DNA of 44,609 bases from NCBI GenBank assembly GCA_030950375.1, contig JAUZRN010000037.1:1-44609 (forward strand). Direction: 5' to 3'. Position numbers and translations under genes: made by a program. Source of the DNA: Rhodothermus sp. GTDB lineage: Bacteria; Bacteroidota; Rhodothermia; Rhodothermales; Rhodothermaceae. Of the stretch, positions 1 to 44,609 are shown in pieces. The notes under the pieces were generated by a model. The model was given only the letters and a program-made list of their open reading frames with translations, was not told where the DNA came from and did no database searches. The stretch's first letter is position 1. Each line of letters begins with the position of its first letter.

Positions 1-1132
1 TAAACCCATCCAATCCCAGCCGCTTATCCCACACGGAGAGGTAGGGCACGGCATCGGCACGCGCCAGTCCCCGGCTATTGAGGGCCATCCAGAGGCTGCC
101 CTGACGATCGACGTACACATAGTTCACCCAGCTGTCCGACAGACCGACCGCTTCGTCGATAACCTGCACGATCCGGCCCTCTCGATCAATGATAAACACG
201 CCCCCACCCAGCGTGGCCAGTGCAAAGAATCCACCGGGCATGGCCGTTCCATGATAGAGTGGATAGGTTCGGAGCAGCGGTTCAACCTCGCTGGGTAGAT
301 GCCGGAATGTGCGACCGTCATAAAGCCAGAGTCCTGCTTCCCGGGTGACAATCAGAATCCGATCTGCGTCGTACGGCATCATGGCATAGATACGCCGATG
401 GGCAAAGCGCTCCCCCCCGGGCACCAGCCACAGCGAATCGCCTACAACGGTCTGCAGTCCGATGCTATCCTGCCGCACATAAAAGCGCCCCCGCACAGTA
501 AAGGCCGTGTGGAAGTACGTGCGTGGCCGCCATACATGCATCGTGTCCCCGTCCCAGCGAAAGAGCCGCGCATGCGTCTGAAAATAAACCCCGTCAGGCG
601 TCACCCGTGTGGCCCATACGTCCCAGAATTTTCGGTCTGTCGAATCGGCAATTGCAGATACCAGCGACGTGTAGCGCAGCCTGCCCAGCGAGTCGGGCCA
701 GAAATAGCCAAAATCCCCCTGAGCCCCCACGTAGAGCCGTCCGGTCGTGTCCACATCCAGCGAGCGAACCACCGTTTTATTGACAACTTGATATGTCCGC
801 CATCGCACGCCATCAAATTCCAGCACGCCGTCTACATTCCCTACATAGATCACGCCACGTTGGTCCTGCACGATCGCCCAGTTCTGCGGAAATTGCCCGT
901 AGTCCTGAGGGGCATAGTGCTGCAGGTAGAGCGGCAAGCCGACCTCAAGCCGGTAAGAGACTTCCTGCGCCTGCAGCATGCCTGTAATTGACAGTCCGCC
1001 GAGCAGCAGCAGGAATCCCCGGCCGATAGTGCACAGCAACAGGTGCCCAATTGTCCGATGGCGCTGTGGTTGATATGCGTATGCCATGCCAGCAGTGCGT
1101 TGCCCTGCTACAGTATCGGGAAATTCAGCCAT
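1..1132 (-). CDS. Propeller-type sensor protein, N-terminal part (3' end outside the window)
   Basis: An open frame runs on the minus strand from near 1132 to the window edge without a stop. After a basic stretch and a hydrophobic signal sequence ending near MLQAQE, the protein shows repeated short propeller blades such as GVIYVGNVDGVLEFDGVRW, RLYVGAQGDFGYFWPDS and GSLWMALNSRGLARAD. This is the pattern of the two-component regulator propeller (Reg_prop) sensor domains found in periplasmic halves of Bacteroidota hybrid kinases and related regulators. The output domain (kinase, LuxR-type, SpoIIE or cyclase) lies beyond base 1, so the class is unknown. Two in-frame ATGs are possible: 1132, preceded at about 11 bases by AAAGGA, and 1087, which gives a shorter n-region. 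I chose 1132 on the ribosome-binding site; it gives about 377 visible codons. Confidence 0.75.
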   Translation of the reverse strand, partial: MAEFPDTVAGQRTAGMAYAYQPQRHRTIGHLLLCTIGRGFLLLLGGLSITGMLQAQEVSYRLEVGLPLYLQHYAPQDYGQFPQNWAIVQDQRGVIYVGNVDGVLEFDGVRWRTYQVVNKTVVRSLDVDTTGRLYVGAQGDFGYFWPDSLGRLRYTSLVSAIADSTDRKFWDVWATRVTPDGVYFQTHARLFRWDGDTMHVWRPRTYFHTAFTVRGRFYVRQDSIGLQTVVGDSLWLVPGGERFAHRRIYAMMPYDADRILIVTREAGLWLYDGRTFRHLPSEVEPLLRTYPLYHGTAMPGGFFALATLGGGVFIIDREGRIVQVIDEAVGLSDSWVNYVYVDRQGSLWMALNSRGLARADAVPYLSVWDKRLGLDGF

Positions 1133-1289
1133 GAACTCAAGTATCCTTTCTGGTCGCCTACCGGGCATCTATGGACGACTCTGGAACAAGGATTAATCCA
1201 GCTATCCCATAGCTCTTTTAGTCTTTTTTACCATCTTTCGATCTATTCTCAGCGAAAATGATCCTATCCCTTGCGCTGATCTGCTCATC

Positions 1290-1314
1290 TTGTTCATGAT
1301 TGTTTTTGGGTTTG
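1290..1314 (+). promoter_or_regulatory. Possible Bacteroidota-type promoter for the small lipoprotein
   Basis: TTG at 1290-1292 and TGGGTTTG at 1307-1314 resemble the -33 TTG / -7 TAnnTTTG promoter of Bacteroidota, though the second base of the -7 box does not match. A perfect palindrome TGAGGCCTCA (1323-1332) follows, in the probable 5' leader. The rest of 1133-1358 is AT-rich and holds no gene. Confidence 0.3.
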
Positions 1315-1358
1315 TGTTGAGGTGAGGCCTCATCCATTCACCCCAACCCTAAAGTACC

Positions 1359-1589
1359 ATGAAGAAGTTGTTCAAACTCATGGCCATGCTGGCTGTGCCG
1401 GCATTGTTGCTGAGCGGCTCGTTGACGTTGTCGGGCTGCAGCTCGGATGCCCTGACAGGACCGGTTGTTATGGACGATAGTGGTGGTAATAACGGAGGCG
1501 GTTCAACAACTATTGGAGCTGGACATAATAACTATGGTGGTAATAATGGTGGTGGCTCCACAACCATTGGCGCTGGACATAACAACTAA
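1359..1589 (+). CDS. Small Gly/Asn-rich repeat lipoprotein
   Basis: This 76-residue protein has a classic lipoprotein signal: a basic start (MKKLFK), a hydrophobic core and the lipobox LSGC with Cys27 as the lipidation site. The mature part is only about 50 residues and is mostly two copies of GGNNGGGSTTIGAGHNN (residues 42-58 and 60-76) joined by one Tyr. I recognise no family. The mature chain is probably disordered, flexible and outward-facing, with His56 and His74 at equivalent positions. The gene stands alone between a possible promoter and a strong terminator, so it is probably monocistronic. The signal peptide and terminator make a real gene likely despite its size. Function is unknown. 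Confidence 0.8.
   Translation: MKKLFKLMAMLAVPALLLSGSLTLSGCSSDALTGPVVMDDSGGNNGGGSTTIGAGHNNYGGNNGGGSTTIGAGHNN
1482..1586 (+). repeat. Two 17-codon tandem units, 54-bp period
   Basis: Codons 42-58 (1482-1532) and 60-76 (1536-1586) of the lipoprotein encode the same 17 residues. By direct comparison 8 of the 17 codons differ between copies, all synonymously. Confidence 0.9.
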
Positions 1590-1615
1590 CTGAAAGACTA
1601 CTGTCTTCTGCATTG

Positions 1616-1644
1616 CCCGGCCTCCAGGGGGGGCCGGGTTTTTT
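1616..1644 (+). terminator. Intrinsic terminator after the small lipoprotein
   Basis: A 7-bp GC stem, CCCGGCC (1616-1622) with GGCCGGG (1632-1638), and a 9-base loop are followed by six T (1639-1644). It lies 26 bases after the lipoprotein stop. Confidence 0.9.
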
Positions 1645-1645
1645 A

Positions 1646-1674
1646 TTGCATCGGGGCGAAAGGTGGGGTATCTT
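1646..1674 (+). promoter_or_regulatory. Possible sigma70-like promoter of the glycosyltransferase
   Basis: TTGCAT (1646-1651) and TATCTT (1669-1674) are separated by 17 bases and lie directly after the terminator. Transcription would begin near 1681, about 22 bases before the chosen ATG at 1703. Confidence 0.4.
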
Positions 1675-1702
1675 GGGTCGGGTAGGTCGTTGCACATCGA
1701 GC

Positions 1703-2842
1703 ATGTCGCGCGTTGATGTCTGCTTTGCGCTGGTCGGATCGATTCCCCACAACAGCCGGGCGTTGCGGCAGCTTCGGGCGCTTGTAGATATGGGGCTTCG
1801 GATCGAGGCTATTGGCGTTGCGCCGCCGGCCCCCCTGCCAGCCGACCTGCGTGATGCAGTCCATTACCGGACACTCCCCCCTCCAACAGCAACCGGACCG
1901 CGGTTCTTCTGGCAGGTGCATCGGCAGCTCAGGGCCGCTGTCGTGTCCTGCATCGCCCGGATCTACCATGCCAGTGATCTGTACGTACTGCCGGCCCTGG
2001 CGGCAGCTGCCCGACGTCATGGCGGACGGCTGGTATTCGATGTGCGGGAGCGGTATCCATATGTGGCCGGCACGGCGGGCCGCCCTGTGCGCCAGCACTT
2101 CTGGAAACTGGTAGAACGCCATTACATCCACCGTGCCGATCTGGTACTGACGGTCAGCGACGGCATTGCCAATCACCTGGTACAGGACTACAACATCACG
2201 CCCCCGCTGATCCTGTACAATGCTCCGGCAATACCCGCCAGCGTTTCACCGGCCCTTTCCCTGCGACGACGTTTGCAGCTTTCTGATCGTGCTGTACTGT
2301 TTCTTTATCAGGGACAGCTGCGGCCGGACCGGGGATGCCTGCTTCCGTTGGAAGTGCTATCCGACGTGCCTGCGGCTGTGCTGGTCTATCTGGGTGACGG
2401 ACCGCTGGCGCCGGCCATCCGGGAACGTGCCGCAGCGCTGGAGGTGGCCGACCGCGTATATCTACTCCCTCCTGTATTGCCCGACGAATTGCTGGCTGTC
2501 ACAGCCTCGGCCGATATCGGACTTGTATTGCTCGAAGACACCTGTCTGAATCACCGGCTGGCGCTGCCCAACAAGCTCTTCGAGTACCTGGCAGCCGGCG
2601 TGCCTGTCCTGGTCAGCGATCTGCCTGAGCTTCGTCGCGTAGTGGAAACCTATGGGGTAGGCTATGTCGTTGATACTCACAATCGCGAAGCGCTTACAGC
2701 CGCTATGCGACGGCTTGCTGAAGATGCTTCCCTGAGGCGTCGACTGGCGGCGCGCACGCGTGTAGCCTTTGCAGCACATAGCTGGACCCGCCTGGTTTCC
2801 CGTTTTCAAGAAGCTTACCGGAATCTGTTATGCGATATGTAA
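1703..2842 (+). CDS. Glycosyltransferase, GT-B fold (GT4-like)
   Basis: This 379-residue protein has the two-domain layout of GT-B glycosyltransferases. The N-terminal acceptor domain begins MSRVDVCFALVG. A linker region carries RADLVLTVSDGIANHL, and the C-terminal nucleotide-sugar domain has YQGQLRPDRG, VYLGDGPL and the donor-site stretch ALPNKLFEYLAAGVPVLVSD, where the family's EX7E-type acidic residue falls. It should transfer a sugar from an NDP-sugar to a cytoplasmic or membrane-face acceptor; donor and acceptor cannot be told. The frame is open upstream to 1613, but that would start inside the terminator, so the internal ATG at 1703 is preferred. Its end overlaps the next gene by 13 bases. 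Confidence 0.85.
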   Translation: MSRVDVCFALVGSIPHNSRALRQLRALVDMGLRIEAIGVAPPAPLPADLRDAVHYRTLPPPTATGPRFFWQVHRQLRAAVVSCIARIYHASDLYVLPALAAAARRHGGRLVFDVRERYPYVAGTAGRPVRQHFWKLVERHYIHRADLVLTVSDGIANHLVQDYNITPPLILYNAPAIPASVSPALSLRRRLQLSDRAVLFLYQGQLRPDRGCLLPLEVLSDVPAAVLVYLGDGPLAPAIRERAAALEVADRVYLLPPVLPDELLAVTASADIGLVLLEDTCLNHRLALPNKLFEYLAAGVPVLVSDLPELRRVVETYGVGYVVDTHNREALTAAMRRLAEDASLRRRLAARTRVAFAAHSWTRLVSRFQEAYRNLLCDM

Positions 2843-3348
2843 TACTCTCTGGTTGGCTGAGTCTGATCGTCCTCCTTTCACAGACGGTTCAGGCCCAATC
2901 CTCGCTATTTGACCCCTCGATCACGGCTCCGATTGGATGGGTGCGGGTGGAAGAAGCCATGGCCGCAGCAGCCAACAGCGGCAAAAAGGTGCTGATCGAT
3001 ATTTCAGCGCCCTGGTGTCCCTGGTGCCGTCGCATGCAAAAAGAAGTCTACGCCGATTCAACGGTAGCGGCCTACCTGAAGGCGCATTTTGAATATGCCC
3101 GGCTCAATGGCGAAGATACCGAACGTAAGCTTACTTTCCGTGGCTATGAACTGACCGAGGCCGAGCTGGCCCAGGCGCTGGGGCTTTCAGGCTATCCGAC
3201 CACCGTCTTCCTGGAACCGGACGGCACCTACATCACACGCGTGCCTGGCTTTGTGCCCACCGAGACGTTTCTGCAGATTCTACGCTTCATTGGCTCAGAA
3301 GCCTATCGCACGCAGAGCTTCGAGGAATTCATGCAACAACAGCGCTGA
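2830..3348 (+). CDS. Secreted thioredoxin-like protein
   Basis: The 172-residue product has an N-terminal signal peptide (cleavage likely after QTVQAQ, near residue 23), so it acts outside the cytoplasm. The thioredoxin fold shows the active-site motif WCPWC with cysteines 63 and 66, and the cis-proline segment GYPTTVFLEPDG around Pro123. An insertion between them (GYELTEAELAQALGL) is common in the DsbD-gamma/Thioredoxin_7 type. Both redox cysteines are present, so a disulfide reductase or isomerase role is plausible. It starts inside the last codons of the glycosyltransferase, which suggests translational coupling. The partner protein is not evident. Confidence 0.85.
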   Translation: MRYVILSGWLSLIVLLSQTVQAQSSLFDPSITAPIGWVRVEEAMAAAANSGKKVLIDISAPWCPWCRRMQKEVYADSTVAAYLKAHFEYARLNGEDTERKLTFRGYELTEAELAQALGLSGYPTTVFLEPDGTYITRVPGFVPTETFLQILRFIGSEAYRTQSFEEFMQQQR

Positions 3349-3386
3349 CCCGGTTTCTTTTAAATCCTGGCGAAGAACTTCGGGCT

Positions 3387-3725
3387 GGAATGGCTTCGCC
3401 GGCTGAAGCCTTTCGTTCCACGATAGCCTTCTATGCAAGAGAAAGCAAAGGAGCGTGTTGTGCCTCTGGGGTCAGCTTCTCATCGGGTTTAGGTTTAGGC
3501 GTACCCCTTCCGCCACGTGTCGATAGCTCTCTTCGAGAGGCAGCGCAAAAAACTGATGTCCCCAACCCTTGGCCTGCTACAGGCAAATATCCCCTCAGGC
3601 CCTTCGGGCCTGCTCCCCCTCGAAGGAAGAGCAAAGCTCCTGGTGCAGCAACGAAATGCTTAGCCAGCCTCATCGGTCTACTCCTGTAGCCGAGCTTCGA
3701 GACAGCTCCCCATCGGTCTGGGCTT
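3387..3725 (-). ncRNA. Hairpin-dense gene-free element, candidate structured RNA or decayed mobile-element end
   Basis: I find no credible protein in the 577 bases between 3348 and 3926. In 3387-3725 at least seven short inverted repeats are packed together: 3387-3419 (GGAA/TTCC around GGCTTC/GAAGCC), 3498-3514 (GGCG/CGCC), 3527-3539 (CTCTC/GAGAG), 3572-3584 (GCCTG/CAGGC), 3596-3612 (CAGGCCC/GGGCCTG), 3629-3639 (GAGC/GCTC) and 3692-3708 (GAGCT/AGCTC). On the minus strand two of them close on C-GAA-G triloops. A 9-base direct repeat CATCGGTCT stands at 3671 and 3711. It could be a structured RNA or a degenerate transposon end; strand and limits are guesses. The remaining part, 3726-3860, shows nothing I recognise. 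Confidence 0.3.
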
Positions 3726-3860
3726 CAGGGCAATGAACCGGAGACTTTTACGCGACGGTATGTGACGTACAGGATCACTCCTTCCCTCTCAGCGATAAAC
3801 AGCCACCGAGCTACGCGACGTCGTAAGAATCGCCCGCTCTTTCTCGTAGAGGCCTGCCCT

Positions 3861-3900
3861 GAAAAACAACAGGGCCCTGCCCCGTGAGGGCCAGGGCCCT
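3861..3900 (-). terminator. Intrinsic terminator of the sulfate/UDP-sugar operon
   Basis: AGGGCCCTG (3871-3879) and CAGGGCCCT (3892-3900) form a 9-bp perfect stem. Read on the minus strand it is followed by a T-rich run (GTTGTTTTTC). It lies 26 bases after the stop of the ATP sulfurylase/APS kinase gene. Confidence 0.8.
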
Positions 3901-3925
3901 CCGTTTGGCCGTTGCGTTTTTGCAT

Positions 3926-5662
3926 TCAAGCGTTATTCGCTTCCTTCTTCAGGTAGCCTTGCTGATAGAGATAATCGAGAATTTTCTCAACGCACTGCTC
4001 GACCGTCTCTTCTGTCGTACGACAGACGACTTCCGGGTTTGAGGGGGGCTCGTAGGGATCGTCGATGCCTGTAAAGCCCTTAATAAGGCCGGCGCGTGCT
4101 TTAGCGTAGAGTCCCTTGACGTCGCGCTGCTCGCATACTTCGAGCGGTGTATCGACAAAAACTTCGATATAACCGCCGACACTACTGATGAGCTGGCGGT
4201 TGTACTGCCGGTCTGCTTCGTAAGGAGCAATTGGTGCACAGATTGCAATGCCTCGGTGTTTGGTGATCTCGCTGGCCACGTAGCCAATGCGTCGCACGTT
4301 GGTGGAGCGATCTTCACGGGAGAAGCCCAATCCTTTGCTCAGATGCGTACGCACCACATCCCCGTCAAGGAGCGTAACCGGCCGTCCGGTCAGCTCTAAC
4401 AGGCGCGTCATCAGCGCGTTGGCAATGGTTGACTTCCCCGAGCCGGACAGGCCTGTAAAGAAGACGGTGAAGCCCTGTTGATGGCGCGGCGGATGCGTGC
4501 GACGCAACTCGGCCACGACCTCCGGGTAAGAAAACCATTCGGGAATATCCTCACCTGCGGCCAGGCGCCGTCGTAGCTCGGTGCCGGAGATGCTCAGTGT
4601 CCGCTCGCCTTCCTTGACCTCGTCGATCGGTTTATAGGTGTCCAGCTCTGGCACATACACCATCAGCTTGAAGGGGACCACACCGATGCCCAGTTCGTCC
4701 TGGTACTGCTGAACCAGCTCCTGGGCGTCGTAGGGGCCATAAAACGGTTTGCCGCTGGAATCTTTGCCTGGTCCGGCATGGTCACGACCGATGATCAGGT
4801 GGGTGCAGCCGTAGTTTTTACGGATAATGGCATGCCAGATCGCCTCGCGAGGCCCGCCCATCCGCATGGCCAGCGGCAGTAGGCTCAGCATAGCCCGGCC
4901 TTCGGGATAGTACTTGAGCAGTTTCCGGTAGCATCGCACCCGCGTGTAGTAATCAATGTCGCCAGGTTTTGTCATGCCCACCACTGGATGGATGAGCAGA
5001 TGGCCACCGACTTCCTCAGCAGCACGGTCGGTCAGCTCCTTGTGGGCCCGGTGCATGGGATTGCGCGTCTGAAACGCTACGATCCGCTCCCATCCTCGTC
5101 GTTCAAACTCGGCCCGTAGCTGGGCCGGTGTATGGCGCAACGCTTTGAAATCGTAATGTACCGGGAGCTGGACACCGCTGAGCGTACCGCCTACGTAGTA
5201 ATCGCCAGCCTCATGCATCAGGTACGCCACCGCCGGATGTTCCGTACTCGTGGTGCCAAAGACCAGACGGGCCTCTCGCTCCTTGTCGGGTTGCCACACG
5301 TCCTCGACCTGCATCACAGCCAGTAGCAGGCCGGTCGGATCTCGCAGCGCCACTTCGTCGCCGGGGTTCAGCGTACGAGCCACTGCTTCCGAAACGTCCA
5401 GCGTAATCGGGATGGGCCAGAGGATACCGCTTTGCAGGCGCATCTCCTCGACGACCCGGTTGTAGTCGGCCCGATTCATAAAGCCGCGCAGCGGCGAAAA
5501 GCCTCCGTTCAGTAGCAGCTCAAGGTCGCAGAGCTGTCGGGGTGTAAGCGTAATCGAAGGCAACGTCAGCGCTTTTTCCTTGAGCGTCTGGCGTTCCTCT
5601 TCGGGAACGATCAGCTCGCAGAGGACCCCGCCGTGTGGCTCAATGAGTGTGGTAGTAGGCAT
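3926..5662 (-). CDS. sat-cysC: Bifunctional ATP sulfurylase / APS kinase
   Basis: This 578-residue fusion makes PAPS from sulfate in two steps. Residues 1 to about 390 are ATP sulfurylase, with the nucleotide-binding motifs QTRNPMHRAH (198-207) and GRDHAGPGKD (292-301). Residues from about 395 are APS kinase, with an intact P-loop GLSGSGKST (404-412) and the DGD segment of the LLDGDVVR motif. With the P-loop complete, both activities should be live. Sulfurylase-first order is the bacterial arrangement; animal PAPS synthases have the reverse. The gene is last in a unit with an SLC13 permease 38 bases upstream and two UDP-sugar enzymes. PAPS could feed sulfotransfer as well as reduction; no PAPS reductase is visible here. 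Confidence 0.95.
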   Translation of the reverse strand: MPTTTLIEPHGGVLCELIVPEEERQTLKEKALTLPSITLTPRQLCDLELLLNGGFSPLRGFMNRADYNRVVEEMRLQSGILWPIPITLDVSEAVARTLNPGDEVALRDPTGLLLAVMQVEDVWQPDKEREARLVFGTTSTEHPAVAYLMHEAGDYYVGGTLSGVQLPVHYDFKALRHTPAQLRAEFERRGWERIVAFQTRNPMHRAHKELTDRAAEEVGGHLLIHPVVGMTKPGDIDYYTRVRCYRKLLKYYPEGRAMLSLLPLAMRMGGPREAIWHAIIRKNYGCTHLIIGRDHAGPGKDSSGKPFYGPYDAQELVQQYQDELGIGVVPFKLMVYVPELDTYKPIDEVKEGERTLSISGTELRRRLAAGEDIPEWFSYPEVVAELRRTHPPRHQQGFTVFFTGLSGSGKSTIANALMTRLLELTGRPVTLLDGDVVRTHLSKGLGFSREDRSTNVRRIGYVASEITKHRGIAICAPIAPYEADRQYNRQLISSVGGYIEVFVDTPLEVCEQRDVKGLYAKARAGLIKGFTGIDDPYEPPSNPEVVCRTTEETVEQCVEKILDYLYQQGYLKKEANNA

Positions 5663-5700
5663 AGGTACACGCTTTCAGGTTTGGGTTAAACAATACAGTT

Positions 5701-7476
5701 TTACAGCCAGATCAACGAAATCATGGTCAGACCAACGATGAAAACCAGCGCAGCGACCGGGGCACCTGCTCTCAGGTAGTCATGGAAGCGATAGCCTCCG
5801 GCCGACATAACCATCAGGTTGGTCTGGTAGCCAATAGGCGTCAGGAAGCTGGCCGAGGCGGCCACAGCCACTGTGATGGCAAAGGCGCGAGGTTCCAGGC
5901 CCAGTTCGGTAGCCACCGCCAGCGCCACCGGCAGCATGAGAGCGGCGGCCGCGTTGTTGGTAAACAGTTCGGTCAGGGTCATGGTGGCCAGGTAGAGCAT
6001 TGCCAGAGCCGCCATCGGTCCCAGCTCGGCTGTCAGCGTTACCAGTCCATGCCCCAGGGCAGTCGCCAGTCCAGAGTGGCTGACGGCCTGGCCGATACCC
6101 AGAGCCGCCGCAATTACCACCAGCACCTGCAGGTCGAGGGCCTGCCGTGCTTCATTGCCTGAGAGGCAACGCGTCAGCACCATTCCGAGAGCCGCTGCAA
6201 AGGCAGCCGTCACCAGCGGCATCCATCCCAGCCCGGCCAGCAGGACCATCCCCACAAAGATCGCCAGGGCGACCGGTGCATGGCGAGGGCGTGGCCGGGG
6301 TCGCTCGGGGCTTCGTGGTGCAACCAGATAAAACTCATCGCGTCGGGCATTCCAGCGCCGGTCAAATCCGTCGCGGGCTTCAATCAGGAGCAGATCACCG
6401 GCCTCGATAGGAATGCGCCCCAGCGAACCCACAATGCGCTGTCCCTGCCGCTGAATGCCCAGCACTACGCCACCGTACTGCTCCCGGAATTGCACCTCCC
6501 GAAGCGTCTTGCCTACCAGGTTCGATGAAGGTGCCACCACGGCCTCAAACAGCGGAAGCGCCTGGGTGGGATCTTCCTCGACGGCGGGCAGCGCACGCTC
6601 CAGCCCTGTGCGCTCCAGCAGCCGTTCGATCATCCGAGCCGATCCCACAAACGTCAGGAGATCCCCTCCCTGGAGCGTCTGCTCCGGTGCGGCAGGAATA
6701 ACCCGTCCGCCCCGCCGAATGTGTACCAGATAGGCCTCGCCCAGCGCCCGCAGACCGGCCTCTTCTACCGTCTTGCCTTCCAGATGACCTCCAGGCGTCA
6801 CCCGCAACTCGAACAGGCAATCTCGCAATCCTTCCTCAAAGCTTCCCTGATCACACCGACGATCTGGCAGCAGCCGATGCCCTACCAGCGCAAAAAACAA
6901 GATGACCGTCACGGTTACGGGCAACCCCACCCAGAGCAGATCAAACATACGCAGGCCTGGCAACCCGGCCTGGATCATCAGGCCCGAAATGACCAGGTTT
7001 GTAGAGGTGCCGATCAGCGTGATCATCCCGCCTACGATGGCCGCATACGATAGCGGGAGAAGCAGCTTGGAAGGCGCCACATTGTGCCGCGCGGCCCATT
7101 GTTGTACGCGCGGCATCAGCATAGCCACAATAGGCGTGTTGTTCAAAAAGGCGGAAAGAGCCGAAACCGGCGCCATTAACCGCAAGACAGCCAGGCCGAT
7201 CGCCGCATGGCGGGGAAAGAGCAAACGATCGACAAATGCCAGCGCCTCGGTGCGCTGCAGTCCGGCCGCTACCACAAACAGCGCAGCGATCGTCAGCACC
7301 GCCGGATTCGAAAAACCTGCGAACGCCTCCTGCGGCGTCAGGACACCAGTAAGCAACAACCCCCCCAGCGTACCCAGAAAGATCAGGTCCGGGCGCGCCA
7401 TTTCTCGCACCAGCGCCACCACCATGACAACGATGGCTGCCAGCGTAACCCAGGCCTGCCATCCCAGCGCTTCCAT
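5701..7476 (-). CDS. SLC13/DASS-family anion permease with two TrkA-C domains, probable sulfate transporter
   Basis: The 591-residue membrane protein has two hydrophobic halves separated by a soluble insert, residues about 205-390, holding two tandem TrkA-C (RCK_C) domains (visible as LEGKTVEEAGLRALGEAYL and LVGKTLREVQFREQYGG). The halves carry the family's repeated signatures: FLNNTPIVAM and TLIGTSTN in the first, TNNAAAALMLP and TPIGYQTNLMV in the second. SLC13 permeases of this shape move sulfate or related anions by Na+ or H+ symport. Substrate is inferred from the ATP sulfurylase/APS kinase gene 38 bases downstream. The TrkA-C pair may bind a nucleotide or other ligand for gating. Confidence 0.88.
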   Translation of the reverse strand: MEALGWQAWVTLAAIVVMVVALVREMARPDLIFLGTLGGLLLTGVLTPQEAFAGFSNPAVLTIAALFVVAAGLQRTEALAFVDRLLFPRHAAIGLAVLRLMAPVSALSAFLNNTPIVAMLMPRVQQWAARHNVAPSKLLLPLSYAAIVGGMITLIGTSTNLVISGLMIQAGLPGLRMFDLLWVGLPVTVTVILFFALVGHRLLPDRRCDQGSFEEGLRDCLFELRVTPGGHLEGKTVEEAGLRALGEAYLVHIRRGGRVIPAAPEQTLQGGDLLTFVGSARMIERLLERTGLERALPAVEEDPTQALPLFEAVVAPSSNLVGKTLREVQFREQYGGVVLGIQRQGQRIVGSLGRIPIEAGDLLLIEARDGFDRRWNARRDEFYLVAPRSPERPRPRPRHAPVALAIFVGMVLLAGLGWMPLVTAAFAAALGMVLTRCLSGNEARQALDLQVLVVIAAALGIGQAVSHSGLATALGHGLVTLTAELGPMAALAMLYLATMTLTELFTNNAAAALMLPVALAVATELGLEPRAFAITVAVAASASFLTPIGYQTNLMVMSAGGYRFHDYLRAGAPVAALVFIVGLTMISLIWL

Positions 7477-7504
7477 GACCCGATCCTGCTACAACATCCC
7501 ATGG

Positions 7505-8461
7505 TTAGCTGCCGGTCAATCCCAGCCGCTGCTTGAAATATTCCAGCGTACGCCGCAATCCTTCCCGCCGACTCACTTTTGGTTCCCAGCCCAGCACCCG
7601 ACGGGCCAGGGAGATGTCGGGCTGCCGCACCTTCGGATCGTCGGCCGGCAACGGCTTGAAGATGATCTCACTTTTGCTGCCGGTCAGCTCAATGATTTCT
7701 CTGGCGAATTCCAGAATGGAGATCTCTTCGGGGTTCCCGATATTGACGGGCCCAACGTAATTACTCATCAGGAGGCGATAGATGCCCTCGACCAGATCGT
7801 CGATGTACTGGAACGAGCGGGTCTGGCTGCCATCACCATAAACCGTAAGCGGCTCGCCTTTGAGCGCCTGCGTCATGAACGTTGGCAGCGCTCGCCCATC
7901 GTCGAGCCGCATCCGAGGGCCGTAGGTGTTAAAGATCCGAACGATGCGCACCTCGACGCCGTGGTAGCGATGATAGGCCATCGTGATGGCCTCGGCAAAC
8001 CGCTTGGCTTCATCGTAGACGCCCCGTAACCCGACTGGATTCACGTTGCCCCAGTAGTCCTCAGGCTGCGGATGCACCAGCGGATCGCCATACACCTCGC
8101 TGGTCGAGGCCAGCAGAAAGCGGGCGCCTTTGGCCTTGGCCAATCCCAGGGCCTTGTGTGTTCCCAGCGCTCCTACTTTAAGCGTCTGGATCGGATACTT
8201 CAGATAGTCGGCCGGAGAAGCCGGACTGGCAAAGTGCAGCACATAGTCGAGCGGTCCCTCCACGTAGATGAAGTTGGTGACATCATGATGGATGAAATGG
8301 AACCGCTCGTGGCCGATCAGATGCGCAATATTATCCGGAGAGCCCGTAATAAAGTTATCCATGCAGATCACTTCATGGCCTTCGGCCAGGAATCGCTCGC
8401 ATAGATGCGATCCGATGAATCCGGCTCCCCCCGTTATGAGCGTACGCGGTGGACGATTCAT
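7505..8461 (-). CDS. uxs: UDP-glucuronate decarboxylase (UDP-xylose synthase)
   Basis: A 318-residue short-chain dehydrogenase of the extended type. It shows the NAD-binding [10 protein letters not shown] (11-20), the STSEVYGD segment with the catalytic serine/threonine region (119-126) and the catalytic Tyr-Lys pair in GVYDEAKR (148-154; Tyr149, Lys153). The MDNFITG and [10 protein letters not shown] segments are typical of UXS, which decarboxylates UDP-glucuronate to UDP-xylose via a 4-keto intermediate. Its ATG lies inside the end of the UDP-glucose dehydrogenase gene (4-base overlap), whose product is its substrate, so the two steps are consecutive and probably translationally coupled. 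The next gene begins 28 bases downstream. Confidence 0.93.
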
Positions 8462-9855
8462 GCGCCTTCCTTTCCATCGGTGGTGCTGGTGGCCAGAAGC
8501 GCGCGTTCAGGATTGGCATGCGGTGGATAGTGTGGCCGGCCGATCGAGTAATATTCAAAACCCATCTCGGCCATGCGCTTCGGATGATACAGATTACGGC
8601 CATCAAAGATCAGCGGCCGCGCCAGTCGATCCCGCATGCGCTGGAAGTCCGGACGGCGGAATTCGTTCCATTCCGTGCAGATGATCAATGCCTCGGCCCC
8701 CTCAAGCGCCTCATACATACCCGGAGCATATTGAATCGCTTCACCAAAGACAGCCCGCGTATTTTCCATGGCTTCCGGATCAAAGACCACAAGGTCAGCG
8801 CCGTACGCCAGCAGCTTGCGAATGATAACATGCGCCGGCGCTTCGCGTACATCGTCGGTATTGGCCTTAAAGGCCAGTCCCCAGATGGCCAGCCGCCGAC
8901 CTTCAAGCTGTCCGTTAAAGCGGGCATAGACGCGTTCGGCCAGCAACTGCCGCTGACGTTCGTTGACCTCAAGCACCGCCTTCAGAATCTGAAATTCATA
9001 GCCGTATGCCTCAGCCGTGCGGGCCAGCGCTTTGACATCCTTAGGAAAGCAGCTGCCGCCAAAGCCAATGCCTGCATACAGGAATTGCTTGCCAATCCGG
9101 CTGTCGAGTCCAATTCCACGCCGCACCTCATCGACGTTAGCCCCGACACGTTCGCACACATTGGCAATTTCGTTCATAAACGTAATCTTTGTGGCCAGGA
9201 AAGCATTGGCGGCATACTTGGTCATTTCCGAACTGCGTTCATCCATGACCAGAATGGGATTGCCCTGGCGTACGAACGGCTCGTAGAGTTGCGTCATGAT
9301 CTCGGCCGCGCGCGGACTCCGCGTGCCGATGATCACACGCTCGGGCTTCATAAAATCATCGACAGCCACTCCCTCCCGGAGAAATTCAGGATTGGAGACC
9401 ACATCGAACTGCTCCTCGGCCTTCAGGCCATGGGCTTCGAAAATTTCCCGCACACGATCGGCCGTCCCGACAGGTACTGTGCTCTTGTTGACAATGATCT
9501 TGTAGCCGGTCTCCGGATGCGCTGCCATCCACCGAGCAATCTGTTCCGCAACCCCCAGCACGTAAGAAAGATCAGCCGAACCATCATTGTCAGGTGGCGT
9601 GGGCAATGCCAGAAAGATCACTTCGCTTTCAGGTAAAGCCGCTTCCAGCGACGTGGTAAAGTGCAACCGCCCTTCTCGTCGGTTTCGCTCATAGTAAATT
9701 TCCAGACCAGGCTCAAAGATCGGCAGTTCTCCCCGGTTCAACCGATCAATTTTCTGCGCGTCAATGTCCACGCAGATCACTTCATTGCCCATCTCGGCAA
9801 AGCAGGTGCCCGTTACCAGGCCAACGTATCCTGTCCCAACAATGGCCAGCTTCAT
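8458..9855 (-). CDS. ugd: UDP-glucose 6-dehydrogenase
   Basis: This 465-residue protein oxidises UDP-glucose to UDP-glucuronate with two NAD+. The Rossmann start is [16 protein letters not shown]. The substrate-binding NPEFLREG lies at 155-162, and the catalytic cysteine is Cys269 in [12 protein letters not shown]. Length and motif order match the usual family. It is the first gene of the unit running down to 3926; about 216 bases upstream (9856-10071) are free of genes and should hold the promoter, though I see no convincing consensus there. The overlapping next gene consumes its product. Confidence 0.95.
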
Positions 9856-10071
9856 CGTTTGTCCTTATCGTTTAATGGATACAGCCAGATAAATCACTCC
9901 ATCGTTCTAAGAAAAGCCATACGTCCCCTACCTGCATGCGCCTGTGGCGAATATGCCCCTGCACTTTTTGCGAGCTTTTATACAGCAATTTGACCTCTTA
10001 ACGCGCCAACAAAGCATGAAGATGCCCTTGAATCGTAACTCCGTGGGCTTTTCACGAAATTCCTGTCTCTT

Positions 10072-10527
10072 CTATGACAGCAACCCTCCGAACAATCCGC
10101 TTATCCCCAGCAGGCCCAACAACACTACCCCCAGACATCCTTTACGTTGCTTCGTGATGGCAGTTACACGCGGCAATTGGCTATCGCGTTCAACGGTTGC
10201 CCGAGAGCGCAACGAACGGGTGCTTTGCCTGGATGTCTGTTGCTGCAGGCGCCGTTGTAACGCTTCGATCTGTCGGATCAACCGGATCAGCCGCGCGCTG
10301 GGTCCTCGCTGCTGCTCAATCCGTCGGGCCTGCTCAAATGCCTCCAGTGCCTGCTCCAGTTTGCCCTGTTCTGCGTAGAGTGTGCCCAACCGCTCGTAGG
10401 TAAAGCTCAGATCACAGCCTTCACGGGCGTTGGCTTCATAAAGCGCCTGGGCCTCAGCCTTACGGCCAGCCTTTTCCAGCGCCTCAGCCTGTTCATTGCG
10501 GGCAAACCAGTGCGCACGCTGTTTCAT
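10072..10527 (-). CDS. Small TPR protein with a C-terminal membrane segment
   Basis: A 151-residue protein with two tetratricopeptide-like helical pairs near the start (ARNEQAEALEKAGRKAEAQA and TLYAEQGKLEQALEAFEQAR), then a polar coiled-coil-like stretch (LIRLIRQIEALQRRLQQQ). A hydrophobic end, GCLGVVLLGLLGISGLFGGL, could make it a tail-anchored membrane protein. I recognise no specific family; TPRs suggest a protein-binding role. A GTG at 10563 would extend the frame by 12 residues; I prefer the ATG at 10527 because the extra residues look unrelated to the TPR fold, but neither start has a clear ribosome-binding site. It is divergent from manC. Confidence 0.65.
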   Translation of the reverse strand: MKQRAHWFARNEQAEALEKAGRKAEAQALYEANAREGCDLSFTYERLGTLYAEQGKLEQALEAFEQARRIEQQRGPSARLIRLIRQIEALQRRLQQQTSRQSTRSLRSRATVERDSQLPRVTAITKQRKGCLGVVLLGLLGISGLFGGLLS

Positions 10528-10578
10528 TACGAAGCACCGGATGAAGAGCGAAATGGGCGGCACAAGAATAAAAGCATA

Positions 10579-10593
10579 CCGTATTTTTTACGG
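10579..10593. promoter_or_regulatory. Inverted repeat in the divergent TPR-protein/manC intergenic region
   Basis: CCGTA and TACGG flank five T in the 165-base region between the two divergent starts. It might be a regulator site or merely a chance palindrome. I see no clear promoter boxes around it. Confidence 0.25.
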
Positions 10594-10692
10594 AAGCGTC
10601 GCAACTTGCATTGAGCCCTGCTCGTTCGCGCAACGCTTGCCTGTAGAGAAGCATCCCTGTCCATTGCGTTTCACCAAACCGGATCGAGATCT

Positions 10693-11769
10693 ATGTTACA
10701 TGCGGTCATTATGGCGGGCGGCATTGGCAGCCGCTTCTGGCCCAAGAGTCGTATCGACCATCCCAAGCAGTTTTTAAAAGTGTTCGGAGAAGCAACCCTG
10801 TTGCAGAACACGGTAGCTCGCCTGCAGGGCCTCATACCCCTTGAGCAATGCCATATCGTCACCCACCAGCGCTACGTGGAAAAAACACGCGAGCAATTGC
10901 CCACTCTACCCTCCGAAAACATTCTGGCCGAGCCTATCGGACGCAACACGGCCCCCTGCATCACCTATGCTGCCATCAGGCTGCTGGCTCAGGACCCTGA
11001 TGCGCTCATGGTCGTGCTACCGGCTGACCACGTGATCCGCAATGTGCGGGCTTTCCATGAGACGCTGCGCGTCGCCATTGAAAAAGCTCAAGAACCAGGT
11101 ACCCTGGTAACCATTGGCATCAAGCCCACCTACCCGGCCACCGGCTACGGCTATATTCAGTTCGAGGGCTCGGCCGAACACCTGTTCGAGGAGCTGCGGC
11201 CGTACCGGGTACGGACCTTTGCCGAAAAGCCGGATCTGGCTACAGCCGAACGCTTCCTGGACTCGGGCGACTTCCTCTGGAACAGCGGCATGTTTATCTG
11301 GCGTGCCGATGCGATCCTGGCCGAAGTGCAACGCTATCTACCAGATCTCTACGAAGCCTTTGCCCCGCTACAGCAGGCTATTGGCACCCCCGACGAACCC
11401 CGGCTCGTCGAACAGGCCTATCAAACCTGCCCCAGCATCTCCATCGACTACGGCGTAATGGAACGCTCCCAGAACGCCTGGGTCGTACCCGGTAATTTCG
11501 AGTGGAGTGACGTGGGTGACTGGCGCGCCGTTTACGACCTCAGCCCCAAAGATCAGCTGGGCAATGCGCTCAAGGGACAGGTTATCGTGCGCGACGCCAG
11601 CCGAAACTATGTGGATACGGACAAACGCCTCGTGGTACTCATCGGCATCCACGATACCGCCGTCATCGATACCGATGATGCCCTGCTGATCTGTAACCTC
11701 GACAGTACCCAGCAGGTGAAAAACGTCGTCGAATACCTCCAGGCCCACAACCTGGCGCAATATCTCTGA
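10693..11769 (+). CDS. manC: Mannose-1-phosphate guanylyltransferase
   Basis: The 358-residue enzyme makes GDP-mannose from mannose-1-phosphate and GTP. It has the pyrophosphorylase signature GGIGSRFWPKSR (9-20) with Lys25 in HPKQF, then EPIGRNTAPC, LPADHVI, the sugar-binding EKPD and the FLWNSGMF segment. It lacks the C-terminal phosphomannose isomerase domain of the long bifunctional form, so it is the single-function type. It is transcribed alone and ends in a strong terminator. With UDP-GlcA and UDP-xylose made next door it adds to a nucleotide-sugar cluster for surface glycans; that link is inference. Confidence 0.93.
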   Translation: MLHAVIMAGGIGSRFWPKSRIDHPKQFLKVFGEATLLQNTVARLQGLIPLEQCHIVTHQRYVEKTREQLPTLPSENILAEPIGRNTAPCITYAAIRLLAQDPDALMVVLPADHVIRNVRAFHETLRVAIEKAQEPGTLVTIGIKPTYPATGYGYIQFEGSAEHLFEELRPYRVRTFAEKPDLATAERFLDSGDFLWNSGMFIWRADAILAEVQRYLPDLYEAFAPLQQAIGTPDEPRLVEQAYQTCPSISIDYGVMERSQNAWVVPGNFEWSDVGDWRAVYDLSPKDQLGNALKGQVIVRDASRNYVDTDKRLVVLIGIHDTAVIDTDDALLICNLDSTQQVKNVVEYLQAHNLAQYL

Positions 11770-11836
11770 AAACGCGCTCCCACCCTCTTTGACGTACCGG
11801 CTATCTCCGGACGCCTCCAGGGCCCTTCCCGTTTAC

Positions 11837-11870
11837 AACGGCGCAGGCTGCACAGGCCGCGCCGTTTTTT
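11837..11870 (+). terminator. Intrinsic terminator after manC
   Basis: AACGGCGC (11837-11844) pairs with GCGCCGTT (11859-11866), with further GGC/GCC pairing possible inside the loop. A run of six T covers 11865-11870. Confidence 0.9.
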
Positions 11871-11949
11871 ATGGTCCGTTCTTCACACATGCTTGACAAC
11901 TTACCCGCATCCTTTGTCATCGCTCGACGTAAACTCATACGTCATTTAA

Positions 11950-11963
11950 TGACCAATCAGTCA
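11950..11963. promoter_or_regulatory. Candidate operator of the TetR-type regulator
   Basis: TGACCAATCAGTCA is an imperfect dyad (TGAC, six bases, GTCA) of the shape often bound by TetR/AcrR repressors. It sits 18 bases before the chosen ATG at 11982. A possible promoter upstream has TTGACA at 11893-11898 and CCTTTG ending at 11916. Binding here would block expression of the regulator and the efflux genes behind it. The motif match is visual only. Confidence 0.4.
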
Positions 11964-11981
11964 CTTTTCGACCAGAAATTC

Positions 11982-12650
11982 ATGGAAACCCCTGCGCTTT
12001 CCCGTAAAGAGCGCGAACGGCTCATGCGTCGACAGGCGATGCTGGAAGCAGCGCGAGCCGTTTTCGCAGAAAAAGGGTATGTCGATGCCACGCTGGACGA
12101 AATCGCCCAGCGCGCCGAGTTTGGCAAAGGCACGCTGTACAATTACTTCCCGGGAGGCAAAGACGAGCTGTTTTTTGCTGTCTTTGAAGAGATCTTCGCA
12201 CAATTCCGTCAATTGATCGAGACGTCCTTTGCCGGGGCTTCCTCATTTCGGGAGGGGTTTGAGGCGTTTCTGCGGGCCAGCTTTCAATTCTTTGAGCAAC
12301 ACCGTGACATGCTTTTGCTCGTCACGCGGGAGTCACAGCGCATGCTTGTCAGCCCCGATCCAGAGCGAGCCGCCTTTTTCCAGCGCCATCATACCGCTTT
12401 TCTGCAGCTCCTGACCCGACACATTCAGACAGCCATCGAGCGGGGAGAAGTACGACCATTGCCGGCAGAGGCGGTGGCGCATACCATTCTGGGGAATCTG
12501 CACGGGCTGGCTATGCATCGCCTGCTCAAAGAGTGTGCGGTTGGTAAACCGGACCATCATCTCGGTACCACGGAAGAAGCTACCCGCTTTCTTTCGACGC
12601 TGCTGCTGGAAGGCTTATTGAACCGAACGCAATCCTCGGAAGCGCCATGA
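11982..12650 (+). CDS. TetR/AcrR-family transcriptional regulator
   Basis: A 222-residue protein with an N-terminal helix-turn-helix: after a basic start, AARAVFAEKGYVDATLDEIA and AEFGKGTLYNYFPGGKDEL are the classic TetR_N helices. The C-terminal ligand-binding half is all-helical and divergent, as usual. The frame is open upstream to 11871, but those starts would overlap the terminator or the candidate operator, so METPALSRKERERLM at 11982 is preferred. Its last four bases overlap the start of the TolC-type gene, so it is the first gene of the efflux operon and probably its autorepressor. The inducing ligand is unknown. Confidence 0.88.
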   Translation: METPALSRKERERLMRRQAMLEAARAVFAEKGYVDATLDEIAQRAEFGKGTLYNYFPGGKDELFFAVFEEIFAQFRQLIETSFAGASSFREGFEAFLRASFQFFEQHRDMLLLVTRESQRMLVSPDPERAAFFQRHHTAFLQLLTRHIQTAIERGEVRPLPAEAVAHTILGNLHGLAMHRLLKECAVGKPDHHLGTTEEATRFLSTLLLEGLLNRTQSSEAP

Positions 12651-14263
12651 ACATCCGTCGCTGGCACATTGCAGGGCTGGCTTTTTTTATGGCTACCTGG
12701 TCGCTGGAAGCACAGCCGCTTCATGCTCCTGATACTTCTCCCCAGCCTATCGTACTGACCCTGGAAGAAGCGATCCAGATCGCACTGGTTCAGAATCGTA
12801 CGCTGCAACGTATCCGGCTGGATGTAGATAATGCTCAGGCTCAGGTGCGCGAGGCCTGGGGCCAGGTGCTCCCTCAGGTCAACCTGAGCGCTGACTATGC
12901 GCGCAATCTGAAAACCCCCAACCCTTTTGCCGGATCGGCAGCCGGTCGTTTCTTCCAGTCGTTGGGCTTCTTGGATTGGCTGGCCTACAACGAACGTGCC
13001 CGTACCGACAACAACCCGGATACCGAACCCATCTCCTTTGGCGAGTTCGTCGAGCGTCAGCAGCGGGGGCTACAAGAAGCTGGCATTCGGCCACGTGTTG
13101 GAGACAATCCCTTTGCCGTAGACAACCGGTTTACCGCTGGCATCACCATTGAACAGACGCTCTTCAGCAAAACCGCTTTTGCTGCCATCAAAGGGGCTGA
13201 AATCCTGAAGGAAATCAACCGGCGAGGCGCCACCCGACAGGAGCAATTACTGATTGATCAGGTGCGGCGGACTTTCTACGGAGCGCTACTGGCGCAGGAG
13301 CAAGCCCGCGTGATGGCTCAGAGCGTAGAACGCACCCGCGAGACGTGGCAGGAGACGATCCGGCGCGTTGCGCAGGGAGTTGCTCCCAAGTTTCAGCGCC
13401 TGAGCGTCGAAGTCGAACTGGCCAATCTGGAATCCCAGCTTATTCAGGCTCAGAACCAGGCAGCCCAGAGGCTGGATCAGCTAAAATTATTGCTGGGGAT
13501 TCCCATCGAGCAGCCGCTCCAGCTCCGGGGAACGCTGGCGGTAACCGATCCGGGCCGTTATCAACAGATCTCGTTAGAGGAGGCCGTCGCTCTGGCACTG
13601 GAACGCCGACCGGACCTGGAGCAACTGCGCCTCCAGGTCAGATTGCGCGAGGTCGATCGGGAGCTGGCCCGTGCGGCCCGCTATCCGCGTCTGAGCGCTT
13701 TTGCCAGTTTGAGCTACATCGGCAATGTGCCGGACTATCGAACGATCGTGCTATCCGACCCCAACGATCCCTTCAAATTTTCTCAGCGTACCAACAATTT
13801 CTTTGCACGCGACTACTGGAATCCGTCGGTCAACATCGGCCTGCGGCTGACCTGGACCCTGTTTTCCGGCTTTCAGACGTCGGCCCGGGTACAGCAGCGA
13901 CAGATAGCTGTCAAGCAGGCCGAACTCCAGTACCTGCAGCAACTGGAGCAGGTACGGCTGGAGGTCTTACAGGCATTACGTGATCTGGAAGCTGCCCGGA
14001 AGCGACTGGTCAGCCAGGAACGCAACGTGGAACGGGCCGAGCTGAACTATGAGCATGCCCGCATCCGTCTACGCGAGGGCGTGGCCAGTCCGCTGGAAGA
14101 GCGCGAGGCGTCCCAACAGCTGGATCAGAGTCGCCTCAACTATTTGCAGGCTGTTTACGACTATCTCACAGCACAGAGCGCTTTTGAGACGGCTGTGGGC
14201 CTGATTGCCTTACCCGGCGCGGAAGATCGCCTCATGCTGACGCTGCACAACAAAACCCGGTAG
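12647..14263 (+). CDS. TolC-family outer membrane efflux protein
   Basis: The 538-residue protein begins with a signal peptide (cleavage near SLEAQ, residue 23) and contains the two OEP repeats that build the trimeric outer-membrane and periplasmic channel. The first repeat starts at IVLTLEEAIQIALVQNRTL; the second starts at ISLEEAVALALERRPDLEQL. Both are followed by long amphipathic coiled-coil stretches. An insertion around residues 95-155 in the first repeat is longer than in E. coli TolC. It overlaps the TetR gene by 4 bases and precedes the adaptor gene by 20, forming a complete RND tripartite pump operon. Confidence 0.9.
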   Translation: MNIRRWHIAGLAFFMATWSLEAQPLHAPDTSPQPIVLTLEEAIQIALVQNRTLQRIRLDVDNAQAQVREAWGQVLPQVNLSADYARNLKTPNPFAGSAAGRFFQSLGFLDWLAYNERARTDNNPDTEPISFGEFVERQQRGLQEAGIRPRVGDNPFAVDNRFTAGITIEQTLFSKTAFAAIKGAEILKEINRRGATRQEQLLIDQVRRTFYGALLAQEQARVMAQSVERTRETWQETIRRVAQGVAPKFQRLSVEVELANLESQLIQAQNQAAQRLDQLKLLLGIPIEQPLQLRGTLAVTDPGRYQQISLEEAVALALERRPDLEQLRLQVRLREVDRELARAARYPRLSAFASLSYIGNVPDYRTIVLSDPNDPFKFSQRTNNFFARDYWNPSVNIGLRLTWTLFSGFQTSARVQQRQIAVKQAELQYLQQLEQVRLEVLQALRDLEAARKRLVSQERNVERAELNYEHARIRLREGVASPLEEREASQQLDQSRLNYLQAVYDYLTAQSAFETAVGLIALPGAEDRLMLTLHNKTR

Positions 14264-14283
14264 TTTTCTCAAGCTGGACCACC

Positions 14284-15474
14284 ATGAAAACAATTATGCA
14301 TCTAACCGGATGGATTCGCTGGACGGCCCTTGTGGGTTCTGTGCTGGTACTGCTAAATGGATGCGCATCGCCGGATGCTTCGGCGCCCGCATCGGATACG
14401 GCATTGGCTGCCGCCAAACGGCGCGTACGCGTTGAACTGCTTGAGCTGCATCCTACTCGGTTTGTGGACTGGATTGAGCTGACGGGCACGGTCGAAGCCA
14501 TCTACGATGCCACGCTTTCAGCACAGGCTTCTGGTACCGTTGAGTACCTGGCCCCGCTGGGCCGGCAGGTCGAGGCAGGCGCTGTACTGGCGCGCCTGGA
14601 TCAGACGCTGGCGCGTGCTGCGCTCAAGCAGGCCGAGGCGCAGCTGGCCAGTGCCCGGGCCGCTTACAAGCTGGCGTTGGACAATTTCCAGCGTCAGGAG
14701 CCGCTTTTTCGCGACTCGATCATCAGCGCCCTGGAGTTTGAGCACGTCCGGGCGCAGCGGGACCAGGCTGTGGCCCAGCTCCGCTTAGCCGAGGCAGCTC
14801 TTGAACAGGCCCGCAAGCAACTGGCCCACACGGTCATCAAAGCACCGTTTGCCGGAACCGTTGAGGCGCATTTTGTGGACGTGGGCGAGCAGATTGCTAT
14901 AGGACAACCCGTGGTGCGCCTGGTCAACCTGCATAAGATGAAAGTGCGTGCGGGTGTCCCCGAACGCTATGCCCGTGACATCCATGTCGGTACCCCTGTC
15001 GAACTCCACTTTCAGACTTATGGACTGCCTCCCCAACAGGCAGTCGTCACGTTTGTAGGTAGCGCCATCGATCCGGCCAATCGCACCTTTCCTATAGAGG
15101 TGCAGCTGGACTCCTCCGGCGACCAGCTCAAGCCAGAGATGGTTGTACGCGTGCGCCTTGTCCGGCAGATACGTGACAGCGTAATGGTCGTCCCGCTGCC
15201 CGCTGTACTACGCGACGAGACCGGAACCAGTGTGTTCGTGGCCGACACGTCCAAGGCAGGGTTGGTCGCTCGTCAACGCTATGTAGTGCTGGGCCCTTCC
15301 TCTGGAGGTCTGGTAGTCGTTAGCCAGGGCCTTCACTTTGGCGAACGGGTGGTCGTGCTCGGACAGCATGATCTGGGCGACGGCGACCTGCTGGAAGTGC
15401 TGCAGACTTACACCCGTGCGACCCAGGCGGCCCATGCTACCACCGACAGCATCCGTACCCTTCAGACGCCGTAA
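14284..15474 (+). CDS. RND efflux periplasmic adaptor lipoprotein (MFP/HlyD type)
   Basis: The 396-residue adaptor bridges permease and TolC channel. The signal ends in the lipobox LLNGC with Cys27, so it is anchored by lipid. The order is typical: a beta-barrel/lipoyl half (AQASGTVEYLAPLGRQVEAG), an alpha-helical hairpin (about 95-150, ALKQAEAQLASARAAYKLAL), the second lipoyl half (VIKAPFAGTVEAHFVDVGEQ), then the beta-barrel and membrane-proximal domains (PEMVVRVRLV). It sits between the outer-membrane channel gene and the permease gene with 20- and 18-base gaps, clearly co-transcribed. Confidence 0.92.
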   Translation: MKTIMHLTGWIRWTALVGSVLVLLNGCASPDASAPASDTALAAAKRRVRVELLELHPTRFVDWIELTGTVEAIYDATLSAQASGTVEYLAPLGRQVEAGAVLARLDQTLARAALKQAEAQLASARAAYKLALDNFQRQEPLFRDSIISALEFEHVRAQRDQAVAQLRLAEAALEQARKQLAHTVIKAPFAGTVEAHFVDVGEQIAIGQPVVRLVNLHKMKVRAGVPERYARDIHVGTPVELHFQTYGLPPQQAVVTFVGSAIDPANRTFPIEVQLDSSGDQLKPEMVVRVRLVRQIRDSVMVVPLPAVLRDETGTSVFVADTSKAGLVARQRYVVLGPSSGGLVVVSQGLHFGERVVVLGQHDLGDGDLLEVLQTYTRATQAAHATTDSIRTLQTP

Positions 15475-15492
15475 CCCAACTGGTTTGGAGCC

Positions 15493-18400
15493 ATGAAAAT
15501 CACCCATCTTGCCATACGACAGCGCACCACAATCCTCGTGTTGACCGTTTTACTGGCTGTCGGCGGGCTGGTCAGCTATCTGACCATTCCCAAAGAATCC
15601 TTCCCCTCCATCGAAATCCCCAACATCATCATTACGACGGTTTACCCCGGTGCCAGTCCGGAAGATATCGAATCGTTGATTACCAAGCCTATCGAAGAAG
15701 AGCTGCAGGGCATTACCGGCATTGACGAAATCCGCTCGACCTCGACGGAAGGGGTCTCGACCATTGTCGTGGAGTTTTTACCCGATCAGATTACGCTGGA
15801 CGAGGCCTTCCAGAAGGTTCGGGATAAGGTGGACATTGCCAAGGCAAAGTTGCCCGAAGATGCTGAAGAACCGAATGTCCGCGAGATCGACCTGTCGGAA
15901 CTGCCTATTATGACCATCAACCTGGCCGCGCCGTATGCCCTCTCCCGGCTGAAGGAAGTGGCCGAAAATCTGGCGGACGAGCTGGAAGCCTTGCCCGATG
16001 TGCTGGAAGCTACGGTCGTAGGTGGCCTGGAGCGCGAGGTACAGGTGAACGTCGATCGGGCCGCCCTGCAGGCCTATAACCTGACCTTTAACGATGTGGC
16101 CAATGCGATCCGCCAGGAAAATACGAACCTGCCAGGCGGCTCTATTGACGTAGATCGGCTCAACTACCTCGTACGTGTAGACGGTGAATTTGAAGCACCG
16201 GAAGAGATTAACAACATTGTGATCAAGGCACCGGGCGGCCGGCCCATCTATGTGCGCGACGTGGCTGAAGTGGTCTTCGGATACAAGGAGCGTGACAGTT
16301 ATGCGTACCTGCGTGTGCTGCAGCGCGAAGCAAGCGGTCGTCTGGTGCCCGTCCATGCCGATACCGATGAGCCTCTACAGGTGGTAAGCCTGAGTATCCG
16401 TAAACGCTCGGGCGCCAACATCCTGGAAACAACCCAGGCCATCCGCCGGGTGCTTGATCGTTTCCCCTTCCCGACTGGCACGGAGGTGGTTATTACCGGC
16501 GATCAGAGCGAAGACGTCCGCGCACTCGTTCGAGATCTCGAAAATAATATCATCAGTGGGTTGATCTTTGTGGTCGCAGTGCTACTGTTCTTTCTGGGGG
16601 TGCGCACCGCAATGCTCGTAGGTCTTGCGATTCCGCTATCCATGTTTATCTCTTTCCTGGTTTTTCAAGCATTGGGCTACACACTCAACTTCGTCATACT
16701 TTTCTCTCTGATCATTGCACTGGGCATGCTCGTCGACAATGCCATTGTCATTGTCGAAAACATCTACCGCTTCCGGGAGCAGGGCTACAGCCGCTTCGAA
16801 GCCGCTCGATTGGCCACCGCCGAAGTAGGCGGAGCCGTGGTGGCGTCGACGGCCACCACGGTTGCGGCCTTTGCCCCTATGCTTTTCTGGCCTGGTATTA
16901 TCGGCGAGTTCATGAGCTTTCTCCCGCTGACGCTCATCATCACGCTCACCTCATCCCTGTTCGTGGCTCTGGTGATCAATCCGGTATTGACGGGCTATTT
17001 TATGCGTATCGAAGGAGAAAAAGCCCCCCGCTTGCCTCGGCACGTGCGGCTCCTGACAGCTGGCATTGTGCTGGTACTGGGCCTGGTGTTGGGCCTGGCC
17101 AACTGGAAGACGCTGGTCGTGCTGGCCGTTGCCGTTCCGGTAATCTACCTGTTGCATAGGTTCCTTTTCAGCCCGATTGGCAACTGGTTTATTCATCAGG
17201 GCCTGCCAGGACTGATCCGGCGTTACCGTGCTTTTCTGAGCTGGATGCTGGAGCGTGACTACGCGGCACCCCGTGCCCTGCTGCGCAACACATTTACGCT
17301 GGGAAGTTTTACGCTGGGTGTGCTGCTGCTCGCACTGGGCAGCGGCCTTTCGGCGCTGCTGGGCGGTCCGTCCGGGATGGTCCTGATGCTCCCAGGATTC
17401 GTGCTTGCAGTAGTCGGTCTGATTGGCATCATCCTGCATACGCTGGAAACGCTCTTTCTGGGCGGTTGGGCAACCGTACGTGGCGGACTGATCTTCGCTG
17501 CTGTGGTCCTTGTCGTAACAGGCCTGATGTACCTGAGTCCACGTGAGGTGGCGCTCATCACCATTGTTGAGCTGCTGGCCCTGCCGCTGATCGTTGTACT
17601 CACTGGATTCCTGGGCGTCCTGCTAAACCGTCGCGGCCGCCGCTATCTGATTCTTACAGACAATCGGGCTCGTCTGCTCAACAGTGTGCTTGGCGCCCTT
17701 TTTGCGATTCTGGCCATGTTCGCCATATCTCCTACGGGCGTCGAATTCTTCCCGAAAACCGACCCCAACCAGATTCAGGTTACGCTAACGGCGCCGCTCG
17801 GCACCAACGTCGAAACGACCGATCGCATTGCACGCGAGGCGCTGAGGCGTATTGAACGGCTGCTGAGCGCACATCCCGAAGACCAGGCCAATGTCAAAAA
17901 CATCCAGGTTAACGTGGGCGTGGGAGGCGACCGACGATTTGGGGGAGGTTCTTCCCAACCTGAGGTCGCTACGATTACCCTGGACCTGGTCGATTACGAA
18001 GATCGGGCGGTCTCCAGCCGTGAAACCCTCGTGCGTCTGCGGCAACAGCTCCAGGGCATCCCCGGGGTGACGCTTAAAATCGACCAGGATCGGATGGAAC
18101 CGCCCACCGGACCTCCGGTGAACATTGAGATCTCCGGCCCGGACTTTAAAGAAATTGTGCGTATTACGACGGAGATCAAACAACGCCTGATCGAAGCCGC
18201 CGAAACAGGCCGCATCCCGGGGCTGGTGGACATTCGAGATAACCTGAATACTGGACGGCCGGAAGTGCGCGTGCGTATCGATCGGGAACGCGCCGGACGC
18301 TTCGGGCTGAGCACACAACAGATCGCCTCTACTGTACGGGCAGCCATCAATGGCATCGAAGCAGGCCAGTATCGCACCGGGGAAGATGAATATGACATTA

Positions 18401-19365
18401 CGGTTCGGCTGCAGGAAGCCGATCGCCGCTCGCTGGAAAGCCTACGCAACCTGACCATCCTGCATGAAGGCCAACAGATTCCACTGGCAGCCGTCGCCGA
18501 TTTTGAGCTGGGCGGTGGCCTGGGGGCCATCACGCGCCAGGATCTGCAACGCGTTGCCACCGTCAGTGGCGATGTAGCCCCTGGCTACAACGCACAGGCT
18601 GTGCTCCAGCAAGTACGTCAGTACCTGGCCGATTACGAGCGTGCGCTACCGTCGGGCTATCACCTGGCCTACACGGGCGAAAACGAAGAGCAACAGGAGT
18701 CGTTCAGCTTTCTGACCACCGCCCTATTCATCGGCGCTTCGCTGATCTTTCTGATCATGATTGCGCAGTTTAACCGCGTCAGTGGTCCCTTCCTGATCAT
18801 GATCGCAGTAGGCCTGAGCCTGATCGGCGTGCTGCTGGGCCTAATCCTCACGCGCACTGCCTTCGGCCTGATGACCTTCATTGGCTTGATTTCGCTGGCC
18901 GGCATCGTCGTCAACAACAACATCGTGCTGATCGATTACACGATACAGCTACAACAACGCGGCCTCAGTAAGCATGACGCCATCATTGAGGCCGGTGCCA
19001 CACGCCTGCGTCCCGTCATCCTTACCGCGCTTACCACTATTATCGGTTTGGTACCGCTCACCTTCGGTATTAATATTGACTTTGTGGGCCTACTGCTCGA
19101 CTGGAATCCCAACTTCCAGATCGGCTCCGAAAACACCCAGTTCTGGGGACCAATGGGTACGGCCATTATCAGCGGACTGCTGTTCGGGACGTTCCTGACG
19201 CTGGTAATCATGCCCGTGCTTTACTCCACGTTCGACTCGGTCGCCACACATCTGCGGCGCTTGCTGGGACGAGCATCGGTAGCAGCCACCATAGGCAACG
19301 GCGCAACGGATGCACCACCAGAAGCAGTGTCCCCGCCCGTCACGACCACGCCACCACGTCAGTAA
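15493..19365 (+). CDS. RND efflux transporter permease with an enlarged membrane region
   Basis: This 1290-residue inner-membrane pump is of the AcrB/HAE1 type: TM1 near residues 12-30, a porter domain with AYPGASPEDIE-like VYPGASPEDIESLITKP, and TM4 with the proton-relay segment GMLVDNAIVIVEN. A second porter half starts near GVEFFPKTDPNQI (749), and the final TM bundle contains LAGIVVNNNIVLIDY. It is about 250 residues longer than usual. The excess lies between TM6 (ending near TGYFM, about 501) and TM7 (about 730-745), where roughly six extra hydrophobic segments replace the normal short link. Substrates are unknown; the TetR gene suggests inducible export. The C-terminal tail is Pro/Thr-rich. 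Confidence 0.92.
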   Translation: MKITHLAIRQRTTILVLTVLLAVGGLVSYLTIPKESFPSIEIPNIIITTVYPGASPEDIESLITKPIEEELQGITGIDEIRSTSTEGVSTIVVEFLPDQITLDEAFQKVRDKVDIAKAKLPEDAEEPNVREIDLSELPIMTINLAAPYALSRLKEVAENLADELEALPDVLEATVVGGLEREVQVNVDRAALQAYNLTFNDVANAIRQENTNLPGGSIDVDRLNYLVRVDGEFEAPEEINNIVIKAPGGRPIYVRDVAEVVFGYKERDSYAYLRVLQREASGRLVPVHADTDEPLQVVSLSIRKRSGANILETTQAIRRVLDRFPFPTGTEVVITGDQSEDVRALVRDLENNIISGLIFVVAVLLFFLGVRTAMLVGLAIPLSMFISFLVFQALGYTLNFVILFSLIIALGMLVDNAIVIVENIYRFREQGYSRFEAARLATAEVGGAVVASTATTVAAFAPMLFWPGIIGEFMSFLPLTLIITLTSSLFVALVINPVLTGYFMRIEGEKAPRLPRHVRLLTAGIVLVLGLVLGLANWKTLVVLAVAVPVIYLLHRFLFSPIGNWFIHQGLPGLIRRYRAFLSWMLERDYAAPRALLRNTFTLGSFTLGVLLLALGSGLSALLGGPSGMVLMLPGFVLAVVGLIGIILHTLETLFLGGWATVRGGLIFAAVVLVVTGLMYLSPREVALITIVELLALPLIVVLTGFLGVLLNRRGRRYLILTDNRARLLNSVLGALFAILAMFAISPTGVEFFPKTDPNQIQVTLTAPLGTNVETTDRIAREALRRIERLLSAHPEDQANVKNIQVNVGVGGDRRFGGGSSQPEVATITLDLVDYEDRAVSSRETLVRLRQQLQGIPGVTLKIDQDRMEPPTGPPVNIEISGPDFKEIVRITTEIKQRLIEAAETGRIPGLVDIRDNLNTGRPEVRVRIDRERAGRFGLSTQQIASTVRAAINGIEAGQYRTGEDEYDITVRLQEADRRSLESLRNLTILHEGQQIPLAAVADFELGGGLGAITRQDLQRVATVSGDVAPGYNAQAVLQQVRQYLADYERALPSGYHLAYTGENEEQQESFSFLTTALFIGASLIFLIMIAQFNRVSGPFLIMIAVGLSLIGVLLGLILTRTAFGLMTFIGLISLAGIVVNNNIVLIDYTIQLQQRGLSKHDAIIEAGATRLRPVILTALTTIIGLVPLTFGINIDFVGLLLDWNPNFQIGSENTQFWGPMGTAIISGLLFGTFLTLVIMPVLYSTFDSVATHLRRLLGRASVAATIGNGATDAPPEAVSPPVTTTPPRQ

Positions 19366-19581
19366 CATCCTCCGGGGAGGTGCGCACGTCATCCGAACGT
19401 CTGCTGCCCCCAGAACACGCAGGGGCCAACTGGTCTGGCTCACCGCTGAATCCCCGGCCAGCCGTGGCAACAGTCAGGGTGAGCAAACTACGTTTCCCCG
19501 AGATGCCCGCTACAGACCAGGCGCATTCCATCTGATGCTCCTTAACCTGTTCCTTTTACCAATCGCCCGTGTTCGCGCTTG

Positions 19582-19601
19582 TCAAACCCCATCAAACCCC
19601 A
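19582..19601. repeat. Short tandem direct repeat in the gap after the RND gene
   Basis: TCAAACCCCA occurs twice in succession. A small inverted repeat AGGTG/CACCT follows at 19609-19626. The 276-base gap 19366-19641 between converging genes holds no gene; neither element has a T run typical of a terminator. Confidence 0.5.
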
Positions 19602-19641
19602 TATAGTTAGGTGCGAGTGAACACCTGCCAGCTCCTTCCAA

Positions 19642-20079
19642 TCAGAGGCGCATTGACTCGAGAGCCTTCGTTTTTGCAAGCGACGGCGCCGAAGGCACCG
19701 TGCAGCGTAGCGTCAACCGCCAGTTCTGCCAGTGTCCCCAGATGAGCAACGCGCTTCCTAACATAGTGACCAGGGTACCTCCCAACACCCCCAGCACTTC
19801 ATGCCCGGGAAAACTGGCCAGCAATACCAGCGCCAGGCCGGTTCCTAACCATCCCAATACCCGCCGGTGTCGATGCCGACGGTATCCCTGATAAGCAGCA
19901 AACGCTGTGGTTGGCAGTAGTAGCACCGCAAAGAGGATATGCACTTCCTCATGTAAAGTAATGAGGGTAGCTCCCAGGGGTAATACAACCAGCGTCAACG
20001 GCAGCAACAGACAATGGATAAGACAGATACTGGAAAGCCCAATGCCTATCCGATCCCACAGTGATCGTTTTGCTACCAT
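19642..20079 (-). CDS. MerC-like membrane protein
   Basis: The 145-residue protein has about four hydrophobic segments and the MerC hallmark in the first one: ICLIHCLLLPLTLVVLP, with Cys and His-Cys placed as in mercury transport protein MerC. A later HxxxH-like stretch (YRRHRHRR) follows the second/third helix. Family members in mer operons import Hg2+, but stand-alone MerC-domain proteins in Bacteroidota usually lie outside mer operons and have no proven role; no merA, merT, merP or MerR regulator is nearby. It is divergent from the OmpA-type gene, with 176 bases between starts. Confidence 0.75.
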   Translation of the reverse strand: MVAKRSLWDRIGIGLSSICLIHCLLLPLTLVVLPLGATLITLHEEVHILFAVLLLPTTAFAAYQGYRRHRHRRVLGWLGTGLALVLLASFPGHEVLGVLGGTLVTMLGSALLIWGHWQNWRLTLRCTVPSAPSLAKTKALESMRL

Positions 20080-20255
20080 TTGCTATGATTCAGGCCGTAG
20101 GTCAAAACTACCTGAACGCAAACGCCAAATCTGACGTACAAGATTCTAAAAAAGCGCTGTCTCGCCTGTACTTTCACTTATTAAGTTTTGTATACTTCCC
20201 CTCACAGAACGGGCCGTTGTTTCGCACGGCAAGGTGCACTTATTCTTGAACGACT

Positions 20256-21752
20256 ATGCGACAGGTGTGGTTACGCTACAACAACCTTTGCATGCTGCTC
20301 CTGCTATTGTCTGCGCCGAATCTATTTGCGCAGCGCGTGTGGATTGCGCCGGGACCTTTTCTGCGTTTCGGTTACGGTCCCTCAATTAGCGAGACAGACT
20401 TCTCAACGTATGCCGTTGAGCCGTACGCGCTAAAAGGTGAACTGGGTTATCAGTTCCTGACAGGACTAAGTCTGGGGCTGGCCTACGAAGGTGGCAACTA
20501 TCCTAAAGTCAGCCGAATCTATCACCGTTTTCACATTATTCAGGGGATGCTGCGCTGGCGCGTTTTTCCGCATAAGCGGCTCAGTCATTACTTCAACATT
20601 GGCCCGCATGTCACCCTGGGAGGTTATAAGACCGGCTTTGGCATCATGGCCGCACTGGGAGCAGACTATGTGCTCTCACGAAATATTGCCTTTTTCATCG
20701 AAGGCAGTGCCAATGCCGTCTTTCCTGATCGAGCAGCTGAAGGGATTCGCAGTGGCCGAGCGGCTTTCGACGGCCTGGGTTTTCTGGGAGCTGGGTTGCG
20801 TATTACCCTCAAGCCGCTTCCTATCCCCATTCAGACCCTGAACATCGAGGGCCCCACCCGGTTGCAACGACGGGAATATGGCACCTTCACGGCGCGTGTC
20901 GACGATCAGGCAACCCGACCGGTTTCTTTCATCTGGTTCATGGGGGACGGTAGCCAGTATACCGGTCCCATCGTCGAGCATCGCTACCGACTACCCGGGC
21001 GCTATGAAGTGCAGGTGCAGGCGCGCAATGCGGCCGGAAGGGTTCGGACAGCCACGCATCTGGTTGAAGTCGTCGAGGCTCCGCGTCCAGTGCGCATTGT
21101 ATCGTTTCGTCCATTGGCCGATACGATCACACGGGGCGAGCTTATTACCTTCCGGGCGCAGATTGAAGGCGCTCCTAACATTCGATATTTCTGGAACTTT
21201 GGCGATGGAGCTGGCACCTTTGCTTCAGAAAATCAACATCGGTTAGAAGAAGGATTGCGTACGGGTACCATGTCGCTGGTTGCGCAGGCCACACATCGCT
21301 TTGATCAGCCCGGCACCTATACAGTTTCGCTTGTTGCAGATAACGGAATGGGTCGCGATTCGGTCCAAGCGCAGATTATCGTCAAGCCCAGTGCCTGTGA
21401 CCTGATGACCACGCTGGCATCGGTTACGTTTGAATTTGGCAAGAGTACCCTCACCGACTCGGCCCGTGCCGTGCTCGATCAGAATGTGCGTGTGCTTCAG
21501 AGCTGTCCGAATCTGGTCGTACAACTGGTGGGCTATACCGACTATGTGGGAGGTGAAGCCTTTAATACGCTGCTATCTCTGCGAAGGGCCCTATCTGTGT
21601 ATAACTATTACCAGCAACAGGGTATCCAGGCAGAACGGCTAATCTTTCGGGGGCTGGGGGAGCTACCACCTCCCTGCCCGAATCCAACGGATCTTCCGGG
21701 CTGTCGTGAACTGCGTCGCGTCGATACCATTGTGATTCGCTGGCCACGATAG
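20256..21752 (+). CDS. Envelope protein: N-terminal beta-barrel, two PKD domains, OmpA C-terminal domain
   Basis: The 498-residue product has a signal peptide ending near LFAQ (residue 26). Residues about 27-185 look like an OmpA/OmpW-type beta-barrel (alternating aromatic strands, ending GLGFLGAGLRITL). Two PKD-like domains follow, marked by FIWFMGDGSQYTGP and YFWNFGDGAGTF, each closing with an xYxVxLxxxN strand. The C-terminal OmpA domain (about 390-498) binds peptidoglycan: it begins VTFEFGKSTLTDSARAVLDQ and includes GYTDYVGGEAFNTLLSLRRA. It should tie the outer membrane to the wall and expose or hold PKD modules for protein contacts. It is monocistronic and shares a bidirectional terminator with the facing gene. 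Confidence 0.85.
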   Translation: MRQVWLRYNNLCMLLLLLSAPNLFAQRVWIAPGPFLRFGYGPSISETDFSTYAVEPYALKGELGYQFLTGLSLGLAYEGGNYPKVSRIYHRFHIIQGMLRWRVFPHKRLSHYFNIGPHVTLGGYKTGFGIMAALGADYVLSRNIAFFIEGSANAVFPDRAAEGIRSGRAAFDGLGFLGAGLRITLKPLPIPIQTLNIEGPTRLQRREYGTFTARVDDQATRPVSFIWFMGDGSQYTGPIVEHRYRLPGRYEVQVQARNAAGRVRTATHLVEVVEAPRPVRIVSFRPLADTITRGELITFRAQIEGAPNIRYFWNFGDGAGTFASENQHRLEEGLRTGTMSLVAQATHRFDQPGTYTVSLVADNGMGRDSVQAQIIVKPSACDLMTTLASVTFEFGKSTLTDSARAVLDQNVRVLQSCPNLVVQLVGYTDYVGGEAFNTLLSLRRALSVYNYYQQQGIQAERLIFRGLGELPPPCPNPTDLPGCRELRRVDTIVIRWPR

Positions 21753-21767
21753 GCGTGTTAGCTCAAT

Positions 21768-21800
21768 AAAAAAGGGCCGGGCATTTATCGCCGGCCCTTT
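21768..21800. terminator. Bidirectional terminator between convergent genes
   Basis: AAAGGGCCGG (21771-21780) pairs perfectly with CCGGCCCTTT (21791-21800) around a 10-base loop. Six A upstream become a T run on the minus strand, so it serves the TonB-dependent receptor gene well and the plus-strand gene more weakly. Confidence 0.88.
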
Positions 21801-21819
21801 GCTGTTTATGAGCAGCCGC

Positions 21820-24093
21820 TCAGGGCATCTGTAATACAATGCGAAGCTGCACGTTGCGCCCGGGATCCAGTACGTTGTAAGGGCGCAACCGGCTCAGATG
21901 GCTGACATAGGCCCGGTTTAATACATTCTGCACGGTCAGATCCGTAATGAGCTGCCATGAGCCCAGTGACCAGCGCGCTGAGCAGGCTGTCTGCCAGAGC
22001 ACGTAGCCATCGGTCGGCCTCTCTTCAGGTGCGACGCGACGCTGTGCGGCGACAAAAGTCGGCCCCAGTCGTAGCATGACCTCGAAGGCAGGCCCCCAAC
22101 GCTCCCGATGCACCTCGATACTTGTAATCAACCTGGGAGGCGGCGAGAACGGGAGGGGTTGCCCGCTTTCACGATGCTCCGTGTAGGTGACGTCGCCTCC
22201 CAGGTGCAAATGTAACCAATCGGTTATCCCCAGATTCAAAAGCAGCTCACCCCCCCACAGCAAGGCCTGCGCCTGGTCAAATTGATAGATGAAGAAACCA
22301 GAATCTGGATCGCGAAGCCCGGTAGGACGGGGAAAGATAAAATGATCGATACGATTCACGAAAGCATTGATCTCGAGGTAAAGCCGTGGTCGCAGCCAAC
22401 GTAAGGTGCCGTCCAGAGCTAAGCTCTGCTCAGGCCGTAGCGTGGGCGTACCTACCTCGAAACGGCCAGTCCCTTCGTGTACGCCGCGCGAAAAGAGTTC
22501 GTTGAGCGTTGGAGCACGCCAGGCCCGCCCTATGTTCAAAGCCAGCGACAGATCCGGCCGCATCTGCCAGACCAGCCCCACGGCTCCACTGAAAGCGCTG
22601 TAGGTACGGGTCTGTGCCGCTACGCCTAACGGTTCGTTCTGCTCCACCGAAAGGCGCCGGGTGTCCCACCGCAACCCACCACTAATGGTCAGCCGCGACA
22701 ACATAAGCTCTTCGAACACGTACACGGCGCCGTTCCAGATCCGGGCCCCCGGAATAAGCGCTTCTTCAGCCAGCGTTTCGTTACGCTGGAAAAAGCCGCT
22801 CAACCCAACCGTTCCGAACAGAGTACCCCGGGGGCGATGGTGAAATCGCAAGTCGGTCGTCAGCGTACGCAGCCGCAGATAGAGCGAAGGGCCTGCAGCC
22901 TGATGGGATTCGACCGGTGCTTCCGCGTCATGTCCAAATTCTCGCCGCTGGTTCTGCTGCCAGGCTGCATGCAGCTCCACGCGGTCTGCTCCCAGCCGCC
23001 ACTGTGTGCGAAGTTGCAACAAGTCGTGGTCTACGCGCTGGTAGGGTTCGCCAATGCGGTAACGCTCGACCGGATGCGAGAGCGCTTCACTGTTTTCCGG
23101 TTCAAAAAGTCCAAGACGAGCGCGGTAGCGCTTGTAGGCCAGTTGTCCCCGTAAAAAATGATTCTCATAGCCAAGCTGCAGCATACCATGGCGTTCTTCC
23201 ACGCCCGTATTGGGGACCAGTCCTTCGGGGGTATTGTAGGCGCCAGCCTGTCGGAGCGTCAGATTGCCCCCATAGGCCCAGTTTCCCTGACGACCGCCTG
23301 CTTCCAGATGCATGCCTCTCATTCGGGTATTGCTGGCGCCTTCCAGCGTGATAGTTCCTGTGAGCGGTCGCTTGTAACCAAACGGCCCTTTCAGGGCCAG
23401 TTGCACAACGCCACCCAGTGCATCTGATCCATACAGCAAGCTGGCGGGTCCCTTAACCACTTCGATGCGTTCAGTTGCATGAGCATCAATTTCGACCCCG
23501 TGCTCATCCCCCCATTGCTGCCCTTCCTGGCGAACACCATCCTGTACCACCAGCACCCGCTGGGCTGTCAGACCGCGAATCATGGGTTTGGCAATCCCGG
23601 TACCCGTGTGCATCAGATGTACACCGGGTATCTGGGCCAACGCATCAACAGCTGTCATGCCCTGGCGCAAACGCAATGCATCCCCTTCAAGCACAACGAC
23701 AGCCTGTGGGGTGGATAGTACGTCAGTGGCCTGGGCTTTGGCTGTGATGGTTACGGCTGGCGCTTCAATGGCCGTAGGTACCAGCGCCACCTCTAAGGTC
23801 ACGGACGCGCTGGTGGAGAGTACCACCTCACGTGTCTCTGCCCGATATCCCACGTAGCTAAACAGCACGCGGTAACGACCAGGTTGGGGAAGCCGCAAGC
23901 GATAGCGACCATCAGCATCGGTGGTCGTGCCTGCTTGCACCGACAATACAAAAACCGTAGCTCCAATCAAGGGCTTTCCCGTTGTCGCGTCGGTAACCTG
24001 CCCTTTCAGAACCTGGGCATACCCTGTCCCCCTTACACTGAAAACAATGGCAAGGATCAGTCCCCAGTAGCCTATACGTAAAGCCTGTACCAT
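21820..24093 (-). CDS. TonB-dependent outer membrane receptor, ZnuD-like, with carboxypeptidase-regulatory-like domain
   Basis: The 757-residue receptor has a signal peptide (cleavage near GYAQ, residue 27). A CarboxypepD_reg-like domain follows (about 29-110: GQVTDATTGKPLIGATV, FSYVGYRAETREV), then the plug (IRGLTAQRVLVVQDGVRQEG, DAHATERIEVVKGPASLLYG) and a 22-stranded barrel ending RNVQLRIVLQMP. It imports a ligand using TonB energy. The His/Asp/Glu-rich plug loop GQQWGDEHGVEIDAH resembles zinc receptors of the ZnuD type, so a metal ligand is a guess. The start at 24093 is fixed by GGAGG six bases upstream; the 12 residues before it are unlikely to be translated. Confidence 0.9.
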   Translation of the reverse strand: MVQALRIGYWGLILAIVFSVRGTGYAQVLKGQVTDATTGKPLIGATVFVLSVQAGTTTDADGRYRLRLPQPGRYRVLFSYVGYRAETREVVLSTSASVTLEVALVPTAIEAPAVTITAKAQATDVLSTPQAVVVLEGDALRLRQGMTAVDALAQIPGVHLMHTGTGIAKPMIRGLTAQRVLVVQDGVRQEGQQWGDEHGVEIDAHATERIEVVKGPASLLYGSDALGGVVQLALKGPFGYKRPLTGTITLEGASNTRMRGMHLEAGGRQGNWAYGGNLTLRQAGAYNTPEGLVPNTGVEERHGMLQLGYENHFLRGQLAYKRYRARLGLFEPENSEALSHPVERYRIGEPYQRVDHDLLQLRTQWRLGADRVELHAAWQQNQRREFGHDAEAPVESHQAAGPSLYLRLRTLTTDLRFHHRPRGTLFGTVGLSGFFQRNETLAEEALIPGARIWNGAVYVFEELMLSRLTISGGLRWDTRRLSVEQNEPLGVAAQTRTYSAFSGAVGLVWQMRPDLSLALNIGRAWRAPTLNELFSRGVHEGTGRFEVGTPTLRPEQSLALDGTLRWLRPRLYLEINAFVNRIDHFIFPRPTGLRDPDSGFFIYQFDQAQALLWGGELLLNLGITDWLHLHLGGDVTYTEHRESGQPLPFSPPPRLITSIEVHRERWGPAFEVMLRLGPTFVAAQRRVAPEERPTDGYVLWQTACSARWSLGSWQLITDLTVQNVLNRAYVSHLSRLRPYNVLDPGRNVQLRIVLQMP

Positions 24094-24099
24094 AGCAAT

Positions 24100-24191
24100 C
24101 CTCCGGTTTGGTGTCCCACAGCGTGTCACCCACTATGGTCGAGCCGCTACAGGTCACTGCACTATGACCTGCTTCCGCATCAGACCGGAGG
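24100..24191 (-). promoter_or_regulatory. Leader structure that can mask the receptor's ribosome-binding site
   Basis: On the minus strand CCTCCGGT (24191-24184), within the last codons of the small upstream gene, is perfectly complementary to ACCGGAGG (24107-24100), which contains the receptor's Shine-Dalgarno sequence. Between them CAGGTCA/TGACCTG (24150-24171) forms a 7-bp hairpin with an 8-base loop. Ribosomes finishing the upstream gene would break the long-range stem, giving translational coupling. It does not match the B12-box pattern of cobalamin riboswitches. Confidence 0.5.
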
Positions 24192-24503
24192 CGCCCGTAT
24201 ATCGGGAGCGATGGAGAAAAAAGCATACAGGATAGAGCGGTCTGCAATGGGAATTTTCTCCCATCGCTCCCACTGCACGGGGACTGTGGTCGTTATCGTC
24301 GGCAGAAAGCGTATACCGGCATAGAGATGACAGGGGTCAGGAAGGTGTTGACAGTCCGGCGACTGGTAGAGGCCATTCCCAATTGAACAGGTTGCGGCCA
24401 GCTGACGGGCATGCAATAGCTGGTGGGCCGTCGGGAGCCCGACGGTGCTGACCAGAAACAACAGGAGTAATCCTGCCGCCCGCCTGGACAAGCAGGCCCC
24501 CAT
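24180..24503 (-). CDS. Small secreted His/Cys-containing protein, function unknown
   Basis: A 107-residue protein starting MGACLSRRAAGLLLLFLVST with a clear signal peptide (cleavage near PTAHQ). The mature part has HQLLHARQ, then cysteines and histidines in CSIGNGLYQSPDCQHLPDPC and CHLYAGIRFLP, and a hydrophobic end. I do not recognise the family. The Cys/His pattern and its position directly before a TonB-dependent receptor suggest a metal- or ligand-related partner, which is inference. The start follows GGATAGAAAA; an upstream in-frame start near 24551 would spoil the signal peptide. Its last codons contain the anti-Shine-Dalgarno element described for the receptor. Confidence 0.6.
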   Translation of the reverse strand: MGACLSRRAAGLLLLFLVSTVGLPTAHQLLHARQLAATCSIGNGLYQSPDCQHLPDPCHLYAGIRFLPTITTTVPVQWERWEKIPIADRSILYAFFSIAPDIRAPPV

Positions 24504-24577
24504 TTTTCTATCCGGCCATGAATCGATGCATCTGTTGACTTTTGAAAACATCCAGAGAGACCGTCTCCCGCAAGCTG

Positions 24578-25147
24578 CTACACGCGACTGAGAGCCAATG
24601 GATACTCGGCCGAAACCTGTCCCCGGGCAATTTCACGCAGTCGACGTTTCAACAACTGTCGCCGAAATGCACTGATACGATCGATGAAGAGAACGCCTTC
24701 CAAGTGATCATACTCGTGCTGAATCACCCGGGCCAGCATGCCATGTGCTTCCAGTTCCTGTGGCTGAAATTGCCGATCCAGGTAACGAAGGCGAACGGAC
24801 TCCGGGCGTTCGACCACCTCCCGGACCTCTGGAATAGACAGGCAGCCTTCCTCAAAGCTACACCTTGTTTCACTGGTCCAGATAATCTCCGGATTAATAA
24901 AAAACATGGGCATCGGAGGAAGTACCTCCCCTTCAGCTTCCAGCTCTTCTTTCATGGGCGTCAGATCCACCACAAAAACGCGTTCTCGACGTCCTACCTG
25001 GGGTGCTGCCAGCCCGATCCCCGAGGCTGCATGCATAGTCTCAAGCATGTCGTCGAGCAGTTGCTGCAATTCAGGCGAATTGGCCGTTACCGGCCGCGCC
25101 CGTTCCCGCAGGATCGGATCTCCATACACATGAATAGGCAAAACCAT
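24578..25147 (-). CDS. def: Peptide deformylase
   Basis: The 189-residue metalloenzyme removes formyl groups from nascent N-termini. All three signatures are present: GIGLAAPQVG (43-52), EEGCLSIP with metal ligand Cys102, and HEYDHLEG with metal ligands His144 and His148 and catalytic Glu145. The insertion PMKEELEAEGEVLPP (64-78) is a common loop variant. It follows ruvX by 30 bases and is probably co-transcribed with it. Confidence 0.96.
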   Translation of the reverse strand: MVLPIHVYGDPILRERARPVTANSPELQQLLDDMLETMHAASGIGLAAPQVGRRERVFVVDLTPMKEELEAEGEVLPPMPMFFINPEIIWTSETRCSFEEGCLSIPEVREVVERPESVRLRYLDRQFQPQELEAHGMLARVIQHEYDHLEGVLFIDRISAFRRQLLKRRLREIARGQVSAEYPLALSRV

Positions 25148-25177
25148 CCGTGCTCAAAGCCTTTTGGATCTGTGGTT

Positions 25178-25633
25178 TTATTCGGGTGAACCCGTCTGGA
25201 GTTCCTGCTGGGCCAGATACTCTTGGAGGATAATCGCTGCGGCCATCTGGTCCACCCGTCCCCGGTCCCGTCGTTTTTTACGCCGCCCGCCCACCTCTCG
25301 AAGCCGCTCACGGGCCAGCTCTGAAGTATACCGTTCATCCCAGCGTACAATCCGTACGCCGGGCAACCGCTGCTCCAATCGCCGAATAAACCGGGCTACC
25401 TGCTGCGTTGCCTTTCCTTCCGTTCCGGCCTCGGTCAATGGCCAGCCTATCACCAGCGTCTCGATCCCATCGGTGGCATGTAGCTGCTGGAGTACGTGTA
25501 GCGCTTCCTCGGGCGCATATGTGCCATAGGGCTGGGCGATCACCCGTAGCGGATCAGCCAGAGCCAGTCCGACACGCTTCTGTCCGTAATCAATGCCTAC
25601 AAGGCGCGGACGCGAAGCTGATAGTAGCGGCAT
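25178..25633 (-). CDS. ruvX: RuvX/YqgF-family Holliday junction resolvase-like RNase H-fold protein
   Basis: The 151-residue protein has the RNase H fold of YqgF: the first acidic motif GIDYGQKRVGLALADP, the central VIGWPLTEAGTEG, then RWDERYTSELARERL and the final DQMAAAIILQEYL with its acidic residue. Family members process pre-16S rRNA 5' ends or junction-like substrates. The frame is open to 25720, but the extra 29 residues are poorly conserved in character and overlap the HU-type gene, so the ATG at 25633 is preferred. Confidence 0.88.
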   Translation of the reverse strand: MPLLSASRPRLVGIDYGQKRVGLALADPLRVIAQPYGTYAPEEALHVLQQLHATDGIETLVIGWPLTEAGTEGKATQQVARFIRRLEQRLPGVRIVRWDERYTSELARERLREVGGRRKKRRDRGRVDQMAAAIILQEYLAQQELQTGSPE

Positions 25634-25716
25634 GATCTTCTCACCCAAAACACGAAACGGACGGGATTCCCATAAACCCGTCCGCTCCGCTTCGGTTCTC
25701 ATCCATGTGGCGTATC

Positions 25717-26112
25717 TCAACGGGCGCCGTTGTTCCCGGCCGCTTGCGTTTCCAGGTATTTATCGGCGCTTCCCTCGGGAATCTCGTAGTTCAATTCAAT
25801 CAGAGGACGTTGCAGCACCTGCTTCAGGCGCTTGCTGGGCTTAAAATGGGTTTTTCGGCGACTGGGGATGAAAACGGTTTCGTTGGTCTTCGGATTACGT
25901 GCTTTCGGCTTGGCACGGGTACGCTTCACCTCAAACACGCCAAAGTCCCGAAGTTCAATCCGCACTTCGGGATCTGCCTCTTCAAGTAGCTGGGCTAATG
26001 CCTCAATCACGGCATTCACCCAGGGCTCACTCTTGTAAATGGGTTCCCCCATCAACTGGGCAACCCGACGAGCAACATCCTTCTTGGTCAACGTTGGAAT
26101 GCGTTGCGCCAT
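25717..26112 (-). CDS. HU/IHF-family DNA-binding protein
   Basis: A 131-residue DNABII protein. The helical dimerisation part is TLTKKDVARRVAQLMG through EALAQLLEEADPEVRI. The beta-arm has IELRDFGVFEVKRT and the DNA-bending tip RNPKTNETVFIPSRRKTHFK, where the intercalating proline (in FIP/RNP region) and basic residues are retained. About 30 extra C-terminal residues (LIELNYEIPEGSADKYLETQ onward) go beyond the normal 90-100. It should bend DNA in the nucleoid. The ATG at 26112 follows GAGGTGG at good spacing. Confidence 0.9.
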   Translation of the reverse strand: MAQRIPTLTKKDVARRVAQLMGEPIYKSEPWVNAVIEALAQLLEEADPEVRIELRDFGVFEVKRTRAKPKARNPKTNETVFIPSRRKTHFKPSKRLKQVLQRPLIELNYEIPEGSADKYLETQAAGNNGAR

Positions 26113-26140
26113 AATCAACCACCTCGTTTGAATTTTGCAC

Positions 26141-26170
26141 GTTCTACAGCGCTTTTCCTGACCGCACCAA
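26141..26170 (-). promoter_or_regulatory. Possible promoter of the HU-type gene
   Basis: On the minus strand TTGGTG (26170-26165) and TAGAAC (26146-26141) are 18 bases apart, about 28 bases before the start codon. Visual match only. Confidence 0.35.
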
Positions 26171-26188
26171 CGGGCATCCTTTCATACC

Positions 26189-26214
26189 AAAAATGCGGCA
26201 GGATGCCGCATTTT
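26189..26214 (-). terminator. Intrinsic terminator after the ppGpp synthetase/hydrolase gene
   Basis: AAAATGCGGCA (26190-26200) pairs perfectly with TGCCGCATTTT (26204-26214) around a GGA loop. On the minus strand five T follow. It lies 66 bases after the stop codon. Confidence 0.88.
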
Positions 26215-26280
26215 ATTAAATCACGAGAGCTTTTGCAAAACAAAAATGGTGCTCATCATTGAATTTTTAAGGACTTGCCC

Positions 26281-28506
26281 TTATTCCTCGAATCGATACA
26301 CACCGTAGATCCCATCAATGCGCTTGATCCGCTCAATTACCCGCCGCAAATGTTCCAGATCGCTTACGTACAGTACGATGGTACCCTCAAACACACCATC
26401 TTCCGAGTCAACCGTAATAGAACGAATGTTTGTTTTCAGACTCTTAGAAATGACGGTGGTAATATCGCTTACGATGCCCACACGATCCTCACCGATGACC
26501 CGCAGGGCTGCCAGAAACTGTACGTCTTTCTGCCGGCTCCATTCAACCGGGACAATGCGGTCTGGATGGTTAATCAGCAGATAAGGCGCATTTTTACAGT
26601 TAACCCGATGAATTTTGATCGCGCCGCTGCGGCTCACGTACCCGAAGACTTCGTCCCCGGGAATAGGGTTGCAGCAAGAAGCATACGTGGTGACGATGTC
26701 TGTATGCAACTCACCGTCGATCTTCAGGGCCGGCTGGCCCGTCTCCTTGGCCGTATCCAGAAAGCTCTCGTATTTCAGACGCAACGCCTGCTGCGTGGTA
26801 TCTTGTTGACCATCCCCTGCGCGAAGGGCCTTGATCAGCTCGTCTACCTCAAACAGCCCACTGCCGATCTCGTAAAACATCTGTTGGAGGTTGGGAAACT
26901 TCAATCGATGGGCTACACGCTGTAGCTGCCGCTCGTCCACCTCAAGTCCCAGCCGATGCGCCCGCTTTTCCCAGAGTTCTTTCCCCAGTTCAATCGCCTT
27001 GCGGCGCTGCTCGTTGATCCAATGCCGGATATGGCTGCGCGCTTTCTGGGTGACGACAAACTTCATCCAGTCGGGATTGGGCGTCTGCTTCTTTGAGGTG
27101 ATGATTTCTACTTGATCACCGCTTCTCAGCTTATAGGAAAGGGGTACCAGCCTGCCATTGACTTTGGCGCCAATGCAGTGCAGGCCCACCTCCGTATGCA
27201 CCCGGAAGGCAAAATCAACCGGTGTAGCTCCCTGAGGCAGGCTGATCACATCGCCTTTTGGCGTAAAGACGTAAATTTCGTCGTCATATAGATTAAGTCG
27301 AAATTCCTTAACAAATTCGGTGGCCTGATCTGGTTTGGGATTTTCCAGGATTTCGTGGACCCACCGCAGCCACTGATCCATCTTCGGATCCGGTTCTTCA
27401 ATACCCTCTTTGTAGCGCCAATGGGCGGCCACACCCCGCTCCGCCACTTCGTGCATCTCTTGCGTACGAATCTGCACCTCGACCTTACGCCCACCGGGCC
27501 CCAGCACGGTCGTATGCAAGCTCTGGTATCCATTGGACTTGGGGACTGAAATAAAATCGCGGAAGCGCTCCGGCAATGGCCGATAAAGGTCTGTTACAAT
27601 TGAATAAGCCCGCCAGCAATCTTCTTTGCCTTTCCGTCCCGTACTTTTCAGTACAATTCGGATGGCAAACAAGTCATAGATCTCCTCCAGCGGCTTATTT
27701 TGCCGCTTCATTTTTCGGTAGATCGAGTAAATATTTTTCGGCCGGCCGTAGATATCGAATACCAGTCCGGCCTCCTCCAGTCGTTGTTTCAGCGGTTCAA
27801 TAAAGCGCTGAATGTAGGCTTCCCGCTCCTTTTTGGACTCATTCAGTCCACGTACAATGGCGTAGTACTCTTCGGGTTGCAATACTTTGAGGGACAGATC
27901 TTCCAGCTCGCTTTTAATCTTAAACAGACCAAAGCGATGGGCCAGGGGGGCAAACAATTCCAGCGTTTCAGTGGCAATTTTCAGCCGCTTCTGCGGGGGC
28001 AGCGCCTCAATGGTGCGCATGTTGTGGAGCCGGTCGGCAAACTTGACCAGAATTACCCGGATGTCCTCGGCCATAGAGAGCATAAGCTTGCGCACATTTT
28101 CGGCCTGTCCCAGCTCGCGCGAGGCAAAAACCCCCTGGATCTTGGTCAACCCGTCGATGATAACGCCCATGGTCTCGCCAAACTCCTCGCGAATAAAATC
28201 CAGCGAGATGTCGGAGTCTTCGACCACATCGTGCAACAGGGCGGCGGCCACGCTCACGTCGTCGAAGCCGATATCCTGCGCCACAATTAAGGCCACTTCC
28301 AGCGGATGCAGGATATACGGGTCGCCTGTAACTCGCCGATGATCCCTATGGGCCCAGTAGCTCACCTGAAATGCCCGTCGGATAAAGTCTTCATCCACCC
28401 GAGGCAGGTGCTGATGGCAGACTCGCAGCAACGTTTCCAGTCGCTGCTGATATTCTTCTGGGATATTCAGGTTGCCCTTTTTCAGGAGAGTAGATACCTG
28501 GACCAT
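26281..28506 (-). CDS. relA/spoT: Bifunctional (p)ppGpp synthetase/hydrolase (RSH, long form)
   Basis: The 741-residue protein has the full Rel/SpoT domain order. The HD hydrolase domain has YILHPLEVA (His67) and LLHDVVEDSD (His92, Asp93), intact, so it should degrade ppGpp. The synthetase domain (about 235-360) has GRPKNIYSIYRKM and SNGYQSLHTTV. The TGS domain begins VFTPKGDVISLPQGATPVDF. After a zinc-finger-like stretch (TYASCCNPIPGDEVFGYV) comes a C-terminal ACT domain (LAALRVIGEDRVGIVSDITT). Both catalytic halves look complete, so this is likely the main stringent-response enzyme. It is monocistronic, lying between two terminators. Confidence 0.95.
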   Translation of the reverse strand: MVQVSTLLKKGNLNIPEEYQQRLETLLRVCHQHLPRVDEDFIRRAFQVSYWAHRDHRRVTGDPYILHPLEVALIVAQDIGFDDVSVAAALLHDVVEDSDISLDFIREEFGETMGVIIDGLTKIQGVFASRELGQAENVRKLMLSMAEDIRVILVKFADRLHNMRTIEALPPQKRLKIATETLELFAPLAHRFGLFKIKSELEDLSLKVLQPEEYYAIVRGLNESKKEREAYIQRFIEPLKQRLEEAGLVFDIYGRPKNIYSIYRKMKRQNKPLEEIYDLFAIRIVLKSTGRKGKEDCWRAYSIVTDLYRPLPERFRDFISVPKSNGYQSLHTTVLGPGGRKVEVQIRTQEMHEVAERGVAAHWRYKEGIEEPDPKMDQWLRWVHEILENPKPDQATEFVKEFRLNLYDDEIYVFTPKGDVISLPQGATPVDFAFRVHTEVGLHCIGAKVNGRLVPLSYKLRSGDQVEIITSKKQTPNPDWMKFVVTQKARSHIRHWINEQRRKAIELGKELWEKRAHRLGLEVDERQLQRVAHRLKFPNLQQMFYEIGSGLFEVDELIKALRAGDGQQDTTQQALRLKYESFLDTAKETGQPALKIDGELHTDIVTTYASCCNPIPGDEVFGYVSRSGAIKIHRVNCKNAPYLLINHPDRIVPVEWSRQKDVQFLAALRVIGEDRVGIVSDITTVISKSLKTNIRSITVDSEDGVFEGTIVLYVSDLEHLRRVIERIKRIDGIYGVYRFEE

Positions 28507-28583
28507 GGGCTGCTGGGCTTTCCGTTTGCCCTGTTGATTGTTTCTAAAGTTAAAGTGTCGGCGCTTTCACCTGTTCCGCCAAC

Positions 28584-28613
28584 AAAAAAAGCGCCACCCA
28601 CCGGGGTGGCGCT
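28584..28613 (-). terminator. Terminator of the S10-spc-alpha ribosomal superoperon
   Basis: AGCGCCACC (28590-28598) pairs with GGTGGCGCT (28605-28613). On the minus strand the stem is followed by seven T (28590-28584). It lies 40 bases after rplQ. Confidence 0.93.
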
Positions 28614-28653
28614 CGAGTATGCAGGTTCCGATTTTGTTACACCGAACGTCGCT

Positions 28654-29313
28654 TCAGGCTTCGTCTTTTTTCTCCTGATTCTTTTCGGCAGGTTGTTCCT
28701 GCTGGGCCGTTTCAGGAGCAGCTTCAGCCTTTTCGGGCGGTGCTTCGGCTTCGCTCGCGGCAGGCACTGCTGCAGATGGTGGCTCAGCTTCACCCGATGC
28801 AGCAGACTCGGAAGCTTCGGGCGTTGCCTGTTCCGCTTCAGCCGGCTGAGCTGCCGTGGTGGGGACAGCTGCTTCGGCTCCTTCCTGACGGCGGCTCCGT
28901 CCCCGGCCGCGCCGCGTCCGCTTCCGCGTCTTCCGGGTACTGGTTGGTTTGATGTCGTTATAGTCGACCAGTTCAATCACGGCCATTTCAGCACCGTCGC
29001 CGGGCCGCCGGCCGATACGTACTACCCGCGTATACCCGCCGGGCCGGCCGTTCACCTTCTCGGCAATCTCTCCGAAAAGTTCCTTGACCGCCTCTTTATT
29101 CTGCAAATACCGGAAAACCTGCCGGCGGTTGTGGGTGGTGTCTTCCTTGGCCCGCGTGATCAGTGGCTCAATGAACACGCGGAGGGCTTTGGCCTTGGCC
29201 AGCGTTGTGCGGATGCGCTTATGACGGATCAGCGCGCACGAAAGCGCCGCCAGCGTAGCCCGGCGGTGGCCATAGGTGCGGCCTAATTTAAATCCTTTTT
29301 TTCGATGTCTCAT
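28654..29313 (-). CDS. rplQ: 50S ribosomal protein L17 with a long C-terminal tail
   Basis: The first ~120 residues are ordinary L17 (MRHRKKGFKLGRTYGHRRAT, ALIRHKRIRTTLAKAKALR, GGYTRVVRIGRRPGDGAEMA). The protein then runs to 219 residues, against about 127 in E. coli. The extra part begins basic (RKTRKRTRRGRGRSRR) and continues as a low-complexity Ala/Glu/Pro tail ending EKKDEA, surely disordered. Such acidic-alanine tails occur on L17 in some lineages, but the role is unknown. Last gene of the superoperon, 32 bases after rpoA. Confidence 0.97.
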   Translation of the reverse strand: MRHRKKGFKLGRTYGHRRATLAALSCALIRHKRIRTTLAKAKALRVFIEPLITRAKEDTTHNRRQVFRYLQNKEAVKELFGEIAEKVNGRPGGYTRVVRIGRRPGDGAEMAVIELVDYNDIKPTSTRKTRKRTRRGRGRSRRQEGAEAAVPTTAAQPAEAEQATPEASESAASGEAEPPSAAVPAASEAEAPPEKAEAAPETAQQEQPAEKNQEKKDEA

Positions 29314-29345
29314 GGCTCCTTTCAGCTTACTCCGGCAACGCCGGC

Positions 29346-30329
29346 TCAGCTCTCGGCTCCTTCAAGATATTTGTCGACATCCATGCCAAAGTGCAGTCCG
29401 CGTTCTTCCAGCACAGCGATCAGTTCCTGCAGCGACTTACGGCCGAAGTTCCGGAACTTGAGCATCTCCGACTCCTGCCGCCGCACCAGATCACCAATCG
29501 TACGGATATTTGCTGCTTTCAGGCAGTTCTGAGCCCGCACCGACAGGTCGAGCTCGTCAACCGGCTGGGATAGCAGCTCGCGGATACGCTGCACTTCGGC
29601 ATCTACTTCTTTCTTCTGGACTTCAGGCTGCGGCTCGCTCTCCATTGTAATAAACAGATTGATATGGTCACGCAGGATAGTGGCCGCCTGCATGAGCGCC
29701 TCCTCTGGAGCGATCGAGCCGTCGGTAGTAATTTCCAACTCCAGCCGTTCGTACTCAATTTTCTGGCCTACACGCGTGGGCTTAATCGTGTAGCGCACGT
29801 TTTTGATGGGTGTGAAGATCGCGTCGATCGCGATCACGCCGATGGGATCATCCGGCAGTTTGTTCTCTTCGGCCGGCACATAGCCACGCCCCCGCCCCAT
29901 ACGCAACTCCAGGTTCACCTCGGCGCCTTCGGCCAGCGTGGCGATGTAATGATCCGGATTCAGCACTTCGTAGTGGCTGGTGGCTTCGCCGATATCTCGA
30001 GCCGTCCATACATGTGGCCCCCTCAGCGAAAGCCGAATGTTTGCGTCGGTTGTATCCTTGGCCTTAAAGCGAACGCCTTTCAGGTTCAGGATGATTTCAG
30101 CGACGTCCTCGGTAACGCCCGGGATGGTCGAAAACTCGTGCTGTACACCGTCAATCTTTACGGCGGTGATGGCAACGCCTGGCAAGGAAGAAAGCAGTAC
30201 GCGCCGCAGGGCATTGCCAATCGTGACGCCATAGCCACGTTCCAGCGGTTGAATCACAAAGCGCCCGAACGTTTCCGTCGCCTCTTCCACACGAACGCCT
30301 TCGGGCAATTGCACCATGTAGTTGCTCAT
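29346..30329 (-). CDS. rpoA: DNA-directed RNA polymerase subunit alpha
   Basis: The 327-residue alpha subunit has an N-terminal dimerisation domain (FVIQPLERGYGVTIGNALRR, ITAVKIDGVQHEFSTIPGV) and, after an acidic linker, the C-terminal DNA- and activator-binding domain (LDLSVRAQNCLKAANIRTIG, FGRKSLQELIAVLEERGL). Length and domains are normal. It sits between rpsD and rplQ as in the alpha operon. Confidence 0.98.
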   Translation of the reverse strand: MSNYMVQLPEGVRVEEATETFGRFVIQPLERGYGVTIGNALRRVLLSSLPGVAITAVKIDGVQHEFSTIPGVTEDVAEIILNLKGVRFKAKDTTDANIRLSLRGPHVWTARDIGEATSHYEVLNPDHYIATLAEGAEVNLELRMGRGRGYVPAEENKLPDDPIGVIAIDAIFTPIKNVRYTIKPTRVGQKIEYERLELEITTDGSIAPEEALMQAATILRDHINLFITMESEPQPEVQKKEVDAEVQRIRELLSQPVDELDLSVRAQNCLKAANIRTIGDLVRRQESEMLKFRNFGRKSLQELIAVLEERGLHFGMDVDKYLEGAES

Positions 30330-30408
30330 GGTCAGTCCTGGGTTTGATCGATCGCCAGACCCGGAAAGCTTTTCTCCGGCACCTCCATCCGCGCTTCCTG
30401 CCGCCGGC

Positions 30409-31011
30409 TTACTTGGAGTAGAGCTCGACGATCAGGTGCTCGCGGATGTTTTCGGGAATATCTTCCCGGTTTGGATAGTCCAGGAACTTCCCCTGCATTG
30501 CTTTACGATCGACTTCCAGCCAGGGAAAGTTCCGACGCAACCGTTTAATGTTATCCTGAATAACGGTCAGCTGGCGGCTTTTGGGACGTACGGCTACTAC
30601 ATCACCAGGCCGCAGCTGATATGACGGAATGTTAACGATCTGGCCGTTCACCATAATATGGCGGTGGACAACCAGCTGGCGTGCCTGCCGGCGCGTACGG
30701 GCAAAGCCCATGCGATAGACCGTGTTGTCCAGCCGCGCCTCGAGCATCTTCAAGAGGTTTTCTCCCGTGATGCCCTTCTTACGCGAGGCTTTCTCGAACA
30801 GGTTGCGAAATTGACGCTCCAGCAGGCCGTAAATGTGCTTGACCTTTTGCTTTTCTTTCAGCTGAACAGCATACTCACTTTCTTTGGCCCGGCGCGTACG
30901 TCCATGCTGACCGGGCGGATACGGCTTGCGCTCCAGCGCTTTACTCGGGCCAAAGATAGGTTCCCCGAAACGCCGGGCGATCTTCTGTTTGGGGCCTCGA
31001 TAGCGGGCCAT
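30409..31011 (-). CDS. rpsD: 30S ribosomal protein S4
   Basis: Starting at ATG 31011 gives 200 residues beginning [20 protein letters not shown]; the longer frame to 31074 has no S4 homology. The S4 domain is clear ([40 protein letters not shown]). There is no N-terminal Cys cluster, so this is the zinc-free type. S4 starts 30S assembly and often represses its own operon; a hairpin in the 106-base gap upstream is a candidate site. Confidence 0.97.
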
Positions 31012-31066
31012 TGTCGTTCTGGTCTCGTTTGTCGGATGAATGCAGATTCTTCGGGAAAGACAAACG

Positions 31067-31093
31067 CACGGCAACGCTTTACCTGCTGCCGTG
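31067..31093 (-). promoter_or_regulatory. Hairpin in the rpsK-rpsD gap, possible S4 autoregulatory site
   Basis: CACGGCA (31067-31073) and TGCCGTG (31087-31093) form a 7-bp stem with a 13-base loop, some 56-82 bases before the rpsD start. S4 binding of leaders in this operon is known in other bacteria, but the present structure is not a recognised match. Confidence 0.3.
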
Positions 31094-31117
31094 ACCGGAC
31101 TTATGCCGAAACGCGCT

Positions 31118-31507
31118 TCAGACGCGACGCCGTTTCGGCGGCCGGCAGCCGTTATGTGGCACCGGCGTGACGTCCCGGATAGTCAGCAGCTCCAGACCGG
31201 CCGCTGCCAGGGCGCGAATGGCCGACTCGCGGCCTGATCCGGGTCCTTTCACAAAGACGTCCACCCGGCGCAATCCCAGTTCATAAGCTTCCCTGGCCGC
31301 CGATGTGGCAGCCATCTGCGCTGCATAGGGCGTTCCTTTACGACTGCCCTTAAATCCTTCCTTGCCCCCACTGGACCAGGCAATTGTATTGCCATACTGG
31401 TCCGTGATGGTGACAATGGTATTGTTGAAAGTGGACTGAATATGCGCCTGCCCGTTCTGTTCAACAATAACCTTTTTCTTGCGCGAGCTGCGCTGCTTTT
31501 TCGCCAT
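31118..31507 (-). CDS. rpsK: 30S ribosomal protein S11
   Basis: 129 residues of typical S11: [40 protein letters not shown] and the C-terminal [18 protein letters not shown], which includes the conserved [10 protein letters not shown] end that lines the platform. Length is normal. It is 15 bases from rpsM and 106 from rpsD. Confidence 0.98.
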
Positions 31508-31522
31508 GGCTGTGCTACAGGA

Positions 31523-31903
31523 TTACTTCTTTGTAGCCTTCTTTTTCCCGGCCACTGTCTTTCGGGGTCCTTTGCGGGTACGGGCATTGGTGCGGGTTCG
31601 CTGTCCACGCACGGGCAGCCCCAGCCGATGCCGGATACCCCGGTAGCAGCCAATATCCATCAGCCGTTTGATGTTCATTTGCACTTCAGCTCGGAGCTGC
31701 CCTTCCACCACATACTCCTGCTCAATGAGCCGACGGATCGCCCGTGTTTGCTCGTCGGTCCAGTCTTTTGGGCGCGTGTTAGGGTCGACCCCTACCCGGT
31801 TGAGGATCTCTTTTGCGCGCGATTTCCCGATTCCGTAAATCGCGGTCAGCGCAATCTCTCCGCGCTTATGTAGCGGGATGTCAACACCTGCGATTCGTGG
31901 CAT
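31523..31903 (-). CDS. rpsM: 30S ribosomal protein S13
   Basis: 126 residues: [20 protein letters not shown] at the start, the helix-two-turn-helix core [18 protein letters not shown], and the conserved [20 protein letters not shown] before a Lys-rich tail that reaches toward P-site tRNA. Length is normal. It follows rpmJ by 24 bases. Confidence 0.98.
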
Positions 31904-31927
31904 AGCCTCTACCGGTTTGCCCCACCC

Positions 31928-32044
31928 TCAGCCCTGACGTTGCTTGTGGCGGGGATTCTTTTTATTGATAACATAGATGCGTCCTTTCCGCCGCACGATC
32001 TTATCGTCAGCGCTCCGCTTCTTCACACTGGCACGTACTTTCAT
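31928..32044 (-). CDS. rpmJ: 50S ribosomal protein L36, cysteine-free form
   Basis: A 38-codon gene, read directly: [20 protein letters not shown] then [18 protein letters not shown]. Frame, flanking genes (infA upstream, rpsM downstream) and the [15 protein letters not shown] ends fix the identity. The usual zinc ligands are lost: Cys11 is Ser, Cys14 is Asp and Cys27 is Asn; only the His remains, and one residue is inserted before the NP pair. It therefore cannot form the zinc ribbon of standard L36. Confidence 0.95.
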
Positions 32045-32128
32045 GATGCTTTGCGCTTTCGGTGAACCTTCTGGAACTACCAAGCAAGGGGGTGTAAACG
32101 CCTTAGCCGTTACAGGGTTCGTGAACGT

Positions 32129-32347
32129 TTATTTATAACGATACACAATCCGTCCCCGTGTCAGATCATATGGCGACAGCTCAACCTTAACACGGTCGCC
32201 TGGCAGAATTTTGATGTAATGCATACGCATCTTACCGGAAAGAATGCCCAGAATCTCGTGGCCGTTATCCAGCCGTACGCGAAACTGCGCATTGGGCAGG
32301 GCTTCGATCACCTCACCGTCCTGCGTAATGGGTTTCTGCTTCGCCAT
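32129..32347 (-). CDS. infA: Translation initiation factor IF-1
   Basis: 72 residues of standard IF-1, an OB-fold: [40 protein letters not shown], then [20 protein letters not shown]. It binds the 30S A site with IF-2 and IF-3. Its ATG lies inside the end of map, overlapping it by 35 bases in another frame, and has no evident Shine-Dalgarno sequence, so coupling to map translation is likely. Confidence 0.97.
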
Positions 32348-33155
32348 GTGGGGATGCGGTCTGTTTATAAGGAGCTTCGACCACTTCTTCGATATAGGCA
32401 AACGTCGTAAGCACTTCAGGCTGCCCGGTCCGCACCACGATCATGTGTTCGTAGTGGGCCGAAGGCTGCCCGTCCGCTGTGTAAACCGTCCACCCGTCTT
32501 CTGCAAGGCGCACTTCATACGTCCCGCGATTGACCATAGGTTCCACACAGAGCGTCATCCCCACACGCAGCCGCCGTCCTGTCCCTGCGCGTCCAACGTT
32601 AGGCACCTGCGGCTCTTCATGAAGCCGCCGTCCAATCCCGTGTCCGACCAGTGCCCGGACCACCCCATAACCTGCTGCCTCACAATGTTGCTGAATCGCA
32701 TGGCTGATATCGCCGATACGCTTGCCGGCTACAGCCTGCGCCACGCCTTTCTCCAGCGCCTCATACGTTACCCGGCAGAGCCGCACGTTTTCTGGATCCA
32801 GTACGCCTACCCCAAAGGTGTAGGCACTATCGCCGTAGAAGCCCCGATACCGCACGCCACAGTCTATCGACACTACATCTCCTTCCCGCAACTGATAATC
32901 GCCCGGAATACCATGCACCACCTGGTCATTTACGGAGACACACAGCGTAGCCGGATAGACCTGTCGCCCCACCCGGTAGCCCTTAAAGGCCGGCTCAGCC
33001 CCCTGCGTTCGGATAAAGTCTTCGGCAATCGCATCCAGTTCCGCCGTGGTTACGCCCGGACGAATATAGCGCGCCACTGTGGCCAGGGTGCGACCCACCA
33101 GCTCGGCACACTGACGCAGGAGGTCAATCTCTTTTTCTGTTTTGATATGAATCAT
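32313..33155 (-). CDS. map: Methionine aminopeptidase, type I
   Basis: The 280-residue dinuclear metalloprotease removes initiator Met. Metal-site segments are visible: [20 protein letters not shown] with its His and Asp, then [13 protein letters not shown] (Asp), [12 protein letters not shown] (His) and the Glu of [10 protein letters not shown] and [19 protein letters not shown]. The last ~25 residues extend past the usual end and overlap infA. It takes the position after secY where many bacteria also carry adk. Confidence 0.96.
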
Positions 33156-33166
33156 ATCCGGGCCTT

Positions 33167-34483
33167 TTAGAAACGTCGTCCGCGCACCCGCGTGCCCTTC
33201 ATAAATCCTTCGTAGTGCCGCATAAGCAGATGGCTTTCGATCTGCTGCAGCGTGTCGAGCATCACGCCCACGATGATGAGGAGGCTGGTGCCGCCAAAAA
33301 AGTGGGCAAAGCCGGCCGTCACGCCTGCCCGCATGGCAAAAGCCGGAATGATCGCCACAATCCCCAGAAAAATGGCACCGGGCAGAGTGATACGTGTCAG
33401 AATCGTATCAATGAAATCACTGGTCTGTTTCCCCGGTCGCACCCCCGGGATAAAGCCTCCTTGCCGCTTTAGCGTGTCTGCCATTTCCCGAGGGTTCACA
33501 GCAATAGCAGTGTAGAAATAGGTAAAGAATACAACCAGCACAAAAAAGAGCGAGGAATATCCCCAGCCCGAAATATCCGAGAAAAAGCTCCCGAACTGCT
33601 GCATAAAATCGCTTCCCGGGAAAAAGGTCGCGATCGTGGCAGGCACAAACATAATCGACTGGGCAAAGATAATCGGCATCACACCGGCCGCATTGACGCG
33701 AAGGGGCAAATACTGCGTTACCCCTCCATAAACCCGGCGTCCCACTACCCGCTTAGCATACTGCACAGGAATGCGGCGGGTCCCCTGCGTTACCAGCACC
33801 ACTCCGGCCGTAATCACCACAAAAACAGCCAGCTCCAACAGCACAATGAAGAGGTTGTCTTTGAGGGTAAACTCGTTGTAAATGGCCTGTGGCAGAAAGG
33901 CAATGATGCTCACCATGATGATGAGCGAAATGCCATTGCCAATGCCATTTTCTGTGATCCGCTCACCCAGCCACATGACGAAGACCGTACCGGCCGTTAG
34001 AACAATGACGGCGATCAACATAAAAAAGGCCGGACTGACTATGATGGCCTGTCCGGTAGCACCGTAGCGCAGGTTGATCGCATAGCCTACAGCCTGCAGC
34101 GCCGTAATACCGACCGTCAGATAGCGGGTCATCTGGGTAATTTTGCGGCGTCCCTCCTCGCCTTCACGCTGCAGCTTCTGAAAGTAAGGCACAACGGCCC
34201 CCATCAACTGAATGATGATGGAAGCCGTAATGTAGGGCATGATGCCCAGTGCAAAGATGCCCGCCTGGGAAAAGGCGCCCCCGACGAACAGATCGATCAG
34301 GCCAAACAGGTTATTGGTACCTGCCTGTCGATTGACCTCGGCCAGAATGTGGGCATCTACGCCGGGCAGCGTTACATAGGTGCCGATCCGATAAACGACC
34401 AGCAAGCCAAGCGTGTAAAGCACACGCTGCCGCAGCTCCTCAATCTTCCAGATATTGCGAATGCTTTCTGTAAAACCCGCCAT
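33167..34483 (-). CDS. secY: Protein translocase subunit SecY
   Basis: The 438-residue channel subunit has ten membrane segments. Signatures include RIGTYVTLPGVDAHIL near TM1, the plug-region segment GIFALGIMPYITASIIIQL, cytoplasmic loop QREGEEGRRKITQMTRYLTV, and QGGFIPGVRPGKQTSDFID in the large cytoplasmic loop that binds ribosome/SecA. The C-terminus is basic (RVRGRRF). It forms SecYEG with SecE and SecG, encoded elsewhere. It follows rplO by 51 bases, as in the spc operon. Confidence 0.98.
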   Translation of the reverse strand: MAGFTESIRNIWKIEELRQRVLYTLGLLVVYRIGTYVTLPGVDAHILAEVNRQAGTNNLFGLIDLFVGGAFSQAGIFALGIMPYITASIIIQLMGAVVPYFQKLQREGEEGRRKITQMTRYLTVGITALQAVGYAINLRYGATGQAIIVSPAFFMLIAVIVLTAGTVFVMWLGERITENGIGNGISLIIMVSIIAFLPQAIYNEFTLKDNLFIVLLELAVFVVITAGVVLVTQGTRRIPVQYAKRVVGRRVYGGVTQYLPLRVNAAGVMPIIFAQSIMFVPATIATFFPGSDFMQQFGSFFSDISGWGYSSLFFVLVVFFTYFYTAIAVNPREMADTLKRQGGFIPGVRPGKQTSDFIDTILTRITLPGAIFLGIVAIIPAFAMRAGVTAGFAHFFGGTSLLIIVGVMLDTLQQIESHLLMRHYEGFMKGTRVRGRRF

Positions 34484-34534
34484 AATTTGCTGTAGGCTTG
34501 ACGTCCCTTTACGAGACGCAGCTGCGCTTAAGGG

Positions 34535-34996
34535 TCAGCTAATCACCGTGGCCGTTCCACCCGCTGCTTCAATCTTCTGACGAGCTGACGCGCTGAAGGC
34601 ATGCGCTGAAAGCTGCAACGCCACCGACAGCTCTCCGTCGCCCAGAATCTTGATACGATCGCGCTTTCGCGCCAGACCGGCAGCCACCAGCGTTTCCGGC
34701 GTAATAGGGGCATCGGCCGAGAGACGGCCTGCCTCGATCCACCGGACCAGGTCCTCCAGATTGATTATCCGGTATTCCTTCCGGAACGGACTGCGAAAAC
34801 CCCGTTTGGGCACGCGCCGCACCAGCGGCATCTGCCCTCCTTCAAAGTAAGCCGGAATCTTCTGGCCGCTCCGCGACTTCTGTCCTTTGGTACCACGGGT
34901 GGAGCTGTGTCCACCATAGCCTGATCCCACGCCACGTCCCAGTCGCTTACGCTTGCGAACGGCTCCTTTTGCCGGTTTCAATCGACTCAGATCCAT
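34535..34996 (-). CDS. rplO: 50S ribosomal protein L15
   Basis: 153 residues: the basic N-terminal arm KRKRLGRGVGSGYGGHSSTR with GTKGQKSRSGQKIPAYFEGG, which threads into 23S rRNA, then the globular part IINLEDLVRWIEAGRLSADA. The end AFSASARQKIEAAGGTATVI is typical. Normal length and position, 37 bases from rpmD. Confidence 0.98.
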   Translation of the reverse strand: MDLSRLKPAKGAVRKRKRLGRGVGSGYGGHSSTRGTKGQKSRSGQKIPAYFEGGQMPLVRRVPKRGFRSPFRKEYRIINLEDLVRWIEAGRLSADAPITPETLVAAGLARKRDRIKILGDGELSVALQLSAHAFSASARQKIEAAGGTATVIS

Positions 34997-35033
34997 GGTC
35001 GTCCAACCGTTTTACGCACGGATTGCGCGTGCT

Positions 35034-35234
35034 TTAGGCTTCGATTTCTTCGACACGAACCAGGTGCTCCACCTTTTTAATCATACCCCGAATCTGGGGT
35101 GTATCATTGTGGACCACCGTACGGCCGATACGTCGCAGGCCCAGCGCCTCCAGCGTGCGGCGCTGCCGTGCCGGATAATCGATCACGCTGCGCACCTGCG
35201 TAATTTTCAGCTTTTTTTGCTTTTTTGCCGCCAT
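35034..35234 (-). CDS. rpmD: 50S ribosomal protein L30
   Basis: 66 residues: [20 protein letters not shown] then [20 protein letters not shown] and [14 protein letters not shown], the full L30 fold. It sits between rpsE and rplO, its normal place in the spc operon, 23 bases after rpsE. Confidence 0.97.
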
Positions 35235-35257
35235 AGGTCCTTCCGTGGTCCATCGCG

Positions 35258-35803
35258 TTACCCTTCAAACACCTTCTGTAGCGAAACGCCCCGGCGCTGA
35301 GCAACCTCCAGCGGGTCCTCCAGTTGCTCCAGGGCGTTCATGGTCGCTGCCACCAGATTGTAGGGATTGGTCGATCCCAGCGCCTTACAGAGTACATCGG
35401 TGATCCCGGCGCATTCCAGCACGGCACGCGCGCCACTACCAGCGATCACGCCGGTACCGGGCGCAGCCGGCTTCAGCAGCACACGGGCGGCATCCTGTCG
35501 GCCAATCACCGGATGGGGAATGGTGCCATGTCGAATCGGGACACGGATCAGGTTCTTCTTGGCATTCTCAGTGGCTTTGGCAATGGCGTCAGCCACCTCA
35601 CGCGCCTTGCCTACGCCCGATCCAACCAAGCCATCCCCATCGCCGACGACAACCACCGCACTGAAGGAAAAGCGCCGACCGCCCTGCACGACTTTGGCGA
35701 CACGCTTGACCGACACCAGCCGCTCGATCCACTGCTGCTGTTCAACCGCAGTGCGCTGGCGCTGTCGACGTCGATTACGGTTACGACTTTTCTGCTGTGC
35801 CAT
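35258..35803 (-). CDS. rpsE: 30S ribosomal protein S5
   Basis: From the ATG at 35803 (preceded by GGGGGACAGAAGATT) the protein has 181 residues. It carries a basic Arg/Gln-rich lead ([11 protein letters not shown]), the dsRNA-binding-like half ([38 protein letters not shown]) and the C-terminal half ([38 protein letters not shown]). S5 supports decoding accuracy. The N-terminal extension is longer than in E. coli. Confidence 0.97.
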
Positions 35804-35838
35804 AATCTTCTGTCCCCCTTTGTCCAATGTCGGGAAGC

Positions 35839-36198
35839 TCAGAACTGAAGGCCGCCCTCACGGGCACCTTCAGCCAGGGCCTTAACCCGGCCGTGGTATT
35901 TGTAAGCGTTTCGGTCAAACACCACCTTGGTCACCTTGGCGGCCAGAGCTCGCTGCGCAACTCGCCGCCCTACCTCCCGACTGATTTCCATCTTGCTTCC
36001 GGGTGGCATATCGCTTTCCAGGCTTGAAGCAGCAGCCAGCGTATGGCCCCGCGTATCGTCAATCACCTGAGCATAAATGTGCTTGTTGGACCGATACACG
36101 CACAGGCGTGGACGTTCCGGCGTACCGCGAATCTTTTTCTTCAAGCCGCGCTTAACGCGAGCCCGACGCTCCTTTTTGCGTTTCAACTCGTTAATCAT
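35839..36198 (-). CDS. rplR: 50S ribosomal protein L18
   Basis: 119 residues: basic start [20 protein letters not shown], then [20 protein letters not shown] and the end [29 protein letters not shown] typical of L18, which binds 5S rRNA. Normal length. The 63-base gap to rplF contains a hairpin. Confidence 0.97.
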
Positions 36199-36216
36199 GG
36201 CCGTTTAGCAGGTTTG

Positions 36217-36239
36217 CCGGAAGATTACCGACCTTCCGG
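36217..36239 (-). promoter_or_regulatory. Hairpin in the rplF-rplR gap
   Basis: CCGGAAG (36217-36223) and CTTCCGG (36233-36239) form a 7-bp stem with a 9-base loop. There is no T run after it, so it is unlikely to be a terminator; processing or protein binding is possible. Confidence 0.35.
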
Positions 36240-36261
36240 TGGTTAACGACACAAGCAGACC

Positions 36262-36816
36262 TTAACGACCGGCCGTCTTACCAGCCTTCCGCCGCACGTA
36301 CTCGCCAACGTAGCGAATACCTTTGCCCTTGTAAGGCTCCGGCGGCCTCAGGGAACGAATCTTTGCCGCTACCTGTCCGACCAGCTGCTTGTCAATCCCC
36401 TCAACCACTACGATCGGGTTACTACCACGCTCACTCCGCACGGAAATTTTGATGCCTTCGGGCGGTACAAAATAAATGGGGTGTGAATATCCCAGCGTTA
36501 GCTCCAAGAGATTGCCCGACATAGCCGCCCGGAATCCAATGCCAATGATTTCCAGCTCCTTGCGATAGCCCTGGGTCACCCCTGTCACCATATTCTGAAT
36601 CAGGGCACGGTAGAGTCCGTGCAATGCCCGATGCCGCTTCTGGTCGGTCGGGCGTAACACGCGGACCGTCTTGTCCTGGACCTCTACCGTGATATCCGGA
36701 TCCACCTGTAGCGTGAGCGTTCCTTTAGGACCGGTTACGGTTACCACATTATTGGGGGCAACCTCAACGCGCACGCCATCGGGCAGATGGATCGGCAATT
36801 TCCCTATCCGCGACAT
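36262..36816 (-). CDS. rplF: 50S ribosomal protein L6
   Basis: 184 residues with the duplicated L6 fold: MSRIGKLPIHLPDGVRVEVA, VTVTGPKGTLTLQVDPDITV, then GVTQGYRKELEIIGIGFRAA. The C-terminal signature PEPYKGKGIRYVGEYVRRKA GKTAGR is complete. It lies near the factor-binding centre of the 50S subunit. Normal length and place. Confidence 0.98.
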   Translation of the reverse strand: MSRIGKLPIHLPDGVRVEVAPNNVVTVTGPKGTLTLQVDPDITVEVQDKTVRVLRPTDQKRHRALHGLYRALIQNMVTGVTQGYRKELEIIGIGFRAAMSGNLLELTLGYSHPIYFVPPEGIKISVRSERGSNPIVVVEGIDKQLVGQVAAKIRSLRPPEPYKGKGIRYVGEYVRRKAGKTAGR

Positions 36817-36862
36817 GGTTTGTCTTGTTTAGCTGTGAAGCAGATCCGTGGCTCTCGGTGGC

Positions 36863-37264
36863 TTAGAACACGTAGGCCAGAACTTCGCCGCCAATGTGCA
36901 GCTTGCGCGCCTCTTTATCGGTCATGACACCCTGGGAGGTCGAGATAATGGCGACCCCCAGTCCGTTACGTACCCGTGGCAACGCATCTGCGCCCACATA
37001 CTGGCGCCGTCCGGGCTTGGAAACGCGCTTCAGCTCCCGAATCGCCGGATTGCCATTCCGATCGTACTTCAAGTAGATGCGCAGCAACCCCTGTTTCCCG
37101 TCGTCAATATCCAGGTAGCGCTGCACATAGCCTTTATCCACCAGAATCTGGGTGATGGCCCGCTTCAGTTTGGAAGCAGGAATATCGACGTACACTTTAC
37201 GCGCCATCTGCGCATTGCGCAGCCGCGTCAGGTAATCGGCAATTGGATCCGTAAGCCCACTCAT
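36863..37264 (-). CDS. rpsH: 30S ribosomal protein S8
   Basis: 133 residues: [20 protein letters not shown] at the start and the conserved C-terminal [35 protein letters not shown]8 binds the central domain of 16S rRNA and in E. coli represses the spc operon near rplE; I cannot confirm a mimic site here. Normal length, 27 bases after rpsN. Confidence 0.98.
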
Positions 37265-37291
37265 GGTTGTTTTCGTTGACTGAAATCAGGG

Positions 37292-37561
37292 TTACCAGCT
37301 GGCTTTGCGAACCCCGGGAATTTTCCCCTCCAGAGCCATCTGGCGAAAGACGATACGCGAGACGCCAAACTTGCGCAGGTAGCCTCGCGCCCGTCCTGTC
37401 AGCGGACAGCGGTTCCGCAACCGGACTGGACTGGAATTTCGTGGGAGCTTCTGGAGCCCAATCCAGTCCCCTGCCTCCTTGAGCTGACGCCGCTTCTCGG
37501 CGTACTTGGCTACCAGTTCACGGCGTTTCTTTTCGCGTGCCATCCAACATTTCTTAGCCAT
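37292..37561 (-). CDS. rpsN: 30S ribosomal protein S14, zinc-free type
   Basis: 89 residues: [20 protein letters not shown], then [31 protein letters not shown] with the conserved end [11 protein letters not shown]. It lacks the CxxC-CxxC zinc ribbon of the short S14 type and matches the long cysteine-poor form. It lies only 6 bases after rplE. Confidence 0.97.
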
Positions 37562-37567
37562 AGCGCC

Positions 37568-38143
37568 TTATGCTGCCTTTGCTTTCGGTTCCTCCCGACG
37601 GACAAAGGGCATGCCCAGCAATTTCAGCAGGGCATAGGCTTCTTCATCCGTTTTCGCCGTGGTTACGAACGTGATATCGAAGCCACTGATGCGTTCGACC
37701 TTGTCCACGTCAATCTCGGGAAAGATAATCTGTTCAGGAATGCCCAGCGTGTAGTTGCCTCGCCCGTCGAAACTACGGTCTGAGACGCCCCGGAAATCCC
37801 GCATCCGGGGCAGCGCCAGGGTGACCAGCCGATCAAAGAATTCATACATCCGATCACCTCGTAGCGTGACCGACACGCCTACGGGCATCCCTTTGCGAAT
37901 CTTGAAGTTGGAAATGCTCTTTTTGGCGCGACGCACAACCGGATGCTGTCCGGTAATCAGCCGGATTTCCTCGATCGCGTCGTCCAGCAGCTTTTTGTTC
38001 TGAGCGGCCTCCCCCACGCCTTTGTTAACGCAGATTTTAACCAGGCGGGGCACCTCCATCACATTGCGGTACCCGAACTGTTTCATCAGGGCGGGTACCA
38101 CTTCTTCCCGATACTTTTTTTTCAGTCGCGGAATGTAAGTCAT
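37568..38143 (-). CDS. rplE: 50S ribosomal protein L5
   Basis: 191 residues: [40 protein letters not shown] and [20 protein letters not shown], then [20 protein letters not shown] and [21 protein letters not shown]5 binds 5S rRNA and contacts P-site tRNA. It has a small C-terminal addition ([10 protein letters not shown]). Normal place between rplX and rpsN. Confidence 0.98.
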
Positions 38144-38180
38144 GGCTCCCTTCTATTCTGGGCTTTGGCGCATGCCGGCT

Positions 38181-38537
38181 TCATCGATCCAGTTCTTCAC
38201 CGGTGGTTTTCGCATAGCGCACCCAGCGTCCGCGTCCCGTAGCCGGGTCTTCCACCCATTTGCGCCCCACCCGCGTAGGTCGTCCGTTACTGTCAAGCGG
38301 CATCACGTTCGAGACGTGGATGGGCATTTCCTGCTGGATGCGCCCACCCTGCGGATATTTCGGGCTGGGACGCACATGCCGGATGCGCAGGTTCACGCCT
38401 TCCACAATCACACGCTGCTTCTTGGGGAAGACGCGTAGAATGCGGCCTTCCTTACCTTTGTCGTTGCCGGCGATCACGCGCACCAGATCGCCCCGTTTTA
38501 CGTGCAGCTTGGGTTGCTTATTTTTCTTACGCGGCAT
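38181..38537 (-). CDS. rplX: 50S ribosomal protein L24
   Basis: From the ATG at 38537 it has 118 residues; the four residues before it would need a TTG start. The KOW motif is clear in [20 protein letters not shown], followed by [20 protein letters not shown] and [13 protein letters not shown]. It starts early 50S assembly. The C-terminal end ([20 protein letters not shown]) is somewhat longer than in E. coli. Confidence 0.97.
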
Positions 38538-38571
38538 GGCCTTCTGCAACGCTTAGGTTGTACGCGGCGGC

Positions 38572-38940
38572 TCACACGACTTCAGGGGCCAGCGAAACAA
38601 TACGCATGAAGCGTTTGTCGCGTAGCTCCCGCGCCACCGGCCCAAAGATACGGGTACCAATCGGCTCATCCTGGTTGTTAATCAGAACCGCCGCATTATC
38701 ATCAAAACGAATGTAAGTTCCGTCAGGCCGGCGATACTCCTTCCTGGTACGGACGACCACAGCTTTCACCACGTCGCCCTTCTTTACGCTACCCCCCGGA
38801 ATTGCCGACTTGACGGAAACCACAATTTTATCTCCTACGCGGGCGTAGCGCTTGTGGCTTCCGCCCAGCACCCGAATGCAGAGCACTTCTTTGGCTCCGC
38901 TGTTATCGGCAACAACCAGCCTGCTTTCCTGCTGAATCAT
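38572..38940 (-). CDS. rplN: 50S ribosomal protein L14
   Basis: 122 residues: [20 protein letters not shown], the signature region [20 protein letters not shown] and [20 protein letters not shown], ending [11 protein letters not shown]14 sits at the subunit interface and is the docking site of RsfS. Normal length, 34 bases before rplX. Confidence 0.98.
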
Positions 38941-38955
38941 GGTCGTTCCTGGGCT

Positions 38956-39237
38956 TTACTTGGCCCGTTCGATAATTTCAACGAGGCGCCAGCGCTTGCG
39001 CTTCGAGAGCGGTCGCGTTTCCATGATACGGACGACGTCGCCCTCCTGGGCCTCGTTGTGTTCGTCATGGGCCATCAATTTCGTGGTACGCTTGATATAC
39101 TTGCCATAGAGCGGATGCTTGATCTGTCGCTCGACAGCAACCGTGATCGTCTTGTCCATCTTATTGCTGACGACCACGCCGATCCGCTCTTTCCGGCGTC
39201 CGCGTTGGGTCTTTTGCGTCTGCTGTTCGTTGGCCAT
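38956..39237 (-). CDS. rpsQ: 30S ribosomal protein S17
   Basis: 93 residues with an OB-fold: [40 protein letters not shown] and [20 protein letters not shown]. It has a clear AAAGGAG ribosome-binding site. Normal length for the family with a short Gln-rich lead. It is 15 bases from rplN and 54 after rpmC. Confidence 0.97.
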
Positions 39238-39291
39238 AGCTCCTTTTTGACAACTTGGTGAGCCGCGCCCTCACCAACGACCGCGTTTTAT

Positions 39292-39504
39292 CTATTTAGC
39301 GGAAGCTTGCTGGGCTTCCCGAAGCTTTTCATTGTAGATTGTCTTCAACCGTGCAATAAGCCGGCGCTTGTTGCGCAGCTGCATGGGATTCTCAAGCTGC
39401 GCCACAGCATGCTGGAAGCGCAGCTGACGCAATTCTTCCTCCTCCGTTCGAATACGCTGGGCAATCTCTTCCAGGCTCATTGCACGGATTTCTTTCGGCT
39501 TCAT
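39292..39504 (-). CDS. rpmC: 50S ribosomal protein L29
   Basis: 70 residues, all helical: [20 protein letters not shown] then [33 protein letters not shown], the L29 signature. It lies at the exit tunnel mouth and helps bind trigger factor and SRP. Normal length; 21 bases after rplP. Confidence 0.97.
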
Positions 39505-39525
39505 AGCCCGCGTCCCAGGTTTGGA

Positions 39526-39951
39526 TTAGCGTCTTGAAGTAGCGACCAGTTCAGGCCGCATGACAAATTTGGTCTTAATCGGCAACTTATGGGAAGCCAA
39601 CCGGAGCGCCTCACGCGCCAACTCCTCAGGCACCCCGCCCACTTCGAAAAGAATACGTCCCGGTTGCACAACCGCAACCCAGAATTCCACCGAGCCCTTG
39701 CCTTTCCCCATACGGACTTCGGCCGGCTTTTTGGTCACGGGCTTATCCGGGAAAATGCGGATGTAAACCTTACCGGTACGCTTCAACTTACGCGTGATGG
39801 CCACTCGGGCCGCTTCGATTTGCCGGGCGGTTATACGCGCCGGCTCCAGCGCTTTGATCCCGAAATCACCAAATTCTAATTGGGTACCGCGGGACGCCAG
39901 GCCACGAATGCGGCCTTTCTGTTGCTTGCGGTACTTGGTGCGTCGGGGCAT
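39526..39951 (-). CDS. rplP: 50S ribosomal protein L16
   Basis: 141 residues: [40 protein letters not shown] and [20 protein letters not shown], typical L16, which orders the A-site finger and central protuberance. An ATG two codons upstream (39957) is also possible, but GGAG lies eight bases before 39951 and only two before the other, so 39951 is preferred. Confidence 0.97.
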
Positions 39952-40017
39952 TAACATGGCTCCTACCTCCGCTTCGCTTACAGCGAGGGCGTACGAGGCC
40001 CCCGCAAGGGTTCAGGG

Positions 40018-40767
40018 TTAGCGTTCTTCGCCTGCAGCACGTCGACCGGCCCGTCGTGCCCGACGCCGACGCCGCCGCTCAGGCTGCTCCAGCGTCTGTT
40101 GCTGCTGCCGCTGAATCAACGCATTCGGGCTCAAATCCGGCTTACCAATAATCTCTCCCAGAAAAATCCAGACCTTCACTCCAATGGTGCCATAGATGGT
40201 GTAGGCCACAGCCTGCGCATAGTCAATATTGGCCCGGAGCGTATGCAGGGGCACACGGCCTTCCAGGTACTGCTCAGTACGACTCATCTCGGCTCCCCCA
40301 AGACGACCGGAAACCTTGATACGAATGCCCTCGGCCCCCATGCGCATGGCTGCCGTAATGGCCTGCTTCATAGCCCGCCGGAAAGAGACGCGTCCCTCCA
40401 GCTGCTGGGCAATATTCTGGGCCACCAGGCTGGCGTCCAGCTCCGGCCGCTTGATCTCACTGATGTTGATCTGGATTTCTTTCCCGGTCAGTTTTTGCAA
40501 CTCTTCCCGTAACTTCTCGACTTCCTGCCCACCACGGCCGATGACAACGCCCGGACGGCTGGTATGCAACGTAAGGATCACCCGCTTGGGCGTGCGTTCA
40601 ATCACCACGCGGCTCAAACCGGCACGCTTCAAACGCGCGTGCAAATAACGCCGGATCTCTTCATCTTCGATGAGCTTCTCCGGCAGATCCTTTTCGGCAT
40701 ACCAGCTGGAAAACCAGCCGCGAATGACGCCCAGTCGAAATCCTATCGGGTGTGTCTTCTGCCCCAT
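40018..40767 (-). CDS. rpsC: 30S ribosomal protein S3
   Basis: 249 residues: [20 protein letters not shown], a KH type II domain with [20 protein letters not shown], and the C-terminal half ([20 protein letters not shown]-like [38 protein letters not shown]). It ends in an Arg-rich tail ([12 protein letters not shown]). S3 lines the mRNA entry channel. Normal place, 43 bases after rplV. Confidence 0.98.
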
Positions 40768-40810
40768 AATACACTTTGCTCAGCAGTTAAAAAGTCTCTT
40801 ACACGCCACT

Positions 40811-41170
40811 TCAGGCTTCCTCAGCAGGCTCCATGGTGGCCACGACTACGGTCAGATGGCTCATGCGACGCCGGATGGGAACCGCCCGTCCACGGGGAGC
40901 CGCCCGCCAGCGCTTGAGCCGTGGCCCATCGTCCACCCGAATATCCCGGATGACCAGCGTCGCCTCATCAATCCGCTCTTCGGGATTTTTTTCGATCAGG
41001 TTGTAAACCGCCGAACGGATGGTCTTCTCAATAGGACGCGCCGCCCGATGTGGTAGATGACGCAGGATGGCCAGCGCTTCGGCGACCCGCTTACCACGCA
41101 CGGCGTTGACCACCACGCGCATCTTACGCGGCGAACTTCGGATGTATTTGTTGATCGCTCTGGCTTCCAT
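40811..41170 (-). CDS. rplV: 50S ribosomal protein L22
   Basis: 119 residues: NKYIRSSPRKMRVVVNAVRG, ALAILRHLPHRAARPIEKTI and the conserved tunnel-lining hairpin region GPRLKRWRAAPRGRAVPIRR, which meets macrolide sites. Normal length with a few extra residues at the end (VVVATMEPAEEA). 15 bases after rpsS. Confidence 0.98.
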   Translation of the reverse strand: MEARAINKYIRSSPRKMRVVVNAVRGKRVAEALAILRHLPHRAARPIEKTIRSAVYNLIEKNPEERIDEATLVIRDIRVDDGPRLKRWRAAPRGRAVPIRRRMSHLTVVVATMEPAEEA

Positions 41171-41185
41171 TGCTCCTTCGAAAGC

Positions 41186-41470
41186 TTATCGACGGCCACG
41201 CTTATCCTTTTTGTCGCCAGCATGCCCGCGGAAGGTCCGCGTCGGCGCAAACTCGCCCAGCCGATGTCCGACCATGTTTTCGGTCACGTAGACCGGGATA
41301 AACTGCCGGCCGTTGTGCACAGCAAACGTATGTCCGACAAACTCGGGAATGATCATGGAGGCCCGGCTCCAGGTCTTGATCACTTTTTTCTCGCCGGTCC
41401 GATTAAGCTCTTCGACTTTTTTCAGCAGCTTATAATGGACATAAGGTCCTTTTTTTAGCGAACGCGCCAT
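41186..41470 (-). CDS. rpsS: 30S ribosomal protein S19
   Basis: 94 residues: [40 protein letters not shown] and the signature [21 protein letters not shown]19 contacts S13 in the head and the A-site finger. Normal length and position; 35 bases after rplB. Confidence 0.98.
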
Positions 41471-41505
41471 ATCCGCTTCTCTGCGTTTTGCTTAAGCGTC
41501 GCGCT

Positions 41506-42336
41506 TTACTTTGCAGCGTTACGACGACGCAGAATATATTTGTCCGAAGGTTTGTTGCGCTTCCGCGTCTTGTAGCCTTTCGCAGGCTGTCCCCAGGGCG
41601 AACGCGGATGCCCCCCCGAGTGCCGTCCTTCGCCACCCCCCATGGGGTGGTCAATGGGGTTCATGGCCACGCCCCGCACTTTGGGACGGATACCCAGCCA
41701 GCGACTACGACCCGCCTTCCCGAGGTCGATATTCATGTGATCCGGGTTGCTCGTGGTCCCGATGGTGGCCCGGCATTTCACATGAATGAGCCGAATCTCA
41801 CCAGAGGGCAACCGCAAGGTAACATAGTTGCCCTCACGCGCCATGAGCTGGGCATAGGTGCCGGCTGCCCGGGCAATCTGCGCTCCTTTCCCGGGTTTCA
41901 TTTCAATGCAATGCACATAGGAACCTACCGGGATATTTTCCAAGGGGAGGCAGTTCCCCGGCTCCGGCGGGGCATCCGGCCCGTTCATCACAATTTGTCC
42001 GACCTTAATTTCATTCGGCGCAATGATATAGCGCTTTTCACCATCGGCATAAGCCAACAGCGCAATGCGCGCCGAACGGTTCGGGTCGTACTCAATGCTG
42101 ACCACTCGGGCAGGAATACCGTCTTTGTCGCGCTTGAAGTCTATGATCCGATAGCGCCGCTTGTGGCCACCGCCCTGATGTCGGGTGGTAATGCGCCCCT
42201 GATTGTTGCGGCCGGCCCGTTTCTTCAGCGGCGCCAGCAGGCTTTTTTCCGGGGTATCTCTGGTGATTTCCTCAAACGTCGAAACCGAATACTGGCGCTG
42301 ACCAGGAGTTACCGGTTTCCGTTTGCGAATCGGCAT
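41506..42336 (-). CDS. rplB: 50S ribosomal protein L2
   Basis: 276 residues: [20 protein letters not shown], the OB/SH3 core ([40 protein letters not shown]) and the C-terminal peptidyl-transferase region [20 protein letters not shown] with the conserved His of [11 protein letters not shown]2 joins the subunits and supports peptide bond formation. Normal length. Confidence 0.98.
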
Positions 42337-42404
42337 GATCGTTTACACAGTCTGCGGCAGGCATTGCTGCCTCTATCCGGGCTTTGCGCCTGCCAGGTTC
42401 ACGC

Positions 42405-42707
42405 TCACACGTTCTCGAAGAAGTCGATCCGTGGGCTATCAGGCGTCAGGGTCACGATCGCCTTTTTGTAAGCGCCCGTGCGTCCTTCAGCAACACCTCG
42501 CCGCGTAAATTGCCGGCGGCGTTTACCGGGCATGATCATGGTGCGCACTTTTTTGACCTTGACGCCCGGATACATCGCCTCAACCGCCTTGCGGATTTCA
42601 ATCTTGTTCGCGTCTTTCGCCACGATAAAGGCGTAGCGCCCTTCTTCCATCTGCTGCGAGAGCTTCTCCGTCACCAGCGGACGGATCAGAATCGGGTGCT
42701 TGCTCAT
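42405..42707 (-). CDS. rplW: 50S ribosomal protein L23
   Basis: 100 residues: MSKHPILIRPLVTEKLSQQM, YAFIVAKDANKIEIRKAVEA and VKVKKVRTMIMPGKRRRQFT, the full L23 fold. It lies at the tunnel exit and is the trigger factor docking site. Normal length and place; 22 bases after rplD. Confidence 0.97.
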   Translation of the reverse strand: MSKHPILIRPLVTEKLSQQMEEGRYAFIVAKDANKIEIRKAVEAMYPGVKVKKVRTMIMPGKRRRQFTRRGVAEGRTGAYKKAIVTLTPDSPRIDFFENV

Positions 42708-42729
42708 GGTCTGATCTCAACCGGTTTGA

Positions 42730-43374
42730 TTATGCGGCCACCGGTGCGCTGCGCAACTGCTGGTTCAGCACCTCCACAGCGCTTTCCTGCAGAAGCAGCA
42801 CCTGTGCATCCAGCAGGTCGCGTGTCGAGGCATTCCGGGCCTCCAGCACCCGCACCTTGGGCAGGTTGCGACTCGACAGATACAGCGTGGGATTATGATT
42901 ACCGGTCAATAGCAGCACTTTGCGTCCGGCCAGCCCCTGAGCGTCGAGCACCTCCAGCAACCGCCGGGTGCTGGGTTGCTCAAACGTAAAGTCTTCCACT
43001 ACCCGGATCGCCTCGGCTTTTGCCTTATAGCTCAATGCCGAGCGTCGTGCCAGTCGCCTGGTCTTGCGATTGACCTTCAGTTCATAGGAGCGAGGCTGTG
43101 GCCCATGCGCTGTACCTCCACCGCGTCGAATAGGCGACTTGGCGTCACCCGCTCGGGCATAGCCGGTCCCTTTCTGGCGATACAGCTTACGGGTGCTGTG
43201 GGCATTCTCTGCCCGATTTTTCACCTTATGGGTCCCCTGCCGCCGGTTAGCCTCGATCCGCTTGACGTCGAGCCAGAGTACGTGATCGTTTGGCTCGATC
43301 TCGAACACCGTGGGATCGAGCATTACCGTACGGCCGCTTTCGCTTCCATCCAACCGATATACCTGCAGTTCCAT
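42730..43374 (-). CDS. rplD: 50S ribosomal protein L4
   Basis: 214 residues: the tunnel-reaching loop is clear in NRRQGTHKVKNRAENAHSTR and RQKGTGYARAGDAKSPIRRG, with GGTAHGPQPRSYELKVNRKT and the C-terminal fold after it. In E. coli L4 represses its own S10 operon; no leader can be examined here. Normal length. Confidence 0.98.
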   Translation of the reverse strand: MELQVYRLDGSESGRTVMLDPTVFEIEPNDHVLWLDVKRIEANRRQGTHKVKNRAENAHSTRKLYRQKGTGYARAGDAKSPIRRGGGTAHGPQPRSYELKVNRKTRRLARRSALSYKAKAEAIRVVEDFTFEQPSTRRLLEVLDAQGLAGRKVLLLTGNHNPTLYLSSRNLPKVRVLEARNASTRDLLDAQVLLLQESAVEVLNQQLRSAPVAA

Positions 43375-43397
43375 GACGTCGTCTCAATTCGGGGCCG

Positions 43398-44030
43398 CTA
43401 CTGGACCTTCTTGTGCAACTCGACGATGCCGTTACGGGGGCCCGGAACGGCACCTTTGACCAGTATCAGGTTTTGTTCAGGGAAGATGCGCACCACCTGC
43501 AGGTTTTTCACCTTCACCCGCTGGTTGCCCATGCGTCCAGCCATGCGCATGCCTTTGAATACATGCGAAGGGAACGAAGAGGCTCCAATCGAACCGGGTG
43601 CCCGTTCCCGGTTATGCTGGCCGTGCGTGCGGGTGCCTACGCCACTGAATCCGTGGCGCTTGACCACCCCCTGAAAGCCCCGGCCTTTCGAGACGCCCAC
43701 CACGTCAATGAGCTCTCCTTCTTCAAAGAGTTGCTCAAGACGCACCTCATCGCCGGGTTTTACGTCCAGGACAAAGTTTTTGAACTCACGAAGCACCCGT
43801 TTGGGCGAAACCCCGGCTTTCTCAAAATGGCCGCGCATGGCTTTGGTGGTGCGTTTGGGCTTGCGTTCGCCATAGCCCAATTGCACGGCATCATACCCGT
43901 CTTTGCCTTCGGCCGTTTTCACCTGCACCACCGCGTTCGGCTCAGCCTGAATGATGGTGCAGGGAATGCAGTTTCCGGCCTCGTCAAAGACCTGGGTCAT
44001 TCCGATTTTTCTTCCAAGCATTCCACTCAT
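43398..44030 (-). CDS. rplC: 50S ribosomal protein L3
   Basis: 210 residues: MSGMLGRKIGMTQVFDEAGN, then GVSKGRGFQGVVKRHGFSGV and the peptidyl-transferase-reaching loop THGQHNRERAPGSIGASSFP with FKGMRMAGRMGNQRVKVKNL. An early 23S-binding assembly protein. Normal length; 46 bases after rpsJ. Confidence 0.98.
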   Translation of the reverse strand: MSGMLGRKIGMTQVFDEAGNCIPCTIIQAEPNAVVQVKTAEGKDGYDAVQLGYGERKPKRTTKAMRGHFEKAGVSPKRVLREFKNFVLDVKPGDEVRLEQLFEEGELIDVVGVSKGRGFQGVVKRHGFSGVGTRTHGQHNRERAPGSIGASSFPSHVFKGMRMAGRMGNQRVKVKNLQVVRIFPEQNLILVKGAVPGPRNGIVELHKKVQ

Positions 44031-44076
44031 GGTGCCCTGTGCACACAGCTTGTAGCAGCCTGTTGGCTGCCTGCCT

Positions 44077-44385
44077 TTACACCTTGATCTCTACATCGAC
44101 GCCGCTGGGCAGCTCCAGCTTCATCAAGGCGTCGACGGTCTTGCTGCTGGTCGACAAGATGTCAATGAGCCGCTTATGACGGCGAATTTCAAACTGCTCG
44201 CGGCTCTCCTTGTCAATATGTGGGCTCCGCAGCACCGTGATGACCGTGCGCTCGGTGGGCAGGGGAATCGGCCCACTCACCACAGCGCCTGTTGCCTTCA
44301 CGGTGCGGATGATCTTCTCCGCACTCTTGTCGATCAGCGTATGGTCGTAGGACTTCAGTTTGATACGGATCTTCTGGCTGGCCAT
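44077..44385 (-). CDS. rpsJ: 30S ribosomal protein S10 (NusE)
   Basis: 102 residues from the ATG at 44385, preceded by [47 protein letters not shown] and [21 protein letters not shown]10 is also the antitermination factor NusE. The longer frame to 44409 adds eight residues of no homology. First ribosomal protein of the cluster, 83 bases after tuf. Confidence 0.98.
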
Positions 44386-44411
44386 CGCCTCTCTTGCTCG
44401 GCAAGTCAAAG

Positions 44412-44441
44412 GGTGGGGGCACGTTAACGCGTGCCCCCACC
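44412..44441 (-). terminator. Strong hairpin between tuf and rpsJ, terminator-like
   Basis: GGTGGGGGCACG (44412-44423) and CGTGCCCCCACC (44430-44441) form a perfect 12-bp stem with a 6-base loop, 27 bases after the tuf stop on the minus strand. The following minus-strand sequence (CTTTGACTTG) is only weakly T-rich, so it may pause or partly terminate, or be an RNA processing or stability element. A smaller hairpin CTTGC/GCAAG (44393-44405) follows just before rpsJ. Confidence 0.5.
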
Positions 44442-44468
44442 ACAGGTTTATTCAAAAACGGCAGATTT

Positions 44469-44609
44469 TCAATCGAGGATTTTGGTGACGACGCCGGCGC
44501 CCACCGTCCGACCACCCTCACGAATCGCAAAACGCAAACCCTCCTCCATCGCCACCGGATAAATCAACTTCACCCGAAAACGCGCATTGTCCCCAGGCAT
44601 CACCATCTC
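44469..44609 (-). CDS. tuf: Elongation factor Tu, C-terminal end (5' part outside the window)
   Basis: The last 46 codons are present and end in TGA at 44469. They read [20 protein letters not shown] then [26 protein letters not shown], which is the invariant end of EF-Tu domain 3. EF-Tu delivers aminoacyl-tRNA to the ribosome. The tuf-rpsJ order is the classic str/S10 junction. Confidence 0.97.

Follow-up and report, generated by a model that had tools for sequence, protein, structure and literature searches.

What fills the 577-bp gene-free stretch at positions 3349-3925 of the window, the 44,609-nucleotide contig of Rhodothermus sp. analysed in this work (genome G000)? The stretch is a gap between convergent genes, since a trx-like gene on the plus strand (2830-3348) and a gene for a bifunctional ATP sulfurylase/APS kinase (sat) on the minus strand (3926-5662), ending at 3348 and 3926 respectively, face each other. 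An initial annotation had described it as the only gap above 300 bases and had read its hairpins either as a candidate structured RNA or as the relic of an IS200/IS605 element keeping mostly its omega RNA end. The stretch is indeed free of genes, but with a crude ORF proxy it turned out to be one of several gaps above 300 bp, some of the others holding small genes such as the ribosomal-protein-like ORFs at 38181-38940. At 1359-1589, within the 444-base gap upstream of a 409-codon ORF (1613-2842), lies a small, lipoprotein-like ORF in which a peptide (NNGGGSTTIGAGHNN) is repeated almost perfectly.

The flagged inverted repeats are present, for example the GGCCC..GGGCC hairpin and two others listed in Table 1, and their density exceeds that of shuffled sequence. 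By counting perfect inverted repeats with a stem of at least 6 and a loop of 3-8, we found 5 in the stretch versus 0.82 in dinucleotide shuffles (p ~0.003), a number that only 1.3% of the 577-base windows of the contig reach; with stems of at least 5, the count was 8 versus 3.5 (p ~0.007). The open frames at 3431-3673 (minus strand), 3390-3689 (plus strand) and 3725-3925 (minus strand) are not genes by any of the sequence tests applied: no Pfam family matched them, PHROGs gave a single weak match (E=0.015), and the frame 3431-3673 is interrupted by frame-breaking gaps in the alignment with the sister species.

Searching the stretch against its own genome and 39 relatives returned a single full match, another 16 places in the same genome and many matches in five congeners. 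These are the multiple copies in related Rhodothermus genomes that had been proposed as a sign of a mobile-element RNA. Nearly all of these matches fall on query positions 243-287, corresponding to 3591-3635 of the window, and the 16 in the same genome are 75-93% identical to arm A (see below) over the matched piece. Reading about 60 copies made one common unit visible: an arm A (CCCCTCAGGCCCTTCGGGCCAGCTCCCCCTnnAAGGGGGAGC), then a linker of about 75 nt that exists in several types, then an arm B (CCCCCTCCCCTCTGGGGAGGGGGACAGGGGGAGGG), which on the opposite strand resembles arm A, the two arms thus being inverted. Arm A has the layout CCCCTCAG-hairpin-CAGCTCCCC..GGGGAGC and contains two hairpins. 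Intact units are 149-161 nt long (n=23), the linker being the variable part; they occur alone or head-to-tail at a spacing of about 220 bp, and sit between genes according to a simple ORF proxy. Across the seven genomes of the genus (G000 and its congeners G001 to G006), the copy numbers, all of them lower bounds, were at least 117 in G006, 87 in G005, 44 in G000, 14 in G004, 13 in G002 and 3 in G003, and no copy was found in G001. In the draft assemblies, several contigs stop inside or close to repeat units, the present assembly consisting of 68 contigs.

The window holds one such unit over its full length, in a decayed state. The covariance model R1, for which 23 other copies were used and the window copy was left out, places 3591-3736 at 50.7 bits (E=1.4e-10) over model positions 1-152, from the first to the last. 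A DNA HMM made without the window copy matches 3591-3663 with E=2.4e-13, which covers arm A and some of the linker. Given its decay, arm B of the window copy should be taken as predicted through the model alignment. The orthologous stretch of the sister species G006 contains a readable A-linker-B unit, which scores 53.6 bits and has a better preserved equivalent of arm B on contig C40, followed by the start of a second unit. Other hairpins of the stretch, such as 3527-3539, may be older remnants of the repeat. Over 3504-3545, the G006 orthologue reads CTTGCGACAGCC..CTTTCCGAGAAG..AGC, which by eye is nearer to arm A; this segment had no model match, so that the remnant assignment is a weak one. 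Outside the repeat, the minus-strand hairpin with a T-run at 3866-3901 is likely the terminator of the sulfurylase gene, and a similar hairpin is found at the counterpart position in congeners without the insertion.

Table 1. Features assigned within the stretch and the basis of each assignment (window coordinates).
Feature	Position	Strand	Basis or remark
Putative inserted block of repeat-derived DNA between the convergent genes	3349-3865	none	Gap-length comparison; borders approximate
Decayed A-linker-B repeat unit, full length	3591-3736	+	R1 covariance model
Arm A: CCCCTCAG + hairpin GGCCCTTCGGGCC + hairpin GCTCCCCCTCGAAGGAAGAGC	3591-3633	+	Matches in the same genome and the genus; 73-arm alignment
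Linker of the unit	3634-3703	+	Aligned to the variable linker in the R1 match
Predicted arm B, badly decayed (CTCCCCATCGGTCTGGGCTTCAGGG...)	3704-3736	+	R1 placement, several pairs broken
Possible older A-arm remnant, holding the hairpin 3527-3539	3504-3545	+	By eye
Possible additional A-arm remnant, as another reading (CTTCGAGACAGCTCCCCAT)	3695-3713	+	nhmmer 4.5 bits, E=1.2, not significant
Likely intrinsic terminator of the ATP sulfurylase/APS kinase gene, outside the repeat	3866-3901	-	Stem-loop followed by TGTTTTT
Possible terminator of the trx-like gene	3392-3415	+	GGCTTCGCCGGCTGAAGCC followed by TTTCGTT; weak T-run
Hairpin	3596-3612		GGCCC..GGGCC
Inverted repeat	3527-3539		CTCTCTTCGAGAG
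Inverted repeat	3572-3584		GCCTGCTACAGGC

We then asked of the arms whether their stems covary, a check that the initial annotation had suggested for the stretch, and they do. In an alignment of 73 arms, the arm-A stem beside CCCCTCAG is paired in 97.6% of the cells versus 72.9% after shuffling, 66 cells are changed on both sides versus 24.8, and none of 500 shuffles reaches the observed covariation score. The pattern used to gather the rows from other phyla fixes the outer stem letters, so that these rows contribute through the inner pair only. A later pattern without fixed stem letters yielded 67 distinct arms with a mean stem of 4.36 versus 1.69 in shuffles (maximum 2.09). Because the sequences are related, these shuffle tests do not give strict probabilities. 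As judged from these alignments, the arm structure is selected. The RNAalifold consensus of the 23 intact units displays terminal pairing together with hairpins in both arms.

The convergent gene pair is conserved in all seven genomes of the genus, and the distance between the two genes is about 43 bp in G001, 62 bp in G003, 74 bp in G004 and 107 bp in G002 versus 577 bp here. In G006 the pair is split over two contigs inside the repeat, and the stretch can be aligned with contigs C40 and C233. Since the same genes are only 43-107 bp apart in four congeners, we infer from presence and absence between species that the stretch is an inserted block, common to one sister species (G006). At the same place, G005 carries a separate large insertion with its own intact unit in opposite orientation, which on this comparison of loci indicates more than one insertion event at the site. 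Two more sites of the present genome behave alike. On contig C18 the flanks of the site are 1334 bp apart, compared with about 75-111 bp in G001, G002 and G004; on contig C57 the distance is 1341 bp, compared with 201 bp in G003. Each occupied gap contains two to three recognisable repeat units. The contrast between occupied and empty sites is thus based on three sites compared between species. Neither a target duplication nor a precise junction could be made out at the insertion.

Some neighbouring features deserve mention in their own right. The independent unit of G005 lies at L192:5665-5812 in opposite orientation, and a long minus-strand gene-like region of surface-protein character occupies L192:160-4900 between the same two genes. 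The trx-like orthologue of G006 (L051, G006:C40:534-1049) has an in-frame TAG near its end, directly before the repeat block. In G002 (L040:1850-1952), a Tn5-like DDE transposase element begins directly after an interrupted arm B, and an insertion sequence therefore appears to have landed in a hairpin arm.

Taking these data together, the stretch is very probably a decayed insertion of a dispersed, non-autonomous repeat resembling REPINs and BIMEs. The two readings offered by the initial annotation fare less well. An independent structured ncRNA or sRNA gene on the minus strand would agree with a hairpin density above that of shuffles and with covarying stems, but we regard it as very improbable. 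The folding energy of the whole stretch is only mildly low (z of -1.6 on the minus and -1.8 on the plus strand), a consensus scan of the stretch found no sigma-70-like promoter, and neither the window nor the stretch nor intact copies from Rhodothermus and other phyla matched an Rfam family at any threshold of note. (Weak scores for Methylosinus-1 and snoRNA, at chance level, were dismissed.) Moreover, the conserved unit is multi-copy, often tandem and variable in site, its linker is not conserved, and four congeners lack it at this site. As for an IS200/IS605 relic keeping its omega RNA end, a mobile hairpin element is present and tnpB-like genes exist in four species of the genus, yet we find this reading barely credible: no Y1 transposase (PF01797, RAYT/IS200 type) is detectable in this genome, its tnpB-like matches lie on contig C26, away from the repeat and from the window contig, and a pattern search for the repeat arm was negative at all four tnpB loci examined, so that copies beside tnpB genes, for which the initial annotation had suggested looking, did not turn up there. 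The conserved unit is a pair of symmetric inverted arms, as in REPINs and BIMEs, and not a scaffold with a guide. With no Rfam family, no Y1 transposase in the genome and no arm at tnpB loci, the guide-RNA reading is therefore not supported; what stands of the initial annotation is structured DNA of mobile-element character. The single-contig genome G002 (L196) has nine tnpB-like matches without a Y1 transposase.

A classical REPIN family mobilised by a RAYT that has been lost, or that hides in an assembly gap, is unlikely, even though the architecture fits, the assembly of 68 contigs is of a kind that arrays break, and a Y1 transposase is present in repeat-bearing Faecalibacterium and Longimonas as well as in a Caulobacter vibrioides control genome. 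Against it, PF01797 gave no match in six of the seven genomes of the genus, of which two are closed or nearly so and five carry more than 10 repeats; the sole match in the genus, a weak one, is in the repeat-free species G001; the transposase is also absent from seven of the nine repeat-bearing genomes of other groups; and the arm has no GTAG head. On the PF01797 and tnpB searches, we rejected both the RAYT/IS200 transposase and tnpB as partners of the repeat. Strong bidirectional terminators that arose repeatedly, with no mobile history, would account for intergenic placement and for the T-rich DNA that follows GC hairpins in many copies. They would leave unexplained why CCCCTCAG and CAGCTCCCC stay fixed on both sides of a stem that varies freely, and likewise the arrangement of the arms in inverted pairs, the tandem arrays and the blocks of 0.5-1.3 kb at sites that are empty in relatives, which makes this explanation improbable.

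Our preferred reading of a decayed, non-autonomous repeat insertion builds on the observed presence and absence at sites, the copy number, the pairing and the lack of a detectable RAYT, and the movement itself would proceed as follows. Single-stranded arms, together with the terminal CCCCT/AGGGG pairing, would adopt a clover-like fold, which a putative enzyme acting in trans would cut and re-insert in intergenic DNA. Recombination between copies would enlarge the arrays, and ageing copies, that of the window among them, would decay by point mutations and small deletions. A present role, if any, for example in transcription termination or in protection of mRNA 3' ends, would be secondary. A search for an autonomous element, that is a recurrent gene bracketed by arms, gave no recurrent candidate in 120 loci of other genomes, and no vehicle was identified, as blastn of an intact Rhodothermus unit against plasmid and phage collections returned nothing.

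The arm motif extends beyond the genus. A scan of bacterial and archaeal genomes with one version of arm A gave at least 120 stretches, and the groups among the matches listed were Caulobacterales, other Alphaproteobacteria, Clostridia, Bifidobacterium, Dehalococcoidia, Longimonas and Bacteroidota. Counts of the exact pattern reached 161 in a Caulobacter genome (G230), 106 in Caulobacter sp. 602-2 and 73 in Caulobacter endophyticus; they were 75 in a Clostridia MAG, 38 in Bifidobacterium, 23 in Ruminococcus callidus and 22 in Longimonas. Up to 161 matches occur per genome and the reversed control pattern had zero matches in the same chosen genomes, which speaks against chance as the source of the boxes shared across phyla. 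By contrast, among 198 genomes sampled from the phylum of the window, 194 lack the arm pattern and only three Rhodothermus genomes carry it, apart from one chance-like match. Units in other phyla are mostly about 90-130 nt long. Freely varying palindromic stems were seen in arms from Caulobacterales, Clostridia and Bifidobacterium (among them G040, G044, G047, G048, G229 and G230; L069-L188). With somewhat less than even confidence, we propose that CCCCTCAG-[free palindrome]-CAGCTCCCC-loop-GGGGAGC could be the recognition site of one broadly distributed, putative non-RAYT enzyme that would spread a hairpin repeat across Bacteroidota, Alphaproteobacteria, Clostridia and Bifidobacterium, the window holding a dying copy. 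Shared descent, horizontal spread or convergence on an enzyme preference may account for the arm in the different phyla. String searches of the literature for the arm sequence gave apparent chance matches only, the RepRanger survey of REPs does not mention the genera concerned, and our literature searches found no description of the present repeat family.

The locus itself is ordinary, a decayed family member and a dying copy of the repeat, and what changes for it is a correction: the gap is decayed mobile DNA and not a regulatory RNA. The interest lies in the family across phyla, mostly without RAYTs, which raises the question of what moves it. The spread of REPs and REPINs is explained by RAYT transposases, and here the same architecture, at more than 100 copies per genome, comes with no RAYT found. 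Because the arm motif of such a RAYT-less, high-copy family recurs in distant phyla, what moves RAYT-free REPs is now testable by comparing repeat-rich with repeat-free congeners. The repeats may also explain why draft assemblies frequently break at such places.

Among known systems, the omega RNA of IS200/IS605 elements shares with the stretch hairpin-rich DNA and a mobile origin, and differs in its transposase, its tnpB neighbour, its scaffold/guide architecture and its Rfam family, none of which was found here. CIRs of Caulobacter and Brucella are described as intergenic repeats of about 110 bp with two arms, a linker and a conserved GANTC methylation site (Chen and Shapiro 2003, as cited in PMC2229807). 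By this description, to which our comparison is limited, the Rhodothermus unit resembles them in its two arms and linker, at about 150 nt versus 110 bp, and Caulobacter genomes hold many copies of the arm motif. A GANTC site is present in 10 of 23 Rhodothermus units versus 40% in shuffles and is thus not enriched, and as far as that description goes we dropped the link to CIRs on this point. CGTC-tagged REPs, a noted exception without a dedicated transposase (PMC3733652), are likewise palindromic repeats found in multiple phyla. They are single stems of 20-40 bp with a CGTC tag and a CCA-like tail, whereas the arm described here combines two hairpins with the boxes CCCCTCAG and CAGCTCCCC, and the CGTC tag is absent among the conserved columns of the arm alignment.

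The closest likeness is to REPINs and BIMEs. A REPIN is a REP doublet, made of two inverted palindromic arms and a less conserved spacer (Bertels and Rainey 2011, PMC3116915), and REPs and RAYTs are described as occurring together, with RAYT genes placed between two inverted REPs (PMC2817692). Our repeat differs in that PF01797 revealed no RAYT in G000 or in any repeat-bearing genome of the genus, in the box beside the stem, which is CCCCTCAG in the 73-arm alignment in place of a GTAG head, in its length (about 150 nt versus a 71-bp spacing for GI), in the sequence of its arms and in the two hairpins of the Rhodothermus arm A. Because the RAYT partner and the GTAG head fail, we did not file the family as a REPIN member. 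The likeness extends to inverted palindromic arms whose spacer is less conserved, to ends that pair, to compensatory changes, to intergenic placement in clusters and to many copies (at least 44 to at least 117 in three species), and the three occupied and empty sites, compared between species, are consistent with the site polymorphism that characterises REPINs.
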